Of a DNA stretch of 64,000 nt, positions 1 to 64,000 are shown piece by piece. The first letter of the stretch is position 1. Each line of letters opens with the position of its first letter. Below the pieces are notes generated by a model. It was not told the origin of the DNA. It searched no databases and was given only the letters and a program-made list of their open reading frames with translations. This stretch comes from Mycobacterium sp. (lineage in GTDB: Bacteria; Actinomycetota; Actinomycetes; Mycobacteriales; Mycobacteriaceae), in NCBI GenBank assembly GCA_020438845.1, contig JAGQTV010000011.1:62001-126000 (forward strand). The letters are read 5' to 3'. The position numbers and the translations under genes were made by a program.

Positions 1-1938
1 GGCCCATTGCGAGCCCTGGCCCGAGTAGACGAACACCGTGCCAGGCCGGCACGGCCCCGGATGCGGACGGACCACTCCGGGAGCCGTCCGCCCCGCCGCG
101 AGTGCCGCCAGTCCGGTCACCGCCTGATCGCGATCGCGGGCGCACACCGTGGCGAACAGCCCTTCCCGGCCGCGGTGGTGATTGAGAGTGTGCGCTACCT
201 GCTCCAGACCCACCTCCGCGCCGGGACCCTGCCACCAGTCAGCCAACATCTCCGCTGTCGCAGCAATCCGTCCGGGGGACTTCCCGGCGACCACCAGCGT
301 GCTGACGGCCGAGGAGTCCCCGGGCTCGACCACTGCTGGCGCCGGGGCCTGCTCCAACACCAGATGAGCGTTGGTGCCGCCGAAACCGAAGGCCGACACC
401 CCCACTCGACGCGGCCTACCCTGATCGGGCCACTCCGTATGCTTGTCAACGACTTTCAAGCGCAACTTCGCAAAGGGGATGTGCGGGTTAGGAGTTTCGT
501 ACCCCACCGTCGCCGGAATCGTTCCGCGATCCAGGGCCAGCACCGCCTTGGCCAGTCCCGCTATTCCGGCGGCTGATTCCAAATGCCCCAGATTCGACTT
601 GACCGAGCCGATCAACAGCGGCTCCTGCGCCGGTCGTCCGCGGCCCAGGACAGTTCCCAACGCCCGCGCTTCGATGGGATCGCCCAAAGACGTTCCCGTG
701 CCGTGCGCCTCGACATAGTCCACGTCACGGACGTCGATTCCGGCATCGGCGTACGCCGCTCGCAGCACAGCCATCTGGGCCGCCGGGTTCGGGGCCGTCA
801 GCCCATTGGACCGGCCGTCCTGATTGACCGCTGAACCCCGCACCACGGCCAGCACTTTGTCACCGTCGCGCAGTGCGCCGCCGAGCCGTTTGAGCAGCAG
901 CACCGCGGCACCCTCGGCACGCACGAACCCGTCGGCGGCCGCATCGAAGGCGCGGCAGCGGCCCGACGGCGACAGCATCCCGGCGACATCGAAACCGCGC
1001 GTCGGAGCAGGCGACAGAACGATGTTGACACCGGCGGCCAATGCGACGTCGGACTCCCCCGACCGCAGACTCTGAAGCGCCAGATGCACCGCCACCAACG
1101 ACGACGAGCAGGCCGTGTCCACGGTCACCGACGGACCGCGGAAGTCGAAGGAATACGAGACGCGGTTGGCGATGATACTCAGCGCGCCGCCGGTTCCCGA
1201 CCACGCGTCCACCCCGGCCAAATCGGCCGAAGCCAGAGTCCAGTAGTCGGGCGAACACGCCCCCACGAAGACGCCGGTGCGCGTTTCCGCCAGCGCATCG
1301 GGCGGAATACCAGCATTCTCGAGAGCTTCTCGAGCCACCTCCAGCAGCAGTCGCTGCTGAGGATCCATCGTGTCGGCCTCCGCGGCCGGGATTCCGAAGT
1401 ACTCCGCGTCGAAGCCCGCGAGGTCCTCCAGAAAGCCTCCCCACCGCGTCGTCGAGGCAAGGACCGCCGACTCGTTGTCGCCGGCGAACCAGCCCCACCG
1501 GTCCGGAGGAACCTCGCCCACTCCGCATCGTTCGTCAATCAGGAAGTCCCACAGGTCATCCGGTCCGCTAATACCGCCGGGGAACCGGCACCCAACGCCT
1601 ATCACGGCGACCGCCTCGCGCTCCCCGGCCGATGACCGTCGGTCACCGACCCCGGGCACCCAGGCCGGATCCACGGCGCCTCCGGTGAGGAATCGCGCCA
1701 GGGCATCGACGGTCGGGTATTGCCAGAACTCAACCGGAGAAACCGGCCGATCCAGAAGGTCCGACAACTGACCGGTCAGCACCACCGCATCCCGGGAGCC
1801 CACCCCGAGGTCGTGCATGGTTGCGCCGCGGCCGATTTGATCTGCGTCGCAACCCAGTTGGGCGACAAGGTAGTCCACCAACCAGCGACGAACGCCCGCC
1901 TCGTCGCGCGGCGCGGGGGGCCCGGATTCCGACTTCAC
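1..1938 (-). CDS. Type I polyketide synthase, N-terminal part (runs off left edge)
   Basis: The reading frame is open from a GTG at 1938 to the left edge, so only about 646 residues are visible. It starts with an ACP-like domain (serine near residue 48 in DLGVGSRDAV). A ketosynthase follows, with DTACSSS (active cysteine near residue 277), EAHGTGTSLGDPIEA near 411 and VKSNLGHLESAAG. The visible part ends at the start of an acyltransferase (VFVYSGQGSQWA). The GTG overlaps the TGA of the upstream FAAL by four bases (GTGA), which decides the start and implies translational coupling. An N-terminal ACP ahead of the KS is the layout of FAAL-loaded initiation modules such as PpsA. It is a close paralogue of the complete PKS at 3721-9435. 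The extender unit and final product cannot be read from this part. Confidence 0.93.
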   Translation of the reverse strand, partial: MKSESGPPAPRDEAGVRRWLVDYLVAQLGCDADQIGRGATMHDLGVGSRDAVVLTGQLSDLLDRPVSPVEFWQYPTVDALARFLTGGAVDPAWVPGVGDRRSSAGEREAVAVIGVGCRFPGGISGPDDLWDFLIDERCGVGEVPPDRWGWFAGDNESAVLASTTRWGGFLEDLAGFDAEYFGIPAAEADTMDPQQRLLLEVAREALENAGIPPDALAETRTGVFVGACSPDYWTLASADLAGVDAWSGTGGALSIIANRVSYSFDFRGPSVTVDTACSSSLVAVHLALQSLRSGESDVALAAGVNIVLSPAPTRGFDVAGMLSPSGRCRAFDAAADGFVRAEGAAVLLLKRLGGALRDGDKVLAVVRGSAVNQDGRSNGLTAPNPAAQMAVLRAAYADAGIDVRDVDYVEAHGTGTSLGDPIEARALGTVLGRGRPAQEPLLIGSVKSNLGHLESAAGIAGLAKAVLALDRGTIPATVGYETPNPHIPFAKLRLKVVDKHTEWPDQGRPRRVGVSAFGFGGTNAHLVLEQAPAPAVVEPGDSSAVSTLVVAGKSPGRIAATAEMLADWWQGPGAEVGLEQVAHTLNHHRGREGLFATVCARDRDQAVTGLAALAAGRTAPGVVRPHPGPCRPGTVFVYSGQGSQWA

Positions 1939-3650
1939 GAATCGCCCAGCCGGCTGAACTGCCCCAATAGGTAGCGTTGCGAAGCGGCCGACCGTCGCAC
2001 CTTCCCACTGGTCGTAACGGGTATCGCCCCCGGGCCCGCCAGAACTAGATCCGCTACTCGCACTCCGTGAGCCTTCGAAATCGCCGCGGTCACCGCGGTT
2101 TTAAGGCTGCGCAGCATCTCCTCATCCGTGGATTTCAGTTCGGCGACGACGACCAGTTGCTCGATGCCCCCGTCCGGAATGGCGATCGCCACCACGCGAC
2201 CGCCGGTGAGCTTGGCGACGGTGGCCTCAATGTCGTCTGGGTAGTGGTTGCGCCCATCGACGATCAGCAGATCCTTAATCCGGCCGATGATGTACAACTC
2301 GCCGTCGAAGATCACGGCCAGATCCCCCGACTTCAACCAGGGGCCGCTCGGCACTTCCGCCGCCAGTTGACCGTTGAACACCTGCTCGGTCAACCCCGGG
2401 TTCCGCCAATAGCCGGCCGCCACCTGCGGACCGCGGACCCAGATCTCGCCCACCTCGCCGGCCGGCTGCTCCATCCGGGTTTCCGGATCGACGACCCGGA
2501 ATTCGCACGCCCGGGGTGGGCCGTGGCTCACCAGTTCCGATCCGCCCGACTCACAGACCTCGGCGTGTCCGGCCGTCAGCTTGTCGGTGTCGAACCGCAC
2601 CTCGGTCGGTGGCCGTCCCCCTCGCGACGAAGCGACGTACACCGTCGCCTCGGCCATGCCCCAGGTGGTCCGCATCGCCGAGTCCGGCAGCCCGAGCTTG
2701 GCGAACCGCTCGTTGAAACGCCGCACCGTCGAACCGCGAACCCGCTCGGCCCCGTTGATCAGCACCGCCGCCCGGCTCAGGTCCAGATCGGCCACCTCTT
2801 CGTCAGAGGTCCGAGCCATGACCACCTCGTAGGCGAAGTTGGGACCCGCGGTGAACACGTTGGGGTTGGCGGCGATGTGCTGCAGCCACCGGACCGGCTT
2901 CTGCAGGAACGCCACCGGACTCATGAGCACCGCCGGGCATCCGCTGTACAGCGGAATGAAGATGCCGACGACCATGCCCATGTCGTGATAGAACGGCGCC
3001 CACGAGACCACGGTGAGATCACGAGCCGGCAGTCCGTCCAGGGCTTCGAGGTAGTCGGGGAGCGCTTGTTCGAGATTCGCGACGATGTTCGCATGCGTCA
3101 TGGACACCCCGGCCGGGCGGCGGGTCGATCCGGAGGTGTATTGCAGATAGGCGATCTTCGGGGACGATTCCACCACAACAGGTTTCGGGGGCGAGAAGAA
3201 GTCCAGGGCATCGACCTCGATGACCCGCGGTGGGCGTTGGGAGGGCTGGGCCTGGGTGTAGTTCCTGACCTCGTCGACCACCGCCGACGTGGTCAGGACG
3301 GCGACCGGGGTGCTGTCGGCCATCGCCGCCGACACCCGTTCGTCGTGCTGGCCCGGTTGCGGCACGGACAGCGGAACAGCGATGAACCCGGCCTGGACTG
3401 CGCCGAGGAAGCCGACAATGTAGTCGAGGCCTTGCGGCGCCAGCACCACCGCCCGTTCGCCGGGCGAACCGAGGCGCGAAAGCTGCTCGGCGACTACCGA
3501 TACCCGGTCTCGAAGCTCCGACCAGGTGAGGCTCTCGGTCGCACCTGCGGGATCTGCCTCGTAGTCGATGAAGGTGTAGGCGGTGTCGTCCGCCTGTTGC
3601 TCGGCGCGATGCGCAAGCAGTGCGGGGATGAAGGACTCGACCCCTGGCAT
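1935..3650 (-). CDS. Fatty-acyl-AMP ligase (FadD, FAAL type)
   Basis: Encodes about 571 residues of the adenylate-forming superfamily. The ATP-binding P-loop reads YLQYTSGSTRRPAGV (about residues 168-182), followed by the FAAL-typical WGMAEATVYV and the C-terminal GRIKDLLIVDGRNHYPDDIE hinge region. FAALs activate a fatty acid as acyl-AMP and pass it to the ACP of a partner PKS rather than to CoA. The partner here is the overlapping PKS at 1-1938. An in-frame extension to 3791 exists, but the ATG at 3650 has a strong purine-rich site (GGAAAGGGGATGACG) just upstream and starts the conserved sequence. There are 70 bases after the upstream PKS stop. The paralogue at 9432-11168 has the same role for the other PKS. 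The fatty acid used is not deducible. Confidence 0.93.
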   Translation of the reverse strand: MPGVESFIPALLAHRAEQQADDTAYTFIDYEADPAGATESLTWSELRDRVSVVAEQLSRLGSPGERAVVLAPQGLDYIVGFLGAVQAGFIAVPLSVPQPGQHDERVSAAMADSTPVAVLTTSAVVDEVRNYTQAQPSQRPPRVIEVDALDFFSPPKPVVVESSPKIAYLQYTSGSTRRPAGVSMTHANIVANLEQALPDYLEALDGLPARDLTVVSWAPFYHDMGMVVGIFIPLYSGCPAVLMSPVAFLQKPVRWLQHIAANPNVFTAGPNFAYEVVMARTSDEEVADLDLSRAAVLINGAERVRGSTVRRFNERFAKLGLPDSAMRTTWGMAEATVYVASSRGGRPPTEVRFDTDKLTAGHAEVCESGGSELVSHGPPRACEFRVVDPETRMEQPAGEVGEIWVRGPQVAAGYWRNPGLTEQVFNGQLAAEVPSGPWLKSGDLAVIFDGELYIIGRIKDLLIVDGRNHYPDDIEATVAKLTGGRVVAIAIPDGGIEQLVVVAELKSTDEEMLRSLKTAVTAAISKAHGVRVADLVLAGPGAIPVTTSGKVRRSAASQRYLLGQFSRLGDS

Positions 3651-3720
3651 CACGTCATCCCCTTTCCTTGAGTCTGTCGCTGAAATCCCTTGTGCCGAAC
3701 TCGCAAAGCGTGAGGCGGAC

Positions 3721-6700
3721 TCAATGTTGTTGAACAACGCTGTCGAACAACGAATCCAGCAGGCTGGCTGCCGCATCAACCGAACCGTCATCTTCGTCGT
3801 CCGAATAAGCTTCTGGCTGCAGCTGTTTGGCCAGATAGGCGGAGAACGACGCGATCGTCGGATGATTCCACAGCATGGTGGCGGACAGTTCCATGCCGAC
3901 CAGTTCCTCAGCCTGTCGTCTGATCGACATCGCCATGACCGAGTTCAGGCCCATCTCTGCGAACGGCCGGTCCAGTTCGATCTCACCCGGCGCCAGGTGA
4001 AGTTCGGTCGCCAGGATGGACCTCATTCCCTCCTGCAATTCGGTGCGTAGATCTTCGGGTGCCGTAAGTGACCAGTCGCGAGCGGGCTTGGTGGCCGCAG
4101 CCCCTGACAGCACCGTTTCCGCTGTCAGCATCGGTGCCATCACTGCCTGTGCCAGGTCGTAGCGGCTCACATACTCCCACGCCACGAAGGCTTCGGCCGG
4201 ATTGACTGGGCGGGAGCCCATTCGGGCAAGTTCCTGGACGACGACCTGGGCTTCTTTGGCGAATCCAAGCCCCTGCCAGGCCACCCAGTCCAGGCTGACG
4301 GTGTTGCATCCGAGCCGATGGCGGGCTCTGGCCAGACCGTCCAGATAGGCATTGCCGACGGCATAGGCGGCTTGACCCGGCACGCCGAAAACCGCTCCGG
4401 CGGAGGCGATCAGGAACAGAAAGTCCAGGCTGCCGGGCGGGAACACCTCGTGCAGGGCGCGTGCCCCGGCGATCTTCGGCCACACGGTGCGCTCGATACG
4501 AGCCGCTTCGAGTTCGGTGACGAGTTGGCCTTCGGTCAGGCCGGCAGCGTGGATGACACCGGCGATCGGCGGTCGGCCATCGTCGGCGCGTTTGTCGAGC
4601 AGGGCTTGCACGGCTTGTCGAGAACCGGTGTCCAGGGGTACCACGTCTACCGAAACGCCGCGCATCTCCAACGCACGCACCGCGGTTACTCGGCGGCGGG
4701 TCTCGGGGTCAAGGGGACCGTCTTCCCACTGCCGTCGCGGCGGTAGCGCCGAGCGGCCGGCCAGGACCAGACGGCGCGCGCCCCGGTCGACGAGCCAGTC
4801 CGCCATCAGCAGGCCCAACTCCCCAAGTCCGCCCGTGACGAGGTAGGCCGCATCCGGGCGGCACCGTAGCCCTTCGCGCACCGGCTGGCCCGATATCGGA
4901 GCTAGCGTCGCGGTCAGGAAATCACCGCTACGCAGCAACAACGTTGACTTGGCTGGTGTCGGTAGCACGGCAGCCAGCGGCGCCGCGCACGCGGCGAGGG
5001 CGTCTGTGTCCGCGATATCGACCAAGCCGCCCCAAAGCTGGGGTTGCTCGGCGCCGATGACACCCGCCAGGCCCCACAGACAGCTCTGGCGCAGCGCCGC
5101 CTCGGAGACAGCGTCATGCACACCGCGGGTCAGAATCCACAGCGTGGCTGGGTTGCGGTAGTCCCGCTCGGCGAGTTGCGCCACCAGACTGCCGACCTCG
5201 GAAGTCAGCCGGACAGCGACGTCGACGTCGGCGCGGCCCGAGTGGGCCCCGCTGGTGCGGGCCCCGTTGATGAGGCTGCCATTGGTGTGGGCGCCGTTGG
5301 TCTCGGCGCCGTCGGAGTCGGCCACGTAGAGGACGTATCGGGCCTCTGCGACATCGCCCATCGGATATCCGAGGTTGCTGAACGCGGCACGCAGCGTTGC
5401 AGCTGCCTTGCTCTCTCCGACGACCGCGAGTGGTTCGACACCCACTCGGCTCGGTTCGGCTTCTGCACCGCAATCTCTTGGCTGCCAGTCGATCACGTGC
5501 GCAATGTTCTGCGGATCGACGCCGACCAGGGACGTCCCTGACGAGACCGGGGCGTACCCGAGGCCGCGCAGCTGGGCCATGGTCCGGCCATCGGCGGTGC
5601 GCAGCACGACATCCACAATCAGGTCGGTTCCGGGCCGCCGGCGAACTTCCACGACTCCGACACCGTCCGATGGTGTGATCGCGGTGAAGGTGAAGCTCTC
5701 GACGGAGGTTGCCACCAGCAGTTCGGAGTTCGAGCCGTCGATGAGGGGTACGAGATCCGTCGCAGCGTCGAGCAAGGCAGCCGCCGGGTGGTCCGGAAGA
5801 GCCGCGGTCACCCGCATTCGGCCCGGCGTCGACTCGTGGAAGTCGACCGACCAGCTATAAGCCTGGCCCTCGACTCCCCAGCTCCGAAACACCTCGGCCA
5901 CCGAGGACGGGTCATGGCCAAGGAGGTTGCCCGCGGTGCTCGCCTCGGCGGTTTCGAAAACCGCGTCCGGCAGTCGGTGCGAGATCTGCGCGCTCGCATG
6001 CCGGATCCAGCTTTGGTTCTGTGCCAGGACATCGGCGTTGCCGACCGGACCGGTCGCCGAGGAGATGGTGGCCGAGGAGATCGTGACCGTGTGACCGTCG
6101 CTGAAAACCTGAACAACCCGGGGCTGGTCGACGACGACGGGATTCTCGAGGCGCACGTTCTCGACCGCGGACGCGCCACACTCGGTCGCCGCGGCCGACA
6201 GTGTCTGGAGCAGGATCGACGCCGGAACGATCTCGACACCCTCGATACGGCGGAATCCCGGGTAGGGCTTGGCATGCGATACCAGCCGCGCCTGCCACAG
6301 GTGTGCGGGCACGGCCCCACCGACCGGGATGTGCCCACCGAGCAGGGTGCCGGGCCGAGGTGCCGACCCCGCTGAGGACTTCTGCAGCCTTTTGATCGCC
6401 CAATGGTGGGTGGGGTGCCACGGGGTGGTGGGCAGCGGGGTGTGCGGTTCGGGAGGGTGAAGTGTGACCGGCGGGTGCGTGGTGTGGGTGGCGTTGAGGT
6501 GAGTGCGGAAGGTGAGGGTGTCGTCGCTCTCACGGGTGAGGGTGGGCAGCGTGTGGTGGTGGGTGCTGGTCAGCGTGTCGTCGATGGCGTAGGTGAGGAT
6601 CGGGTTCGGGCTGATCTCGATGAAGGTGGCATAGCTGCCGGCGGCAGCGCCGACGGCCTGGGTGAAATTGACCGGGCGACGAACGTTGTCGGCCCAGTAG

Positions 6701-9435
6701 TCGGCGTCCAGCCGTGGAACGGTGGTGGGGTCGGTGACCGTGGAAATGAACGGAATGGACGGGGTCTTAGGGCTCAGGTCGGCTAATTCGCGGCGCAGTT
6801 CATCCAGGACCGGGTCCATCAAGCCGGTGTGGGAGGCCACTTCCATGTTGACCCGGCGGGCGAAGCGGTCCTGGGCGCTTTGATGGGCGAGGAAGTCCTC
6901 GACCTGATCGGCGGGACCGGCAACGACGCTCTGGCGCGGGGAGAGGTAGCCGGCGATTTCGACGCCGGGGTAGCCGCTTATCGCTTCTGCGGTGGCGTCC
7001 CCGCCGAGGTCGACCAATCCGACCGCACCACGGCCGCCGAGTTGGGTCATCAGCCGCGAGCGGATGGCGATGACCCGCAGGCCCTCGGCGGGGCTGAGCG
7101 CTCCCGAGACCACCGCAGCGGTGACCTCGCCCATCGAGTGCCCGATGACGGCATCGGGCAGGACGCCATAGGAACGCCACAGCGCGGTCAAGGCAAGTTG
7201 CAGGCCCATCAGCACCGGCTGTACCCGAGCATCCCCGCTGATCGGTTCGCCGTCAGCCAGAATCTGGCGCAACGAGAACCCGACCTGCTCGACGAAGACA
7301 GGCTCGAGTTCCTCAATGGCGGTGGTGAAAGCCGGTTCGTCGACCAGTAGTCGGCGGGCCATGCCCGGCCACTGCGATCCCTGGCCGGAGTAGACGAACA
7401 CCGTTCCCGGTCGGCACGGTCCGGGGTGAACATCGGCCACTCCCGGTGCAGAACGGCCCTGGGCCAGTGCCCGCAACCCGGCTACCACCTGGTCACGGTC
7501 GCGACCGCACACCGTAGCGAACTGCGGGTATCGCCCCCGATGGTGGTTCAGGGTGTGGGCTACGTCAGCCAATGACACGCCCGACCCCGCGGCCTGCATC
7601 CAGTCGGCCAGCGTCCCGGCCAGCGCGCCGATGCGGGCCGGAGTCTTCCCCGAGACCACCAACGTGGTGACCACCGGTTCCGCGGCTCCCTCCGTCGGTG
7701 CGCTGACTTGCGCAGGTGCCTCTTCGATCACCACGTGGGCGTTGGTGCCTCCGAAGCCGAACGAGGAGACCCCCGCCCGCCGGGGCCGGCCCGAGGCGGT
7801 CCACGCAGTGGGTTCGGCGACCACCTTCAGACGCAGGCTCTCAAACGGGATGTGCGGATTGGGTACCTGGTAGTCCAAGTTGGCCGGGATCTCGCCGCGG
7901 TGCACCGCCAGCACCGCCTTGATCAACCCGGCAACCCCGGCTGCGGACTCCAGATGGCCCAGATTTGACTTCACCGATCCGATCAGGAGCGGTGCCTCTA
8001 CCGGACGGCCTCGTCCCAGCACGGTGCCGAGGGCCCGCGCCTCGATCGGATCGCCCAACAAGGTGCCGGTGCCGTGTGCCTCGATGTAGTCGACCTCACG
8101 CCCCTGGATCCCGGCACTGGCATACGCGGCCCTCAACACCGCCATCTGGGATGCCGGGTTCGGCGCCATCAGACCGTTGGAACGGCCGTCCTGATTAACT
8201 GCCGAACCCCGCACTACCGCCAATAGCCGATCACCGTCACGAACCGCGTCGCTGAGTCGCTTGAGCACCACGACCCCGGCGCCCTCGGACCGTACGAACC
8301 CATCGGCACGGCCATCGAAGGCATAGCAGCGGCCGGATGCCGACATCACCTCGGCGGAATCGAAACTGCGTGTCGGTGCAGGCGACAACAACACGTTGAC
8401 TCCGGCGGCCAGGGCCACATCGGACTCCTCCGAACGCAGGCTCTGACATGCCAGGTGCACCGCTACCAGCGACGACGAGCACGCCGTGTCCACCGTCACC
8501 GACGGACCCCGGAAATCGAAGAAGTACGACACCCGGTTTGCGATGATGCTCAACGCCCCACCGGTGCCCGACCACGCATCCACACCGGCGAGATCTGCGG
8601 CCAAAAGCGAACCGTATTCCCCGAGGCATGCCCCGGCGAAAACGCCGGTCTGGCTGTGGCGCAACGTGTGAGGTGGGATTCCGGCGTGCTCGAGAGCCTC
8701 CTGGGTGACCTCCAGCAGCAACCGCTGCTGCGGATCCATCTTGTCGGCCTCACGCGGCGGAACTTCGAAGAACTCCGCATCAAAGGCCGCCAAGTCGTCC
8801 AAGAACCCGCCCCACCGGGTCGTCGCCGCCAGGGCCGCCGCCTCCTCGGGAGACTCCCCGGTGCACCAGGACCACCGCTCCGGGGGAACCTCTCGAACAC
8901 CCGAACCGCCCTGCGCCAGGAACTCCCAGAATCCATCTGGCCCGCGAACCCCGCCGGGGAACCGACATCCCAAACCGATCACCGCGATCGGCTCGCCGTC
9001 ATGATCACCGGTGGCCACACCACCTGCGGCGTTCGCAACTGCTGCCACGTCGAAGACCGGCTCGATCTCGCCGCCGGTCACAAACCGGGCCATGGCGTTG
9101 ACCGTCGGATACTGCCAAAATTCCACCGGGGAGACCGCCCGGCCCAACAACTCCCCCAACTCCCCCGCCAACACCACCGCATCGGCAGAGCCCACCGCGA
9201 GATCGCTCAGTGGCGCATCGCAGTCGACGTCGTCTGGGTCGATGCCGATGATGTCGACCAGGTAGTCGACCAACCACCGCCGGATGGCGTCCTCGCCGAG
9301 TTCCGAGGCTTCCGAACCAGACGCAGAGCCAGATGGCGAGTAGTCAGAGCGTGAGTAGTCAGAGCGCGAGTCGCGCTCCGAGTCCGGTTCCGGCGACGCC
9401 CCGCCGTCCACCACGGGGTCCGGCCCAGAGGTCAT
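3721..9435 (-). CDS. Type I polyketide synthase, ACP-KS-AT-(DH-like)-KR-ACP
   Basis: A complete single-module PKS of 1904 residues. A Ser/Asp-rich N-terminus leads to an ACP (Ser83 in DLAVGSADAV), then KS (DTACSSS near 319), AT (GHSMG near 763, VASHTGLM downstream), a hot-dog DH-like segment, a KR (TGGLGELG near 1530; Ser/Tyr pair in IASAGAVFG and AAYAVGN) and a C-terminal ACP (MGLNSVMAM near 1830). In the DH-like region the expected HxxxGxxxxP is RIEGVEIVP with no histidine at the usual place, so dehydration is doubtful and a beta-hydroxyl product is likely. VASH in the AT is not a safe guide to malonyl versus methylmalonyl in mycobacterial PKSs. Size and layout match PpsA-type starter modules. 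The ATG overlaps the upstream FAAL stop (ATGA). A short Thr/Asn/Gly-rich linker with imperfect repeats lies near 5220-5320. Confidence 0.95.
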   Translation of the reverse strand: MTSGPDPVVDGGASPEPDSERDSRSDYSRSDYSPSGSASGSEASELGEDAIRRWLVDYLVDIIGIDPDDVDCDAPLSDLAVGSADAVVLAGELGELLGRAVSPVEFWQYPTVNAMARFVTGGEIEPVFDVAAVANAAGGVATGDHDGEPIAVIGLGCRFPGGVRGPDGFWEFLAQGGSGVREVPPERWSWCTGESPEEAAALAATTRWGGFLDDLAAFDAEFFEVPPREADKMDPQQRLLLEVTQEALEHAGIPPHTLRHSQTGVFAGACLGEYGSLLAADLAGVDAWSGTGGALSIIANRVSYFFDFRGPSVTVDTACSSSLVAVHLACQSLRSEESDVALAAGVNVLLSPAPTRSFDSAEVMSASGRCYAFDGRADGFVRSEGAGVVVLKRLSDAVRDGDRLLAVVRGSAVNQDGRSNGLMAPNPASQMAVLRAAYASAGIQGREVDYIEAHGTGTLLGDPIEARALGTVLGRGRPVEAPLLIGSVKSNLGHLESAAGVAGLIKAVLAVHRGEIPANLDYQVPNPHIPFESLRLKVVAEPTAWTASGRPRRAGVSSFGFGGTNAHVVIEEAPAQVSAPTEGAAEPVVTTLVVSGKTPARIGALAGTLADWMQAAGSGVSLADVAHTLNHHRGRYPQFATVCGRDRDQVVAGLRALAQGRSAPGVADVHPGPCRPGTVFVYSGQGSQWPGMARRLLVDEPAFTTAIEELEPVFVEQVGFSLRQILADGEPISGDARVQPVLMGLQLALTALWRSYGVLPDAVIGHSMGEVTAAVVSGALSPAEGLRVIAIRSRLMTQLGGRGAVGLVDLGGDATAEAISGYPGVEIAGYLSPRQSVVAGPADQVEDFLAHQSAQDRFARRVNMEVASHTGLMDPVLDELRRELADLSPKTPSIPFISTVTDPTTVPRLDADYWADNVRRPVNFTQAVGAAAGSYATFIEISPNPILTYAIDDTLTSTHHHTLPTLTRESDDTLTFRTHLNATHTTHPPVTLHPPEPHTPLPTTPWHPTHHWAIKRLQKSSAGSAPRPGTLLGGHIPVGGAVPAHLWQARLVSHAKPYPGFRRIEGVEIVPASILLQTLSAAATECGASAVENVRLENPVVVDQPRVVQVFSDGHTVTISSATISSATGPVGNADVLAQNQSWIRHASAQISHRLPDAVFETAEASTAGNLLGHDPSSVAEVFRSWGVEGQAYSWSVDFHESTPGRMRVTAALPDHPAAALLDAATDLVPLIDGSNSELLVATSVESFTFTAITPSDGVGVVEVRRRPGTDLIVDVVLRTADGRTMAQLRGLGYAPVSSGTSLVGVDPQNIAHVIDWQPRDCGAEAEPSRVGVEPLAVVGESKAAATLRAAFSNLGYPMGDVAEARYVLYVADSDGAETNGAHTNGSLINGARTSGAHSGRADVDVAVRLTSEVGSLVAQLAERDYRNPATLWILTRGVHDAVSEAALRQSCLWGLAGVIGAEQPQLWGGLVDIADTDALAACAAPLAAVLPTPAKSTLLLRSGDFLTATLAPISGQPVREGLRCRPDAAYLVTGGLGELGLLMADWLVDRGARRLVLAGRSALPPRRQWEDGPLDPETRRRVTAVRALEMRGVSVDVVPLDTGSRQAVQALLDKRADDGRPPIAGVIHAAGLTEGQLVTELEAARIERTVWPKIAGARALHEVFPPGSLDFLFLIASAGAVFGVPGQAAYAVGNAYLDGLARARHRLGCNTVSLDWVAWQGLGFAKEAQVVVQELARMGSRPVNPAEAFVAWEYVSRYDLAQAVMAPMLTAETVLSGAAATKPARDWSLTAPEDLRTELQEGMRSILATELHLAPGEIELDRPFAEMGLNSVMAMSIRRQAEELVGMELSATMLWNHPTIASFSAYLAKQLQPEAYSDDEDDGSVDAAASLLDSLFDSVVQQH

Positions 9436-11168
9436 TCGACGTCCACGCGGCTGAATTCACCGGCCTGGTGCAGCTCCGCACATGACGACCGACGCACCTT
9501 GCCGCTACTGGTGATCGGGATGGACCCTTGCCCCACCAACACCAGATCCGCGACCCGGACGCCATGAATCTTCTTGACCGCAGCGGCGACTTCGCGCTTC
9601 ACCGCCCGCATCTCGTTCTTGTGGGAAGGGGTCGCCACCTCCGCAACCACGACCAGTTGCTCGCTGGTCTCAGCAGGGATGGAGACGGCCACCGACCGAC
9701 CTTTGGTGATAGCCGAGACCGTCGTCTCAATGTCATCGGGATAGTGGTTTCGGCCGTCGACGATCAACAGATCTTTGATCCGTCCGATCACGAATAATTC
9801 CTCGTCGTAGATCACGCCGATGTCCCCGGTCCGCAACCAGGGCCCACGCGGAACGTCTGAAGCCACTGCCGCCAACTCCACACCGAACACCTGTGCGGTC
9901 AGCTCCGGATTGTGCCAGTAACCGGCCGTGACCTGATCCCCGTGCACCCAGATTTCGCCGACCTCGCCAGCTGGCAGCTCGGCCAAGGTCTCCGGATCGA
10001 CGACCCGGACCACGGCATCTGAGCGCGCCGAGCCGCAGCCGACCAGCTCCGACCCGCCCTGCTCGCAACGCTCGGCATGGCCGGCCGAGAGCTTCTCGAC
10101 GTCGAACTGCACCACCGTCGGCGAACGATCGCCCGGCGAAGACACGACGTACACCGTCGCCTCGGCTAATCCGTAGGACGGCCGCATGGCGAACCGCGGC
10201 AGGTTGAACTTGCCGAACTTCTGGTTGAACCGCTGGACAGTCGCCCCGTGGACCCGCTCGGCACCATTGATCATGCCGATCACACGACTCAGGTCCACCC
10301 CGGCCATATCCTGATCGGACACTCTGCGGATCAGCAATTCGTAGGCGAAGTTGGGCGCCGCGGTCAAAGCATGGCCGTGCATCGCCAGCTGGTGCAACCA
10401 CCGCGCCGGCTTCAGCAGGAACGCCATCGGGCTCATCAACACCGACGGCCGCCCGGACACAATCGGTCCGAACGCACCGATGATCAAGCCCATGTCGTGG
10501 TAGAGGGGCAGCCACGACACCAGGTGGCCGTCTTCGGGCGCGCCTCCCTCAAGGTGGTCCAGATAGTCGTCGGTGATTTGCGTGAGATTGGCCAGCGCAT
10601 TCGTGTGGGTCACCATGACCCCGGCCGGTGAGCGCGTCGAACCTGAGGTGTACTGCAGGTAAGCGACCCTTTGCGGAGCACCGGATGACGGTTCGTCCCC
10701 CAGTGGGGAGTCGAAGTCGAGTGCATCGATCTCGATGACACTCATTGCGGATCCATCCGCTATCGAGTTGGCCAGCGCAACGACGTCACCCACGACGGCC
10801 GAGGTCGTCAGTATCGCGACCGGGGTGCTGTCCCGCAGTGCGCCGGCAACTCGCTCGTCAAGGCCGCCGGGGGCAGGCGCCGGGAGGGGAACGCCGAGGA
10901 AACCTGCCTGCAGCGCGCCCAGGAAGCCGACGATGTATTCCATGCTTTGCGGAGCGACGATCGCCACCCGGTCACCCGGTGAGCCGACGCGGAGCAATTC
11001 CTGGGCCACGACTTGAGCCCGGTGCAGGATCTGCGCGAATGTCAGCGTCTCAGCAAATCCTGAAGGGTCCACCTCGTAGTCGACGAACTTGTAGGCGAGG
11101 TCGTTGGGCTGCTGCGCTGCCCTGTCCCTGAGCAGGTCAGGAATTGACAATGCAGTAACCACACTCAC
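9432..11168 (-). CDS. Fatty-acyl-AMP ligase (FadD, FAAL type)
   Basis: A 578-residue adenylate-forming enzyme. It has the P-loop YLQYTSGSTRSPAGV, the GLAEATVYV motif and the C-terminal GRIKDLLIVDGRNHYPDDIE segment, as in its paralogue at 1935-3650. It most likely makes acyl-AMP and loads the N-terminal ACP of the PKS at 3721-9435, whose ATG overlaps this gene's stop codon by four bases. The start is GTG at 11168, with GAAGG about eleven bases before it; this spacing is long, so a slightly later start is possible. The gene lies 110 bases after the tesA-like thioesterase stop on the same strand. The order thioesterase, FAAL, PKS resembles the tesA-fadD26-ppsA start of mycobacterial phthiocerol loci. 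Confidence 0.93.
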   Translation of the reverse strand: MSVVTALSIPDLLRDRAAQQPNDLAYKFVDYEVDPSGFAETLTFAQILHRAQVVAQELLRVGSPGDRVAIVAPQSMEYIVGFLGALQAGFLGVPLPAPAPGGLDERVAGALRDSTPVAILTTSAVVGDVVALANSIADGSAMSVIEIDALDFDSPLGDEPSSGAPQRVAYLQYTSGSTRSPAGVMVTHTNALANLTQITDDYLDHLEGGAPEDGHLVSWLPLYHDMGLIIGAFGPIVSGRPSVLMSPMAFLLKPARWLHQLAMHGHALTAAPNFAYELLIRRVSDQDMAGVDLSRVIGMINGAERVHGATVQRFNQKFGKFNLPRFAMRPSYGLAEATVYVVSSPGDRSPTVVQFDVEKLSAGHAERCEQGGSELVGCGSARSDAVVRVVDPETLAELPAGEVGEIWVHGDQVTAGYWHNPELTAQVFGVELAAVASDVPRGPWLRTGDIGVIYDEELFVIGRIKDLLIVDGRNHYPDDIETTVSAITKGRSVAVSIPAETSEQLVVVAEVATPSHKNEMRAVKREVAAAVKKIHGVRVADLVLVGQGSIPITSSGKVRRSSCAELHQAGEFSRVDVE

Positions 11169-11278
11169 GTTTTTTCACACCTTCAAGACTGCTTGCACCC
11201 CGCGACAGGGGTGACCGCCCCGGTGTCTGGCGAACACCATTGGGGCGAATTTTAGCTCACTTACCGATCGCAGCAACT

Positions 11279-11992
11279 TCAGGCGCGGCGACAAAGGGCC
11301 TGAATCCGGCTTTCGATGTCGGCTGCCAACTCCGGGAGATGGTCGTTGAGATAGAAGTGGTGGCCGGGGAATGTCCGGATCGTGAACTCCGAAGTAGTGC
11401 GTTGCGCCCACGGCAGAACCTTCTCCGGGGTGGCGATTGGGTCGTCGTCGGCGAGGTAGGCGGCGATCGGGCACGACACCGTCGCATCCGACGGGCAGTC
11501 GTAGTCCCCGATTGCCCTGAACCCGCGCAACGTCGGCAGAATGGTGGCTGCGAACTGTTCGTTCTGCAGCAACTCGGGGCTGGCACCGGTGAACTGAGCG
11601 GCCGCGTCGAGCAATCCCTGGTCGGTGTCGGTGGTTGCGTCGAAGCCGACCCGTCCGGGTGCGGCGGAGGCCGAGACGAACAGCGCGGCGACAGGGTTCC
11701 CGGCCGCCTCGAACCGCCGGGCCACCTCGAATGCCAATAGACCGCCCATGCTGTGCCCGAAGAACGCGATCTCCCCCTCGGACTGGTCCAGTGGAGACAA
11801 CATCGTGACCACCCGGGCCGCCAGGTCCGAAATGCTGGTGAACGAGGACACGTCGTGCTGGCCGCCCCGGCCCGGGTATTGCACGGCCACACGCTTGACA
11901 TCGGTGGTGAACGCTTTGGAGAAGGGGACGTAGTACTGCGCCGATCCACCAGCATGCGGGAAAATCAACAGTTTCGGCGTCGGTCCGGTCAC
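11279..11992 (-). CDS. tesA: Type II thioesterase, TesA-like
   Basis: A 237-residue alpha/beta hydrolase of the type II thioesterase family (usual length about 240-260). The N-terminus has LLIFPHAGGSAQYY, the nucleophile is the serine of FFGHSMGG (near residue 96), and the catalytic histidine is in FPGHHFYLND near the C-terminus. Such enzymes act in the cytosol beside PKSs, removing misprimed or stalled acyl groups from ACPs, and TesA also assists chain release in phthiocerol synthesis. It is the first gene of the minus-strand FAAL/PKS operon. The upstream region 11993-12102 is shared with the divergent metallothionein-like gene and should hold the operon promoter. The symbol is given for family and context, not proven orthology. 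Confidence 0.9.
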   Translation of the reverse strand: MTGPTPKLLIFPHAGGSAQYYVPFSKAFTTDVKRVAVQYPGRGGQHDVSSFTSISDLAARVVTMLSPLDQSEGEIAFFGHSMGGLLAFEVARRFEAAGNPVAALFVSASAAPGRVGFDATTDTDQGLLDAAAQFTGASPELLQNEQFAATILPTLRGFRAIGDYDCPSDATVSCPIAAYLADDDPIATPEKVLPWAQRTTSEFTIRTFPGHHFYLNDHLPELAADIESRIQALCRRA

Positions 11993-12089
11993 GCGCCCAG
12001 ATTACCGACGTCTGTGGGCACGACTCCGTGGGCAAACCGGTGGTCCGCCACGGCTACCCCGTAATGCTGTCACGGCGGCTCCACCAACC

Positions 12090-12102
12090 TACGATTGCAG
12101 TT
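12090..12102 (+). promoter_or_regulatory. Candidate -10 box for a leaderless transcript
   Basis: TACGAT at 12090-12095 fits the mycobacterial TANNNT -10 pattern and ends seven bases before the ATG at 12103. There is no Shine-Dalgarno sequence before that ATG. Together these suggest transcription starts at or next to the start codon. No convincing -35 element was seen. TANNNT is common by chance, so this is a proposal. Confidence 0.4.
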
Positions 12103-12261
12103 ATGACTGAAACATCGACCGAGTGCGGCAACCCGAAGTGCACGTGCTCGCCCTGCACCTGCGGACCCGATTGCACCTGCGGACAGAGCTCTGGCTGCGG
12201 CAATCCGAAATGCACGTGCGGACCAGACTGCGCCTGTACCCCAGAGTGCACTTGCGGATAG
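12103..12261 (+). CDS. Metallothionein-like cysteine-rich peptide (52 aa, 14 Cys)
   Basis: A 52-residue peptide with 14 cysteines at 8, 13, 15, 18, 20, 24, 26, 32, 37, 39, 43, 45, 49 and 51, almost all in CxC or CxxC pairs, and no aromatic residues. The unit CGNPKCTC occurs twice (from Cys8 and Cys32), each followed by a CGPDC-type unit, so the peptide looks like an internal duplication. This composition is typical of metallothioneins that bind Cu(I) or Zn(II) in the cytosol. It does not resemble the sequence of M. tuberculosis MymT as I remember it. The frame is open 75 bases upstream, but the extension is not cysteine-rich and the ATG at 12103 is preceded by a -10-like box. It ends 18 bases before the convergent thiolase gene. 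The metal is unknown. Confidence 0.82.
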   Translation: MTETSTECGNPKCTCSPCTCGPDCTCGQSSGCGNPKCTCGPDCACTPECTCG

Positions 12262-12279
12262 CCAGAGCTGTCGCGGCCG

Positions 12280-13497
12280 TCACCCGGTCAGGCGCTCGAC
12301 CAGAATCGCCACGCCCAGGCCGGCCGCTCCGCTGACCGCGGCGACGCCATAGCGCCCGTCGCGCCGTTCTAGTTCTTCCAGGCAGCTGCCCACCAGGATT
12401 GCCCCCGTCGCGCCGAATGCGTGCCCCATCGCCATGGTGCCTCCGTTGGGATTCATCCGGTCCGGCCCCGCATCGAGGTCGCGGCGGAATCTCAAACACA
12501 GTGCGGCGAATGCCTCAGCGAATTCGAATACGTCGACGTCGGCAGGCCGCAAGCCGGTTCGGGAAAGGACGTCCAGGACCGCCGTCTGACCAGCGGTCAG
12601 CATCACCACCGGGTTCACGGCTGCGGTGGCTGCCGCCAGGATCCGACCACGAGGTGTGATGCCCAGGTCCTCGGCAGAGTCATGGGTACCAAGGAGCAGA
12701 AGCGCTGCGGCGTCTGCCATTTGGGGTGAGGTGCCCACGGTGTGCAGGTGCTCGATCGACGTCACTGCCGGATAGGCGTCCAGTGCGATCCGGTCCTGAC
12801 CGCCCGCGCCCATCTCGCTGAAGGCGGGCGGCAGTGCAGCCAGCGATTCGAAAGTCGTGTGAGCGCGGACGAGTTCGTCATGATCGAGCCCCGGACCCGT
12901 CGGAGAGGCCGGCACCGGCACGACGGACTGGGCGAACACCGCGCCGGCCCAGGCCGCGGCCGCCTTCTGCTGTGTTTCGACGCCGTAGTGGTCGAGTTCG
13001 GCGCGCTGAAACCCTTCGATGGTCGCGTTGAGATCGGCCGCGACTCCCATGTGCACCGACCCCACGCGGCGAATGGTGCTCGGATCGGTCCAGAGCGGAC
13101 CGCGATCGGCGAACAGGGGAACCCTGGAGACTGATTCGACCCCGCCGGCGACGGCCAGGCGGAGGTCACCGGCCGTCAGGCGAGCAGCGGCGTGGGCTAC
13201 CGCGTCTATCCCCGAGGCACAGAACCTGTTGATCGTCACGCCAGGGACGTGGTCGCCCCAGCCCGCCAACAACGTGGAGGTCCGAGCGATGTTGGCGCCT
13301 TGCTCGTCGACCTGGGAAGCGCAACCGACGACGACGTCCTCGACGCGGCCGGTGTCGAGTTCGGTGCGATCGGCCAGGGCATGCTCCAGATGAACGAGGA
13401 GTTCGGTGGCGTTGCGATCGTGCAGCGCCCCCTTCGCGGAGGCCTTGGCGCGCGGGGTACGGACATAGTCCAGAACCAGTGCGGTCCCGTTTCGCAT
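12280..13497 (-). CDS. Thiolase family protein (acetyl-CoA acyltransferase-like)
   Basis: 405 residues with thiolase landmarks. The acyl-accepting cysteine is Cys93 in NRFCASGID, and NPNGGTMAMGHAFGATGA carries the catalytic histidine. Thiolases cleave or form beta-ketoacyl-CoA in fatty-acid or sterol metabolism. The C-terminal motif that normally holds the second catalytic cysteine (CxGGGxG) reads VSGAAGLG here, so the proton-relay cysteine is replaced. The enzyme may be altered in mechanism or catalytically poor. The ATG at 13497 is chosen because conserved sequence (VLDYVRTPRAKA) starts there; the frame continues upstream inside the kinase gene, in a different frame from it. The start lies one base after the upstream gene's stop region, which suggests translational coupling. 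Confidence 0.88.
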   Translation of the reverse strand: MRNGTALVLDYVRTPRAKASAKGALHDRNATELLVHLEHALADRTELDTGRVEDVVVGCASQVDEQGANIARTSTLLAGWGDHVPGVTINRFCASGIDAVAHAAARLTAGDLRLAVAGGVESVSRVPLFADRGPLWTDPSTIRRVGSVHMGVAADLNATIEGFQRAELDHYGVETQQKAAAAWAGAVFAQSVVPVPASPTGPGLDHDELVRAHTTFESLAALPPAFSEMGAGGQDRIALDAYPAVTSIEHLHTVGTSPQMADAAALLLLGTHDSAEDLGITPRGRILAAATAAVNPVVMLTAGQTAVLDVLSRTGLRPADVDVFEFAEAFAALCLRFRRDLDAGPDRMNPNGGTMAMGHAFGATGAILVGSCLEELERRDGRYGVAAVSGAAGLGVAILVERLTG

Positions 13498-13498
13498 A

Positions 13499-14278
13499 TC
13501 AGGCCCTTCTCGCGCAGGTGAGAGTGGAACTCGCCGCGGCCGCCGTCTGCTCCGCGTAGCCGGCACCGAATAGCGCAACATGCGCCAGCAGTGGATAAAG
13601 CTGGTGAAGTCCGATGCGGCCGCGCCAGCCCCGCCGAAGCGGGTGCACGCTCTGGTAACCGCGGTAAACAGCATCGAGGTGGGGACAACCAAAGAGGGCG
13701 AGCATCGCAAGGTCGGTCTCGCGGTGGCCGCCGTGTGCTGCGGGGTCGATGAGCACCACCCCCTCCGGAGTCCAGACTATGTTGCCGCTCCAGAGATCCC
13801 CGTGCAGTCGCGAGGGAATGTCATCGTCATCGAAATCACCTGCGCAGCAGCGCTTGATCACCTCACCGACGACGGAGCGTGCGGTGGTGTCCAACCGCGG
13901 CGCCGCGCGGGCCAGCATCGGGGCGAGGCGCTCCTGGGCGTAAAAGCGGCCCCAGCTGTCATGAGGTTTCAGGCTCATCGGCAGTGGGTGGCGAAGGGGA
14001 CCGAAGAATCCCGGCCCCAGCCAGTCGTCGGGCCCCGCTCCGAACCCGGCGGCGCCGGCATCGTGGGTTACTGCCAGGCGACAGCCGAACTGGAAAGCTG
14101 CCTGCGCACTCGGCGGCCCGGCATGCAACCGTTGCACGGTCAGGCTGTCTCCGTCCCAGCCAACGACCCGCGCACATGGCACGCCACCGGACGGAGTCGA
14201 CAGCCACCGCAAACCCGTTGCCTCGCAGGCGAAGAAACCCGGTGGTGCATCCGGATTGGTCTTGACAAAGTCCGTCAT
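13499..14278 (-). CDS. Fructosamine/ketosamine-3-kinase family protein
   Basis: About 259 residues with the aminoglycoside-phosphotransferase-like kinase fold. SRLHGDLWSGNIVW contains the catalytic-loop Asp and Asn, and VLIDPAAHGGHRETDLAML contains the metal-binding Asp and the family-typical GxRExDLAML. These kinases phosphorylate ketoamine adducts on proteins or small amines in the cytosol, a repair function; the bacterial substrate is usually unknown. A GTG at 14284 two codons upstream is an alternative start. The ATG at 14278 is preferred because GGGGTGG lies just before it. The gene abuts the thiolase and is probably cotranscribed with it. Nothing else in the neighbourhood explains the substrate. 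Confidence 0.85.
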   Translation of the reverse strand: MTDFVKTNPDAPPGFFACEATGLRWLSTPSGGVPCARVVGWDGDSLTVQRLHAGPPSAQAAFQFGCRLAVTHDAGAAGFGAGPDDWLGPGFFGPLRHPLPMSLKPHDSWGRFYAQERLAPMLARAAPRLDTTARSVVGEVIKRCCAGDFDDDDIPSRLHGDLWSGNIVWTPEGVVLIDPAAHGGHRETDLAMLALFGCPHLDAVYRGYQSVHPLRRGWRGRIGLHQLYPLLAHVALFGAGYAEQTAAAASSTLTCARRA

Positions 14279-14482
14279 GACCACCCCGAGGCAGCCAGAT
14301 CGGCGAGCCCCTCTTCGACGCTCATAACGCTCCCCCGGTGAGGAAGACCTCTCCCGAGTCGCTGTAGCGCGGTGCAGATCGGATCGGAATCTTCCCTCGG
14401 CTGGTTACGCTCTGCTGACGCCTCGAGGCTAGCATCGCCGGGGACGGGTACCACGCCGCTTACCCCCACCTGAGGAGGGCTT

Positions 14483-15673
14483 TTGCGCCACAAGCGTTTC
14501 CCCGCTGACGGGCCCCCCCACCGAGGTGTCTCAGTGAAACTCCCGCGGCCGCACAGCGACATTCCGCACCTGGCCGATGTGGCGCCTTCGGTTCTCGCAG
14601 CGATGGGAGTCGCCGACTTCAGGGCGCCGATCGCGTTACCCGGACCGGTAATGGGTGCCTGCGTGTTGTTGGTCGATGGCCTCGGTGCGGAATTGTTGGA
14701 CAACCACGCCGCCGATGCGCCAGTACTGGCCGAGATGCGTTCGGGAACACTGAGTGTCGGATTCCCCTCGACTACGGCTGCGGGACTGGCTGCCGTCGGT
14801 ACTGGGTGCGCCTCGGGTGAGCATGGCATGGTTGGCTACTCGTTTCGGCTGCCCGGGACCGGGGTGATCAATGCAGTTCGGTGGCGACCGCATCCCTGGG
14901 GCGCAGATCTCCGTGAGAGTGTCCTCCCCGAGGCGGCGCAGCCGAGACCGACCATCTTCGAACGGGCCGTTGGGGCCGGGGCGGCGGTGAGCGTCATCTC
15001 GGGAACCCAGTTCGCAGGTTCGGGCTTGACCCGGGCCGTGCTGCGGGGCGGGCGTTACATCGGGGTGCACGCGCTCGGCGACCTCGCAGCGCGAATCAGC
15101 GATGAAGTCTCCGGGGGCGGGTTCTGCTACGGCTACCACAGTGAACTCGACATGCTCGGCCACCTTTACGGGCCGGGCTCCCTTCCTTGGCGGATGCAAC
15201 TGCGCCAGGTCGATCGCATGGTCGAGTCGCTCGTTGAATCCCTTCCGGCCGGAGGCTTGCTGGCGGTCGTTGCCGACCACGGCATGGTGGCCATCGAACC
15301 GGGCGCCGCCGTGGACCTGGACAGCAGCCCAACGCTTCTCGCCGGTGTGGAGGATCTCGGCGGAGAGCCCCGGGCCCGCTACGTCTATACCCGAGCGGGA
15401 GCGCAGTCCGATGTCCTGCAGACATGGCAGGAGATCCTTGGCGGGCGAGCCTGGGTCGTCTCGCGCGAGGAGGCCATCGAGTCCGGGTGGTTCGGGCCGC
15501 GAGTGCTCGACGCCGTCCGATCGCGTATCGGCGATGTCGTCGCCGCGGCCCGTGACTCCAATGCCTTGGTGCGCCTCGCGACGGAACCGGCGGAGTCGGC
15601 CTTGCTGGGACACCACGGTTCATTGACCGAAGCCGAGCAATTGGTGCCGTTGCTACTCGCCTTCAGCGAGTGA
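14483..15673 (+). CDS. Alkaline phosphatase superfamily / type I phosphodiesterase-like hydrolase
   Basis: 396 residues related to nucleotide pyrophosphatases/phosphodiesterases. Metal-binding and nucleophile positions are seen in CVLLVDGLGAELLD, in the FPSTTAAG segment (threonine nucleophile region), in HSELDMLGH and in VADHGM, with a final GHHGSL histidine. It should hydrolyse a phosphoester or phosphodiester with two bound metals. The TTG at 14483 is chosen because GAGGAGGG lies three to ten bases upstream; GTG codons at 14528 and 14534 are alternatives that begin nearer the conserved MKLPRPHSDIPHL-like sequence. No signal peptide is visible, so a cytosolic location is likely. The divergent kinase gene starts about 200 bases to the left. 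Confidence 0.85.
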   Translation: MRHKRFPADGPPHRGVSVKLPRPHSDIPHLADVAPSVLAAMGVADFRAPIALPGPVMGACVLLVDGLGAELLDNHAADAPVLAEMRSGTLSVGFPSTTAAGLAAVGTGCASGEHGMVGYSFRLPGTGVINAVRWRPHPWGADLRESVLPEAAQPRPTIFERAVGAGAAVSVISGTQFAGSGLTRAVLRGGRYIGVHALGDLAARISDEVSGGGFCYGYHSELDMLGHLYGPGSLPWRMQLRQVDRMVESLVESLPAGGLLAVVADHGMVAIEPGAAVDLDSSPTLLAGVEDLGGEPRARYVYTRAGAQSDVLQTWQEILGGRAWVVSREEAIESGWFGPRVLDAVRSRIGDVVAAARDSNALVRLATEPAESALLGHHGSLTEAEQLVPLLLAFSE

Positions 15674-15762
15674 GCAACGTGGCAGCCTTGCATGGGAAAC
15701 TTCAAGGGAAATGCAATCGAGTCAGCCAACAGGCCGGCGCGGTTCAGATCTAGGGAACAGCC

Positions 15763-16683
15763 GTGATCGTTGTCGAGCCAGGGGGCGGGTCGCCCGACCA
15801 CAGGGCTGCGGTGGCCTCCGTTCTCGAGGGGCTGGGGCTGACGTCGATCGTCGATGTTCACACCCACTTCATGCCCAAAAGGGTGTTGGACAAAGTGTGG
15901 GCCTACTTTGACCAGGTGGGCCCTTTGACGGCCCGAAAGTGGCCGATCGAGTACCGCTTCGATGAAGTTACCCGGGTCCAACGGCTGCGTGACTTCGGCG
16001 TGGCGGCATTCACCTCTTTGATCTACCCGCACAAACCCGAGATGGCCGAATGGCTCAATAGTTGGGCCGCCCAGTTCGCGGCCGCGACGCCGGGTTGCCT
16101 GCACACGGCCACTTTTTTCCCGGAGCCGCAGGGGCCCGCCTACGTCCGAAGGGCCATCGCCGACGGCGCTCGCGTATTCAAGGCCCACGTGCAGGTCGGC
16201 GACTACTCGCCGGTCGATCCCCGGCTGGAGAGGGTGTGGGATGTCCTCGAGGAGGCTCAAGTGCCTACCATCATTCACGCCGGATCCGGGCCCGCCCCGG
16301 GTCGCTTCACCGGCCCGGCACCCGTCGCCGAGCTCCTGGCCCGACATCCAGATCTCAAGCTGATCATCGCCCACATGGGAATGCCCGAATACCGCGAGTT
16401 CCTCGACCTTGCACAGCAATTCACCGGCGTCTATCTCGACACCACGATGGTGTTCACCGACTTCACCGAGGAACTCAACCCGTATCCGGTCGGGGCGCTC
16501 GCCGATCTCGTGCAGATCTCCGACAAGGTGTTGTTCGGCAGTGACTATCCGAACATTCCCTATCCCTATCACCGCGGGATCGACGCCATCGTAGGTCTGG
16601 GCCTCGGCGACGAATGGTGCAGAAAGGTGTTGCGCTCCAACGCTGCAACGCTGTTTGATCTCGAACTCACATCCAGCCTATGA
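15763..16683 (+). CDS. Amidohydrolase family protein (amidohydro_2, ACMSD-like)
   Basis: 306 residues with a TIM-barrel amidohydrolase pattern. IVDVHTHF near residue 29 gives the first metal ligands, followed by FKAHVQVGDY, TIIHAGSG, LIIAHMGMPEY and VLFGSDYPNIPY with the final aspartate. Members are metal-dependent decarboxylases or hydrolases of small aromatic or carboxylic compounds; the substrate here is not deducible. The start is GTG at 15763, preceded by AGGGAAC. It follows the phosphodiesterase-like gene by 89 bases on the same strand and may share a transcript. The stop lies 59 bases before the convergent antiporter stop. Confidence 0.87.
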   Translation: MIVVEPGGGSPDHRAAVASVLEGLGLTSIVDVHTHFMPKRVLDKVWAYFDQVGPLTARKWPIEYRFDEVTRVQRLRDFGVAAFTSLIYPHKPEMAEWLNSWAAQFAAATPGCLHTATFFPEPQGPAYVRRAIADGARVFKAHVQVGDYSPVDPRLERVWDVLEEAQVPTIIHAGSGPAPGRFTGPAPVAELLARHPDLKLIIAHMGMPEYREFLDLAQQFTGVYLDTTMVFTDFTEELNPYPVGALADLVQISDKVLFGSDYPNIPYPYHRGIDAIVGLGLGDEWCRKVLRSNAATLFDLELTSSL

Positions 16684-16742
16684 CTCCCGAAGCGGTCCGG
16701 TCGCGACGTTACGTCCCCGATCCGGTCCCAGCCCACACCCTT

Positions 16743-18014
16743 TCAGGGTGGCTCGTGGGCCGAGCGGCCACGCAAGGACAGCGGCTCCACCGAGGGTTCC
16801 CGAGCAACCGGGTCGTTGGTGCGTGCGACCCACTCCCCGTACGCCTGCGACAGCGGTCCGGCACTGAAACCATGCGCGAAGACGCTGAGCAGGACCGTCA
16901 TGGCCAACACTCCGGTGACGGCGCGGATGTGCGGCGAGCCCGGCCCGAGCTCGTCCACGGTCAACAGGCCGAACACGATGGTGGCCAGGCCCCGGGGCCC
17001 GAACCACCCGAGGAAGGCGACCGTCGGCCAACGGAATCCGGAGCCGATCATGGCCAGCGCCACAGGCCCCATGCGTAACACCGTGAGGGCCAGAATCGCT
17101 ATAGCCAGCCAGCGCCAGTCGAACCCGGCGGCCAGCACGAGCAGCAGGAGACCACCGAAAAAGAACCACACCACGAAACCAAGAAGATCTGATGCGGTTT
17201 CCAGCAGTCCCGCTGTTTCGTGATCCTCGGCCAGGGTTATCGACGATCCGCCGAAGACCAGACCGCCGACGAAGGCGGCAATGAAAGCGTTGGCGCCCAC
17301 CAGGTCGGCCACCCCGAACAGCAGGAACGGCAGCGCAAGCGTGCCGATTTGTCGACCCCGGCGACCGCTGAGGTGCCGTTCGCGGGATTGGTCCATAGAC
17401 CACGCCGCCGCCAACGGAATGAGTACTGCGCACACCAACGCCAAAACCACCGGTACGGTGCCGACGCCGAACAATCCGGGAATGGGGGCTTTCTCGTGCT
17501 CTGCCAATACCCCCAGTGCGACAAGAACGGCTGGCGTCGCCAGACCGTCATTGAGCCCGCTCTCGACATTCAAGCCACGTCTAACCCGCAGTGGGACGAC
17601 GGGATTGAGCACCGTCGGTGCGCCCAGTCCGGCGTCGGTGGGAGTGATCGCCGCGGCCAGTAACCAGGCGCCCGCCAATCCCAGCGCAGGCAGCATCCAG
17701 TAGGAGACCAGGAAGCTGGCGAGCAACGCCAGCGGGAAACCGATCGCCAACAACCTCAGCGCTATCCCCGGGTCGCGCTTGAGCTGACCCAACCGCACTG
17801 TGGACGCATCGTGGAACAAGATGAGCACCAGCGTGATCTCCGCCATGGCATGGACAAAGCCCGCGTCGATATCGACGTCGCTGCTGGAGAAAACGAACAT
17901 TCCGGCCAGGACACTGAGCATGGGTGCGGTCACGTTGGCAAGCGTCAGGCGCCGGGCCAGCAGTGCGTAGCACAGGATCAATCCGGCCATCACCGCGATC
18001 GCCTTACCGCCCAC
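16743..18014 (-). CDS. Cation:proton antiporter (Na+/H+ exchanger family)
   Basis: 423 residues, mostly hydrophobic, with about 11-12 predicted membrane helices and the CPA-type motif AAITPTDAGLGAPTVLN followed by VESGLNDGLATPAV, where paired aspartates carry ions. It should exchange a monovalent cation for protons across the plasma membrane. The start is GTG at 18014, supported by a strong GGGAGG six bases upstream. The C-terminus is hydrophilic. A short hairpin (CACCCT / AGGGTG, 16736-16750) overlaps the stop region and may contribute to termination. The gene is divergent from the serine hydrolase to its right. Ion specificity is unknown. Confidence 0.88.
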   Translation of the reverse strand: MGGKAIAVMAGLILCYALLARRLTLANVTAPMLSVLAGMFVFSSSDVDIDAGFVHAMAEITLVLILFHDASTVRLGQLKRDPGIALRLLAIGFPLALLASFLVSYWMLPALGLAGAWLLAAAITPTDAGLGAPTVLNPVVPLRVRRGLNVESGLNDGLATPAVLVALGVLAEHEKAPIPGLFGVGTVPVVLALVCAVLIPLAAAWSMDQSRERHLSGRRGRQIGTLALPFLLFGVADLVGANAFIAAFVGGLVFGGSSITLAEDHETAGLLETASDLLGFVVWFFFGGLLLLVLAAGFDWRWLAIAILALTVLRMGPVALAMIGSGFRWPTVAFLGWFGPRGLATIVFGLLTVDELGPGSPHIRAVTGVLAMTVLLSVFAHGFSAGPLSQAYGEWVARTNDPVAREPSVEPLSLRGRSAHEPP

Positions 18015-18206
18015 GGCGCACCTCCCTGCCAGCGCATCCGACTAGGGCGACGATCGCGCACCGACCACTGTGAGCTACCTAGTCCGGCCCATCTAGTTTG
18101 GGCCACAATTCGCCGGCCGAACAGACCCGCTGAATCGTCCACCCCGCTTTCCGACCTGAAGGTCTACGAACAAGCCGTCTTCGCCGATGGAGTCTACGAT
18201 TCGACG

Positions 18207-19451
18207 GTGATCGACGATCCTTACGCGAGCGCCCACGAACTCGGCCTAATGGAAGGTTTCCCACCTCCCCCAGAAAAGCGGGTGGACCGGTCCAACGCGC
18301 TGATGCAGGCTCCGTACAACCGGTGGTCATATCTGCACATGCGTACGATCTATCCCTCGGCTCCGGTGCCAACGGGCGGCCCCATCCGCCCACTGGATGT
18401 CGAAATCGATTGCAGCATAGACAAACTGACCGTAACCCGTGCCGACGGGAGCGCTGTCGACTTCCCCACCTTTCTCCGTCAGACCTACACTGATTCCTTT
18501 CTCGTCGTCACCCCCACTCGGCTGGTCTACGAGCACTATTCCAATGGGATGCACGGTGCGCAGCCGCACCAGATGATGTCGGTCACCAAGTCGTTCGCCG
18601 GTCTTTTCGCTCTGATGGCGGCAGTTGAGGGGCGGATCGACGAGGACGGGCCGGTTACCGAGGTGGTGCCCGAACTCGCTGCCTCCTCCGCATTCGCCGA
18701 GGCAACCATCGGTCAGGTTCTGGACATGGTGAACTCCATTGCTTTCAGCGAAGATTACGCCGACCCGGCGTCGGGCATCACCCGCTATGCACAGGCGCTG
18801 GGATGGCTGGAGGCTCCCGCCGGGCAGGACATCGGCAGCCTGTATGACTTCCTCGTCACACTGGAGAAGGACCCCGCCTACGACCACGGCGAGGTCTTCC
18901 ACTACCAGACGCCGAAGACCGACGTCGTCAACTGGATCACCAACCGGGCGACCGGCAAGTCATTCCAAGATCAGCTGTCCGACGTGCTGTGGTCCAAGCT
19001 GGGTACCGAAGCCGAGACCTACGTGCTGCTGGATCGCTTCGGCACCTTGGTTGCAGGCGGCGGCCTGAACGCAGGCCCTCGCGACCTCGCCCGATTCGCC
19101 ATGATGCTGCTGAATAACGGAACCGTGGGCGATCAACAGATCGTCTCGCCGGAGGTCATCGGCTTGCTGGAGAAGGGAGGCAGTCGCGAGAAGTTCCTGC
19201 GTGGGCCCGATGCGGTCGGAGCGTGGTCCGGCGGCGATTGGAGCTACCGTGCTCAGTGGTGGATACGGCACACCCCGGGTCGGGAAGCTATCAGTGCGAT
19301 CGGAGTTCATGGCCAGTGGGTCTACCTGGACCGAAAGCGTGGCGTCGCCATCATCAAGCAGTCCTCCCAACCGATTTCCTCGGATCCCGAAACCGACGCG
19401 TTCATCATCGACGCCTTCGATGCGGTGATCGATCACCTGCAACCGGAGTGA
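18207..19451 (+). CDS. Serine hydrolase, beta-lactamase / class C penicillin-binding fold
   Basis: About 414 residues. The SxxK nucleophile motif is in MMSVTKSFAG, downstream YQTPKTDV fits the second motif region, and IGVHGQWVYLD fits the C-terminal beta strand (HxG) that replaces KTG. The family includes esterases, 6-aminohexanoate-dimer hydrolases and D-amino peptidases; the substrate is unknown. No signal peptide was seen. The start is uncertain: the frame is open to 17811 with no ATG/GTG/TTG between there and GTG 18207 apart from codons deep inside the divergent antiporter gene. The codons from about 18120 onward already look coding, and ATG 18249 is the next choice. Confidence 0.8.
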   Translation: MIDDPYASAHELGLMEGFPPPPEKRVDRSNALMQAPYNRWSYLHMRTIYPSAPVPTGGPIRPLDVEIDCSIDKLTVTRADGSAVDFPTFLRQTYTDSFLVVTPTRLVYEHYSNGMHGAQPHQMMSVTKSFAGLFALMAAVEGRIDEDGPVTEVVPELAASSAFAEATIGQVLDMVNSIAFSEDYADPASGITRYAQALGWLEAPAGQDIGSLYDFLVTLEKDPAYDHGEVFHYQTPKTDVVNWITNRATGKSFQDQLSDVLWSKLGTEAETYVLLDRFGTLVAGGGLNAGPRDLARFAMMLLNNGTVGDQQIVSPEVIGLLEKGGSREKFLRGPDAVGAWSGGDWSYRAQWWIRHTPGREAISAIGVHGQWVYLDRKRGVAIIKQSSQPISSDPETDAFIIDAFDAVIDHLQPE

Positions 19452-19536
19452 TACTCGTCGGCTAGCAATCGGTTGCGCAGCGATTGTGGCTGGTTGATAC
19501 CTTGGCAGTTCGGCAGCTTCGGGAAGGGGTCGGCCT

Positions 19537-19689
19537 GTGGATACCACCGTCGCGTGTCTGCGGTGCGGCACCACCATCAGCGTGCCGGCGACCGACCGAC
19601 ACGGCGTCATAGAACTGCTGGGCGATTTCGGCTGGCAGGCCACCAAGGATGGCGCTTTTTGCTCAATCCACAAAATGCGGGCCCACTAA
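19537..19689 (+). CDS. Small zinc-ribbon-like protein (50 aa)
   Basis: A short frame starting GTG at 19537 with AAGGGG eight bases upstream and ending TAA at 19689. The product begins with CLRCG (a CxxC knuckle near residues 7-10) and ends with FCSIHKMRAH, giving a further Cys and two His that could complete a zinc site. The middle (HGVIELLGDFGWQATKDG) looks like a small folded domain. Good ribosome-binding site, high third-position GC and the metal-ligand pattern support a real gene. It lies between the serine hydrolase and the Ddn-like gene, 58 bases before the latter, on the same strand. Function unknown. Confidence 0.62.
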   Translation: MDTTVACLRCGTTISVPATDRHGVIELLGDFGWQATKDGAFCSIHKMRAH

Positions 19690-19747
19690 GACATTGAGGC
19701 TTGTCGGTGAGGCTCACCACCGCAAGCCAATCGGAAGGAACGAAACT

Positions 19748-20149
19748 ATGCCCGCACCCCGGTGGGTCGCCAAGTTCAATAGGGCTGGCTTGAACAAGGG
19801 AACTCGGTTGATCGCACCGTGGGCACCGGGCTGGGCCGTCGTCATTCACCGAGGACGCAAGTCCGGTCGCGTCTTCAGGACTCCGCTGTGGGCCTTCCGC
19901 CGCGGTAACAGCTACATCATCGCCCTGACCTACGGCCCGGGCGCGGATTGGGTGCGTAACGTCACCGCGGCGGGTGGTTGCGAACTGGAGAGCGGAGGCC
20001 GGCGTTACCGGCTGGCCAATCCGCATGTCTACCGCGATGACCGCGCGGCCGAGATGCCGGCCTTCATCCGGTTCATGCTGCGCAGGGTTATCAAGGCACC
20101 GGACTTTTTGCGGCTCGAGGTGGCGGAAGAACTGCCCAAGAGCAGCTGA
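19748..20149 (+). CDS. Nitroreductase-family deazaflavin-dependent oxidoreductase (Ddn-like)
   Basis: 133 residues with the pattern GWAVVIHRGRKSGRVFRTPLWAF, typical of the split-barrel F420-binding family that includes M. tuberculosis Ddn. These small enzymes use reduced cofactor F420 to reduce quinones or other acceptors, often at the membrane. The ATG at 19748 is preferred over an upstream in-frame ATG because AAGGA lies eight to nine bases before it and conserved sequence starts at MPAPRWVAKFNR. The natural substrate is unknown. Mycobacteria carry many paralogues, so a specific name is not justified. Confidence 0.85.
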   Translation: MPAPRWVAKFNRAGLNKGTRLIAPWAPGWAVVIHRGRKSGRVFRTPLWAFRRGNSYIIALTYGPGADWVRNVTAAGGCELESGGRRYRLANPHVYRDDRAAEMPAFIRFMLRRVIKAPDFLRLEVAEELPKSS

Positions 20150-20228
20150 CGTCGGGATGTCGGTGGCTGCCGGCACCATGACGGCGCCGGACAGATCCGA
20201 CGGCACGAGTTGGTTGAAGAGGGCGGCA

Positions 20229-20351
20229 ATGGGATCCAGACCAAGCAACAATTACGGGCCGGGGGAACCCGGCAGGTGGGGCGAACCCTACGAGCTGATC
20301 GATTTCATCGAAGGTGACGACGAGGAAGACCGAGACGACGGCGACGATTGA
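20229..20351 (+). CDS. Possible small acidic protein (40 aa)
   Basis: A short frame starting ATG at 20229 with GAGGG five bases upstream and ending with a run of Asp/Glu (EGDDEEDRDDGDD). An in-frame ATG at 20157 would extend it to 64 residues. No family is recognised. The acidic tail and ribosome-binding site are the only support, and the opposite strand is also open here, so it is a candidate only. Confidence 0.35.
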   Translation: MGSRPSNNYGPGEPGRWGEPYELIDFIEGDDEEDRDDGDD

Positions 20352-20469
20352 GGCGCCGGCAAGGTCGAAGCCCGCCAGGTTCGCGACTCCTGAACTCGCC
20401 TGATTCAACCCGCATTTGGGGGATAATCCTAGTTGCCGGCACTGCATGGAATTCGAAGGGGAACCCACG

Positions 20470-20874
20470 ATGATCAATGGAAACCGCCTCCCCAATGATT
20501 TCGGCCGATTGCCAAACTTGGCAATAGGGGGGACCGGGCGTCGTCGAAGGCGGCCGCAAGGCCTTCCGCTGGGCCCAGTGATGACTAGTTCCTCGATGGG
20601 GAACCGCTGCTGGGCGCGGTGGTGGCTGATCGGTCTTGCGGCCGCCGCATCCATAGTCGGGGCAGAGGACCTACGGGCTGACCCGCCGTCGAAAACCGCG
20701 GTCGCAGATTGTTTTCAACGCGGTTACCAGCCGCCCCCCTGCACCGCCTCGAGTTCTACCAGCATTGCTCCGGCTGTTCCTGACTCCGGAGTCACTGCCT
20801 GTCAAAATCAAAGTGCCATGGCCACCGCCATCGGTTTGCTGCCCGCCGTCTGTCCGCCGACTACCCGCAGTTGA
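20470..20874 (+). CDS. Putative exported small protein
   Basis: 134 residues if it starts at ATG 20470, which has GAAGGGGA about nine bases upstream. A basic stretch (five arginines near residue 25) is followed by a hydrophobic segment WWLIGLAAAASIVGAEDLRAD that looks like a signal peptide or anchor. The rest is Pro/Ser/Thr-rich with four cysteines. An ATG at 20581 would begin close to the hydrophobic segment and give a more ordinary signal peptide. No family is recognised. It sits just before a second small exported protein on the same strand. Confidence 0.5.
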   Translation: MINGNRLPNDFGRLPNLAIGGTGRRRRRPQGLPLGPVMTSSSMGNRCWARWWLIGLAAAASIVGAEDLRADPPSKTAVADCFQRGYQPPPCTASSSTSIAPAVPDSGVTACQNQSAMATAIGLLPAVCPPTTRS

Positions 20875-20975
20875 TGGGTAGTCCGCAGTAGTGGGCACGA
20901 AACATGGGGAACCCCAGACCTGTGGATAGGGAGTGCTCGCGCATGGCGTGGCAGCAAATGAAGGAGGTCGCCCTG

Positions 20976-21314
20976 ATGCCGGCCGCGGATCGCCGACCGT
21001 TCATCGGTGCCGGCGGTGCCCTAAGTCTGGTAATCGCCTGGTTGGCGGCCGGATGCATTACCGTCGCCGCGCCCGGTACCGCTCGGGCTGATGAATGCTC
21101 GCCCGGAATGACGATGAGTCAGTACGGGGACTGCATACCGGCAGTCGACAATGAGAGCAACGTCGGCAACGATCAGCTTCCGCCCGAGTGGGTTCAGGTG
21201 TCCGGTGGCGATGCAGTCGACCCGGATTCGCCGGTCTCGATCTGCCAGGACCCGCCTCCGTGCCCAGAGGGAAAGTCGGTCCTCGCGAGCGATTGCGAGT
21301 GTCCCCCGCGCTGA
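20976..21314 (+). CDS. Putative secreted cysteine-containing protein
   Basis: 112 residues starting at ATG 20976, eight bases after AAGGAGGT, a near-perfect ribosome-binding site that rules out the upstream in-frame ATGs. The N-terminus is a signal peptide (hydrophobic ALSLVIAWLAAGCITVAAPG, likely cut after ARA). AAGC inside it is only a weak lipobox. The mature part is acidic, with cysteines near its two ends (ECSPGM, DCIP, ICQDPPPCPEG, DCECPPR). This suggests a small disulfide-bonded secreted protein. No family is recognised. It converges on the GGDEF gene 65 bases further on. Confidence 0.65.
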   Translation: MPAADRRPFIGAGGALSLVIAWLAAGCITVAAPGTARADECSPGMTMSQYGDCIPAVDNESNVGNDQLPPEWVQVSGGDAVDPDSPVSICQDPPPCPEGKSVLASDCECPPR

Positions 21315-21379
21315 CGGCCACACCCCATCAAGGAGGCCCTGACGATCGAGCACGCATCGTCAGTTCGTGCAGCTGCTCA

Positions 21380-22237
21380 TCAGCCGGAGACGACCAACTG
21401 GGCTCCGCCCATGGATTTGGCCTGGTAGAGGGCGGTGTCGGCTTCGGCCATGGCCTCTTCGAACGTGCTGCCGTGATCCCAGGCGGCGACACCGATCGAA
21501 ACAGACCCTGAGCAGGTGTGGCCGTTCATTGCGATCGGGCTGCGTCGGATAGCCTCGTCTACGCGCGCCATCGCCTGGTACGCGGGACCGAGTTGGACAT
21601 CCTGCACGACCAAGAACTCATCTCCACCCCACCGCGCGATAATGTCGCTGGACCGAAGGCAGTTCGAAATGCGTCCTGCGATTGCCTTGAGGTATTCGTC
21701 ACCGGCGAGGTGCCCGAAAGTGTCGTTGACGGACTTGAGGTCGTCGCAGTCGATGAGTGCCAGGCACCAGTGCGAGCTGGCATTCTTCTTGGCGAGCGCG
21801 GCAAGCGCACCGTGCCGGTTATACAACCCTGTGAGTTGATCGGTGTGGGCCTGATCTCGCAAGGTCTGGGTTGCCGCCGCCCCCGCCAGTGCCGCCGTGA
21901 GAGCGGCTTCCCTGCGTTCCCGCAAGACTGACGCGCCGACTGCGGCCACACCGGCCATCGCGATAATGACGAGGCGAACCCAGTGGGCGACGACGTCGCC
22001 ATCCGATGCCCCGCATCCACAAGCCCAGGCGGCCAACCAGGTGATCACGGCTACCGTGCCGGTCATCGCAGGCGTGGCGAACACGGCCGCCAACATGGGG
22101 ATTACCGCGAGGACACCGATATACGCGGTCTCGGGCCCCTCCAGATAGTCAGCGCCGAGAAGGATCGCGACCAATACGACGGGCACGACGAATCCCAGCA
22201 GCACGGATCTGCCAGTACTCGTCACCCCCTGCGACAT
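21380..22237 (-). CDS. Membrane diguanylate cyclase (GGDEF protein)
   Basis: 285 residues. Residues 10-110 hold about four or five membrane helices, then a short linker, then a GGDEF domain (about 125-285). The signature is intact (RWGGDEFLV), and DQLTGLYNRHG and DCDDLKSVND are also present, so it should make cyclic di-GMP from GTP. RSSD lies five residues before the signature and fits the RxxD inhibitory site, suggesting product feedback. The N-terminal membrane region may sense a signal or just anchor the enzyme. No EAL domain is attached. The start ATG 22237 has AGGTGGAG upstream. Confidence 0.92.
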   Translation of the reverse strand: MSQGVTSTGRSVLLGFVVPVVLVAILLGADYLEGPETAYIGVLAVIPMLAAVFATPAMTGTVAVITWLAAWACGCGASDGDVVAHWVRLVIIAMAGVAAVGASVLRERREAALTAALAGAAATQTLRDQAHTDQLTGLYNRHGALAALAKKNASSHWCLALIDCDDLKSVNDTFGHLAGDEYLKAIAGRISNCLRSSDIIARWGGDEFLVVQDVQLGPAYQAMARVDEAIRRSPIAMNGHTCSGSVSIGVAAWDHGSTFEEAMAEADTALYQAKSMGGAQLVVSG

Positions 22238-22407
22238 GCTCCACCTCGACCTTCAAGCAACAATTCCCCGGTGGAGTCTACGGCGCGGGCCTTGTTAATC
22301 CGTGCTGCGACAGTCGTGGGGTGTGGAAAATCTCAAACCCGTCCGGGTGAGCCGTCCATCACATCGACGTCGTCCGCAGTGATGGCGGGTGGGTCTGTTC
22401 TGCCGGT

Positions 22408-23478
22408 TCAGGCCGGCTGCTCGTCGAGAAACTCGTCGATCATGGCCCAGGTTGTGGCCGGTGCCGAGCGCCCGGTCAATACTCCAAGGTGTCCGCCGGG
22501 AGCGGTTTCCAGCCGGACTTCCGGTGAATTCGGCAGCAGTTCTCCCACATGATGGGCGACCGCGACGGGCACGAGCACGTCTCTGCTGCCGGCGATATTC
22601 AAGACCGGAACACGCACATCGGCGAGGTCCACCAGTCTGTTCGGGCCCTGAACCTTGCCTGTCGCCAGTTCATTGCGCTGGACCATCCGCTGGTAGACCT
22701 GCAATGTGGCGCGTCCCGGGTAGGCGAGCATACTGTTCATCAACCCGTCGACCGCCTCTACCTGAGCCAGGAATTCCCGGTCGTCACGGTGTTTCAGCAG
22801 GGTGATCGGCTTTTTCAGGTAGGTCGTCAGCGATGTCGCCTTGAACGCGGGCCCGACAATCTGTGCCGGCAAACCGCCGAGCACCTTCAAAAACGTCCCG
22901 AAGATTCGGCCGCCGGTGTGCTTGCCCGCGGCGCGGACCGGAGCCACCATGGGGTTCTTGCTCACGTCGAACGGGCTTGCCACCATGGCCACCGACTTGA
23001 TCGGCAGATCGGGATAGGCGGCGGCGGTCAGTATGGAGATCACGCCGCCCAAACACCATCCGACCAGATGCACGGGTGCGCCGCCGGCATCCTGGGAGAC
23101 CTTCTTGATGGCGTTCGGTGCAACTTCGGAGACCCAGAACTCGATCCCGAGTTCACGATCTGACAGGCGCATCTCGCCGTAGTCCACCAGGTAGGTCGGG
23201 CGACCGGCAGAAACGAAATGCTCGGCGAGGGAACATCCCCGCCGCAAGTCGAAGCATGCCGACCGGGAACCCAGGGGCGGCACGAACAAAACCGGATCGC
23301 CTTTTGCCGATCCGGTGGTGGGAACGTAGCGATGAAGCGTGGACTTGTGGCCCTCGTCGATCACCTCCGACGGTGTTCGGGTGGTGTCGGCCATGCCGCC
23401 CCGGACGACGAAGTCGTAGAGGTTGGCCACCGCTTGACGGCGTTGCTCCAGCGTACGGTTCTTAAACGTCGCAGTCAT
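22408..23478 (-). CDS. PhaC-like alpha/beta hydrolase (polyhydroxyalkanoate synthase family)
   Basis: 356 residues, the size of class III PHA synthase catalytic subunits. The lipase-like box has a cysteine nucleophile (HLVGWCLGGV), and the Asp and His of the triad appear in GSRDVLVPV and GGHLGVL. PhaC polymerises hydroxyacyl-CoA, but class III enzymes need a PhaE partner and none is seen nearby, so an acyltransferase or esterase role is possible. The frame runs upstream to 24072 through the divergent regulator, but the conserved protein starts at ATG 23478 (MTATFKNRTLEQRRQAV). It is divergent from a TetR gene 90 bases away, its likely regulator. Confidence 0.82.
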   Translation of the reverse strand: MTATFKNRTLEQRRQAVANLYDFVVRGGMADTTRTPSEVIDEGHKSTLHRYVPTTGSAKGDPVLFVPPLGSRSACFDLRRGCSLAEHFVSAGRPTYLVDYGEMRLSDRELGIEFWVSEVAPNAIKKVSQDAGGAPVHLVGWCLGGVISILTAAAYPDLPIKSVAMVASPFDVSKNPMVAPVRAAGKHTGGRIFGTFLKVLGGLPAQIVGPAFKATSLTTYLKKPITLLKHRDDREFLAQVEAVDGLMNSMLAYPGRATLQVYQRMVQRNELATGKVQGPNRLVDLADVRVPVLNIAGSRDVLVPVAVAHHVGELLPNSPEVRLETAPGGHLGVLTGRSAPATTWAMIDEFLDEQPA

Positions 23479-23520
23479 GTGCCGAGGATACGGGCCCGAT
23501 CCAGCCCTGGTGCCACGTTT

Positions 23521-23542
23521 CCGGGCGTGATCCGGCGCCCGG
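23521..23542. promoter_or_regulatory. Candidate operator: inverted repeat between phaC-like and tetR
   Basis: CCGGGCG (23521-23527) and CGCCCGG (23536-23542) form a perfect seven-base inverted repeat with an eight-base spacer in the 90-base gap between divergent genes. Its position suits autorepression by the TetR protein, but high GC makes such repeats fairly common by chance. Confidence 0.35.
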
Positions 23543-23568
23543 ACGGTGAGGATGTAAGACTCGTCAAC

Positions 23569-24180
23569 ATGGGAGCAGCGTCGTACCACCATGGCAACCT
23601 GCGGCAGGCGCTGCTGGAGCAGGCAGTGGAATTGGCTCGGGTCGGCGGACCCGACGCGGTGGTTTTGCGTGACGTTCAGCGGGCGGCAGGTGTCAGCAAC
23701 TCGGCGGCCTACCGGCACTACGCCGATCGTCAGGCTCTGTTGACGGCGGTTCAGATCTACGCCATGACGTTGCTGGGCGAGTCGATGGCCGAGTCGTTGG
23801 CGGCCGTTTCCAATCGTGGTCCGCGCGACCGGCGTGCGTTGGCCCGCTTTCGGGCCACGGGTCAGGCGTACGTTGATTTCGCGATCGCTGAGCCGGGACT
23901 TTTCCGCACCGCCTTCGCGCCCGGCGGGATCCACCACACCGATACCGCCGTGTCGCCGGAACAGCACCCGTTCATGATCCTCAGCAAGTGCATTGACGAC
24001 CTCGCCGCCACCGGGGTCCTGACCCCGAGCCGGCGCGACGGGCTCGACGAGGCCGCGTGGGCGGCAGTCCACGGCCTGTCGGTGCTATTTCTCGACGGGC
24101 CGCTGGCCGCGGCGGACCCGCGACGCAGGCAGCTGATCACCGACCGCCTGCTGGACGTAATCGCGACCGGCATCCGCTAA
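23569..24180 (+). CDS. TetR-family transcriptional regulator
   Basis: 203 residues. The N-terminal helix-turn-helix reads LRDVQRAAGVSNSAAYRHYADRQALLTAV (residues about 30-60), typical of TetR. A helical ligand-binding domain follows with the AEPGLFRTAFAPGG motif often seen in the TetR_C_33-like group. It probably represses itself and the divergent PhaC-like gene, sensing a fatty acyl or small hydrophobic ligand (inferred from class). ATG 23569 is the likely start; an in-frame GTG at 23527 would add 14 residues but lies inside the inverted repeat. Confidence 0.88.
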   Translation: MGAASYHHGNLRQALLEQAVELARVGGPDAVVLRDVQRAAGVSNSAAYRHYADRQALLTAVQIYAMTLLGESMAESLAAVSNRGPRDRRALARFRATGQAYVDFAIAEPGLFRTAFAPGGIHHTDTAVSPEQHPFMILSKCIDDLAATGVLTPSRRDGLDEAAWAAVHGLSVLFLDGPLAAADPRRRQLITDRLLDVIATGIR

Positions 24181-24290
24181 GAGCGGATAGATAAGTCACA
24201 ACAGAAGTACCGTTGAATCGTCGGGGGCTTGTTCGTTCGCCTGCTCCGCCGACGTCATGAGATGTAGCCGCGAGGTCTGTTGCCGACCGA

Positions 24291-24752
24291 CTACCGCGTC
24301 CCGACCAATCGGTGCCGGTCCGATAAGTGGTCGGGCTCAGGCGGGGTGACCGCCACGGCCAGGTGTTTGACAACCGCCATGACGGCGAACTGGATCAGGC
24401 CTATACCCAGAACCGGCCAGATCAATCCGGCCAGTGCGGACAATATGACGCGGTGGTCAGGGTTGGGGGCGTTGGCCGGGCGAATCCGGTCGGCCGCGAC
24501 GAACACCGCCACGGCGACGGCGCCAGCGATGACCAGATAGGCCGCAATCCCGGAAAGGTCCGCCCTGAACCCCGGGACATCGAACCCCGGGACATCGAGC
24601 GCTGGTAGTCGATGCCCGAAAACCGAGGTTGCACTGCCGAGATCCCAGGCGAGCAATCGGTGACGGAGGCCGGAGAGGGCCAGCACCACCAGCCCACCGA
24701 TACCGATCACGGCGGGTACTACCTTCCACGTCCGATAGCCCTTGTCACTCAC
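24291..24752 (-). CDS. Small integral membrane protein, unknown function
   Basis: 153 residues with about three or four hydrophobic segments (near 10-28, 65-88, 100-128) and a polar C-terminus. A perfect 15-base tandem duplication (24567-24596) encodes DVPGFDVPGF in the loop after the first helix. The start is GTG at 24752. No family is recognised. It is divergent from another small membrane protein gene. Confidence 0.6.
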   Translation of the reverse strand: MSDKGYRTWKVVPAVIGIGGLVVLALSGLRHRLLAWDLGSATSVFGHRLPALDVPGFDVPGFRADLSGIAAYLVIAGAVAVAVFVAADRIRPANAPNPDHRVILSALAGLIWPVLGIGLIQFAVMAVVKHLAVAVTPPEPDHLSDRHRLVGTR

Positions 24753-24915
24753 ACCGTTTAGATCATCACGACGGTCTGGCGTTGCGCTGATCAGGACCTA
24801 AGAACCTGCTACGAAGTTCGTGAACGGGCGATTGAGAGCAGGGGCGGAAATGGCCGCACCCCGTCAGCGCGCGCAGGGAGCCACTGCGCTGACTTTGGCG
24901 GCTAGGTTCGAAAGA

Positions 24916-25356
24916 ATGGAATTCACAACGTCGTTGCGAACCCGCGCGTTCGCTAGGATCCTCGGCCCGTTCCTGACTGTTGTCCCCCTGACCGCCGCGG
25001 TGCGCGTCTCTGAGATGCAGACGCTCATGTCACAGATGCAGCCGCTGCTGTCGGAATTCGAGGCGGAGCCGGTGTGGTCCTGGCTGGTGGGAGCACTGGT
25101 GCTGTTGCTTGGGCTCACGGTCGTCGGGCTGCACACCTCCTGGGCGAACCCAGCCGCTGCGATCATTTCGTTCGTGGGCTGGGCGATGGTTCTTCGAGGG
25201 GTTCTTCTGATGGCGTTCCCCGCGGCCTTCATGTCGACGGCCAACGCGGTGCTGGGTGCGGCCCCGTTGTGGCAGATCGGTTGCATCGGGATGGCATTGG
25301 TCGGTATGTACCTAGCCGTTGTCGGCTGGTGGCCCCGCGAACTGCCGGCACCGTGA
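24916..25356 (+). CDS. Small integral membrane protein, unknown function
   Basis: About 146 residues with four predicted helices (residues about 12-30, 53-75, 78-100 and 108-138). The short conserved-looking loop between helix 1 and helix 2 is rich in Met and Glu. ATG 24916 is chosen because the hydrophobic protein starts soon after; ATG 24850, with GGGGCGG upstream, is an alternative that would add 22 basic residues. The function is unknown. Confidence 0.6.
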   Translation: MEFTTSLRTRAFARILGPFLTVVPLTAAVRVSEMQTLMSQMQPLLSEFEAEPVWSWLVGALVLLLGLTVVGLHTSWANPAAAIISFVGWAMVLRGVLLMAFPAAFMSTANAVLGAAPLWQIGCIGMALVGMYLAVVGWWPRELPAP

Positions 25357-25447
25357 GGGAGCCCTCCGGGTCTTTCGACGACCACTACTCCCCTCCTCGT
25401 CGGAGCGGGGTGCCTTGGTAGTGCAGGAAACGCCGTTGCGAGAACCT

Positions 25448-26344
25448 CTACACGGGGGTCTGCCCGCCGCGCTTCACACAGCGAAATCCGATATGGCTCA
25501 TGCCGGTATCGACCATCTGCGGCCGGCGCGCGGCGGGTCGGTAACGCAGGCAGTAGTTGTCGGCACACAGGAACGAGCCGCCCTTGATGACCTTGCGCGG
25601 AATCCGGAATTGGGGCTGTGCGGAGTCGTAGCTGCCAGCCTCGCAGCACGGATCGCCCGCGCGACTGTCCGTGTACCAGTCGCTGGTCCACTCCCAGACG
25701 TTGCCGGCCATGTCGAACAGTCCGTAGGCGTTCGGCGGGAAGCTCCCGACGGGGCTGGTGCGGCCGTAGCCGGGTTCCGGGCGCCAGGGGAATTCGCCGT
25801 GCCAGTAGTTGGCCAGCCGTTGGCCGGGCTTCTCCGGTTCGTCGCCCCAGGTGTAAATCGTGTGGTCGAGACCGCCGCGCGCGGCGGTCTCCCACTCCGC
25901 TTCGGTGGGCAGCGCCAGTCCTACCCAGGAGGCGTAGGCCTCGGCGTCCTCATAGGCGACGTGCACGACGGGATGGTGGGCCCGCTTCTCGATCGACGAG
26001 AGCGGACCGACCGGTCTTCGCCACGACGCGCCAGGCGTCCAGGTCCACCATTGGCTTAGATGTCGCAGATCCACCGGTCCACTGGTGCGGTGGAACACCA
26101 TCGAGCCCGGTTGGAGATTCTCGACTGGTGCGCCGGGATAGTCATCGGGGTTCAGTGGACGCTCAGCCACGGTGAGATAGCCTGTCGAGTCGACGAATTG
26201 AGCAAAGTCGCTGTTTGTCACCGGTTGGGCCTGAATCCAGAATTCCTCGACGGCTACTCGGCGGACAGGGCCTTCCTCGGGGTAATGCCGACCGGATCCC
26301 AACGCTGCCGTCTGCGCGGGAATACGTACCAGATCAGATGTCAC
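25448..26344 (-). CDS. Formylglycine-generating enzyme (FGE, sulfatase-modifying factor)
   Basis: 298 residues of the SUMF1/FGE family. YPTEAEWE-type sequence (ALPTEAEWETAARGG), GNVWEWTSDWY and the C-terminal FLCADNYCLRYRPAARR with GFRC are all present. The cysteine pair near residues 260 and 265 matches the copper-binding catalytic pair of aerobic FGEs, which oxidise the cysteine of a CxPxR-type motif to formylglycine. The start is GTG 26344, overlapping the upstream HAD stop by four bases (GTGA). It is the third gene of an operon with a sulfatase, its evident substrate. Confidence 0.92.
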   Translation of the reverse strand: MTSDLVRIPAQTAALGSGRHYPEEGPVRRVAVEEFWIQAQPVTNSDFAQFVDSTGYLTVAERPLNPDDYPGAPVENLQPGSMVFHRTSGPVDLRHLSQWWTWTPGASWRRPVGPLSSIEKRAHHPVVHVAYEDAEAYASWVGLALPTEAEWETAARGGLDHTIYTWGDEPEKPGQRLANYWHGEFPWRPEPGYGRTSPVGSFPPNAYGLFDMAGNVWEWTSDWYTDSRAGDPCCEAGSYDSAQPQFRIPRKVIKGGSFLCADNYCLRYRPAARRPQMVDTGMSHIGFRCVKRGGQTPV

Positions 26345-27261
26345 GAGAAAATCGTGCGCCAATCGTCGCGCATGCTGGCCACCGCCCACCCCGCCTCGGC
26401 CGCGAGGTCCAGTGCTCGTTCCGCGCCTTCCGTGTAGTTGAATTCGCGTGCCTCGTCGTCGTGGCGCACCAGCATGCATAGCGAGGGACCCGGCGTTGCG
26501 TCGGCGAACTGAAGCATTTCAATGTCGCCGTTGGAATTGCCTGCGGCGAAGATGGGCCGCCGCCCCGTACGACCCCAGATTCGGACTGCCTTGACCGCGC
26601 CATCGTTGAGGAACTCGGGTCGCGACGTGGTCACGAGGTGGCCGTCGGTGAAGTCCAGTCCGACCGAACTACCGATAACCCGTTCCGGCGCAATGCCGTA
26701 CATCTGAGGGGTAACCGGCCTCATGAAGTCACGGCCACCACCCGAGACGAGGTAGTTGGTGAACTGGTGTGCTTCCAGGTAGCGCAGCAACTCCACCATC
26801 GGGGTGTACCCGCACCTGGTGTAGGCGCGTTCGAGGGTGGGATGTTGGGCGTCGGCGAAGAACGCCTGCACCTGCTGCGCATGCTGCTCCACCGTCAGAC
26901 CCTGGTATGCCGACAAGATTCCCCCGGCGAGTACCGCCAGTTGGGAATCGTCGCCGTTGTAGTGATCGGTCACCGCGTCGGCGAACCACGCCAGATCACC
27001 GGATGCCGCGGCGGCGTAAGGCTGTTTCCCTTTCAGCGCCGGGTCGGCGGCGGCTTGCTCAGCCAGTCGACGCACCAGGAAGTGGAGTTGAACGTAGGTG
27101 GGCTTCTCCACCCACAATGTCCCGTCGTTGTCGAAGACGGCGATCCGCTCCTCGGGCTCAACGTAATCCGCTCCCTGCGTCGACACGCGGTCGACGAAGT
27201 CGACGATTGCCGATTTCGTGGGTCCGTCTTTCCAGGACTCCAAGCCTTCCGCCAAGCTCAT
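26341..27261 (-). CDS. HAD-family hydrolase (phosphoserine-phosphatase-like)
   Basis: 306 residues. Motif I is FDNDGTLW with nucleophile Asp44 and Asp46, the second motif is LVSGGGRDFM, and the third is in AAGNSNGDIEML. It should be a magnesium-dependent phosphatase of the HAD superfamily; the substrate is unknown. ATGA overlap with the sulfatase stop upstream and GTGA overlap with FGE downstream put it in a tightly coupled three-gene operon, which suggests a role in using the product of sulfate-ester cleavage or in sulfatase function. Confidence 0.88.
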   Translation of the reverse strand: MSLAEGLESWKDGPTKSAIVDFVDRVSTQGADYVEPEERIAVFDNDGTLWVEKPTYVQLHFLVRRLAEQAAADPALKGKQPYAAAASGDLAWFADAVTDHYNGDDSQLAVLAGGILSAYQGLTVEQHAQQVQAFFADAQHPTLERAYTRCGYTPMVELLRYLEAHQFTNYLVSGGGRDFMRPVTPQMYGIAPERVIGSSVGLDFTDGHLVTTSRPEFLNDGAVKAVRIWGRTGRRPIFAAGNSNGDIEMLQFADATPGPSLCMLVRHDDEAREFNYTEGAERALDLAAEAGWAVASMRDDWRTIFS

Positions 27262-28802
27262 CCGCCCATCGTCTCGGAGTGCTTCTTGAGCTTCTCCACC
27301 GCCGCGGTAATGGTGAAGGATGCCGGTTCGCTACGCGGCGGAAATTCCTTGAAGGTATCGAGAAACTCGAGCACCAGGGCGTTGCCGTAGAGGGCGATAA
27401 AAACGTTTTCCAGCACCCAGTTCCAGTAGGTGTTGGAGGTGACGTCGGCCCGTTCGAACGGGTCGGTGCGCAGATTGAAGATCTTCGGCGCCCGCAACTC
27501 GGTGAACGGTTCGAACCAGATCTGCAGGGTGCCCTGGCAGCGCTGCTCGAGGAACACGATCTTCCAGTTCTCGAACCGCAGCCCGAGCACATCGCAATCG
27601 TCGGAGAAGTAGATCATCCCCCGCCTCGGGCTCTTGTCCACCTCGCCGGTCAGGTACGGCAACAGGTCGTAGCCATCGATGTGCACGTGGTAGGTCCGGT
27701 CGCCGATCGTATGGCCCTGCTTGAGCTTGGTGACGATGTCAGGCTCCCCCGCCGCGGCCAGGAACGTGGGCAGCCAGTCGTGGTGCTGGACTATCTCGTT
27801 GGATACCACTCCAGCCGGAATTCGGCCGGGCCAGCGGATCATCTCCGGCACCCGGAAGGCGCCCTCCCAGCCGGTGTTCTTCTCACTGCGGAACGGGGTG
27901 GTCGCGCCGTCCGGCCAACTGTTCGCGTGCGGGCCGTTGTCGGTGGAGTAGATGACGATGGTGTCCTCGGCGATGCCGAGTTCGTCGACGCAGTCCAGCA
28001 GCCGGCCGACGTGATTGTCGTGATCGATCATCGTGTCGTGGTACGGGGACTGCCAGCGGCCAGCCTGACCGAGGCTCTCCGGCTTGGTGTGGGTGCGGAA
28101 GTGCATGTGGGTGGTGTTCATCCACACGAAGAACGGCGTGTCAGCGTCGTGCTGGCGTTTGATGAAATCGATTGCTGCCGAGGTGGTCTCGTCGTCGATC
28201 GTCTCCATTCGCTTCCGGGTCAGCGGCCCGGTGTCCTCGATGCGTTGCCGGCCGACGGGCCCGTATCGCTCGTCAACCTCATCGGAGACCTCCTCGGTGG
28301 CCCAGGAGCGGATGACCCCGCGGGGCAGCATCATGGTGCGAAGCCGCGGCGCCTCCTCCGCGGTCGGATAGTTCGGGTTCTCCGGCTCCTCCTCGGCGTT
28401 GAGGTGGTAGAGATTGCCGAAGAACTCGTCGAAGCCGTGCGCCGTGGGCAGGTGCTTGTTCAGGTCACCGAGGTGGTTCTTGCCGAACTGCCCAGTCGCG
28501 TAACCGAGTGGCTTGAGCAACTCTGCGATAGTCGGATCCTCAGCGGACAACCCGACGTCGACGCCCGGCATCCCGACCTTGCTCAGCCCGGTGCGGTAGA
28601 CGCTCTGCCCGGTAATGAAGGACGAGCGGCCGGCGGTGCAGCTCTGCTCGCCGTATGAGTCGGTGAATCGCATGCCTTCTTGGGCAATGCGGTCGATGTT
28701 GGGTGTGCGATAGCCCATCAGCCCGTCGCTGTAGCAGCTCAGGTTGGTGATGCCGATGTCATCGCCCCAGATCACCAGGATGTTCGGTTTACCTTCTGGC
28801 AT
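27258..28802 (-). CDS. Arylsulfatase-type sulfatase
   Basis: 514 residues of the type I sulfatase family. Metal-binding Asp14-Asp15 lie in VIWGDDIGITN, and the modified residue is Cys55 in CTAGR, a variant of CxPxR in which Pro is Ala. FGKNHLGD, HMHFRTH and STDNGPHANSWPDG supply further active-site residues. It hydrolyses sulfate esters after conversion of Cys55 to formylglycine, presumably by the FGE two genes downstream. No signal peptide is present, so it is probably cytosolic. ATG 28802 is preferred over upstream in-frame codons because AGCGAGGT precedes it. The promoter should lie in 28803-28957, shared with a divergent secreted-protein gene. Confidence 0.93.
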   Translation of the reverse strand: MPEGKPNILVIWGDDIGITNLSCYSDGLMGYRTPNIDRIAQEGMRFTDSYGEQSCTAGRSSFITGQSVYRTGLSKVGMPGVDVGLSAEDPTIAELLKPLGYATGQFGKNHLGDLNKHLPTAHGFDEFFGNLYHLNAEEEPENPNYPTAEEAPRLRTMMLPRGVIRSWATEEVSDEVDERYGPVGRQRIEDTGPLTRKRMETIDDETTSAAIDFIKRQHDADTPFFVWMNTTHMHFRTHTKPESLGQAGRWQSPYHDTMIDHDNHVGRLLDCVDELGIAEDTIVIYSTDNGPHANSWPDGATTPFRSEKNTGWEGAFRVPEMIRWPGRIPAGVVSNEIVQHHDWLPTFLAAAGEPDIVTKLKQGHTIGDRTYHVHIDGYDLLPYLTGEVDKSPRRGMIYFSDDCDVLGLRFENWKIVFLEQRCQGTLQIWFEPFTELRAPKIFNLRTDPFERADVTSNTYWNWVLENVFIALYGNALVLEFLDTFKEFPPRSEPASFTITAAVEKLKKHSETMGG

Positions 28803-28957
28803 TGACGTGACCTCGCTTCCGATTCTCGTTGTGCCCAACGGTGTGTTGTGGCCTGCGGAACTCACCCCCACGGTAACCGCGCTGGTGAACCTATTGTTGC
28901 GCACGTCGTCCGGGCATACGCTGACATGAGGGTCGGCGACGACATAGCGAGGGAAAC

Positions 28958-29326
28958 ATGTCCGTGATGCCTCTGCGTCGGTCAGTGGCCGGGCTTGCCG
29001 CCTGCATCGCCGTGATCACCTTCGCGCCGACAGCGGTCGCCGATCCGATGGACCCGATTCCGGGGAACGGCTTCTTCGTCGTCGGTCCCGACATAGCGCC
29101 GGGCCTCTACCGCACGGGCGGGTCCGGGTCGGCCTGGGGGGTTTGGATAAACGATGTCCCGACAGAAGACTCGATGTGCCTGTGGTTCACCTACAGCACA
29201 CCTGACGGGAACAAGGACCATGTGGTCGAGACGAACATTTCCATGGGGCCGATGTATGCCAACATCAACCCGTCCGTGCAGGCGTTCGAGTCGAGGAACT
29301 GCCAACCCTGGACACGTGTCACCTGA
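28958..29326 (+). CDS. Secreted protein, unknown function
   Basis: 122 residues starting at ATG 28958 with GAGGGAA upstream. The N-terminal signal peptide ends near TAVADP. The mature protein has FFVVGPDIAPGLYRT, a motif I associate with small mycobacterial secreted proteins of unknown function, and two cysteines that may pair. It is divergent from the sulfatase operon and 90 bases before a TetR gene on the same strand. Confidence 0.78.
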   Translation: MSVMPLRRSVAGLAACIAVITFAPTAVADPMDPIPGNGFFVVGPDIAPGLYRTGGSGSAWGVWINDVPTEDSMCLWFTYSTPDGNKDHVVETNISMGPMYANINPSVQAFESRNCQPWTRVT

Positions 29327-29416
29327 GGGGTGAGTGGTGGGCCGGCGGAATCGAATCGAGCCGCCAGCAGCCGCGCGGGCTTGGCTCCACGGGGCTTGCA
29401 GGGTAGGAATGCCGAC

Positions 29417-30007
29417 ATGGCCAATGACTTGCCGATCAGCGCCGGTGGCGTCCGGCGTGTGGTGACCGATGCCGCGATGGCGGTCTACGCACGCCAGGGA
29501 TATGTCCGCACCACTATCCGGGGCGTGGCCGCAGCCGCGGGGGTGGCACCAGATGTGGTCCGGCGCTACTACGCAAACCGTGAGGAACTCTTCGGCGCGG
29601 TGTTGCGACTGCCGGTCGACCCGGCGACCGCCATTGCCCAACTGTTGGCCCCGGGTATCGACGGACTTGGTGAACGGCTGGTACGGGTCGCGTTCACCAT
29701 GCTCGATGAACCCGAGACACGCGAACAGATCGCCGCCATGGTCCGAGACGGGGTGAGCACCGTGAAAGCCGCTACGTTGCTGCGTGAATTCCTGGAATCG
29801 GTCATCGTCGATCGGATCGCGTCCGTGCTGGGCGTGCCTGACGCGCGGATGCGGGTCACGCTAGCGGTCTCCTACATAGCGGGGGCGGCAGGCGCGCGCT
29901 ATGTCCTCCGTATGGAGCCACTCGCCTCAGCCAGCGTGGACGAGTTGGTGCGTCTGGTCGCACCGGCGGTGCAGACCGCGCTTGCGGGTGCGGGCGCTTC
30001 GGGGTGA
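29417..30007 (+). CDS. TetR-family transcriptional regulator
   Basis: 196 residues. The N-terminal helix-turn-helix is TIRGVAAAAGVAPDVVRRYYANREELFGAV, the standard TetR layout, followed by a helical regulatory domain. ATG 29417 is preferred to upstream in-frame ATG codons because GTAGGAA sits about nine bases before it. The target genes are unknown; it is not divergent from a neighbour, so the usual inference about targets is weak. Confidence 0.87.
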   Translation: MANDLPISAGGVRRVVTDAAMAVYARQGYVRTTIRGVAAAAGVAPDVVRRYYANREELFGAVLRLPVDPATAIAQLLAPGIDGLGERLVRVAFTMLDEPETREQIAAMVRDGVSTVKAATLLREFLESVIVDRIASVLGVPDARMRVTLAVSYIAGAAGARYVLRMEPLASASVDELVRLVAPAVQTALAGAGASG

Positions 30008-30386
30008 CGCCTGGAGCAGAGCGTGGCTCAGTAGAAGGGCGATGCGGGAAGGTAACCCGCGAACGGCAAACCGCGTACGGGTTTCTGGTCGAGGCTTTGC
30101 GCCCAGCGGTCAGAGCGAGTGTGACACAGCGTCGTTCGAGGCCTCCGGTCGAATTCTGCGCGCTGCGCGTGCAGCGACCACGACCCTGACGGACGATCAA
30201 CCACATCGCGAGCCGACCGGCACCTGGGTTTCCGACTCGCTACGTCCCAAAACGTGAGCGGCTGATTCTCCCCCCCACCCTCACGGCCTGTCGCGCCCGA
30301 CCCGGGGGTACCCCAGCGCGCCGAGTCCGGTTCGGCTCGGCGACCCGTTGGTAGCAGGTGCGCACAGCGGGTCGATACTGGTGCTG
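30008..30386. other. Intergenic region without a recognised gene
   Basis: About 380 bases between the TetR stop and the metallopeptidase start. Short open frames on both strands lack ribosome-binding sites and look non-coding. A GC-rich inverted repeat (CGCCGAG 30319-30325 and CTCGGCG 30336-30342, extended by a few inner pairs) could be a terminator or attenuator. GATACT at 30374-30379 is a possible -10 box shortly before the ATG at 30387. Confidence 0.5.
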
Positions 30387-31124
30387 ATGCGCACCGGGGT
30401 CGTAGCCGAACTCGCCGCCACGGCGGTTGCGGCAGGGTGCGTTTTCGTCGCTGTCCCGATCGCCGTTGCCGCCCCGGACAAGCCGAACGACAGCACCCTC
30501 TGTTCGTTCTCCGAACTCGACACCTGTGATCGCAGCGAGCAGATGGGTGGGTTTGCCCGGGCCGGCGAGCGGATGCTGAGCGAATACCTGACCCAGTTGG
30601 GAATCCCCCTCGAATCGTTGCCCGCCCTGACCTTCATCCGCACAGCGGGCAACGTCGGCAGCGGGTGCGTCGATATCAACGGGGATGCCGTCCAACACGA
30701 CCGGTCTTTCGACTACTGCCCGACCGACAACACCGTCTACGTAGGTCAGAACACCCTGTGGGACTACTACCGACAGTACGGGGCCGCAGGACCGCTCTCT
30801 GGACTCGCACACGAATACGGGCACTTTCTCCAGTCGGTCAGGCAGGTTCCACAACCGAGTAGTGCGACCGACACCATCGGCAACGAAGACCAAGCCGATT
30901 GCTTTTCGGGGGCTTTCATCGGCTACCTCCACGGCCAGGGAAAAGCTCTGTACGCCAATGACCTTGACAGCATCGAGCAGTATTTGACCGCCACCGCCTC
31001 AGTTGAAGCGCCCGGCCGCGACCACGGCACCGCCCGGGAACGCATCGAGTCATTCGAACTGGGCTACGGCGGCTCGCTGACGTCTTGTAGTCGGTTCTAT
31101 CCCGCGACTCCGCTCATCAGGTAG
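30387..31124 (+). CDS. Putative exported neutral zinc metallopeptidase
   Basis: 245 residues. A signal peptide or anchor (hydrophobic stretch to about residue 28, IAVAAPD) is followed by a domain with SGLAHEYGHFLQ, where HEYGH is the HExxH zinc site, and a downstream NEDQADCFSGAF whose acidic residues likely give the third ligand. This is the pattern of the YpfJ-like neutral zinc metallopeptidases. Several cysteines (CSF, DTCD, SGCVD, DYCP, ADC, TSC) may form disulfides outside the membrane. ATG 30387 is chosen because the hydrophobic N-terminus starts there. The substrate is unknown. Confidence 0.8.
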   Translation: MRTGVVAELAATAVAAGCVFVAVPIAVAAPDKPNDSTLCSFSELDTCDRSEQMGGFARAGERMLSEYLTQLGIPLESLPALTFIRTAGNVGSGCVDINGDAVQHDRSFDYCPTDNTVYVGQNTLWDYYRQYGAAGPLSGLAHEYGHFLQSVRQVPQPSSATDTIGNEDQADCFSGAFIGYLHGQGKALYANDLDSIEQYLTATASVEAPGRDHGTARERIESFELGYGGSLTSCSRFYPATPLIR

Positions 31125-31256
31125 CGAGGCCCGGATACCTGTAGTGTCTTATCGGAGCAGGATTCGAATTGGCCATTCCTCGCCTGCACGTATGCCACCT
31201 GAGCCGGTAGCCGTGGCGAGACGAACGGGGAGTCGATTGCGTACCAGGCCCATCGC

Positions 31257-31973
31257 GTGACCTACTGCATCGGCGTATTACTCGATGAGGGAATGATTTT
31301 CGCCTCGGACTCCCGCACGAATGCTGGCATGGACAGCATCGCGAAGTTTTGCAAGATGACCGTCTTCGAGCGTCCCGGCAACCGAGTCATCGTGTTGCTC
31401 AGTTCGGGAAACCTGGCTGGAACCCAGGCTGTCGTCAGCATTCTGAAGCAACGTTGCGCCGACGGCGACGCTACCACCAACCTTTTCGGTGCCCGAACGA
31501 TGTTCGACGTTCTGGTTCTGGTGACTGGTGCGATGCGCGAGATCGAGGAGCGCGACGCGGATCATCTGGAATCGTTCAACGCTTCGTTCATCGTCGGTGG
31601 GCAGATCTGCGGCGAACCGATGCGGCTGTTCCGCACCTACGCCGAGGGCAACTTCATCGAAGCCGGTACCGATACCCACCTGTTTCAGACGGGTGAAACC
31701 AAATACGGCAAGCCCATCCTCGACCGCGTTCTGACCCAAAGCACCCCACTCGCTGACGCCACCAAATGCGTTCTGGTGTCGTTTGATTCGACCATGCGCA
31801 GCAATCTGTCGGTAGGTATGCCAATCGATCTGCTCTGCTACGAAAAGGACTCCCTCGAAGTGCGGTTGCGGCGGCGTTTCGATGTCGGCGACCCGTATTT
31901 CACTGCGCTCAGCCACGACTGGAGCGAAGGCACACGAGAGGTTTTCCGCGAGTTGCCCGCATTGAGTTGGTGA
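31257..31973 (+). CDS. Anbu-type bacterial proteasome homologue (Ntn hydrolase)
   Basis: 238 residues. The N-terminus MTYCIGVLL followed by FASDSRTNAGMDSI fits the Anbu/bacterial proteasome homologue family: removal of Met would expose Thr2 as the Ntn nucleophile, and GMIFASDSRTNAG supplies the conserved Asp/Ser/Arg region. Anbu forms a ring-like self-compartmentalised protease or amidase in the cytosol; its physiological substrate is unsettled. Start is GTG 31257. Anbu genes are usually linked to a transglutaminase-like protein, an alpha-E protein and an ATP-grasp protein. Here only the transglutaminase (148 bases downstream) is present. It is separate from the regular mycobacterial prcBA proteasome. 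Confidence 0.85.
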   Translation: MTYCIGVLLDEGMIFASDSRTNAGMDSIAKFCKMTVFERPGNRVIVLLSSGNLAGTQAVVSILKQRCADGDATTNLFGARTMFDVLVLVTGAMREIEERDADHLESFNASFIVGGQICGEPMRLFRTYAEGNFIEAGTDTHLFQTGETKYGKPILDRVLTQSTPLADATKCVLVSFDSTMRSNLSVGMPIDLLCYEKDSLEVRLRRRFDVGDPYFTALSHDWSEGTREVFRELPALSW

Positions 31974-32121
31974 CGTTCTTCATGACGAAGGACACCTTCT
32001 TCATTACCTGTGAACCCGGCGGAAGCCACGTACCCTCCTGCTTTCTACCGCCGTTCCGGCGACAAAAGGAGCTTGTGGATTCCCACCGATCGCAACCACA
32101 TCTGACGGATACCGGAGAGCA

Positions 32122-32937
32122 ATGATGCGCATCAATGTCGGCTTCGAGATGATTTACGACTGCCCTCAGCCCACCCCGATGATTTTCAACCTCAACGTCC
32201 ACTTCACCCGGGTGTCCGACCTCGTCGGCCGTGACGACCTGGTCTTCGATCCACCGGTACCGGTGGAGGCCTACCGCGACAGCTTCGGCAACTGGTGTAC
32301 CCGTATCGTCGCGCCCAGAGGGCGCACGCGCATCACAGCGAATGCCGTTGTCAAAGATACCGGCCTCCCCGACCTCATCGTTCCGGACGCACAACAGATT
32401 CCGGTTCAGGATCTTCCTGTCGACACGCTCGTATACCTGCTCGGAAGCCGGTATTGCGAAACCGATCGACTGTCGGAGACCGCCTGGGACCTCTTCGAGC
32501 ACGCGCCAACGGGATGGGGTCGGGTCCAAGCGATCTGCGACTACGTGCACAACCATGTGACATTCGGATACGAGTACGCCCGGGTGACACAGTCAGCGCT
32601 TGAAACCTTCGATAAACGGACCGGAGTCTGCCGCGACTTCAACCACCTTGCGGTTGCCTTCTGCCGCGCCATGAACATCCCGGCCCGCTACTGCACCGGC
32701 TACCTCGGCGACATCGGGATGGCACCGCCGTACGGTCCGATGGACTTTGCGGCCTGGTTCGAGGTCTTCCTCGGCGGGAATTGGTACACGTTCGACGCAC
32801 GTAACAACACCCCGCGAATCGGCAGGGTCCTGATTGCACGGGGCCGTGACGCCGCCGATGTCGCACTGAGCAATGCATTCGGCAACAACACGTTGACCAG
32901 CTTCAGAGTGTGGACCGACGAAGTCCCGGCGGATTGA
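32122..32937 (+). CDS. Transglutaminase-like protein linked to Anbu
   Basis: 271 residues. An N-terminal beta domain (about 1-80) is followed by a transglutaminase core with Cys170 in RTGVCRDFNHLA and Asp225 in WYTFDARNN. At the place where HAW normally carries the catalytic histidine the sequence is MDFAAWFE (Ala210), so the classic Cys-His-Asp triad is incomplete or uses another residue. Proteins of this family accompany Anbu and are thought to act on peptide or isopeptide bonds. ATG 32122 (or 32125) follows CCGGAGA. It is convergent with the TIR-STAND gene, separated by 48 bases in which GCGGATTGAGCCG is repeated twice. Confidence 0.82.
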   Translation: MMRINVGFEMIYDCPQPTPMIFNLNVHFTRVSDLVGRDDLVFDPPVPVEAYRDSFGNWCTRIVAPRGRTRITANAVVKDTGLPDLIVPDAQQIPVQDLPVDTLVYLLGSRYCETDRLSETAWDLFEHAPTGWGRVQAICDYVHNHVTFGYEYARVTQSALETFDKRTGVCRDFNHLAVAFCRAMNIPARYCTGYLGDIGMAPPYGPMDFAAWFEVFLGGNWYTFDARNNTPRIGRVLIARGRDAADVALSNAFGNNTLTSFRVWTDEVPAD

Positions 32938-32984
32938 GCCGGGCGGATTGAGCCGCCTTGTGCTCAAGGTCCCTGGGCGGTCCA

Positions 32985-35900
32985 TCAAGGGTTCGGGGGC
33001 GTGGGAAGTTCTGGGCAAACCGGGACATACCCGATGTCGGCCGACACCCAGTCGTTCCACTCCTGACGGCTCATATTCTGAGTAATTTTGTCGCACAGTA
33101 TCTTTGGCCACGATGCCTCTTCAGGCGCGGGCCACAGGCGGAGGGTTCCCTCGGAGTCACCCGAGATCACGCGCTGTCCGTTGGGGCTGAACCCGACGCT
33201 GGTCACGGCCCCGGAGTGGCCGCTGAACGCCGCGCCGATGGGTCGGCCCGTATCAGCAGCCCAGAGCCGAAGCGTCTTGTCGGCGCTGCCCGACACGATC
33301 CGCTGCCCTTCCGGGGAGAACGCCAGGCTGTTCACCGCGTCGGTGTGCCCGGTCATCGCCGGCCCGATGGGTTGGCCGTTGTCGGCATCCCACAAGCGCA
33401 GGGTCTGGTCCCAGCTGCCCGACACGATCCGGTGGCCGTCCGGGCTGAACGCGACACTGGACACCACGTCGGTGTGCCCGATCATCGCCGGCCCGATGGG
33501 TTGGCCGTTGTCGGCATCCCACACTCGCACGGTTTTGTCGAAACCACCGGAGACGACGCGATGCCCGTCGGGGCTGAACGCGACAGACCACACCAGTTCG
33601 GTGTTTCCCTGCATCGGTTGGCCGATGAGTTGACCGGTGTCGGCATCCCATACCCGCAGAGCGTTGTCTGCCGCGCTCGCAGCGACGATCCGATGCCCGT
33701 CCGGGCTGAAGGCCGCCTTGATGACGATCAGGTCGGGAATGTCGGGAGGGCTGATCGGCGGCCCGATGGGCTGGCCGGTGTCGGCGTTCCACACCTGCAG
33801 CACGGCCTGCTTGTCGATGGCGAGGATCCGTTGTCCATCGGGACTGAAGGCAACCCTGGTCACTCCTGGGGTTGGCCCGGAAAGGGGGGCGCCTGCGGGC
33901 CGGCCGGTGTCAGCCTCCCATGTTCCCACCGTGTCGCCGATCGCGGCGACCACGCGACGTCCGTCGGGGCTGAACGCCGCGCTGGAGACCGGGCCCTGAC
34001 CGTTGACCAGGTCGGCGGTGTCGGAGTCCCACATTCGCACAGAATGGTCGCCGCCGCCGGAGAGGATGCGACGTCCGTCGGGGCTGAAGGCAACCGCTTG
34101 GACGTAACTCGTGTGTCCGGTGAGCGGAGCGCCGATCCGTTGGCCGGCGTCGACGTCCCAGACGATAACGGCATGGTCGGCGCTGCCCGACACCAGACGG
34201 CGGCCGTCCGGGCTGAAAGCCACTCCGTTACCCGAACCGTTCAGGGGTTCGCCTGCAGGCTCGCGGGTCTCGGCATCCCAGAGCCGGAGCGTGTCGTTGG
34301 CGGAACTGGCGGAGGCGATCAGGTGTCCGTCGGGGCTGAACGCCACGCCGGACACCTCGTCGCGACCGTCGATCGGCGGTTCGAGCGCCTGGCCGGTCGC
34401 AGCGTCCCACAGCCGCAGCGTCCGATCCGAGCTGCCCGATACGATGCGCTGCCCGTCGGGCGAAAATGCGACGGCGTTTACCGAGTCCGTATGCCCGGTC
34501 AACGGCGGGCCGACGGGTTGCCCGGTGGAGGCGTCCCACAGCCGTAGGGTTGTGTCTGCGCTGCCCGATACGATGCGCTGCCCGTCAGGTGAAAACGCCA
34601 CGCTGTGTACCGCGCCGGAGTGCCCGGTCAGCGGCTGGCCGATCTGTTGACCGGTATCGGCGTCCCACAACCGCAGCGTGTAATCCCAACTGCCTGAGAC
34701 GATGCGGTGCCCATCGGGACTGAACGCCACGCTGGTCACCACATCGGTGTGCCCGGTCATCGGAGGCCCGATGGGCTGGCCGGTGCCTGCGTTCCACCGC
34801 TGAAGCGTCTGGGCATTACCTGCCGAGACGAGGCGCTGCCCGTCGGGGCTGAATCCGACACTGCTGACCACTGCGCCGGTGGGGATGATTTTGACCGTCT
34901 GCCGCAGGGCGGTTACGCCGGCGAACAGCGCACCGGTATCCGCCGCGGCCGGCGCGATCAAGGGTGCTGCAAGGATCTGCTGAAGCGCCCGAACATCCCC
35001 TCCGCCCTGCGTACCGGCCAGCATGGACTGTCCTTGTGACGTCAACTTCAGAGCCACCGCTTCGCGCGTCCGCGCGTCGGCCTGGCGTCGCGCGGCGGTC
35101 GCCTGAACGACACCGACAACCGCGACAATGGCGCCGACGACCGCAACAACGGCGATCACGGCTGTCGCGGCCAGCACTCGGCGCAGGGTGCGTGAACGTT
35201 TGCGCAACACGACCGCGTGCTCCTGCGCCTGCTCCTTGGCGGCGGTTTCGGCAGCCGCGAGTTTCTCAGCGGCGTCCCGCCGGTCCTTTTCGGCTTGCAG
35301 TTCGGCTTCCCGTTGGCGCTTGTCGGCCTCCGCACGCTGATTCTCGCGCCCCTGGGAGGCGGCCAGGAAGTCACGGCAGGGTTGCAGCCGGTCCCGGAAC
35401 CCCGGTTCAGCGAACAGAACCTCGGCGTCGGCCAGACGCGTGCTGTGCAGCAGCCAGGCGTCGTCGCGGTGGTTCCTCTCCCACGACAGAGCACCACGTT
35501 CCAGCAAGTCGGCATTCTTGAGAGCGTCGCGTTGCTCGGCCAACCACTGAGCCAGGTCGTCCCACTGCCGCAGCAGGCTCTCCAACGCGACCTCGACGAC
35601 AACGTCACCGTCGCGGGTGTCTTTCACCAGTAATCGTTTGGCAACGAGCTTCTCGACCAGGGGACGGCTCGGCTCCGGCAGTTCGGTCCATTTGGCGACC
35701 CGTCGCATCGGCTGGTCGTTGTCGGCATTGATGGTCGCCAGCCACGGAATGAAGGCGGCACGTAACTGCCGGAGTTGGGCCTCCCGCTGCTCAGCGTCCG
35801 CGGACAAAAGGCTGTCCATCTCGGTGTGCACGACGCTGTGGATGCCACCCATCGACAGGTACTCGGGCAGTGAGAGGGTGCCGTCACTCCCGTAATCGGC

Positions 35901-37244
35901 GTAAAGCCGGGCCAGTGTAAGAGCCAGCAGCGGCAGCGTGTCAGCGCCTTCGGTGCAGTCATCGAGCAGCCGATTGACCAAAGCGGGTTCGATCTGGATC
36001 GGTTGGCCAGCGTCGGCGGCCCGCGCGGCGGGGCCGACGATCACCTCCTTGAACTGCGTGCGCGGCATCGGCTTGAGTTCGTCGAACAACACCGTCCCGA
36101 CACCGGCCAGCTGCGCAGCGGTCTGCAACGCCTGATAGCGGTCGGTACGGATCGTGACAGCGACGATCAGACCCAACGACTCCGACTCACTGGTGCCTGC
36201 GCCGGCCAGTTCGGCGATCAGATCGAGGAACAGTGCGGCCTCCGAACCGGCATCGGAGCCGAACAATTCCTCAGCCTGATCCAACGGCAGCACCAGGGTC
36301 GGTAACGGCATCTCGCCGGCCTCGGTCAGCAGTCGGGTGCTCGCCGCCTGTTGCACCTCCCGAAGCCACTGAGCTACTCGGGCACCCTCGCCACCCAGGC
36401 AGGCTTGTTTGATCTCGCCCAGCCCGGGTCCTGTCAACCCCATCCGAGTGCGGGTGGCGTGAATCGCACGGGCGAGACCGGTGTCCCCGGTCAGCACGTT
36501 GCGTTGCGGCCGGACGATCTGAAGCAGTACGAACTCGCGGTCGTCACGGCGTAGCCGCGGCAACAGACCGGCTCGGAGGAATGAGGACTTACCGGTTCCC
36601 GATGGGCCCAGAACGACGAAGAGTGTCTCCAATTCGGATCTGCGCATCCCACGCAACGCATCCAATCCGCGCAGGATCTGGGCGTCGCGGCCGAAGAACA
36701 CCGCAGCGTCGGCCTCTTCGAGCGGCTCCCATCCCCGATATGGCGCGCGTTCGGGGTCATTAGGTGGCGGCCACACGAATGACTCCGCGCCGATGCCTGC
36801 TCCGACTATCCCCTCCCGCAACCGGTACAGGCCCTCGGAAAGGAACGTGACTGGTGCTGCGCCGTCACCGATGTCGACTGCGGTGGTTGGGCCCGAACCG
36901 AACAGTTCGATCTGTTGCCATTCCCGGGTCGGGTCGTCCCCGGTGAGTGGGCCGATTCGGGCGGAAAAGATCTTCTTGTTCAGATACTCCGCGAACCGGT
37001 ATTCGGTCTTGCACTCCGCGGATGACTCCCAGTTTGGCGACAGTAGGCAGATCACCGCCTCGCATCGCGTGCTCGCCTGCCGCAACGCGTCCTTCCACCG
37101 CACACCAGACCGAATCCCGCCATCGCGATCCAGGTCCAGGAAGATTTCGTTGGCCAACGGCGGTTCCTGGCCGATCAGCCACTGCCGCAATGCAATCGCC
37201 TGCCGACTGTCCCGGCTGGAGTGGCTGAGAAAAATCCGCGACAT
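32985..37244 (-). CDS. TIR - nSTAND NTPase - transmembrane - WD40 protein
   Basis: 1419 residues. A TIR domain (about 1-100; IFLSHSSRDS and SSAECKTEYRFA, where Glu81 sits at the NADase glutamate position) leads into a STAND NTPase of the nSTAND1 type: PYRGWEPLEEADAAVFFGR near 168-186, Walker A GPSGTGKSS at 213-221, Walker B LVLPLDQAEELF at 317-328, then VTIRTDR. A charged coiled coil and one membrane helix (about 683-715) follow, then 14 WD40 repeats (about 785-1390), enough for two seven-bladed propellers. The layout is that of a sensor that oligomerises on ligand binding and triggers an NAD-consuming TIR effector, as in STAND-type immune proteins. That activity is inferred. It lies 177 bases downstream of the RyR gene on the same strand, probably cotranscribed. 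Confidence 0.93.
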   Translation of the reverse strand: MSRIFLSHSSRDSRQAIALRQWLIGQEPPLANEIFLDLDRDGGIRSGVRWKDALRQASTRCEAVICLLSPNWESSAECKTEYRFAEYLNKKIFSARIGPLTGDDPTREWQQIELFGSGPTTAVDIGDGAAPVTFLSEGLYRLREGIVGAGIGAESFVWPPPNDPERAPYRGWEPLEEADAAVFFGRDAQILRGLDALRGMRRSELETLFVVLGPSGTGKSSFLRAGLLPRLRRDDREFVLLQIVRPQRNVLTGDTGLARAIHATRTRMGLTGPGLGEIKQACLGGEGARVAQWLREVQQAASTRLLTEAGEMPLPTLVLPLDQAEELFGSDAGSEAALFLDLIAELAGAGTSESESLGLIVAVTIRTDRYQALQTAAQLAGVGTVLFDELKPMPRTQFKEVIVGPAARAADAGQPIQIEPALVNRLLDDCTEGADTLPLLALTLARLYADYGSDGTLSLPEYLSMGGIHSVVHTEMDSLLSADAEQREAQLRQLRAAFIPWLATINADNDQPMRRVAKWTELPEPSRPLVEKLVAKRLLVKDTRDGDVVVEVALESLLRQWDDLAQWLAEQRDALKNADLLERGALSWERNHRDDAWLLHSTRLADAEVLFAEPGFRDRLQPCRDFLAASQGRENQRAEADKRQREAELQAEKDRRDAAEKLAAAETAAKEQAQEHAVVLRKRSRTLRRVLAATAVIAVVAVVGAIVAVVGVVQATAARRQADARTREAVALKLTSQGQSMLAGTQGGGDVRALQQILAAPLIAPAAADTGALFAGVTALRQTVKIIPTGAVVSSVGFSPDGQRLVSAGNAQTLQRWNAGTGQPIGPPMTGHTDVVTSVAFSPDGHRIVSGSWDYTLRLWDADTGQQIGQPLTGHSGAVHSVAFSPDGQRIVSGSADTTLRLWDASTGQPVGPPLTGHTDSVNAVAFSPDGQRIVSGSSDRTLRLWDAATGQALEPPIDGRDEVSGVAFSPDGHLIASASSANDTLRLWDAETREPAGEPLNGSGNGVAFSPDGRRLVSGSADHAVIVWDVDAGQRIGAPLTGHTSYVQAVAFSPDGRRILSGGGDHSVRMWDSDTADLVNGQGPVSSAAFSPDGRRVVAAIGDTVGTWEADTGRPAGAPLSGPTPGVTRVAFSPDGQRILAIDKQAVLQVWNADTGQPIGPPISPPDIPDLIVIKAAFSPDGHRIVAASAADNALRVWDADTGQLIGQPMQGNTELVWSVAFSPDGHRVVSGGFDKTVRVWDADNGQPIGPAMIGHTDVVSSVAFSPDGHRIVSGSWDQTLRLWDADNGQPIGPAMTGHTDAVNSLAFSPEGQRIVSGSADKTLRLWAADTGRPIGAAFSGHSGAVTSVGFSPNGQRVISGDSEGTLRLWPAPEEASWPKILCDKITQNMSRQEWNDWVSADIGYVPVCPELPTPPNP
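33130..34900 (-). repeat. Fourteen tandem WD40-coding repeats
   Basis: The 3' part of the TIR-STAND gene is made of 14 units of roughly 120-130 bases, each encoding FSPDGxRIVSG and LRLWDADTGQPIG-type blades. Some units are nearly identical at the DNA level (for example those around 33350-33400 and 33475-33525), while others have drifted. This suggests recent unit duplication or gene conversion within the sensor. Confidence 0.9.
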
Positions 37245-37421
37245 GCGATCACCGGGTCCTGGGCATTACTGACATTTGCCAGTCCGACATCTGCCACTCC
37301 GACGCGCGCAGCCGTTGACCGGCGAACCGGCCCGGGTTGTTGCCCCGTCGCACCATACCGGTAGTCGAACCGCCCTCGCGCCATCCGATACCCGGCTGAG
37401 GGCGAAACCGGAAATCCTCGT

Positions 37422-39788
37422 TCACCACGGCAGCGGCCCCTCATAACGTTTCCGGAACTGTTCACCCGGAACGGGCCACTGTTCGCCTTGCTCACCTGCC
37501 ACGATCCAGTCGCCATCAGCGGCAGTCGCAGAACCCTCGAGGGTGTCGACGTTCTCCCCGGCCCGCGCGGGGCGGGCCCTGACGAAACCGGTTCGCCGCC
37601 AGCGATCCCCGCCGACATGCTGGTGGGTAGCCCGAAAGATGCCGTCGCGCACCGACCAGGTCTTCCCCGTGCCGTCGTGAATTGCCCAGTCGCCGGCGTC
37701 TCCGTGCATAACGTTCCCTGCCTCGGAAGTCCACGTCCATGCGTCGTTCTGTTGCTGAGCGACAACCGTCCCGGCCCGTCGATACCGCTGCCATACTGGC
37801 CTGGACCGGTAGCCCAGCTTCGCAAGCTCCAACAGTGTGTCGGCCAGGCTCTGCAGCGCGGTCTTCTTGAAGGACGGTGTGTGCTCGGCGGCGTCCCAGT
37901 CCAGCAGCTTGTCGTGGATCCGGCGCTCGTCGTCGCGGGTCGGCCCGTACCGCCACCCCGCTTCTCGGTAGAAGCGGCACCAGTCTTGGTGCTCGGCGCG
38001 TGCCATCGCGATCGCGGAATCGGCGTCAAAGCCGAGGAGCCTCAGCGTCTCGAGTGGCTCGGACCGTTGGTACATGTCAGATTCCGGAGGCGGCGCCGCC
38101 TGGCCGGCCGCGCTGTTCCAGCTGTGTCCGCCCATCGCCTCAACAATCCAGAGAATGTTGCGTACCTGTCGCCGGTTCGACTCGCGATGGAACTCGTCTA
38201 GTACAGCCCATGGCAGGGTTGCTGGGGTCCGGTGGCCGGTCTCGGCGGCGAACCTGTCGGCGAAGCGCTCGTGGATGAGCCTCGCTGCCCGCTCCCAGGA
38301 ATCCTGCGCCATACCGGCTGGCAGATCCATCCCGAGGCCAAAGGTGCGCAGCCGACCCACAATAGGGGCCCGGTCCTCCTGATGCCTGGCGTTGGGATCC
38401 CAGGCGTAGATCAGCATTGCGGGAAACCGTGCGGCCAGCCGTGTCCCCATCATGGTGTCGGCCGCAGCCGCGGCGCTGTCCACCAGGATCACGACCTGCG
38501 AATCGGCGTCGGCGTCCACCAAGTCCGTGAGCACCGGCACCGACGGCCGCTGCAGCACCACCGCGATGTCCGGGCGGCTTGCGCCCAGACCGAGCTGGTT
38601 CTCGTGGAACTCGTGGTCTCGCAGATACTCCTCGGCGTTGTCGTCGACGAGGGTCAGTGTTGGTAATCCGGCATCCTCGGGGTTGGCGCGGTAGGAGCGT
38701 TCCCGATGGCGTTGCGCAATGTCGGCGCACAGCGCCAGAGTCAGCGGAGATGAGCCGCAGACCACGATCCGGGTCACCGTCGGGTCCGCGGTGACCTCCT
38801 CGAGCAATCGGCGGGCCGTGACTTCGTACTTGCCGACCGCGTCTGCCGCCCAGCGGCTATCGGATCCACCGAATTGCCGGGCACGCCAGGCCTCGGCTTG
38901 CCAAGGGTCGTCGATCCGGACAATGAGAGGCACTCGCCGCCTTGCTGGGATGGCGCTCATACAGCGATTGATCATCTCGAGACGCGAAAGATTCGCCACC
39001 GGGTCAGGCGAGAGAAGGTACAGCCGGTCCAGCTTGCGCCAGACAGGCAACGATTCCAATGTCTCAGGCCGATCGAAATCGACAACGACGATTCGGGCAC
39101 CCTGTTGGCGGGCTTCCTGGACGGCCGGGATATCGGGGGTTTCGGTGATCACCACGAGTCGGCTTGTCGTTTCCAGAGTATTTCGGACCGCGTTGACCAT
39201 CGAACGCGCGTCATCGTCAACGCCGACAACCGCACTCACTGACTTGTCCGTATGAACCCGGATCCGATCGGCCTGCGAACGCAGCAGCGCGATCACCACG
39301 CCGCCGATGCCCACGAGGATCGCCGCGAGAGCGGATAGCCGGGCTATCTCCAGGGCGATCGGGGTGGGCGTCGGACAAGTGGTGCCGGAGATGGATTGGT
39401 CACCTGTTCCGCCTTTGAGTAGACCGATTGTCCACATCAGCGGTGTGTAGAAATACGGGTTCGCCGCCCCGTGGCAATTCCAGTACGAACTCAGCCCCAG
39501 CACGAAGTTCGCCACGGTCAGGGTCATGACGAACCGCACTGTGGTGGTTCCGGCATGACCAGTTCGACCGCCGACCACGGCGAGTGCACCGGCCGCGACG
39601 ACTATCGCCACCACAATCGTGATCGTCAGTGAGGACCCAGGCTGGCCGAACCAACGCAGGGCGGGCGGCATGCGCTCCCGCATCCCGGGGCGCAGAGCCA
39701 ACGCCGCGAGGAGGAACACGACGGCCACCGCCAATGAACGCGACACCCATCGAAGAATCTCGAAGACATTGCGCTTGCTTGGCCCCAC
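37422..39788 (-). CDS. Membrane protein with Rossmann (TrkA-N/RCK-like), RyR and PGDYG-like domains
   Basis: 788 residues. Four hydrophobic segments lie at about 17-33, 52-73, 83-101 and 150-170; between the third and fourth is FYTPLMWTIGLLKGGTGDQ, reminiscent of a pore loop. Two Rossmann-like domains follow (about 183-310 and 335-490). A RyR-like half (SNRRQVRNILWIVEAMG, about 497-552) and a clear RyR repeat (EHQDWCRFYREAGWRYGPTRDD, about 597-665) come next. The end has two PGDYG-like units (GDWAIHDGTGKTWSV near 699 and DGDWIVAGEQGEQWPV near 758). It looks like a ligand-gated channel or membrane receptor that binds a nucleotide. The start is GTG 39788 with GAGG upstream. It is followed by the TIR-STAND gene, so a joint system is likely. 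No experimental function is known to me. Confidence 0.85.
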   Translation of the reverse strand: MGPSKRNVFEILRWVSRSLAVAVVFLLAALALRPGMRERMPPALRWFGQPGSSLTITIVVAIVVAAGALAVVGGRTGHAGTTTVRFVMTLTVANFVLGLSSYWNCHGAANPYFYTPLMWTIGLLKGGTGDQSISGTTCPTPTPIALEIARLSALAAILVGIGGVVIALLRSQADRIRVHTDKSVSAVVGVDDDARSMVNAVRNTLETTSRLVVITETPDIPAVQEARQQGARIVVVDFDRPETLESLPVWRKLDRLYLLSPDPVANLSRLEMINRCMSAIPARRRVPLIVRIDDPWQAEAWRARQFGGSDSRWAADAVGKYEVTARRLLEEVTADPTVTRIVVCGSSPLTLALCADIAQRHRERSYRANPEDAGLPTLTLVDDNAEEYLRDHEFHENQLGLGASRPDIAVVLQRPSVPVLTDLVDADADSQVVILVDSAAAAADTMMGTRLAARFPAMLIYAWDPNARHQEDRAPIVGRLRTFGLGMDLPAGMAQDSWERAARLIHERFADRFAAETGHRTPATLPWAVLDEFHRESNRRQVRNILWIVEAMGGHSWNSAAGQAAPPPESDMYQRSEPLETLRLLGFDADSAIAMARAEHQDWCRFYREAGWRYGPTRDDERRIHDKLLDWDAAEHTPSFKKTALQSLADTLLELAKLGYRSRPVWQRYRRAGTVVAQQQNDAWTWTSEAGNVMHGDAGDWAIHDGTGKTWSVRDGIFRATHQHVGGDRWRRTGFVRARPARAGENVDTLEGSATAADGDWIVAGEQGEQWPVPGEQFRKRYEGPLPW

Positions 39789-39885
39789 CGCCGAACCTCA
39801 TCTCGCGTCGGCGCGCAGGATGCGGCCTCCTGCGTTGATTTCACCAGTTATCGGCGGATCGCGCCGCAGGTTCATCGGCCCGTCG

Positions 39886-42405
39886 TTATAGGCGCACGGG
39901 CATGGGATCGACGCCCCAGATGTCATTGCAGTAGTCGGCTACGGAACGGTCTGAGGAGAATTTCCCGCTGCGGGCCGTGTTGAGAACCGACATGTGCGAC
40001 CACTTGTCAGAATCCCGCCAGGCCGCGCTGACCTTGGCCTGGCAGTCGATGTAGGACCGGTAGTCGGCCAGCACCAGGAACGGGTCGTGATGAATCAGAT
40101 TGTCGACCAAGGGCCGTAGGACTTCGGTATCGCCATGGGTGAATGTTCCATGCACGATCAATTCCAGCACCTCAGCGAGTTCGGGATCGCCTTCGATGCA
40201 GTCGGCCGGTCGGTAGCCCTCGGACTTCAGGCGCTCGACCTCGTCGACTGTCATGCCGAACAGGAAAAAGTTCTCGGCCCCGGCTTCCTCCCGGATCTCG
40301 ACATTGGCACCGTCGAGCGTGCCGATGGTCAGCGCCCCGTTGATCATGAACTTCATGTTCCCGGTTCCGGAGGCTTCCTTGCCGGCGGTGGAGATCTGCT
40401 CAGAGAGGTTCGCCGCCGGGTAGATCAAATGCGCGTTCTGCACATTGAAGTTGGGCAGGAACACCACTCGCATATACCGGTTGGTGTCGGGGTCGTTGTT
40501 CACGGTGGCACCGATGGCCGTGATGAGCCGGATCATGCGTTTGGCCATGAAGTAGCCCGGGGCAGCCTTGCCGCCGAAGATGAACGCACGCGGCGCGATT
40601 GCCAGGCCGGGGTTCTGCTTCAGCCTGTTGTACAACGTGATGATGTGTAGCGCGTTGAGGTGCTGACGCTTGTATTCGTGGATCCGCTTGACCTGGATGT
40701 CGAACATCCAGGTCGGGTCCAGTTCGATGCCGGTGGTGGAGTGGACATACTCGGCCAGTCGGGACTTGTTCGCACGCTTGACTTCTCGCCAGCGTTGCCG
40801 GAACGACGGGTCATCAACGTAGGCTTCCAACCGGCGCAGCTGAGTCAGGTCGGTCAACCAGCCGTCGCCGATGGTGTCGTCGAGCAATGTGCGCAGCCCG
40901 GGGTTGGACAGCGCCACGAACCGCCTGGGCGTGACCCCGTTGGTGACATTGCCGAACCGCTCCGGCCACATCTCGTAAAAGTCGCGCAGCACACTGGCTT
41001 TGAGTAATTCGGAGTGAAGCGCCGCGACACCGTTGATGGCGTGGCTGCCCACGGTCGCCAGGTGCGCCATCCGCACGCATTTACCGTGGTCCTCACCGAT
41101 CAGTGACAATCGCGCCGCCCGTTCCTCGTCGCCCGGGAACCTCGAGCGCACCTCCTCCAGGAATCGATCGTTGATCTCGTAGATGATCTCCAGATGTCGA
41201 GGCAGGCATTCCGCGAAGATGGCCAACGGCCAGGTTTCCAGCGCCTCCGGCAGCAGCGTGTGGTTGGTGTAGCCGAACGTCGGCACGGTGAGCTGCCAGG
41301 CGGCATCCCACTCCAAGTGGTGGTCGTCGATCAGCAGTCGCATAAGTTCGGCGACGGCGATTGATGGGTGGGTGTCGTTGAGTTGGATTGCCCATTTGCG
41401 GGGTAACTCGCTCAGCGGCAGCCTGACCCGCTCAAGGTGTATCCGCAGAATGTCCTGCAGGGAGCAGGAGACGAAGAAGTACTGCTGTTGTAGTCGCAGC
41501 CGCTTCCCCGAATCAGGCTCGTCGTTGGGATAGAGCACCTTCGACACCTTCTCAGCGATGACCTCGTCTTCGACCGCCTTGTAGAAGTCGCCGGTGTTGA
41601 ACGCCTCCAAAGCGAACGATTCGACAGGTCGGGCGCTCCACAATGTCAGGGTGTTGCAGGTGTTCACGTCATAGCCCTGAACAGGTGTGTCGTAGGACAC
41701 GCCCTGAACCTGTTGGCGCGGAATCCACTGCACCCGTTGGTGCCCGGCCACATCCTGGTACGACTCGGTGTGTCCACCCCAGTTGACTATGTAATGCGCG
41801 TCCGGCTTGTCGATCTCCCACGGGTTGCCGTGCACCAGCCAGTTGTCGGTCTTCTCGACCTGCCAACCGTTCTGGATCTCCTGGTCGAAGATGCCGTACT
41901 CGTAGCGGATGCCGTAGCCGATCGAAGGACGTTGCAGGGTGGCCAGCGAATCCAGGTAGCAGGCGGCTAGCCGGCCCAGGCCGCCATTGCCGAGGCCGGG
42001 TTCCTGTTCGCAGGCCAGGATCACATCAAGATCCTGGCCGAGGGCGGCCATCGCCTCCCGGGCCTGGGTCTCAATGCCGAGGTTCAGCAGATTGTTCCCC
42101 AACTGCGGCCCCATCAAGAACTCGGCCGAGAGATAGCACGTGACTTTGGCGGGCGAATCCAGCCAATCCTGAGTGGTCGCCATCCAGCGCTGCTGCATCC
42201 GGTCGCGCACCGCCAAGGCCAGCGCGCGGTAATAGTGATCCGGGGTCAACGTGGCTGGTGGACGCGCGATCGAATAGATCAGGTGATCGCTGACCGCCCT
42301 GCGCAGCGCATCGGCAGACAGGCCGGTGCGGCTGCGTTCCTCTCCGTCGCGGGCCCCCCCATCGCGGTTTCCCAGGTGGCCGTCGGTGCCGATGACATCG
42401 GTCAT
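39886..42405 (-). CDS. glgP: Glycogen/starch phosphorylase
   Basis: 839 residues, the usual length for GlgP. It has the pyridoxal-phosphate lysine segment EASGTGNMKFMINGALTIGTLDGANVEI and other family blocks such as YLSAEFLMGPQLGNNLLNLG and VQLNDTHPSIAVAELMR-type sequence. It removes terminal glucose from glycogen as glucose 1-phosphate. The frame continues upstream to 42564, but ATG 42405 has GGAGGAAG just before it and starts the typical N-terminus. It is divergent from the potassium-channel gene with about 157 bases between. There are 97 bases before the RyR gene start downstream, so the two could share a transcript, but no functional link is apparent. Confidence 0.96.
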   Translation of the reverse strand: MTDVIGTDGHLGNRDGGARDGEERSRTGLSADALRRAVSDHLIYSIARPPATLTPDHYYRALALAVRDRMQQRWMATTQDWLDSPAKVTCYLSAEFLMGPQLGNNLLNLGIETQAREAMAALGQDLDVILACEQEPGLGNGGLGRLAACYLDSLATLQRPSIGYGIRYEYGIFDQEIQNGWQVEKTDNWLVHGNPWEIDKPDAHYIVNWGGHTESYQDVAGHQRVQWIPRQQVQGVSYDTPVQGYDVNTCNTLTLWSARPVESFALEAFNTGDFYKAVEDEVIAEKVSKVLYPNDEPDSGKRLRLQQQYFFVSCSLQDILRIHLERVRLPLSELPRKWAIQLNDTHPSIAVAELMRLLIDDHHLEWDAAWQLTVPTFGYTNHTLLPEALETWPLAIFAECLPRHLEIIYEINDRFLEEVRSRFPGDEERAARLSLIGEDHGKCVRMAHLATVGSHAINGVAALHSELLKASVLRDFYEMWPERFGNVTNGVTPRRFVALSNPGLRTLLDDTIGDGWLTDLTQLRRLEAYVDDPSFRQRWREVKRANKSRLAEYVHSTTGIELDPTWMFDIQVKRIHEYKRQHLNALHIITLYNRLKQNPGLAIAPRAFIFGGKAAPGYFMAKRMIRLITAIGATVNNDPDTNRYMRVVFLPNFNVQNAHLIYPAANLSEQISTAGKEASGTGNMKFMINGALTIGTLDGANVEIREEAGAENFFLFGMTVDEVERLKSEGYRPADCIEGDPELAEVLELIVHGTFTHGDTEVLRPLVDNLIHHDPFLVLADYRSYIDCQAKVSAAWRDSDKWSHMSVLNTARSGKFSSDRSVADYCNDIWGVDPMPVRL

Positions 42406-42548
42406 TGCTTCCTCCACGCTGCAGCGGCAATCCGTTGGCTGCGGGCCGAAGCGTGTCACCGTCATGTTTCCAACACGCAATGTCCGCGGGTCGGTTTGGT
42501 GAACACCCAGGTCAACGGGGTAAACGAGAGAAAAGTCCGGACTCCACG

Positions 42549-42562
42549 TAGCTTTCTGGCGC
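42549..42562 (+). promoter_or_regulatory. Candidate -10 box, leaderless start of the channel gene
   Basis: TAGCTT at 42549-42554 matches TANNNT and ends eight bases before the ATG at 42563, with no ribosome-binding site present. It could drive a leaderless transcript. No -35 element is evident. Confidence 0.35.
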
Positions 42563-44245
42563 ATGAGCGGTCACATCATCGTCTACGGAGATGACGCACT
42601 GGCAATGCAGATCACCAATGAGTTCACCGACGCCGGGCTGAGCGTGGTCTCCCTCCGCTCCCCCGCCGACCTACGCGGGTCCGGAGTTGTTTCCGCGACT
42701 GCCGTCGTGGCGGCGTCCGGAGACGACGCGGTGAATCTCGAGGTTGCTTTACTTGCTCGAAGAGCCAACCCATGGACCCGGGTGGTGGCGCGTATCGCCA
42801 ACCCGGTGCTGAACAAGGCCATGAAGGCCGACCATGGGCCGGGAGCGGTACTCGATGTAGCCGACCTGGCCGCGCCGTCGGTAGTGGAGGCCCTGCTCGA
42901 GAGGACGGCTCACCACATCAACGTCGGCGAAGAGGACTTCGTGGTGTCCGGCGCTCCGGCACCCCGGGATGGGACGCTGCGGGAAATTTACGGGCGGCTG
43001 GCACCGGTGGCCGTCATTCGCGGCGAGGACAACCCGAACCCAGGCGAGGTGATCGCCTGCCCGCCGTTAGATCTTCCAGTCAGGCAAGGCGATTTCACCT
43101 CGATGATCGGCCGCGCTGAAGACCTTGCAGCCCAGGGCTTTCGGGCGCCACGGGCAACCGAGACAACGGACCGAACGCGTCCGCTCCCGGGGCGGCTCGT
43201 GGACGCGGTTCGAGCGTTCAACGATGACCTCAACCCGAACTTCTTCCGTGCGCTGGCGGTGTTGGGGGTGTTGCTGGTGGGCTCGACGTTCGTGCTGCAT
43301 TTCGGCTACCGCAATCCCCCCATGAGCTGGATGGATGCCATCTATTTCTCCACCGAGACCCTGGCCACCGTCGGGTTCGGCGACTTCAACTTCCTGCAGC
43401 AACCGCTGTGGCTTCGGATGTGGAGCTTGCTGATGATGCTCGGGGGTGTCGCGACCATCGCCGTCGTGGTGGCCTTTATCGCCGACGTGCTGGTGTCCCG
43501 CCGGCTCGCCCAGGCGGCCAGCCGTCAGAAGGTGCGCCACCTGAGTGGGCACTACGTCGTGGTCGGTCTCGGCTCATTCGGCATCCGGGTGGCCGGCATG
43601 CTCAAGCAGGCCGGCTGCCCCGTGGTGGTGATCGAACGCAACGAAGCCAACCGGTATCTGGCCGAAGCCGCCGCGCTGAAAATACCGGTTTTGCTCGGCG
43701 ACGCGACGCTACGCAACACCCTCGACACGGCACGCGTGAAACACGCACGGGCGGTGGCGGTGCTCACCGAGGATGACATGGTCAACATCGAAACCGCGCT
43801 GGTGATGCGGGAGATGATGGGACCCGACGAGACTCCGGACGGCAGAAAGACTCCCATTGTGGTGCGGATCTATGATCGTGACCTCGGCGACGCCGTGGCT
43901 CACCGACACGACTTCAGCCACGTGCGCTCCACAGTCGATCTGGCCACCCCGTGGTTCGTCGGCGCTGCGATGGGTCTGGAGGTGCTCGGCACCTTCTCGG
44001 TCGGACAACGCTCCTTCATGGTGGGCGGATTACGGGTTGCCCCCGGCAGCGAGCTCGACGGGATCCGAATGGGTGAGGTGTCCACCCGAACGCGGGCGAT
44101 CGCGTTGACCCGGTCCGGCATGGCGATGACGTTGCATCCGAACCGCGAAACCACATTGCAGGCCAACGACATTGCCTACCTGGTGGGGCCCTACCACGAG
44201 CTGCTGGAGGCGCTGCGTCGCGGACAACGCGGCAAGACCGGATAG
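42563..44245 (+). CDS. Potassium channel protein with N- and C-terminal RCK (TrkA-N) domains
   Basis: 560 residues. An N-terminal NAD-binding Rossmann domain (IIVYGDDALAMQI, about 1-130) precedes two membrane helices (about 228-247 and 288-315) flanking the selectivity filter TVGFGD near 270. A second RCK domain follows with VVVGLGSFGIRVAG near 330 and DATLRNTL, then a TrkA-C-like end. A two-helix pore plus RCK domains is a ligand-gated potassium channel in the plasma membrane, probably regulated by nucleotide or ion binding to the Rossmann domains. ATG 42563 is the only good start. It converges on sthA with 20 bases between the stops. Confidence 0.92.
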   Translation: MSGHIIVYGDDALAMQITNEFTDAGLSVVSLRSPADLRGSGVVSATAVVAASGDDAVNLEVALLARRANPWTRVVARIANPVLNKAMKADHGPGAVLDVADLAAPSVVEALLERTAHHINVGEEDFVVSGAPAPRDGTLREIYGRLAPVAVIRGEDNPNPGEVIACPPLDLPVRQGDFTSMIGRAEDLAAQGFRAPRATETTDRTRPLPGRLVDAVRAFNDDLNPNFFRALAVLGVLLVGSTFVLHFGYRNPPMSWMDAIYFSTETLATVGFGDFNFLQQPLWLRMWSLLMMLGGVATIAVVVAFIADVLVSRRLAQAASRQKVRHLSGHYVVVGLGSFGIRVAGMLKQAGCPVVVIERNEANRYLAEAAALKIPVLLGDATLRNTLDTARVKHARAVAVLTEDDMVNIETALVMREMMGPDETPDGRKTPIVVRIYDRDLGDAVAHRHDFSHVRSTVDLATPWFVGAAMGLEVLGTFSVGQRSFMVGGLRVAPGSELDGIRMGEVSTRTRAIALTRSGMAMTLHPNRETTLQANDIAYLVGPYHELLEALRRGQRGKTG

Positions 44246-44265
44246 CCTGCCGTCGCAGGGTCTGA

Positions 44266-45681
44266 TCAGTGCGCGCGAAATTGGTTCAGCGCCCGCATCT
44301 TGTTCATGACATCCAACGCCGCCACCTTGTAGGCCTCGGAGAAGGTCGGGTAGTTGAACACGGCGTCAACCAGGTACTCGACCGTTCCGCCGCAGCCCAT
44401 CACGGCCTGCCCGATGTGCACCAGTTCCGTGGCATTGGTGCCGAAGATGTGAACCCCGAGTAGCCGCAGATCCTCGGTCGACACCAACAGTTTGAGCATT
44501 CCGTAGGAATCTCCGACGATCTGGCCTCGCGCGAGTTCGCGATAGCGCGACAGCCCCACCTCGTAGGGGATGGACTGCTTGGTCAACTCGACTTCGGTGG
44601 CGCCCACGTAGGAAATCTCCGGGATCGAATAGATGCCGATCGGCTGCAGGGCTCGGATGCCGGACGTGGCTTCGTCGAATGCGTGGTAAGCAGCCAGTCG
44701 TCCCTGTTCCATCGAGGTGGCCGCCAGCGCCGGGAAGCCTATGACGTCTCCGACAGCGTAGATGTGGTCCACTTTGGTCTGAAAAGTCCTGTCGTCGACG
44801 AAGATCCGTCCTCGGCTGTCAGCCTCCAGGCCGGCATTGGCCAGGTCGAGACTAGTGGTTTGACCCTGCCGCCCGGCGGAGTACATCACCGTTTCGGCAG
44901 GAATCTTCTTGCCGCTGGCCAGGGTGGTGACTGTTCCGGTGGAGCCGACGTCCACGGCGGTCACCTCCTCACCGAAGCGGAATGTCACCGAGAGGTCGCG
45001 CAGATGGAATCGCAGTGAATCCACGATCTCCGGATCGCAGAAATCCAGCATGGATTCGCGCTTCTCCACGACAGTGACCTTGGTGCCCAGGGCCGCGAAC
45101 ATCGAGGCGTATTCGATGCCGATGACACCGGCTCCGACCACCACCATCGACATCGGAATCGACTTCAGCTCCAAAATCTGGTCGGAGTCAAGCACTCGTT
45201 CGTTGTCGAACGTCACATCGTCGGGATGAGCCGGTGTGGTGCCAGTGGCGATGATGACGCTGCGGGCGTTGATTTCAACACGCTCGGCCCGGTTCGGTTC
45301 CTCCACGACGATGGTGTGTTCATCCAGGAACCGGGCATTGCCGCTGTAGATCTCGACACCGTTGCGCATGAGCTGAGACCGCACAACCTCGACTTCTTTG
45401 CCGATCACGTGCTGGGTGCGCGCCAACAGGTCGCCCGGAGTGATCTTCTGCTTGACTCGGTAACTGGCGCCGTACATCTCCCTCTGATGCAGGCCGGTCA
45501 GGTACAGAACTGCCTCGCGAAGAGTCTTGGACGGAATGGTGCCGGTATTGACGCAGACGCCGCCGAGCATTCGGCCGCGTTCGATGACTGCCACCGACTT
45601 GCCCAGTTTCGCCGCGGCGATGGCGGCTTTCTGCCCTCCCGGACCGGACCCGATCACGACGAGGTCGTATTCCATACCCAT
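44266..45681 (-). CDS. sthA: Soluble (Si-specific) NAD(P)+ transhydrogenase
   Basis: 471 residues of the flavoprotein disulfide-reductase family. [23 protein letters not shown] binds FAD, and the site that is CxxxxC in true reductases is [13 protein letters not shown], keeping one cysteine with Thr in place of the second, the hallmark of Sth[15 protein letters not shown] binds NAD(P), and the C-terminus has the dimer-interface [25 protein letters not shown]. It transfers hydride between NADPH and NAD+ in the cytosol. ATG 45681 (MGMEYD) is preferred to the upstream GTG region because the flavin fold starts there; no ribosome-binding site is evident. Confidence 0.95.
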
Positions 45682-45840
45682 GGGCACAGATGTACGCGGG
45701 TTTCCCGTCACGGTCGTTGCGGTGACGTCAAAACCGCGTGAACAACGTCCCGCCACAAACGAGTCAATCCCACCGCGTCTCCGGTGGTAGTTTGCGATTC
45801 CAACGGGGCGGGGCGCGCCGCCCGAGCCTTAGGGGGATTC

Positions 45841-46179
45841 ATGGATCGAGCAGCACGCGTGAGCATTGCGGCACTGGTAACCGGCTTGGGTTTGAGCGCG
45901 GCCGCCGGTGTCGCCGGCGGATTCGATCCCGGCGCTCCGACCCGGTCAGTGGTTGCGGAAGGTCATTGGGCGATGACCGGCAGCGACTCCGATCCGGACA
46001 ACGAGAGCGCAGCTCCAACCGGCAGCTCGGATAGCGACGAAGAGAACAAGAAGCCCGATGGCAGTTACAGCGACGCCAAAGGGGATGACGACCTATGCAC
46101 CAAAGAGCCCTGCCAGCCCGACAATGCGGATATTGCCGGACCGGAAGACAATAGTGAGGACGATCTCAGCGGGAGATGA
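45841..46179 (+). CDS. Putative secreted acidic protein
   Basis: 112 residues starting at ATG 45841, preceded by AGGGGGATTC. The first 27 residues form a signal peptide (IAALVTGLGLSAAAGVAGG). The mature part is strongly acidic and Ser/Asp/Glu-rich with a single CTKEPC pair, giving a low-complexity extracytoplasmic protein. No family is recognised. It converges on the PecA-like gene 36 bases away. Its GGGGGATTCATG leader is shared with the PGRS-like gene at 49609. Confidence 0.7.
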   Translation: MDRAARVSIAALVTGLGLSAAAGVAGGFDPGAPTRSVVAEGHWAMTGSDSDPDNESAAPTGSSDSDEENKKPDGSYSDAKGDDDLCTKEPCQPDNADIAGPEDNSEDDLSGR

Positions 46180-46215
46180 TGCTTTCGCCCTGAATCAGCG
46201 GCCGGCCGGAAGTGG

Positions 46216-47913
46216 TCAAAAGTACGAGAACACGGTGGTGCCGATGCCGTCGGATTGGCTGTAGTCGAAGTACACCGGCCCCCGTTGAAACGGCGCGTTA
46301 CCCGTGTTGAAGATGTCGCTTGTGGTCACCTCCGGGGTATTGGCCGCTGTCGTCGTGTACGAGTACAGGAGGGTGTTTCCGTCGGCGGTGTAGACGCTGA
46401 TCCGCGTGCCGGTCGGCACACTCCCCGAGGTTTGGCCGGTCCCGAGAAGGGATGCGGGGAGCTCGCCGTTGACGCCCCCGGAATCGAACAGGCCCTTGGC
46501 CGGACTCTTGGGCCCGTCATTGATCTGCACCTGGACATAGGCGGCCGGGGCGCCCGGAACCGAGCCCACCGCGGGCAACGGGTTGGGGCCGAATACCAAC
46601 AGACCCCACCGCCCGAACTGGAACATCAGGACACCATCTTTGAGCTCACCGGGCAAGGTGACGTTCAGGTTCGGGCCCGAGTATGCGTTGGCGCCGATCC
46701 CGACCACACCCACGATCCCGTCCGGGAACTGGTAGTTGTCGAAACCGGTGGCCGTCTGGGAGGTCACGATGTTGACGGTGGTCGCCCCAGTGACGATCCC
46801 CCTGCCAAAACTCACCGTTGTCGTGTACTTGTCGTATTCGTAACGCACGGCGTTGGACCCGGTGCCGTAGCTGCTTTCCCCGTGGCCGGTGGAGGGGCCG
46901 AGGTTGTTCTGCCCCACATAGGGCATCGTGATGGAGAGTCCGGACGAACCGGTGTCGAATACAACGGGGCTCCGGGGACCCTTGTTGACCGAGACATGCC
47001 CGATTTCGTTCACGAGGTTCGGGCTCGAACTCGTCTTGCTCATCATGACGGGAACGACGGCGTAGACCTGACCGTTCTGTCTGGCCCCGGCGACCAGCTG
47101 TTCGGCCGCCGATGCGGCCTCTGGGGCGCCGAACAGGCCGACCAGCGGGATTGTCAACGCCGCACCGCCCAGCGCCAAACCTCCGGCGGTGGGAAGCAGC
47201 AAAGTGGTCAAAAGGGACAACTGGGCCAATTGGTGTACGACCGGAACACCCGCGGTGTCGAGCACAGTCGACTTCGCATCCTCAATGGAGTCCTGCCACC
47301 TGCGCAGCGCCCAATCAGCCTGTGCCAGAAAGACTTGCGGCGCCACCGACGCCAGCCCACCGAGAATGCCACCCGAGCCCCAGGTGCCGGCCCTCAGGAT
47401 ATCGCTGGCCGCTGCGATCTGGCCCAGTGCAGCATGCACCGCGGCGCCGGGAACGATCGCGGCGCCGTTGAGTGAGGAGTACATCTCCCACGAAGGATCG
47501 GCACTGACCGCTGGGGCCGATGGTGGCAGCGCCGCAGCGGCGGCCGTTGGCACGCTGCCGGATGCCACTGCGCCGGGTTTGAGGTCTACCTCGGCGAGAA
47601 CGCCAGTCGGTCGGTGGCTGAAAGATGATGTCCTGTCTGATGATCCGGCAGCCGTGCGACGGGAATTACCCGTTGCTGCCGATACCCTGCCTGCCCTGAT
47701 CCCCTCGGGTCTTGGGGAGTGAGCTCTGATCGGTGAACCGGCGGGGGCCACCCGGGTCGGAGCTGCGGGATTCCCATTCCGGGCGGATTGGCCGTCGTCG
47801 GCCCAGGCGACGGCACTTCCCGTCGCCAGGGCGGCGCCGATGCCCACTGCGACAGCCCCGGCACCCAACCACGCATACGGTCTGCGGACAACGTTGGTCG
47901 GGTATCTCTTCAT
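46216..47913 (-). CDS. PecA-like exported aspartic protease
   Basis: 565 residues. A signal peptide (residues about 12-37, ending SAVAWADD) and a Pro/Ala/Ser-rich linker lead to a pepsin-like domain (about 290-565) with the two catalytic aspartates in VVFDTGSSGLSI and GLFDSGGVNGELP. This domain is that of mycobacterial PecA, which cleaves PE and PE_PGRS proteins at the cell surface; here a secretion signal replaces the PE domain. ATG 47913 has GGAGAAG six bases upstream. The frame continues to 48780 but only as an antisense-like shadow of the PGRS gene. It lies 52 bases downstream of the PGRS-like gene on the same strand, a possible protease-substrate pair. Confidence 0.88.
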   Translation of the reverse strand: MKRYPTNVVRRPYAWLGAGAVAVGIGAALATGSAVAWADDGQSARNGNPAAPTRVAPAGSPIRAHSPRPEGIRAGRVSAATGNSRRTAAGSSDRTSSFSHRPTGVLAEVDLKPGAVASGSVPTAAAAALPPSAPAVSADPSWEMYSSLNGAAIVPGAAVHAALGQIAAASDILRAGTWGSGGILGGLASVAPQVFLAQADWALRRWQDSIEDAKSTVLDTAGVPVVHQLAQLSLLTTLLLPTAGGLALGGAALTIPLVGLFGAPEAASAAEQLVAGARQNGQVYAVVPVMMSKTSSSPNLVNEIGHVSVNKGPRSPVVFDTGSSGLSITMPYVGQNNLGPSTGHGESSYGTGSNAVRYEYDKYTTTVSFGRGIVTGATTVNIVTSQTATGFDNYQFPDGIVGVVGIGANAYSGPNLNVTLPGELKDGVLMFQFGRWGLLVFGPNPLPAVGSVPGAPAAYVQVQINDGPKSPAKGLFDSGGVNGELPASLLGTGQTSGSVPTGTRISVYTADGNTLLYSYTTTAANTPEVTTSDIFNTGNAPFQRGPVYFDYSQSDGIGTTVFSYF

Positions 47914-47965
47914 CTGCACTTCTCCGTTGCCGGTCGGTTGTCGGGTCATTCCTCGCATTTGGGCC

Positions 47966-49609
47966 CTAGCCAACTGACCCCTTGGTCCCTTCGGATCCGG
48001 ATTTGCCGCCGCGGCCGCCTCTGCCACCGCCTCCGCCCAGACCTGCCGTGGCTGTGCCGCCTTGCTGCGCAGAGGCATTACCGCCCTTGCCGCCATTCCC
48101 CCCGGCACCGTCCAGTTCCCCGCCGATGCCGCCGCTGCCACCACGTCCACCTGTTGCGTCTCCACCGCTCTTGGTCGACGCATCGCCACCCGCTCCGCCG
48201 ACTCCCCCGGTTCCACCAATACGTCCGCCCGGACCACCGGGACCGCCGATACCGCCGGCAGCCTGTCCGCCTCCGCTGGACGTCGCAGTGCCGGCGGCGC
48301 CGCCCGCTCCGCCGGTGCCGAAAATTCGGATGTCGCCGACGAGATTGTTGCCGCCATAGCCGCCGTTTCCACCGTGGGCGTTTCCGGTGTCGCTGCTGGC
48401 GTTACCACCGAGGCCACCGGCGCCGGCCGTCCCGACGTCGGCCCGACCACCCCGACCGCCATCTCCACCCAGGCTCTGTGCCGATACCGAAGCGTTGCCG
48501 CGGCCACCGTCGCCACCGGTACCGCCGGTACCGAGAACGGCTGCTCCGCCCCGACCTCCGGAGCCGCCCCGAGCGGTGTGCGTGTCGCTGTTCGAGGCCG
48601 ATTCGGCATTGCCTCCGTTGCCGCCCGCCCCGCCGTTTCCGATGATGGACGCGCCGCCGGAGCCACCCACGCCGCCACTGCCGTCGCCATTGGTCGACTT
48701 CCCGGTCTGGCCGTTACCCCCGGCCCCGCCATTACCGAAAGTTGCTGTTCCGCCCGGCCCGCCCGCACCACCGACGGCATCGCCGTTGACCACTTCGGCG
48801 GACCCGCCGTCGCCGCCGCGACCGCCGTCGCCGCTCAACAGACCTCCACGACCACCGGTTCCGCCAAGCGCCGCGACGGCGTCTGTGACGCCCTCGTTCT
48901 CGGTGACATTGTTGCCGCCGTTACCACCGAAGCCGCCGTTACCCAATATCGCGCCGCCGGAACCGCCGCGACCGCCGACCGTCGCCGCCGAGATCATCAC
49001 CGCATCCTCGGAGTACACGGCATCCGCTCCGTTACCGCCGTTACCTCCTTGGCCCAGGAAAAGTCCACCACGGCCGCCGTTTCCGCCGGCGACAGCGGGC
49101 GAAACGAGCTGAGCCTGCTCGTTGTAGCGGGCCTGCACCCCCGCGCCACCGTCACCGCCGTTTCCGAACAGCAGACCACCATTGCCCCCGTTTCCGCCAG
49201 CGGCGCCGTTGCCGCCGTTGCCCCAGAGCAATCCACCGTTCTGACCGTTGCAGTCGCTGCCCGAGCAGTCAGCGGGCGCGTTGGCTCCATCACCGATCAG
49301 CCATCCGCCCGGGCCGATGAGCGGGCGGGCGGCAACCGCCGATGCCCTCGCACCCGCCACAGGCTTCGCCGCGGCGGTTTGCCCTGCCGGACTCCCGACC
49401 TCGCGGCCGTCGAAAAGCCAGAACGAGGTCCGTTCTGCGAACGGAGACGTGAGCGACGTCGATTCGACCGAGACCAGATGCACTGCAGCACGTGCAGACC
49501 TCGCGGGGGTTGCGGCGATCACGGATGCCGTGGCCACCGTTCCGACCTCGACGGCCGCCACGCTCGCCAGCGCCGCAAATCGCACGAACATTTCTTTGCT
49601 ACGCGCCAT
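47966..49609 (-). CDS. PGRS-type glycine-rich secreted protein lacking a PE domain
   Basis: 547 residues. The N-terminus is a signal peptide (to about residue 41, ARSARA) rather than a PE domain. Residues about 100-530 consist of GGxGGxGG / NGGxGG repeats with LLFGNGGDGG-type units, the PGRS pattern, ending in GSEGTKGSVG. PLIGPGGWLIGDGANAPADC just before the repeats is the usual PGRS entry sequence. PGRS domains form calcium-binding or sail-like surfaces on the mycobacterial cell wall. ATG 49609 follows GGGGGGGATTC; an in-frame extension to 49684 is not supported. Probably cotranscribed with the PecA-like protease. Confidence 0.88.
   Translation of the reverse strand: MARSKEMFVRFAALASVAAVEVGTVATASVIAATPARSARAAVHLVSVESTSLTSPFAERTSFWLFDGREVGSPAGQTAAAKPVAGARASAVAARPLIGPGGWLIGDGANAPADCSGSDCNGQNGGLLWGNGGNGAAGGNGGNGGLLFGNGGDGGAGVQARYNEQAQLVSPAVAGGNGGRGGLFLGQGGNGGNGADAVYSEDAVMISAATVGGRGGSGGAILGNGGFGGNGGNNVTENEGVTDAVAALGGTGGRGGLLSGDGGRGGDGGSAEVVNGDAVGGAGGPGGTATFGNGGAGGNGQTGKSTNGDGSGGVGGSGGASIIGNGGAGGNGGNAESASNSDTHTARGGSGGRGGAAVLGTGGTGGDGGRGNASVSAQSLGGDGGRGGRADVGTAGAGGLGGNASSDTGNAHGGNGGYGGNNLVGDIRIFGTGGAGGAAGTATSSGGGQAAGGIGGPGGPGGRIGGTGGVGGAGGDASTKSGGDATGGRGGSGGIGGELDGAGGNGGKGGNASAQQGGTATAGLGGGGGRGGRGGKSGSEGTKGSVG
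48000..49300 (-). repeat. PGRS glycine-rich coding repeat region
   Basis: Dense GGC/GGT-rich tandem repeats coding GGxGGxGG. On the opposite strand this gives long open frames that are artefacts of the composition. The repeats are degenerate, typically 9-27 bases in unit length, and could promote slippage or recombination. Confidence 0.85.
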
Positions 49610-49701
49610 GAATCCCCCCCAGCTTGCCGATATCCGAGGAACAGTAGCGCTGTCTCTTCGCCAAGGTGGCTGCGGGTGACCCATTGCCGTGGGCTACTCC
49701 G

Positions 49702-50862
49702 TCAAAGATCCAGCAGCGCCGTCTCGGGTGCTTCGATGAGCTCGCGCAAATCGGTCAGAAACGCCGCCGCTTGCGCACCGTCGACGACCCGGTGGTCGAA
49801 CGCCAGAGTCAATGTCATCGTCGGTCGTGCGACGATCACGCCGTCGTCCACAACTGCCCGTGGTTTCAAGGAGCCCATGCCCAGGATCGCGGCCTCCGGA
49901 TGATTGATGATCGGAACCCCTTCGTCCAGACCGAGTGCTCCGAAATTGGAGACGGTGAAGGTCGACCCGCCCAACTCAGCGGGGGCCAGTGTTCCCGCTC
50001 TTGCTCGGGCAACCAGATCCTCGACAGCCACAGCCAATTGCCGAACAGTTTTGGTGTGCGCGTCCGCCAACACCGGGACGAGCAGCCCGCGCTCGGTGGC
50101 GACCGCCAGTCCCAGCCGCACGTCGGGATGAACGCGGATTCGGGGTCCCGCCGCAGATTCGACCCAGCTGGCGTTCACAGTCGCATGCCGGGTCAGGACG
50201 ATGACGAGCATCCGTAGCGTCAGAACCAGTGGGGTTACTCCAGCAACGTCGCTCAGACGATCCCGAAGCCGTAGCAGCGCAGAACAATCCACCACCAGGC
50301 TGGCATGCGCATCGGGAATCGCGTTGCGCGACAGAGCCATCTGAGTCGCCATTCGCGCGTGGACGCCCCGCACGACGATTTCTCCGGTTGCGAGAGCCTC
50401 AGACTTGCCCGCGGCCGCCACGACGTCATCGCGGTTGATGACCCCGTTGGCGGCCGAGCGCGGCCGCACCGTCGTTAGGTCGACTCCCAGATCGGCGGCC
50501 AGTTTGCGGGCCTTGGGCACGGCCCGCGGCCGACGACGGCTGGCGTCCATGTCATCGTCGGCCCCGTAGCCCACCAGAACCGGTGTTCGGCCCGCCGACT
50601 GTCCGGTGTCGATCCGCACCAGCAGCGCTCCCACCGGCAGGGTCTCGCCTTCCTGCCCGCCGAGCTCGGCGATCCGGCCCGCGTGCGGACTGGGTATCTC
50701 GACCTCGGCCTTGTTGGTCTCCAGGGTGCACAAGGTTTGGTTCAGCTCGACGATGTCCCCAACCGCCACAGCCCATTGCGTGATGGTGGCATCGAGCAAG
50801 CCCTCACCGAGATCCGGAACCAAGAAGTCCCGCATCCCCGCTGCGCTCGCATGGTCGCTCAC
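49702..50862 (-). CDS. bkdC: Branched-chain 2-oxoacid dehydrogenase E2 (dihydrolipoamide acyltransferase)
   Basis: 386 residues. One lipoyl domain (about 12-88) has the lipoylated lysine in [13 protein letters not shown], a peripheral-subunit-binding domain lies near 115-152, and the catalytic domain contains [14 protein letters not shown] with the active His and Asp. It passes the acyl group from E1 to CoA. ATG 50862 overlaps the upstream E1 beta stop by four bases. Size and gene order match M. tuberculosis bkdA-bkdB-bkdC. The dihydrolipoamide dehydrogenase (E3) is not in the window. Confidence 0.93.
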
Positions 50863-51947
50863 GGTTGGTGCAGTGCTTTCTCGACGCAGTCAAGCAGCCT
50901 GTCGACGCCAGGCAGCCAGAACTTCTCCAGCCGCGCAGGTGGGTATGGGGTGTCGAATCCGGTGGCACGCAGGACCGGCGACTCCAGGTCGTAGAAGAGT
51001 TCCTCTGATAGGCGTGCGGCCAGTTCCGACCCAAACCCCAGCGTCCGGGGTCCTTCATGCAGGATGACCGCACGCCCGGTCTTGCGAACCGATGTGGCGA
51101 TGGTCTCGAAATCCAGCGGGTTCAGCGACCGTAGATCGAGAACTTCGATGCTCCAGCCTTGCTGCGCGGCAGCGGAGTTCGCTGCACTGAGAGCGGTTGC
51201 GACCAAGGCTCCGTACGTGATCACCGTGACCTGTTCGCCGGGCCGACGGATAACCGCCTTGCCGATCGGCGGTTCAGGATGGGAGAAGTCCACAACACCG
51301 GATCCCCAGTAGCGGCGTTTCGGTTCCAGATAGATCACCGGGTCGCGGGCCGAAATCGAATACCGCAACAGCCAGTAGGCATCCGAAGGATTCGACGGGA
51401 CAACAACTTTCAAGCCTGGTGTGTGCGACCAATAGGTTTCGGTCGACTCGGAATGGTGTTCGACGGCGCCGATGCCACCGAACGAGGGAATTCGCACTGT
51501 CACCGGCATGTCCACGTCTCCATGGGTTCGCATGCGGTACTTCGCGAGATGACTGACCATCTGGTCGAACGCCGGATAGGAAAACCCATCGAACTGAATC
51601 TCCGGCACCGGGACGAAACCGCGCAGGGCCAGCCCGACCGAAGCGCCGACAATAGCCGACTCGGCCAGGGGCATGTCGAAACATCTTTTTGCACCGAATG
51701 TTTCCAACAAGCCTTCGGTAACCCGGAACACTCCCCCAAGCTTCGCGACATCCTCGCCGAATACCAATACCCGATCATCGGCCAGCATCGAGTCGCGCAA
51801 CGCCCGATTGATCGCCTTCGCCATGGTCAAGCTGGTTAGACCTGGAAACTCCGCCCAGAACAGGTCTTTCGAAGAGCCCCTGTCGTCCGCACCGTCATCC
51901 GGGGTGTCGTCACCGCTCATCGGTGGTCGCTCAATAATCTGTGTCAT
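50859..51947 (-). CDS. bkdB: Branched-chain 2-oxoacid dehydrogenase E1 beta subunit
   Basis: 362 residues, with the transketolase-like fold expected of E1 beta: [14 protein letters not shown] near the start, [31 protein letters not shown] and the C-terminal transketolase domain [13 protein letters not shown]. It pairs with E1 alpha to bind thiamine diphosphate and decarboxylate branched-chain 2-oxoacids. The N-terminus carries about 30 extra acidic residues before the conserved core. Its ATG directly follows the E1 alpha stop and its stop overlaps the E2 start, so the three genes are translationally coupled. Confidence 0.93.
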
Positions 51948-53012
51948 CTAGACCTCGCGGGCCAATTCGGCTAGCAGTTGCCGTCGCTGCGCCTCAAGTG
52001 CTGGGGTCGGCTCCGCGTAGACAGTGTCGAACAGTTCCGTCACATCGCGGTCCGGGCTGTCGACAACCACATCGCGGAGCTCCGTACGTAGCCGCTTCGC
52101 TCGGGCCGCGACACGATCTTCCAGTCGCTGCGTCCAGATTCCGATCCGGTCCAAATAGCGGCGATACCGGGTGATCGGGTCACGAGCCTTCCACTCGGCC
52201 AGTTCCTCGGGGGGCTGGTATCTGGTGGGATCGTCGGAGGTGGTGTGCGGTCCCATGCGATAGGTGACGGCCTCGATCAACGTGGGGCCACATCCCGCTC
52301 GTGCCCGCTCGGCGGCGTCGGCCATCACGGCATAGCAGGCCAGTACGTCATTGCCGTCGACGACGACTCCGGGCATCCCGTAGCCGTGAGCGCGGTCGGC
52401 GATAGACGGTGCCCCTAATTGCCGCCGCACCGGTGTGGAGATCGCCCATTGGTTGTTCTGGACGAAGAAGACGCAGGGAGCCTGTTCGACGGCGGCCAGA
52501 TTCATCGCCTCGTGGGTGTCTCCTTCGCTCGTGGCGCCGTCGCCGAGGAACGCCACCGTCACCGAGTCCTCATTCAACCTCTGGGCCGCCATCGCCGCCC
52601 CCACTGCATGCAGGGCGTGGGTTGCGATTGGAATGGAGATCGGGGCGCAGCACTTATGGGTGAAATGCAATCCCCCGTGCCAGGAACCTCGCCACACGGC
52701 CGCCATCTGGGCGGGGGCAATCCCGCGCACCAGGAATGCGCCGAGTTCGCGGTATTGCGGAAAGAGCCAGTCTGTCTTGCGCAGGCACGCGGCGGCACCG
52801 ACCTGGGCGGCCTCTTGGCCGCGGCACGAGGCGTACAGAGCCAACTCGCCTTGGCGCTGCAGATTAACGAACTCAGTGTCGAGATCTCGGGTGAGCACCA
52901 GGTTCTCGTACAACCACGCCAGAGTCTCCGCCGGCACGTCATGCCGATAACGGTCCTCGGCCGTTGCCGAGCCATCCGCAGCAATGAATCGGACCGGTTC
53001 CGCGTCTCCCAT
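51948..53012 (-). CDS. bkdA: Branched-chain 2-oxoacid dehydrogenase E1 alpha subunit
   Basis: 354 residues. The thiamine-diphosphate motif is FLGDGATSEGDTHEAMNLAAV ending at FFVQNN (about residues 152-182), and the phosphorylation-loop-like region is MGPHTTSDDPTRY. It decarboxylates branched-chain 2-oxoacids together with E1 beta. ATG 53012 has TAGGAGG five bases upstream, a strong site. It is the first gene of the bkdABC operon. The 53013-53259 gap upstream holds no gene that I could support and should contain the promoter. Confidence 0.93.
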   Translation of the reverse strand: MGDAEPVRFIAADGSATAEDRYRHDVPAETLAWLYENLVLTRDLDTEFVNLQRQGELALYASCRGQEAAQVGAAACLRKTDWLFPQYRELGAFLVRGIAPAQMAAVWRGSWHGGLHFTHKCCAPISIPIATHALHAVGAAMAAQRLNEDSVTVAFLGDGATSEGDTHEAMNLAAVEQAPCVFFVQNNQWAISTPVRRQLGAPSIADRAHGYGMPGVVVDGNDVLACYAVMADAAERARAGCGPTLIEAVTYRMGPHTTSDDPTRYQPPEELAEWKARDPITRYRRYLDRIGIWTQRLEDRVAARAKRLRTELRDVVVDSPDRDVTELFDTVYAEPTPALEAQRRQLLAELAREV

Positions 53013-53259
53013 ACCGCCTCCTAACAGTCGCCGGCATGTTTGGCCGGCACGACCTTAGGCCTGCTCAGCGCGGAGGCGGTCAGGGCCAACCCGTTGTGAC
53101 AGGCGCCAGCTAACGACCGGGGTGAGGCGTGAGCTGAGCGATTCGCTCTGCTCGCCGCAGCACTGGGGGCACCATCCATTATGCCTCCGACCATGCCTGC
53201 GAACGACTTCACCGCACCGATTGACGACACGGTGTTCGCCGGTCGGTTCCGTGTGCCAT
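53013..53259. other. Intergenic region upstream of bkdA
   Basis: About 250 bases between the bkdA start and the antiporter stop. Open frames here lack convincing ribosome-binding sites. It should hold the bkd promoter, and an inverted GCCGGCATG...TTTGGCCGGC-like stretch is seen near 53030-53046, but no clear operator is identified. Confidence 0.4.
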
Positions 53260-54849
53260 TCAGATTCTGTTGAGCGTGGCTTCCTCGAGGTCCAGCCCGT
53301 GCAACATCGACCGCAGCACCTCGTCGTCGATGCGTCCGCTGTCCCGTTCGGCGACGAGCGCCTCACGCTCGGCCGCCAGCATCTCCAGCCGCAGGCGCCG
53401 AAACGTTGAAGTGGGGCTCTCTCCCATGTCGCTCTCCTGCCGGCCGAGCCGTTCCCAGGCAGAGTTCCGTCGTCGGTTGTTCCACGCGCGCAACACCTCT
53501 GCGGCGCGCTCGTGCGCCGCTGGCGACTCCGTGTCGGCCAACAGTTCGTCGAGGCGGACAGCGGCCGCCGCGGCCGCCCTTTCCTGCGCCGCGGCGGCCG
53601 CGATCGCATCGGTGCGCTCATCGTCGCCCTGAACGCCGAGTCGACGAATCAGCCACGGCAGGGTCAAGCCGTGCAGCAGCAGCGTTCCAATCACCACGAC
53701 AAAGGTGAGAAACACGATGTGTGGACGCCCGGGAAAGGCAGCACCCGACAAGGTCGTCAACGGAACAGCGAACGCCGCAGCCAACGAGACCACGCCGCGC
53801 ATGCCCGCCCAGGCTACGACGAAGACCTGCGCTGCGGTGGGCGCGGTCTCCCGTTCCCGGATACCAGCCGACAACCTCCTGGGCAGATAGGCGAACGCGT
53901 AGACCCACACGATGCGAACGCCGATAACGGTCCCCAGAACAGCCGCCGAGGAGCCGAGGATGACCGCCGCGGGGATTCCGGCAAGCTCGCCGATCACGGT
54001 CGGCAACTGGAGGCCGATGAGCAGGAACGCGAACGACTCGAATACCAGTTGAACGGCTCTCCACACAGCCGCATCCTGTAGCCGCGTCTCGTAGCCGGCG
54101 TGCACGGACCGTTGACCGAGGATAAGCGCGGCGACCACCACCGCGAGAACCCCGGATCCGTGCGCCTTTTCAGCGGCGAGGTAGATGACGAACGGTGCGA
54201 CAAGCCCAACCGCGCTTTCCACCAACGGATCGGCCAGTCGTTCCCTGACGAAGGCGATCACGACTCCGGATGCCAAGCCGATCACGATGCCGCCGCCTGC
54301 GGCCGACATGAACGTCGTCAGCCCGCCGCCCCAGCTCGCGGCGGCGCCGATCGCCGCCGCGAGCGCAACCTTGTAGGCCGTAAGCGCCGTTGCGTCATTG
54401 AGCAAGCTCTCCCCGCCCAGCAACGTCATGATCCGGCGCGGCAACCCGAGTCGGCGCCCGATGGCGGCGGCCGACACCGCGTCCGGAGGCGCAACGATCG
54501 CGCCGAGGGTGAGACCGGCCGCGATCGTCATCGCCGGCACCGTCTTGTAGGCGACAAAGCCCACCGCGGCCGTCGTCGCCAATGGCAGGCCGATCGCCAG
54601 CAGCCCGATCGGTCGCAGGTTCGTCCGAAGCCCTACGTAGCTGCTCTCCATACCTGCCGACCACAACAGGGGCGGCAGCAGGACGAAGAGCACGAGGTCG
54701 GGCTCGAGCTCGAAGTCCCTCAGACCGGGCAACGAACTCGCCGCCAGTCCGGCTACCACCAACGCCAACGGAGCCGAGACATCGAAATGGCGCGCCAATC
54801 CGGCTAGCAGGACCGATAGCACAACTACTGCAAGCATGGAGCCAAGCAC
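53260..54849 (-). CDS. Na+/H+ antiporter, CPA1 family
   Basis: 529 residues with 11-13 predicted membrane helices (to about residue 395) and a charged, Ala/Glu-rich cytosolic tail of about 130 residues. The motif GAIVAPPDAVSAAAIGRRLGLP and the following GGESLLNDATALTAY carry the ion-binding acidic residues. It exchanges sodium for protons. The GTG at 54849 is preferred to the GTG at 54858 because AGGAGG lies at normal spacing from the former and almost touches the latter. It is divergent from the UBP zinc-finger gene; in some actinobacteria the two domains occur in one polypeptide, as far as I recall. Confidence 0.9.
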   Translation of the reverse strand: MLGSMLAVVVLSVLLAGLARHFDVSAPLALVVAGLAASSLPGLRDFELEPDLVLFVLLPPLLWSAGMESSYVGLRTNLRPIGLLAIGLPLATTAAVGFVAYKTVPAMTIAAGLTLGAIVAPPDAVSAAAIGRRLGLPRRIMTLLGGESLLNDATALTAYKVALAAAIGAAASWGGGLTTFMSAAGGGIVIGLASGVVIAFVRERLADPLVESAVGLVAPFVIYLAAEKAHGSGVLAVVVAALILGQRSVHAGYETRLQDAAVWRAVQLVFESFAFLLIGLQLPTVIGELAGIPAAVILGSSAAVLGTVIGVRIVWVYAFAYLPRRLSAGIRERETAPTAAQVFVVAWAGMRGVVSLAAAFAVPLTTLSGAAFPGRPHIVFLTFVVVIGTLLLHGLTLPWLIRRLGVQGDDERTDAIAAAAAQERAAAAAAVRLDELLADTESPAAHERAAEVLRAWNNRRRNSAWERLGRQESDMGESPTSTFRRLRLEMLAAEREALVAERDSGRIDDEVLRSMLHGLDLEEATLNRI

Positions 54850-54894
54850 GTTTGTCACACCTCCTCGGCCGAATCCACGATCGGCCACGCTCCC

Positions 54895-54908
54895 TATCCT
54901 TGGACAAC
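54895..54908 (+). promoter_or_regulatory. Candidate -10 box, leaderless UBP gene
   Basis: TATCCT at 54895-54900 fits TANNNT and ends eight bases before the ATG at 54909, with no ribosome-binding site. It is a good leaderless candidate. Confidence 0.4.
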
Positions 54909-55229
54909 ATGATGAAGAGATCACGCGGACGCGACGAAAAGGCGGACCGAAAGGCGGCGGCCGGACCAATGACGTGCCCGCATCTTGCGGCCGAAATCGC
55001 AGAGCCGCAACCTCGCACACCGGGAAGGTGCGAAGAGTGCGGTCAGCTCGGTGACGAACACTGGGGTCACCTACGGATGTGCCTCACGTGTGGTCATGTC
55101 GGTTGCTGTGATTCCAGTCCGCACCAACACGCCACTGAGCACTTCCGCCAGACGGGTCATCCCATCATGCGATCCATCGAGCCTGGGGAAAGCTGGCGCT
55201 GGTGCTACGTCGATACTCAGATCGGCTGA
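54909..55229 (+). CDS. UBP-type zinc-finger protein
   Basis: 106 residues. After a basic start (MMKRSRGRDEK) there is a UBP zinc finger: CPHLA, CEECGQLGDEHWGHLRMCLTCGHVGCCDSSPHQHATEHFRQTGHPIM-like spacing with eight or more Cys/His ligands and the WRWCYVD end. In eukaryotes this fold binds the free C-terminus of ubiquitin; in actinobacteria it may bind other C-termini or a small-molecule ligand. The function is unknown. It is divergent from the CPA1 antiporter, sharing about 60 bases of promoter, so a link to ion homeostasis is possible. Confidence 0.85.
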   Translation: MMKRSRGRDEKADRKAAAGPMTCPHLAAEIAEPQPRTPGRCEECGQLGDEHWGHLRMCLTCGHVGCCDSSPHQHATEHFRQTGHPIMRSIEPGESWRWCYVDTQIG

Positions 55230-55257
55230 GGAGCAGACCGCGACTGTTCGTTCTCGG

Positions 55258-56544
55258 TCATACCCGGACAGGTGGTAGCTCCCGCCGGTCCGGCACTAAC
55301 ACCGTTGCGGCCAGAACAGCGAGCACGTTCAACGTCAGCAGTGCGGCCAGCGGACCGATGATGGCGGTGTTTTGCGCGTATGCGCCGAGCGCAGCTCCCA
55401 CCAGCGAGGACTCGACAGCGATCAGCAAGGCGCCGAACCCGAGCAAGGCCGCACGGTGGCCCTCGTCGGCTTGCCGACTCACCCAGATCAGACCGGCGCT
55501 GAAGATCCCCTGATTCGCGACGGTGGCAAGCACGAAGACCACCGAGTACACCCAGACGTGGTCCCATTCTTGGCGCAGTTCGATGGCGACGCAGATGGCG
55601 GCAGCGCCCACACCTTGCAGGGCGCAGAGGACCAGCATCGCCCGTACCCCGTGTCGGTGACTGACCCAGCGCCACAATGCTGCTCCAACAAGCAGACCCA
55701 CACTCGAGGAGATGATCAGAACCTCCAGACACCCGACGGTGTCGGGGTGGTTGACCGACGCGTGCACACTGTAGAACGGGGTGCCGAGGCTGACCGGCAC
55801 GAAGAACACCATGATCCACGCGTATCGGCGAAACCACCGTTGGGACCGGGCCGCTCGCAGTCCCTGGCGGTAGGTGTCGGCGAAGGTCACCTCCCGAGGA
55901 CGGTCAGCCAAGGACACCGGGCCGATGAATATCGCGCAGACGGCGGAGGCCGAGAGGCAGACGGCGCCCAGCCAGAGCAGGTCGACCTGGCCGGCCCGAG
56001 CCTGGGTTTGCGTCAGGTAGGGAACGAGCAACAAGGTGATCAGGACTGTGGTGACGGCGCCGAGCGCACCCTGCACGAGGACCAGATCGCGGCGGCGCCT
56101 TTCGGTGAGTTTGGCCGAGATCGATTCGGAGAAGGCGACTTTGGATAGACCTGATACCAGGCCGGCGGCCAGCGAAGCGCTCAAAAAGCCAGCAGCCACA
56201 AAGAGACCGCTCCACGCCGATAGCGCGCTGAGCGCCACGGCGGCGGCCATGGCGCCAGTTGACCAGGCGATCACGGCGTGCACATTGGAACGACTGCGCG
56301 CCAGCACGAATGGGGACAGTGCGTTGCCCAGGGCGACGCCCACAGCGGAGGCCGCATAGACCAAACCCGCTACCCACAACAGGTTGTATTCGGCCGCGAT
56401 AAACGGCAGCACCACGGTGACGTTGGCTAACTGCATGCCGGTGAGATAGAGCGTGCCCTGAGCGAGGAACACCCGATAAGGACCGCGCTCGTCGGCTGCT
56501 CCGTCGGCCACCATCAGGATGCTATCGAGGTCCTCGTGGAACAC
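55258..56544 (-). CDS. Major facilitator superfamily transporter
   Basis: 428 residues with about 12 predicted helices in two halves (about 25-210 and 235-420). A typical MFS loop with basic residues is seen near ARSRSNVHAV and a hydrophilic central loop near 210-235. The N-terminus is about 20 residues of acidic cytosolic sequence. No drug-efflux signature was identified and the substrate is unknown. The start is GTG 56544. It is divergent from the coiled-coil CxxC gene. Confidence 0.82.
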   Translation of the reverse strand: MFHEDLDSILMVADGAADERGPYRVFLAQGTLYLTGMQLANVTVVLPFIAAEYNLLWVAGLVYAASAVGVALGNALSPFVLARSRSNVHAVIAWSTGAMAAAVALSALSAWSGLFVAAGFLSASLAAGLVSGLSKVAFSESISAKLTERRRRDLVLVQGALGAVTTVLITLLLVPYLTQTQARAGQVDLLWLGAVCLSASAVCAIFIGPVSLADRPREVTFADTYRQGLRAARSQRWFRRYAWIMVFFVPVSLGTPFYSVHASVNHPDTVGCLEVLIISSSVGLLVGAALWRWVSHRHGVRAMLVLCALQGVGAAAICVAIELRQEWDHVWVYSVVFVLATVANQGIFSAGLIWVSRQADEGHRAALLGFGALLIAVESSLVGAALGAYAQNTAIIGPLAALLTLNVLAVLAATVLVPDRRELPPVRV

Positions 56545-56633
56545 GTAGGCCTACCTTGGTATCACCCGCGAACCCCCTGTCAATGTCCACAGCAACCTTC
56601 CCTGCCGCCACCGCTCGGAGGAGGGTCGAAATC

Positions 56634-57335
56634 ATGACCGCTTCGTTCGCGACCCGTACGCCGACCCGTCAGGAAGCCCAGGAACTGCTCGGCCTGCTGG
56701 CCCAGACACGAACCCAGCTCGCCAAGGACGTGGCGGCGGCCAAGCGGGAAGTGCGCCGGCTGACCAGCGAATTGGATCGGTTGAACCGGCAACTGTGCGA
56801 TGTCGAGATCAGCGAAGAATGGCTGACTTCGGTGGCTCACCATCCGGCGACCCGCAACCGGCCGATACGGTCTTTCACAGGGCAGAGCCCCTGGCACCCG
56901 TCCCTGCTGGACGACTTCACCGACATAGAGCCCGATGTCGCCTACGAGATCGCCGACAACATCGAGCACGGCCGCTGCCCGCGGTGCACGCGTCCACTTC
57001 CGGAACCACCGGAATGTCCGGTGGGGTCACGCTTCACCGACTGTCGATCGATTCCGATCTGCGCCCCGTGCGGCCAGGACGAGGCGTTCGAGTTCATGCA
57101 GAAGGGATGGGTCTCAGGAGCGTGGGACTGGCCGCTGGACACCACCGAAATAGACCAAAGGCGGCGGAACTTCCTCGATGGACGGACGATTGCGGACGTC
57201 TTGGACCGGGCGAGCGGCGATGCACTCATCGATGAGAGCGTCAGGGGGTTCGTGAACGCGCGCAGGGCGGTCGGCTGGGCACAGCACGCGACGATGCCAA
57301 CGCGGATGCAGCGAGAGGAGGCCGAGACGCAATGA
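56634..57335 (+). CDS. Hypothetical protein with coiled coil and Cys-rich motif
   Basis: 233 residues from ATG 56634, eight bases after AGGAGGG, which excludes the upstream in-frame ATG. Residues about 15-58 predict a coiled coil (AQTRTQLAKDVAAAKREVRRL). The middle has CPRCTRP, ECPVGSRFTDC and ICAPCG, a probable two-knuckle zinc site, and the remainder is acidic. No family is recognised. Nothing in the neighbours explains it; a nucleic-acid or protein-interaction role is guesswork. Confidence 0.7.
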   Translation: MTASFATRTPTRQEAQELLGLLAQTRTQLAKDVAAAKREVRRLTSELDRLNRQLCDVEISEEWLTSVAHHPATRNRPIRSFTGQSPWHPSLLDDFTDIEPDVAYEIADNIEHGRCPRCTRPLPEPPECPVGSRFTDCRSIPICAPCGQDEAFEFMQKGWVSGAWDWPLDTTEIDQRRRNFLDGRTIADVLDRASGDALIDESVRGFVNARRAVGWAQHATMPTRMQREEAETQ

Positions 57336-57380
57336 GCTTGGAGGCGCGTCATTTCCCCTGAGCGCGCCTGACATGAAATG

Positions 57381-57415
57381 GCAACCCCGGCATCGTGAAA
57401 AGGTGCCGGGGTTGC
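57381..57415. terminator. Strong hairpin between convergent genes
   Basis: GCAACCCCGGCA (57381-57392) and TGCCGGGGTTGC (57404-57415) form a perfect 12-base stem with an 11-base loop. It lies between the convergent genes ending at 57335 and 57450, so it could terminate transcription from both sides. There is no long U-tract on either side. Confidence 0.7.
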
Positions 57416-57449
57416 TGACATCAGACCGGCGCTTTGCGGGCATCGCCGT

Positions 57450-58958
57450 TCAGTTCACGCAGGGAATTCCGCCGCTGGCGACCGGCCCGCCGGCATCCGG
57501 GGCCGGAAGCGCCGGGGAGTCCGGCGGGGTGTCCGGCGGGGAGTCCGGCGGGGTGTCCTCGACCGCGGGGGAGGCCGACGGTGAAGCTGACGAATCATCT
57601 GCAGCGTCAGGGATTTGGTATTCCGGCCCGAGTATCACCCGGATTTGTCCCGCTGCCACGGTGGGGTCGGGCCGGGGCTCGGCGTCGATTCCGAGCACAG
57701 CGGCCAGCAACTCGGCGTCGGCGGCAGCCCCAACTCCGTATCCGATACTGGTGTCGGGAGACTCGCCGTCGTTGCGGTCGCGGATCTCCTCCACTGTGTA
57801 GCCCCGGCGGGTCAGGAGGTCGGCGGTACGGCTGGCTAACCCATAGATGTCGCTTGCGTTTACCACCACGATCGCAGACTGTGGTTGCGTGGCGGCAGGC
57901 GCGTCCGCGGGCGAGGTGGCGTCCGTTCCCGCTATGTCCGCGGCGATCTCGGCCCGGATCGCGGCAGGATCGACGATATTGACGTCCTGTCCGTCGACCG
58001 TCGCGTAGCGCACCACCGGCAGGGTCCGGAACTCGACGTCGCCACCGGCCAGCGCGGCGATCCGACGAAACTGGGGCTCACCCCAGCCTTCGGACAACAC
58101 GACGTCTTTGCGAGCCACCGCCACCAGGTCACGAAACTCGTCGAGGTTGCCGAAAACCCCGGCCTGCTGCAACTTATGTGCGATCGCCAAAAGGAAAGCC
58201 TGTTGGCGATGGGTGCGGTCGAGGTCGCCGTTTTCCAGGCCGTGCCGTTGACGCACGAAAGCCAAGGCCTGGGCGGCGTTGAGGGTCTGCCGGCCGGCGG
58301 GGAAATCCGCTCCCGAATACTCGTCGTAGACGGGGTGGTTGAGGCACACCTCGACCCCGCCAAGGCTTTGGGCCAAGTCGTAGAAACCGGCCAGATTCAC
58401 CTCGGCGAAGTAGTCGATGGGCTGACCGGTGAGTGCTCGAACCGCGCGCAGCGTTGCTGCTCGCCCGGCTTCCCGGCCCCGTCTTTCGAGTTCAGTCGGA
58501 TCGGTGATGCCTTCGTCCAGCAACTCCTGCTCGGTCTGCGCCTTGGTGAGCCCGTAGGCCTCCTTGATTTTGATGTGGTCGTATCCCTTGATGTCGCTGA
58601 CTGCGACGTAGTCATCGCGAGGGATGGAAAAGGCAACCACCCGATCGTCGGCACCGATGTGCACCAGGATCAACGTGTTGGTGTTGTAACCGCCGGAACT
58701 GGAGTCTCCGGCGTGCAGCTTGTCCAGGATTTTTTCCGGCAGATCGTTGCCGTCCTGGTCTTTGCGGGAATCCAGCCCGATCAACAGGATGTTCATGCTC
58801 CCGCCACTGGAGCGTGGCGTGTCCAGACCGAGCGCACGCGAGACAGTGATTCCGCTGAGCAGGCCGTGGGCATGCCAGTAGGCGATTCCGGTACCAGTCA
58901 GCGCGAACGCCGCCAACAGGGCGGCCAATGTTCGCCCAAGAACCCGGACCACTCGCAT
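57450..58958 (-). CDS. LytR-CpsA-Psr (LCP) family cell-wall ligase
   Basis: 502 residues. An N-terminal membrane helix (about 8-30) anchors an extracytoplasmic LCP domain (about 55-240) with NILLIGLDSR, FSIPRDDYVAV and DRTHRQQAFLLAI, whose Arg/Asp residues bind polyprenyl phosphate. A LytR_C domain follows near 350-440, then a Pro/Asp/Ser-rich tail. LCP proteins attach arabinogalactan to peptidoglycan in mycobacteria. It is the last of three minus-strand genes, 114 bases after the PaaK-like gene; a 14-base tandem repeat lies in the gap. Start ATG 58958 opens straight into the basic, then hydrophobic, N-terminus. Confidence 0.9.
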   Translation of the reverse strand: MRVVRVLGRTLAALLAAFALTGTGIAYWHAHGLLSGITVSRALGLDTPRSSGGSMNILLIGLDSRKDQDGNDLPEKILDKLHAGDSSSGGYNTNTLILVHIGADDRVVAFSIPRDDYVAVSDIKGYDHIKIKEAYGLTKAQTEQELLDEGITDPTELERRGREAGRAATLRAVRALTGQPIDYFAEVNLAGFYDLAQSLGGVEVCLNHPVYDEYSGADFPAGRQTLNAAQALAFVRQRHGLENGDLDRTHRQQAFLLAIAHKLQQAGVFGNLDEFRDLVAVARKDVVLSEGWGEPQFRRIAALAGGDVEFRTLPVVRYATVDGQDVNIVDPAAIRAEIAADIAGTDATSPADAPAATQPQSAIVVVNASDIYGLASRTADLLTRRGYTVEEIRDRNDGESPDTSIGYGVGAAADAELLAAVLGIDAEPRPDPTVAAGQIRVILGPEYQIPDAADDSSASPSASPAVEDTPPDSPPDTPPDSPALPAPDAGGPVASGGIPCVN

Positions 58959-59022
58959 GTCGGCCAGTATCGCCTGTCTGTCGTGGCGAGATGGCTGTTG
59001 TCTCCGAACGGGATGCAGGCAG

Positions 59023-59064
59023 TGGCGTCTACGGAATGGCGTCTACGGAATGGCGTCTATTGGA
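59023..59064. repeat. 14-base tandem repeat (three copies)
   Basis: TGGCGTCTACGGAA occurs at 59023-59036 and 59037-59050, with a diverged third copy at 59051-59064. It sits between the PaaK-like stop and the LCP start. Its function is unknown, and it could vary in copy number between strains. Confidence 0.8.
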
Positions 59065-59072
59065 CGACGAGT

Positions 59073-60452
59073 TCAAGCGCGCAGGACCTGGCGGAGCTTG
59101 CCGCTGCGTGGCTCCTGCCGGGGCGCCTCGGAGGTGCACGTGATCGTCACGTCGGTAACGCCCTGGCTCCCCAGAAACTCGCGGACCCGTCGTTCGACTT
59201 CGCGTTCCACCTCGCTCCTGGTCGCCCCCTTGTCCACATCGAGTCGGACGGTGAGGCCGCGCGATCCCGTTCCGATCGCTTGGAAGCGATGGACACCCGG
59301 GGTTTCCTCGATCACCGACCCGAGGGCCAACGGCAGGATCGGCACTGACTGGTGGTCGGCGTCTTCGAAGCTCAGCACGTCATTGGTGCGACCCTCGACC
59401 GCCACCACCGGGAACGGGCTCCCGCAGGTACACGAATGCGGTTGTAGCGTCACCCGATCGCCGAGGTCGTATCGGATGATCGGCTGGATGCGGTTGGAGA
59501 GGTTCGTTACGAGCACGCTGTCCGACTGCACGCCGGGCGGCACGGGCCGGCGGTCGGAGTCCACCGGTTCGAGGATGTACCAGTCCGAATTGACGTGCAG
59601 GAATCCATGTATGCATTCGATGGCGAGGCCTGGCACCTCAGTTGCGGCATAGCCCTCCGTCACCGGACACCCGAAGGTGCTTGTGACGGCCTCCCGCATG
59701 GCGGGAGTGAACAACTCACCGGCACAAAGGATGTGCACCGGCTCTATACGAAGCCGCCCGGCGCGCTGCTCAGCTGCCAGCAGCACGAAGACGCTGGGAT
59801 AGCCGCTGAGCAGAGTCGGTTGGAACTCGTTCAATTCCGCGACCAGCTCACCGACTGGGCGAAGAACCGAGAGCACACGTGTGCGATCAGCGAGCAAGGG
59901 GCTGAGCCGCCGGGCGCGCTCTGCCAATGTGACCGCCCCGAAGTGGCCCCCGGTCGCAAACAGGGCGGCCGTCCTCATACCCCGTCGGGCGAGTGCGGCC
60001 AGGTCGATTCGGCGCACAACGGGCTGCGGCCGGGTGCGTCCCACGATGTTGTACACCCGCCATGACAGCCGGTCCTGCAACAGGACTGCCGGCTCCCCGG
60101 TGGTTCCGGAGGTCGTCATGACCAGATAGCGCCCCAGATACAGCTGACCGACGCACTCGCCCCGGGAAAGGAAGTTGTTCCGGAGATCTTCGAGGGTGAC
60201 GTCCGGATCGGTGACCCAGTCATCGAAGCGGGACATGAGGGTCGGCTTGTCAAGGACCGGCAGATCGCCGATCTCCCCCACCCGGGGTGGCAGCTGGCGA
60301 TAGTGATGTCGATAGAACGGCGACGCGATCCGTGCATGGCGCACCAAGTTGTGCAGACGCCGCCGCTGAACGCGTGCCAACCGTTCCGGATCGGAATGGG
60401 CTGAGCGGATGGCATCGAGCAGCAGGTAGGGCACCGACTCAGAGATGCTCAT
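59073..60452 (-). CDS. Phenylacetate-CoA-ligase-like adenylate-forming protein
   Basis: 459 residues with the PaaK-type arrangement: MTTSGTTGEPAVLL as the phosphate-binding loop near residue 115, EGYAATEVPGLAIEC as the A5-like motif, and YDLGDRVTL near 335. It should activate a carboxylic acid as acyl-AMP, then transfer it to CoA or another acceptor; the substrate is unknown. The related capsule-type PaaK-like proteins often occur with cell-envelope genes, which fits the LCP neighbour. ATG 60452 is the start. It lies 87 bases after the small hypothetical gene and is likely in the same transcript. Confidence 0.85.
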   Translation of the reverse strand: MSISESVPYLLLDAIRSAHSDPERLARVQRRRLHNLVRHARIASPFYRHHYRQLPPRVGEIGDLPVLDKPTLMSRFDDWVTDPDVTLEDLRNNFLSRGECVGQLYLGRYLVMTTSGTTGEPAVLLQDRLSWRVYNIVGRTRPQPVVRRIDLAALARRGMRTAALFATGGHFGAVTLAERARRLSPLLADRTRVLSVLRPVGELVAELNEFQPTLLSGYPSVFVLLAAEQRAGRLRIEPVHILCAGELFTPAMREAVTSTFGCPVTEGYAATEVPGLAIECIHGFLHVNSDWYILEPVDSDRRPVPPGVQSDSVLVTNLSNRIQPIIRYDLGDRVTLQPHSCTCGSPFPVVAVEGRTNDVLSFEDADHQSVPILPLALGSVIEETPGVHRFQAIGTGSRGLTVRLDVDKGATRSEVEREVERRVREFLGSQGVTDVTITCTSEAPRQEPRSGKLRQVLRA

Positions 60453-60539
60453 GGAACCACTCCATCACACATCACGGTTTGCCTCAGCGATCAGCGGCAC
60501 TCGTCGATGCCCTAGACCGTCGGCCCGGGGCCCTCGGTG

Positions 60540-60881
60540 TCATTCCCCTGTGCCGGTATTTGTTCCGTCGTCGACGGGCGGCACCGGAATCCGGCGGAGG
60601 TACTCCAAAAACACATCCACGGCAGCAGCCGCCATGGCGCCCATCGCGGGGTCGATGTTCGTTCCCCGTGGGACGCTCGCTCCGAGGTGGCTGAAGAACT
60701 GAGCCGTTATCGCTTCGCGGACTTCCCAGGCGAGTTCGGCCACTTCAGTGGCATCTCGAAGCACATGTTCCGCCGTCATGCGGCGTGCCGCCTCATCGAC
60801 AACAGGTTTGAGGGCTTCTATTGCGCGGCGTTTGATTTCCTCGAGCAGGGGCCGCGAACTATCGGGCCAGGTTCCAGCCAT
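60540..60881 (-). CDS. Hypothetical helical protein (113 aa)
   Basis: 113 residues, predicted mostly helical and amphipathic, with charged segments (KRRAIEALKPVVDEAARRM) and an acidic, Thr/Gly-rich C-terminus. There are no cysteines or membrane helices. No family is recognised. It is the first gene before the PaaK-like and LCP genes on this strand, so it may be cotranscribed with them. The ribosome-binding site is weak. Confidence 0.55.
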   Translation of the reverse strand: MAGTWPDSSRPLLEEIKRRAIEALKPVVDEAARRMTAEHVLRDATEVAELAWEVREAITAQFFSHLGASVPRGTNIDPAMGAMAAAAVDVFLEYLRRIPVPPVDDGTNTGTGE

Positions 60882-60975
60882 GTCGGATCACGTTACGCCT
60901 TAGCGCTGGCAAGCACCTGGCTGGATGACGAAGTGATCTCCGCGCTGCCGATCACCGGGCCGTAAGCTCAGCGAC

Positions 60976-61752
60976 GTGGAACTCAATGGAGCTAGTGCAA
61001 TCGTCACTGGTGGGGCATCGGGCATCGGTGCCGCCACCGCGCGTCAGTTGGCCGATCTCGGCGCCCAGGTCGTCATCGCCGACATGCAAGTCGAACGCGG
61101 CCAACAACTCGCGAGTGAGATCGGCGGCGTGTTCGTCCAGGTCGACGTCACCAACACCGAGCAGATCATCGATGCGGTCAACACCGCGATGGATCTCGGT
61201 CCGCTTCGCGCGCTGGTCAACTCCGCCGGCGTGGGATGGGCCCAGCGCACCATCGGCAAGGACGGGGAATTCGCCTCCGCCCACGACCTTGACCTGTACA
61301 AGAAGGTCATCACGATCAACCTGGTGGGCACATTCGACTGCATCCGCATTGCGGCCACCGCGATGAGCCGGCTGGAGCCGACCGCCACCGGTGAGCGCGG
61401 GGCGATCGTGAACATGACCAGTGTGGCGGCGTTCGACGGGCAGATCGGCCAGGCAGCGTACTCGTCGTCCAAGGGCGGAGTCGTCGGGCTGACCCTCCCG
61501 GTGGCCCGTGATCTGGCCGCCGTCGGGATTCGGGTCAACACCGTCGCGCCCGGCCTGATCGACACCCCCATCTATGGCGAGGGCGAGCACGCCGAAGCCT
61601 TCAAGGCCAAACTCGGCCAGTCGGTGCTCTTCCCGCACCGCCTCGGCAAACCCGAGGAGCTGGCCTCGATGGTCATCGAACTGATCACCAACTCGTACAT
61701 GAACGCCGAGGTGGTCCGCGTCGACGGCGGCATCCGGATGCCCCCCAAGTAG
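60976..61752 (+). CDS. Short-chain dehydrogenase/reductase (3-hydroxyacyl-CoA dehydrogenase type)
   Basis: 258 residues of the classical SDR family. TGGASGIG binds the dinucleotide, VNSAGVG is the NNAG-like strand, and AAYSSSKGG with the preceding Ser of NMTSVAAF gives the catalytic Ser-Tyr-Lys. The DMQVERGQ region with Asp after the second strand suggests NAD(H). The overall pattern, including GLIDTPI and DGGIRMPP, is that of HSD10-like 3-hydroxyacyl-CoA dehydrogenases. It would oxidise 3-hydroxyacyl-CoA in beta-oxidation. Start is GTG 60976. It is divergent from the hypothetical gene 94 bases away. Confidence 0.88.
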   Translation: MELNGASAIVTGGASGIGAATARQLADLGAQVVIADMQVERGQQLASEIGGVFVQVDVTNTEQIIDAVNTAMDLGPLRALVNSAGVGWAQRTIGKDGEFASAHDLDLYKKVITINLVGTFDCIRIAATAMSRLEPTATGERGAIVNMTSVAAFDGQIGQAAYSSSKGGVVGLTLPVARDLAAVGIRVNTVAPGLIDTPIYGEGEHAEAFKAKLGQSVLFPHRLGKPEELASMVIELITNSYMNAEVVRVDGGIRMPPK

Positions 61753-61780
61753 CGGTCGGCTCAGTCAGGGTCTGGCCCTA

Positions 61781-63403
61781 TCAGCTGCCGGTGGGCCCTT
61801 CGCCGGCCGGCCGCGCCCTGAACTCCTTCGGTGGCCCATCGCTGGCCACTTGATCGGCCAACTCCAACCCCGCGCCGGCATACACGTTGAAGGCGATGCC
61901 CACGCCGTGGTCCTTTGCCCACTGCACCTCATCGTCGTATCGGGCGACGGCGGCGACCTTGCCACTGAACCCCGACTCGCGCAGACATTCCAGCGCTGTG
62001 ACATTGGCGCCATGACGCGGCATGGCCAGGATGGCAATGCGCACCGAGTCGGAGCGTTCAAGTTGGTTCCAGAAGTACAGATCCGTGGCGTCCCCTTCGA
62101 TCACTCGCAGGCCGTTCTCCGCCAGTCGCTCGATTCGGGGCCCGTCATAGTCGACACCCACGACCCGCAGTCCATAGTGATCAGTCAGTCGTTGGTAGGC
62201 GGCAAACCCGACTCGGCCCATCCCGATCACCACGACCTCGGCGTCGCCGGCGTCGCCGTGACGTTCTTCGGGGTTCAATTCGCTTTCGTCCTGGGCGGGA
62301 AGCCGCGCCGCGATCTTCTCCACCATCAGATGCCCGCGTCCGTTGACCATTGCCGACACCACGAAGCTCAGTGCCACGGCGATCGACATCTCGACCAGCC
62401 AGGCCTTGCCCAGCAAACCGGCGGAGACACCGACCGACACGACGATCAGGCCGAATTCGGAGTAGTTCATCAAACTCAGCCCCGACAGCAACGCCGTGCG
62501 GTATCGCAGCTTCAAGCGCGACAGCAGCACCACGTACCAGGCTGCCTTGAAAGGCAGCAGCAGCAACATCAGCAGCGCGACGCCGACGGTGGGCAGGTCC
62601 GGTAGACCAGTCAGCCCGATCGATACGAAGAACCCAACGAGCAGCAACTCCTTGATATGAAACAGCGACCGCGCGAGCTCGGACGAAGCCGGGTGCGATG
62701 CCAGGAGTACCCCCATGATCAGGGCGCCTAGGTCACCCTTGAGTCCGAGGGCGGAGAACAACGCGTACCCAGGCACCAATGCCATCACGATGCCAAAAAG
62801 TGACTGCATCTCTCCGTGGCCCAGCCGGGTCCAGATCTTGCGCAGGACCCGCGTCAGCGGCCACAGACCCACCAGTGCCAGCGCCCACGGGCTGGGTAGG
62901 TGACCGCTGGTGGCCGTCAGGAAAATCACGGCGACAATGTCCTGCATCACCAGGATGCCGATGGCGACACGGCCGTAGAGTGCGTGCGATTCGCCGCGCT
63001 CCTCGAGGACTTTGACCACAAAAACCGTGCTGGAGAACGACAGCGCGAAGGCGAGCAGGGCGATCGTCTGCAGGCTCTGCCCCGCCAGCATGGCCACTCC
63101 GGCCACCGAGGCCAGCCACATGACGACGCTTCCGAGAACAACGCTGACCACCATGTGCGCGGACGTGGTCAACCACACCTCGCGACGCAGCAGTATGCGA
63201 ATGTCCAACTTGAGGCCAATCGCGAAGAGCAACAATGTGACGCCCAGATCCGCCATCGTTTCCAGCTGGGGCATCTCCCCCACATCGAGAGCGTTGATGA
63301 CGAATCCCGCCGCCAGAAACCCGACCAATGGGGGTAGCCGCACAGCCATCGCAAGGCCGCCGAGACCGAAGGTGATGACGAGATAGATGGCGACGACTGT
63401 CAT
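61781..63403 (-). CDS. Kef-type potassium/proton antiporter with RCK domain
   Basis: 540 residues. Residues to about 385 hold 11-12 helices of the CPA2 family, with LGVTLLLFAIGLKLD and ALSFSSTVFVVKVLEERGE typical of Kef-like transporters. The C-terminal Rossmann domain (VVVIGMGRVGFAAYQRL near 412) is a TrkA-N/RCK domain with the DATDLYFWNQL segment. It should exchange K+ for H+ under nucleotide control. ATG 63403 is preferred to an in-frame extension to 63526 because GAGGGG precedes it and the first helix starts there. Confidence 0.9.
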   Translation of the reverse strand: MTVVAIYLVITFGLGGLAMAVRLPPLVGFLAAGFVINALDVGEMPQLETMADLGVTLLLFAIGLKLDIRILLRREVWLTTSAHMVVSVVLGSVVMWLASVAGVAMLAGQSLQTIALLAFALSFSSTVFVVKVLEERGESHALYGRVAIGILVMQDIVAVIFLTATSGHLPSPWALALVGLWPLTRVLRKIWTRLGHGEMQSLFGIVMALVPGYALFSALGLKGDLGALIMGVLLASHPASSELARSLFHIKELLLVGFFVSIGLTGLPDLPTVGVALLMLLLLPFKAAWYVVLLSRLKLRYRTALLSGLSLMNYSEFGLIVVSVGVSAGLLGKAWLVEMSIAVALSFVVSAMVNGRGHLMVEKIAARLPAQDESELNPEERHGDAGDAEVVVIGMGRVGFAAYQRLTDHYGLRVVGVDYDGPRIERLAENGLRVIEGDATDLYFWNQLERSDSVRIAILAMPRHGANVTALECLRESGFSGKVAAVARYDDEVQWAKDHGVGIAFNVYAGAGLELADQVASDGPPKEFRARPAGEGPTGS

Positions 63404-63629
63404 CGGCGGTCCCCTCGGTCCAAGGCGTGGGTGGTCGCAGATGTGGCCGACGACCCGGTTCACTGCTTGAGCCGTAAAAGTATCCCGGAAAACACCGGAT
63501 TGCCCTGCCGACGCCAAATCAATCAAGCCCGGTCACGTGCAGGAGAGGGCCGGACCGCCTACCTGGGGCGCCCTGTCTTCGGCTTGGGCCCAAAGTTCCG
63601 AAGGCTGCCCGGGTGGCAGGGCGCGAAGA

Positions 63630-64000
63630 CTACGTCGCTGACATTTCCGCACGTTTGGCCAGCGCCAACTCCCGGATCTTGGCGAGATCGGAGTCGGTAT
63701 AGACCCCGTTGACACCGGAGATCGCGGCGAGTTTCATGCCATGCTTCAGCCCGAGCCGATAGATCTCCTTGACCTTCTCCCATTCGATATTGCGTCCGAC
63801 GGTGAATGTCTCGTAGCGACCCTCGAGCGCCAGAACGATGGTCTCGGCCAGGCAGGCGTAGGCAACACCCTTCGGCAGGCCGATTCCCTTCATCCGCGGG
63901 TCACCGGGCAGTTCGATCTCCCCGGACTCGATGACCAACACATCGGGTCGCTTGGCAACATCGGATGCCGAGAGGTCCAACGGCCGCGCGACATCGGTGA
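63630..64000 (-). CDS. Dehydrogenase-like protein, C-terminal part (runs off right edge)
   Basis: The frame is open to the right edge (reading TDVARP before the first possible TTG at 63980), so only about 123 C-terminal residues are visible. RPDVLVIESGEIELPG and GIGLPKGVAYACLAETIVLALEGR are reminiscent of long-chain acyl-ACP-reductase-like or shikimate-dehydrogenase-like Rossmann proteins, but this is a weak assignment. The C-terminus is helical and charged (VKEIYRLGLKHGMKL). The N-terminal domain needed for a firm name lies outside. Confidence 0.6.
   Translation of the reverse strand, partial: TDVARPLDLSASDVAKRPDVLVIESGEIELPGDPRMKGIGLPKGVAYACLAETIVLALEGRYETFTVGRNIEWEKVKEIYRLGLKHGMKLAAISGVNGVYTDSDLAKIRELALAKRAEMSAT

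Follow-up and report, generated by a model that had tools for sequence, protein, structure and literature searches.

Thoeris joins a TIR enzyme with a catalytic Glu to a separate, adjoining protein with a predicted nucleotide-binding sensor and, in its TM-Macro type, has a membrane effector (PMC11204291), both features being shared by the gene pair described here. The RyR domain (PF02026) is known from phages: according to the abstract, results and discussion of a 2026 preprint (PMC13232231), phage RyR proteins bind or cleave 2'/3'cADPR. One of them, RyDEP, is a 139-aa anti-Thoeris glycosidase (PDB 35TM), in which H75, W78, H100 and D117 hold 3'cADPR and H75 and D117 form the catalytic dyad, while others among the phage RyR proteins are sponges. 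Evasion by RyDEP was tested there in B. subtilis, in vivo and against Thoeris systems, the authors noting that mycobacterial tools are wanting. A bacterial TIR-RyR pair is not described in these sections of the preprint, and our literature searches found no paper on one among the matches listed, long result sets being covered in part. By term search, RyR and ryanodine are absent from the available text of PMC9503650 and PMC7159879, and in that of PMC8195603 ryanodine occurs in the reference list only.

Architecture of the gene pair

The window, i.e. the whole 64,000-nucleotide stretch of mycobacterial DNA analysed, contains two adjacent genes encoding a TIR protein, P0001, and a RyR protein, P0002. 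The original prediction placed a gene for a TIR domain (with Glu81 at the NADase position), an nSTAND1 NTPase and 14 WD40 repeats next to a gene for a RyR membrane protein; both ORFs with their coordinates and the domains were confirmed. The features are:

32985..37244, minus strand: P0001, 1419 aa, TIR - nSTAND1 NTPase - TM helix - 14 WD40 repeats (ORF, Pfam)
36855..37244, minus strand: TIR domain, residues 1-130, Glu81 at the NADase position (TIR_2 above cut-off)
35460..36743, minus strand: nSTAND1 NTPase, residues 168-595, Walker A GPSGTGKS (PF20703, 224 bits; motif)
35106..35162, minus strand: predicted single TM helix, residues 695-713 (hydropathy 3.12)
33075..34877, minus strand: 14 WD40 repeats, residues about 790-1390 (Pfam; motif count)
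37245..37421, minus strand: intergenic gap of 177 bp, both genes being on the same strand
37422..39788, minus strand: P0002, 788 aa, TM - tandem Rossmann/RCK-like - RyR - PGDYG (ORF, Pfam, hhalign)
39264..39788, minus strand: membrane part, residues 1-175 (hydropathy, alignment, column counts)
38229..39263, minus strand: two Rossmann/RCK-like domains, residues 176-520 (hhalign to TrkA_N family; column counts)
37806..38009, minus strand: RyR domain, residues 594-661, with H600, W603, W612, R618 and H625 (PF02026; RyDEP alignment)
37434..37721, minus strand: PGDYG C-terminal region, residues 690-785 (PF14083; alignment)

The two proteins are the sole TIR_2 and the sole RyR matches of the 4.53-Mb genome (E 0.001). 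Scans of the gap between their genes revealed no promoter- or terminator-like site, with counts close to those of shuffled sequence. glgP, the gene upstream of the pair, was traced in relatives and no empty site was found; in 4 loci, glgP alone matches window positions 20001-50000 at the DNA level.

In P0001, the TIR_2 match scores 42 bits (cut-off 28). The Walker A motif of the nSTAND1 domain is at residue 213, with a Walker-B-like LVLPLDQAE at 317. The strongly hydrophobic predicted TM helix falls between the NTPase and the WD40 part, which scores 405 bits in Pfam and shows 14 WD-type repeat ends by motif count; these repeats are expected to fold into two seven-bladed propellers. The helix, together with the multi-TM N-terminus of P0002 and its pore-loop-like stretch, is an addition to the original prediction. 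The Glu81 column is E in 79 of 80 TIR matches at loci with a RyR gene, the remaining one being a partial match with a gap, and the catalytic Glu is also present in all 13 TIR matches from other loci (without a RyR gene). By conservation of this Glu alone, the TIR of P0001 is a candidate NADase.

For P0002, hydropathy places TM helices at residues 14-32, 54-72 and 151-169, and alignment adds a fourth at about 82-102. The pore-loop-like stretch lies between the latter and helix 151-169, and two cysteines of the membrane part are conserved among relatives (Cys105 in 44/44, Cys138 in 42/44). The Rossmann region has no match in Pfam, and the glycine-rich loop of its first domain is degenerate, a VDDD-like stretch standing in its place. 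The RyR domain scores 35.6 bits (cut-off 27.4). The PGDYG match (residues 755-783) is marginal, at 27.4 bits against a cut-off of 27.0; the region is probably made of two repeats, the second of which was spotted by eye in the alignment.

A second family of RyR proteins, family B, was found via TIR genes without a P0002 neighbour. Of its members, the first three scanned (568-622 aa) have two TM helices, a TrkA_N domain (60-67 bits) and a RyR domain (43 bits), and GLGxxG is intact in 11/11 aligned family B sequences. The family B profile matches solved TrkA, KefC and K+-channel RCK domains, among them PDB 4gx0 and 1id1, which we take to be GsuK and Kch. In a profile comparison using hhalign, the P0002 family aligned with this TrkA_N-bearing family at prob 100 and E 2e-38, over 532 columns spanning the last two TM helices, the RCK part and the RyR domain. 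We therefore regard the Rossmann region of P0002 as a diverged tandem RCK. Thus, the membrane, Rossmann, RyR and PGDYG-like regions originally called from motifs were upheld, RyR and PGDYG above Pfam cut-offs and the Rossmann region by hhalign.

A TM pair with a loop, followed by Rossmann/RCK domains, is the layout of RCK/TrkA_N channels, and it is present here (hhalign to the TrkA_N family, prob 100). No Pfam channel model, Ion_trans_2 included, matches P0002 or family B, and alignment with a K+ channel encoded in the window is limited to the RCK part and weak for P0002 itself (prob 29). With no pore recognised in Pfam and the RCK part alone aligning, we rejected P0002 as a K+ channel.

Linkage of RyR and TIR genes across mycobacteria

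Co-occurrence of the two genes, a check proposed with the original prediction, proved strongly positive in both RyR-protein families, with TIR partners of several kinds. The sample comprised 148 genomes of the genus, with P0002 matches in 59 and TIR_2 matches in 79, and 54 P0002 copies were counted, mostly complete, a few being partial (that of genome G010 is about half of P0002). A TIR_2 match lies within 8.5 kb of 52 of these 54 relatives, where random placement expects about 0.4, and within 1.5 kb of 40. One of the two unlinked copies (G032) has NTPase and WD40 portions of a gene of this type at a contig end (L066); the other (G041) is on an 18-kb contig without TIR. All 53 genomes with a counted copy have a TIR, as do 26 of the remaining 95 (Fisher p about 1e-20, a value made too small by the relatedness of the species). 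Eight short or decayed P0002 places were excluded, those in G075 and G094 lying some 1 kb or less from a TIR match; the ones in G094 and G121 (contig C18) are family B genes. Family B itself is present in 12/148 genomes of the genus, and a TIR lies within 8.5 kb of 10 of its 11 near-full copies, the eleventh (G121) being 27 kb off; matches in G028, G036 and G080 have internal stops, and a fragment in G058 was excluded from the count.

A second set of 71 P0002-type loci was drawn from genome contigs and, because its species overlap those of the 148 genomes, is not independent of them. TIR ORFs, recognised here by their match to a profile of nine TIRs from loci of this kind, were found in 59 of the 71, within 1.5 kb in 53 and within 500 bp in 41. 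Among the 59, the TIR gene follows the RyR gene in tandem in 30 and precedes it in 3, and the two genes are convergent in 15 and divergent in 11. Seven of the 12 loci without TIR are short contigs or contig ends; the other five (L115, L117, L144, L148 and L160) are long-flanked. When neighbours within 5 kb were clustered, the main TIR cluster was found in 25 of 37 RyR groups (53 loci), the runner-up in 10 (15 loci). Counting every TIR ORF inside the same 5 kb, 26 groups (55/71 loci) have one and 11 do not. Together, these results establish a strong pairing of RyR and TIR genes across the genus.

In the reverse direction, 12 loci were examined that have a long TIR ORF (1343-1504 aa, selected by length) and no P0002 neighbour. 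Ten of them adjoin neither RyR family, and in six of these ten the genome has a P0002 relative elsewhere (G033, G036, G041 twice, G058 and G114). Thus, the RyR gene is rarely without a TIR, whereas long TIRs are often without a RyR neighbour, an asymmetry that fits a model in which a TIR receptor signals to a RyR reader and on to a membrane effector.

The partners are of several types. The nearest ones in the 71 loci, typed by similarity to P0001 and to a Pfam-scanned protein of locus L035, are TIR-PknH_C in 28, TIR-NTPase-WD40 in 17, TIR-WD40 in 2 and other TIRs in 12, with none in 12. On a quick tree of 53 RyR proteins, which has some open forks and two long branches, partner type changes at least 5 times for STAND-WD40, PknH_C and WD40 alone, 9 times with the mixed class "other" added and 2 times for STAND-WD40 versus PknH_C. 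The nearest TIR partners of 59 P0002 relatives and of 8 family B genes were inspected together; 61 of these 67 ORFs have a TM segment downstream of the TIR, and the parts behind it are PknH_C, WD40, PKD-PD40 (L222) and a sub-threshold match to Septum_form (L225). Since a TM helix follows the TIR, and NAD and ATP are cytoplasmic, the sensor part of these proteins is probably outside the cytoplasm. The positive-inside test of the 61 TIRs found more K/R on the TIR side in 39, equal numbers in 7 and fewer in 15, which favours a cytoplasmic TIR without being decisive. The WD40 part of P0001, too, is probably beyond the TM helix on the outer face, which casts doubt on a WD40 sensor working inside the cell.

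Distribution is patchy, with any P0002 match in 59/148 genomes of the genus. Outside it relatives are rare: among 394 genomes of the class, 2 other genera have matches, one of them weak. Relatives also occur on a mobilizable plasmid of Rhodococcus qingshengii, in Gordonia, in Georgenia and in a Propionibacteriaceae MAG; MAG contigs carrying the labels Bifidobacterium and Acidobacteria appear to be mis-binned. Mycolicibacterium pyrenivorans is another named environmental species with a homologue. An Actinomycetota-wide PF02026 search matched 19/396 genomes, some hits being family B and others a RyR domain behind a Pfam-unrecognised N-terminus. A plasmid search with a family B protein gave no match, and a phage search with P0002 gave, among the matches listed, weak RyR or PGDYG fragments only.

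An expected setting in a defence island did not materialise around the pair, none of its 10 window neighbours matching a known defence gene in PADLOC. Elsewhere, the partner TIR of L083 scores 208 bits against the PADLOC TIR-TM model and has a sub-threshold match to type III Thoeris, patatin genes adjoin the TIR genes of L031 and L176, and in 3/135 loci, two of them distinct, the RyR gene has a DUF4062 gene nearby. DUF4062 has been reported as a TIR-like anti-phage NADase (PMC13174449).

Ligand residues, proposed mechanism and competing explanations

We aligned RyDEP with 44 P0002-type proteins and inspected its ligand-holding columns. H75 is H in 41/44, W78 is W in 44/44 and H100 is H in 43/44, and the P0002 equivalents H600, W603 and H625 are all present; D117, the acid of the dyad, is D in 9/44 and is absent in P0002, the alignment being uncertain at that column. 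Family B differs, with H in 11/11 at H75, W in 10/11 at W78, D in 10/11 at D117 and H in only 1/11 at H100. Because the binding residues are kept and the catalytic acid is mostly lost, the RyR domain of P0002 would be a reader rather than a hydrolase, if its ligand is that of RyDEP. H75, W78 and H100 are part of a general RyR motif which in animals also accepts adenine ligands, so the ligand of P0002 could be another adenine nucleotide.

Taking these results together, we lean towards the pair being a two-gene, Thoeris-like module, in which a membrane TIR receptor would send an ADP-ribose-type signal to a RyR/RCK membrane receiver that opens an ion path. P0001 would be a membrane-anchored receptor, with a cytoplasmic part made of TIR and STAND NTPase, a single TM helix, and WD40 propellers that are probably outside. 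Upon sensing a trigger it would oligomerise, and its TIR, through Glu81, would use NAD+ to make a signal of the ADP-ribose type, a cADPR isomer being the likeliest. P0002 would be the receiver: its RyR domain would bind the nucleotide made by the TIR, and its tandem RCK-like module would couple this event to the TM/pore-like part and so open an ion path by which the cell would be halted or killed, presumably against phage or other attack. More tentatively, and short of what we would call probable, such a receptor-to-channel relay may be general in mycobacteria and relatives, with TIRs carrying interchangeable outside sensors making a cADPR-type messenger that opens a RyR-like, RCK-type channel. 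The original prediction, that a WD40 sensor activates the TIR and that the RyR protein reads the nucleotide and gates a pore, thus gains from the co-occurrence and from the phage RyR precedent with three of the four ligand residues kept, but not from the defence-island check, nor was a recognisable K+ pore found.

Several other explanations were weighed against this one. That P0001 and P0002 merely share a genomic hotspot, their neighbourhood having no functional meaning, is very improbable: relatives do lie in several chromosomal contexts (neighbouring ORFs judged by eye) and a few copies lack a TIR, but 52 of 54 copies are linked where about 0.4 would be expected, the linkage persists while the kinds of partner change, the second RyR family is likewise linked, and the next neighbour family is far behind. 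The RyR protein might instead be a brake, a sponge or hydrolase held in the membrane, clearing the TIR-made nucleotide and so setting a threshold, much as phage RyDEP acts against Thoeris. The activities of phage proteins of the same Pfam family (PMC13232231) speak for it, as does family B, which keeps the equivalents of the dyad; against this, the P0002 family mostly lacks the acid, a pure sponge has no need of a conserved multi-TM region with tandem RCK, and the preprint's abstract, results and discussion report no degradation of the signal by any other homologue tested (PMC13232231), so that we consider a brake unlikely. A different division of labour, in which the TIR depletes NAD, the resulting shift in NAD(H) or redox state is sensed by the RCK/Rossmann domains, and RyR is structural or binds ADPR or ATP, draws on Rossmann homology and the intact GLGxxG of family B. 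RCK domains commonly bind NAD(H). Yet the first glycine-rich loop is replaced in P0002 while its RyR ligand residues are conserved, and we rate this explanation as quite improbable.

Instead of defending against phage, the module might have a role in envelope or stress signalling, its outside domain (PknH_C, WD40, PKD or others) sensing a cell-wall signal and its channel adjusting ion balance. The TM segment in most partner TIRs, some of which have the PknH_C domain, named extracellular in Pfam, is consistent with such a role, as is the lack of defence genes among the window neighbours. The patchy distribution, the copy on a mobilizable plasmid, the changing partners, and the DUF4062, patatin and TIR-TM matches near some relatives point the other way, and we see this role as possible, if somewhat unlikely.

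Comparison with known systems

The pair is not itself Thoeris, and this assignment was rejected, since a ThsA-type effector is absent. ThsA has SIR2-SLOG or TM-Macro, whereas P0002 has neither SLOG nor Macro, its sensor being a RyR domain on an RCK-type membrane protein; PADLOC and NCBIfam give no match for P0002, and Pfam gives RyR and PGDYG only. Unlike ThsB, the TIR of the pair belongs to a large STAND/TM receptor. P0001 has no ThsB match, and among five TIR proteins scanned only the PknH-type protein of L035 and a Georgenia TIR have weak ones (E about 1e-4). RyDEP has in common with P0002 the PF02026 domain and the equivalents of H75, W78 and H100; it is, however, a small phage glycosidase, whereas P0002 is a 788-aa membrane protein beside a TIR and is without the D117 equivalent. 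In having a TM region followed by tandem Rossmann/RCK-like domains, P0002 resembles RCK-gated channels such as GsuK, Kch and CASTOR, the last being a Ca2+ channel with two tandem RCK domains (PMC6697748); it differs from them in lacking a recognisable pore family and in the RyR sensor added towards its C-terminus. Animal Toll-like receptors are similar in topology only, with sensor, one TM helix and TIR in one protein, as appears to be the case for most partner TIRs. Their order is reversed, the TIR being N-terminal here, the sensor domains are others and the TIR is a predicted enzyme; we claim homology for the TIR alone.

Animal ryanodine receptors share the RyR repeat, and RyR1-3 chains are hit by the profile of the P0002 family at up to 73 bits. 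P0002 has no other ryanodine-receptor domain in Pfam, is 788 aa long compared with about 5000, and differs in its membrane part. Direct action of cADPR on animal ryanodine receptors has long been disputed. Here, a RyR domain borne by a protein much smaller than the animal receptor repeatedly sits beside a TIR, and some TIRs make cADPR isomers, so that one can test whether an NAD-derived nucleotide gates a RyR-domain protein directly. If the two-gene module operates as proposed, it would represent a new sensor/effector type for TIR immunity, with an ion channel as effector, the pair would be a natural target or opponent of mycobacteriophage RyDEP, and bacteria would possess a counterpart of cADPR-ryanodine receptor signalling.

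Window neighbours of the pair

Next to the pair formed by P0001 (TIR-nSTAND1-TM-WD40) and P0002 (TM-Rossmann/RCK-like-RyR-PGDYG), two genes of the window lie upstream:

window 39886-42564, glgP, a gene present twice in this genome
window 42563-44245, K+ channel-like protein with Ion_trans_2 and TrkA_N, divergent from glgP

The channel-like protein is separate from the pair, though nearby, and carries no RyR domain according to Pfam. The second glgP copy is located on contig C21 and is 70% identical to that of the window. In four fetched relatives, no DNA match to the window neighbours of glgP was observed beside glgP.

Other RyR architectures and remnants

RyR domains (PF02026) were also observed in other architectures, among them family B (2TM-TrkA_N-RyR, homologous to P0002), and as remnants, some of them near TIR matches:

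G043:C171 and G136:C1:2149856-2156041, clusters in which TIR matches accompany fragments of family B RyR genes
L227:7929-10512, RyR-only ORF overlapping a TIR ORF, from a different family within the order
G075:C1:2379362-2379781 and G115:C1:2614278-2614559 (loci L090, L089), decayed RyR remnants with stops

G136, the genome of the closest relative, contains both P0002-type and family B RyR. At locus L227, the RyR-only ORF (119 aa) overlaps the end of the TIR ORF and has a strong PF02026 score of 101 bits, while the TIR ORF displays an additional, sub-threshold PNP_UDP_1 match. In loci L213-L219, the RyR domain is C-terminal in ORFs of 567-660 aa, the N-terminus of which is not recognised by Pfam (four scanned). 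Two such ORFs occur in genome G820 (L214, L216), each with a TIR ORF no more than 4 kb away; one of these TIR ORFs was scanned and contains propeller repeats. In G075, a decayed TIR match, under the family cut-off, lies 0.7 kb from the RyR remnant. Both remnant-bearing genomes are small (~3.3 Mb).

Partner and effector-like proteins

Further genes were found in the vicinity of TIR or RyR genes:

L035:6314-7813 and similar loci, TIR-TM-PknH_C protein, ~500 aa
L031:2376-3560, patatin-like phospholipase of the closest relative, immediately following its TIR-STAND-WD40 gene
L098 and L083/L164, DUF4062 genes near a RyR gene

In the L035-type proteins, a single TM helix joins TIR to the PknH_C domain (Pfam name: PknH-like extracellular); a literature search for PknH with a TIR domain and Mycobacterium returned no paper. 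The patatin-like phospholipase of L031 resembles effector phospholipases in PADLOC, the defence-gene profile collection. A DUF3376 patatin adjoins another TIR gene in L176. On a Rhodococcus plasmid, the DUF4062 gene is divergent from the RyR gene, 229 bp apart, and DUF4062 proteins are described as TIR-like NADases in PMC13174449.
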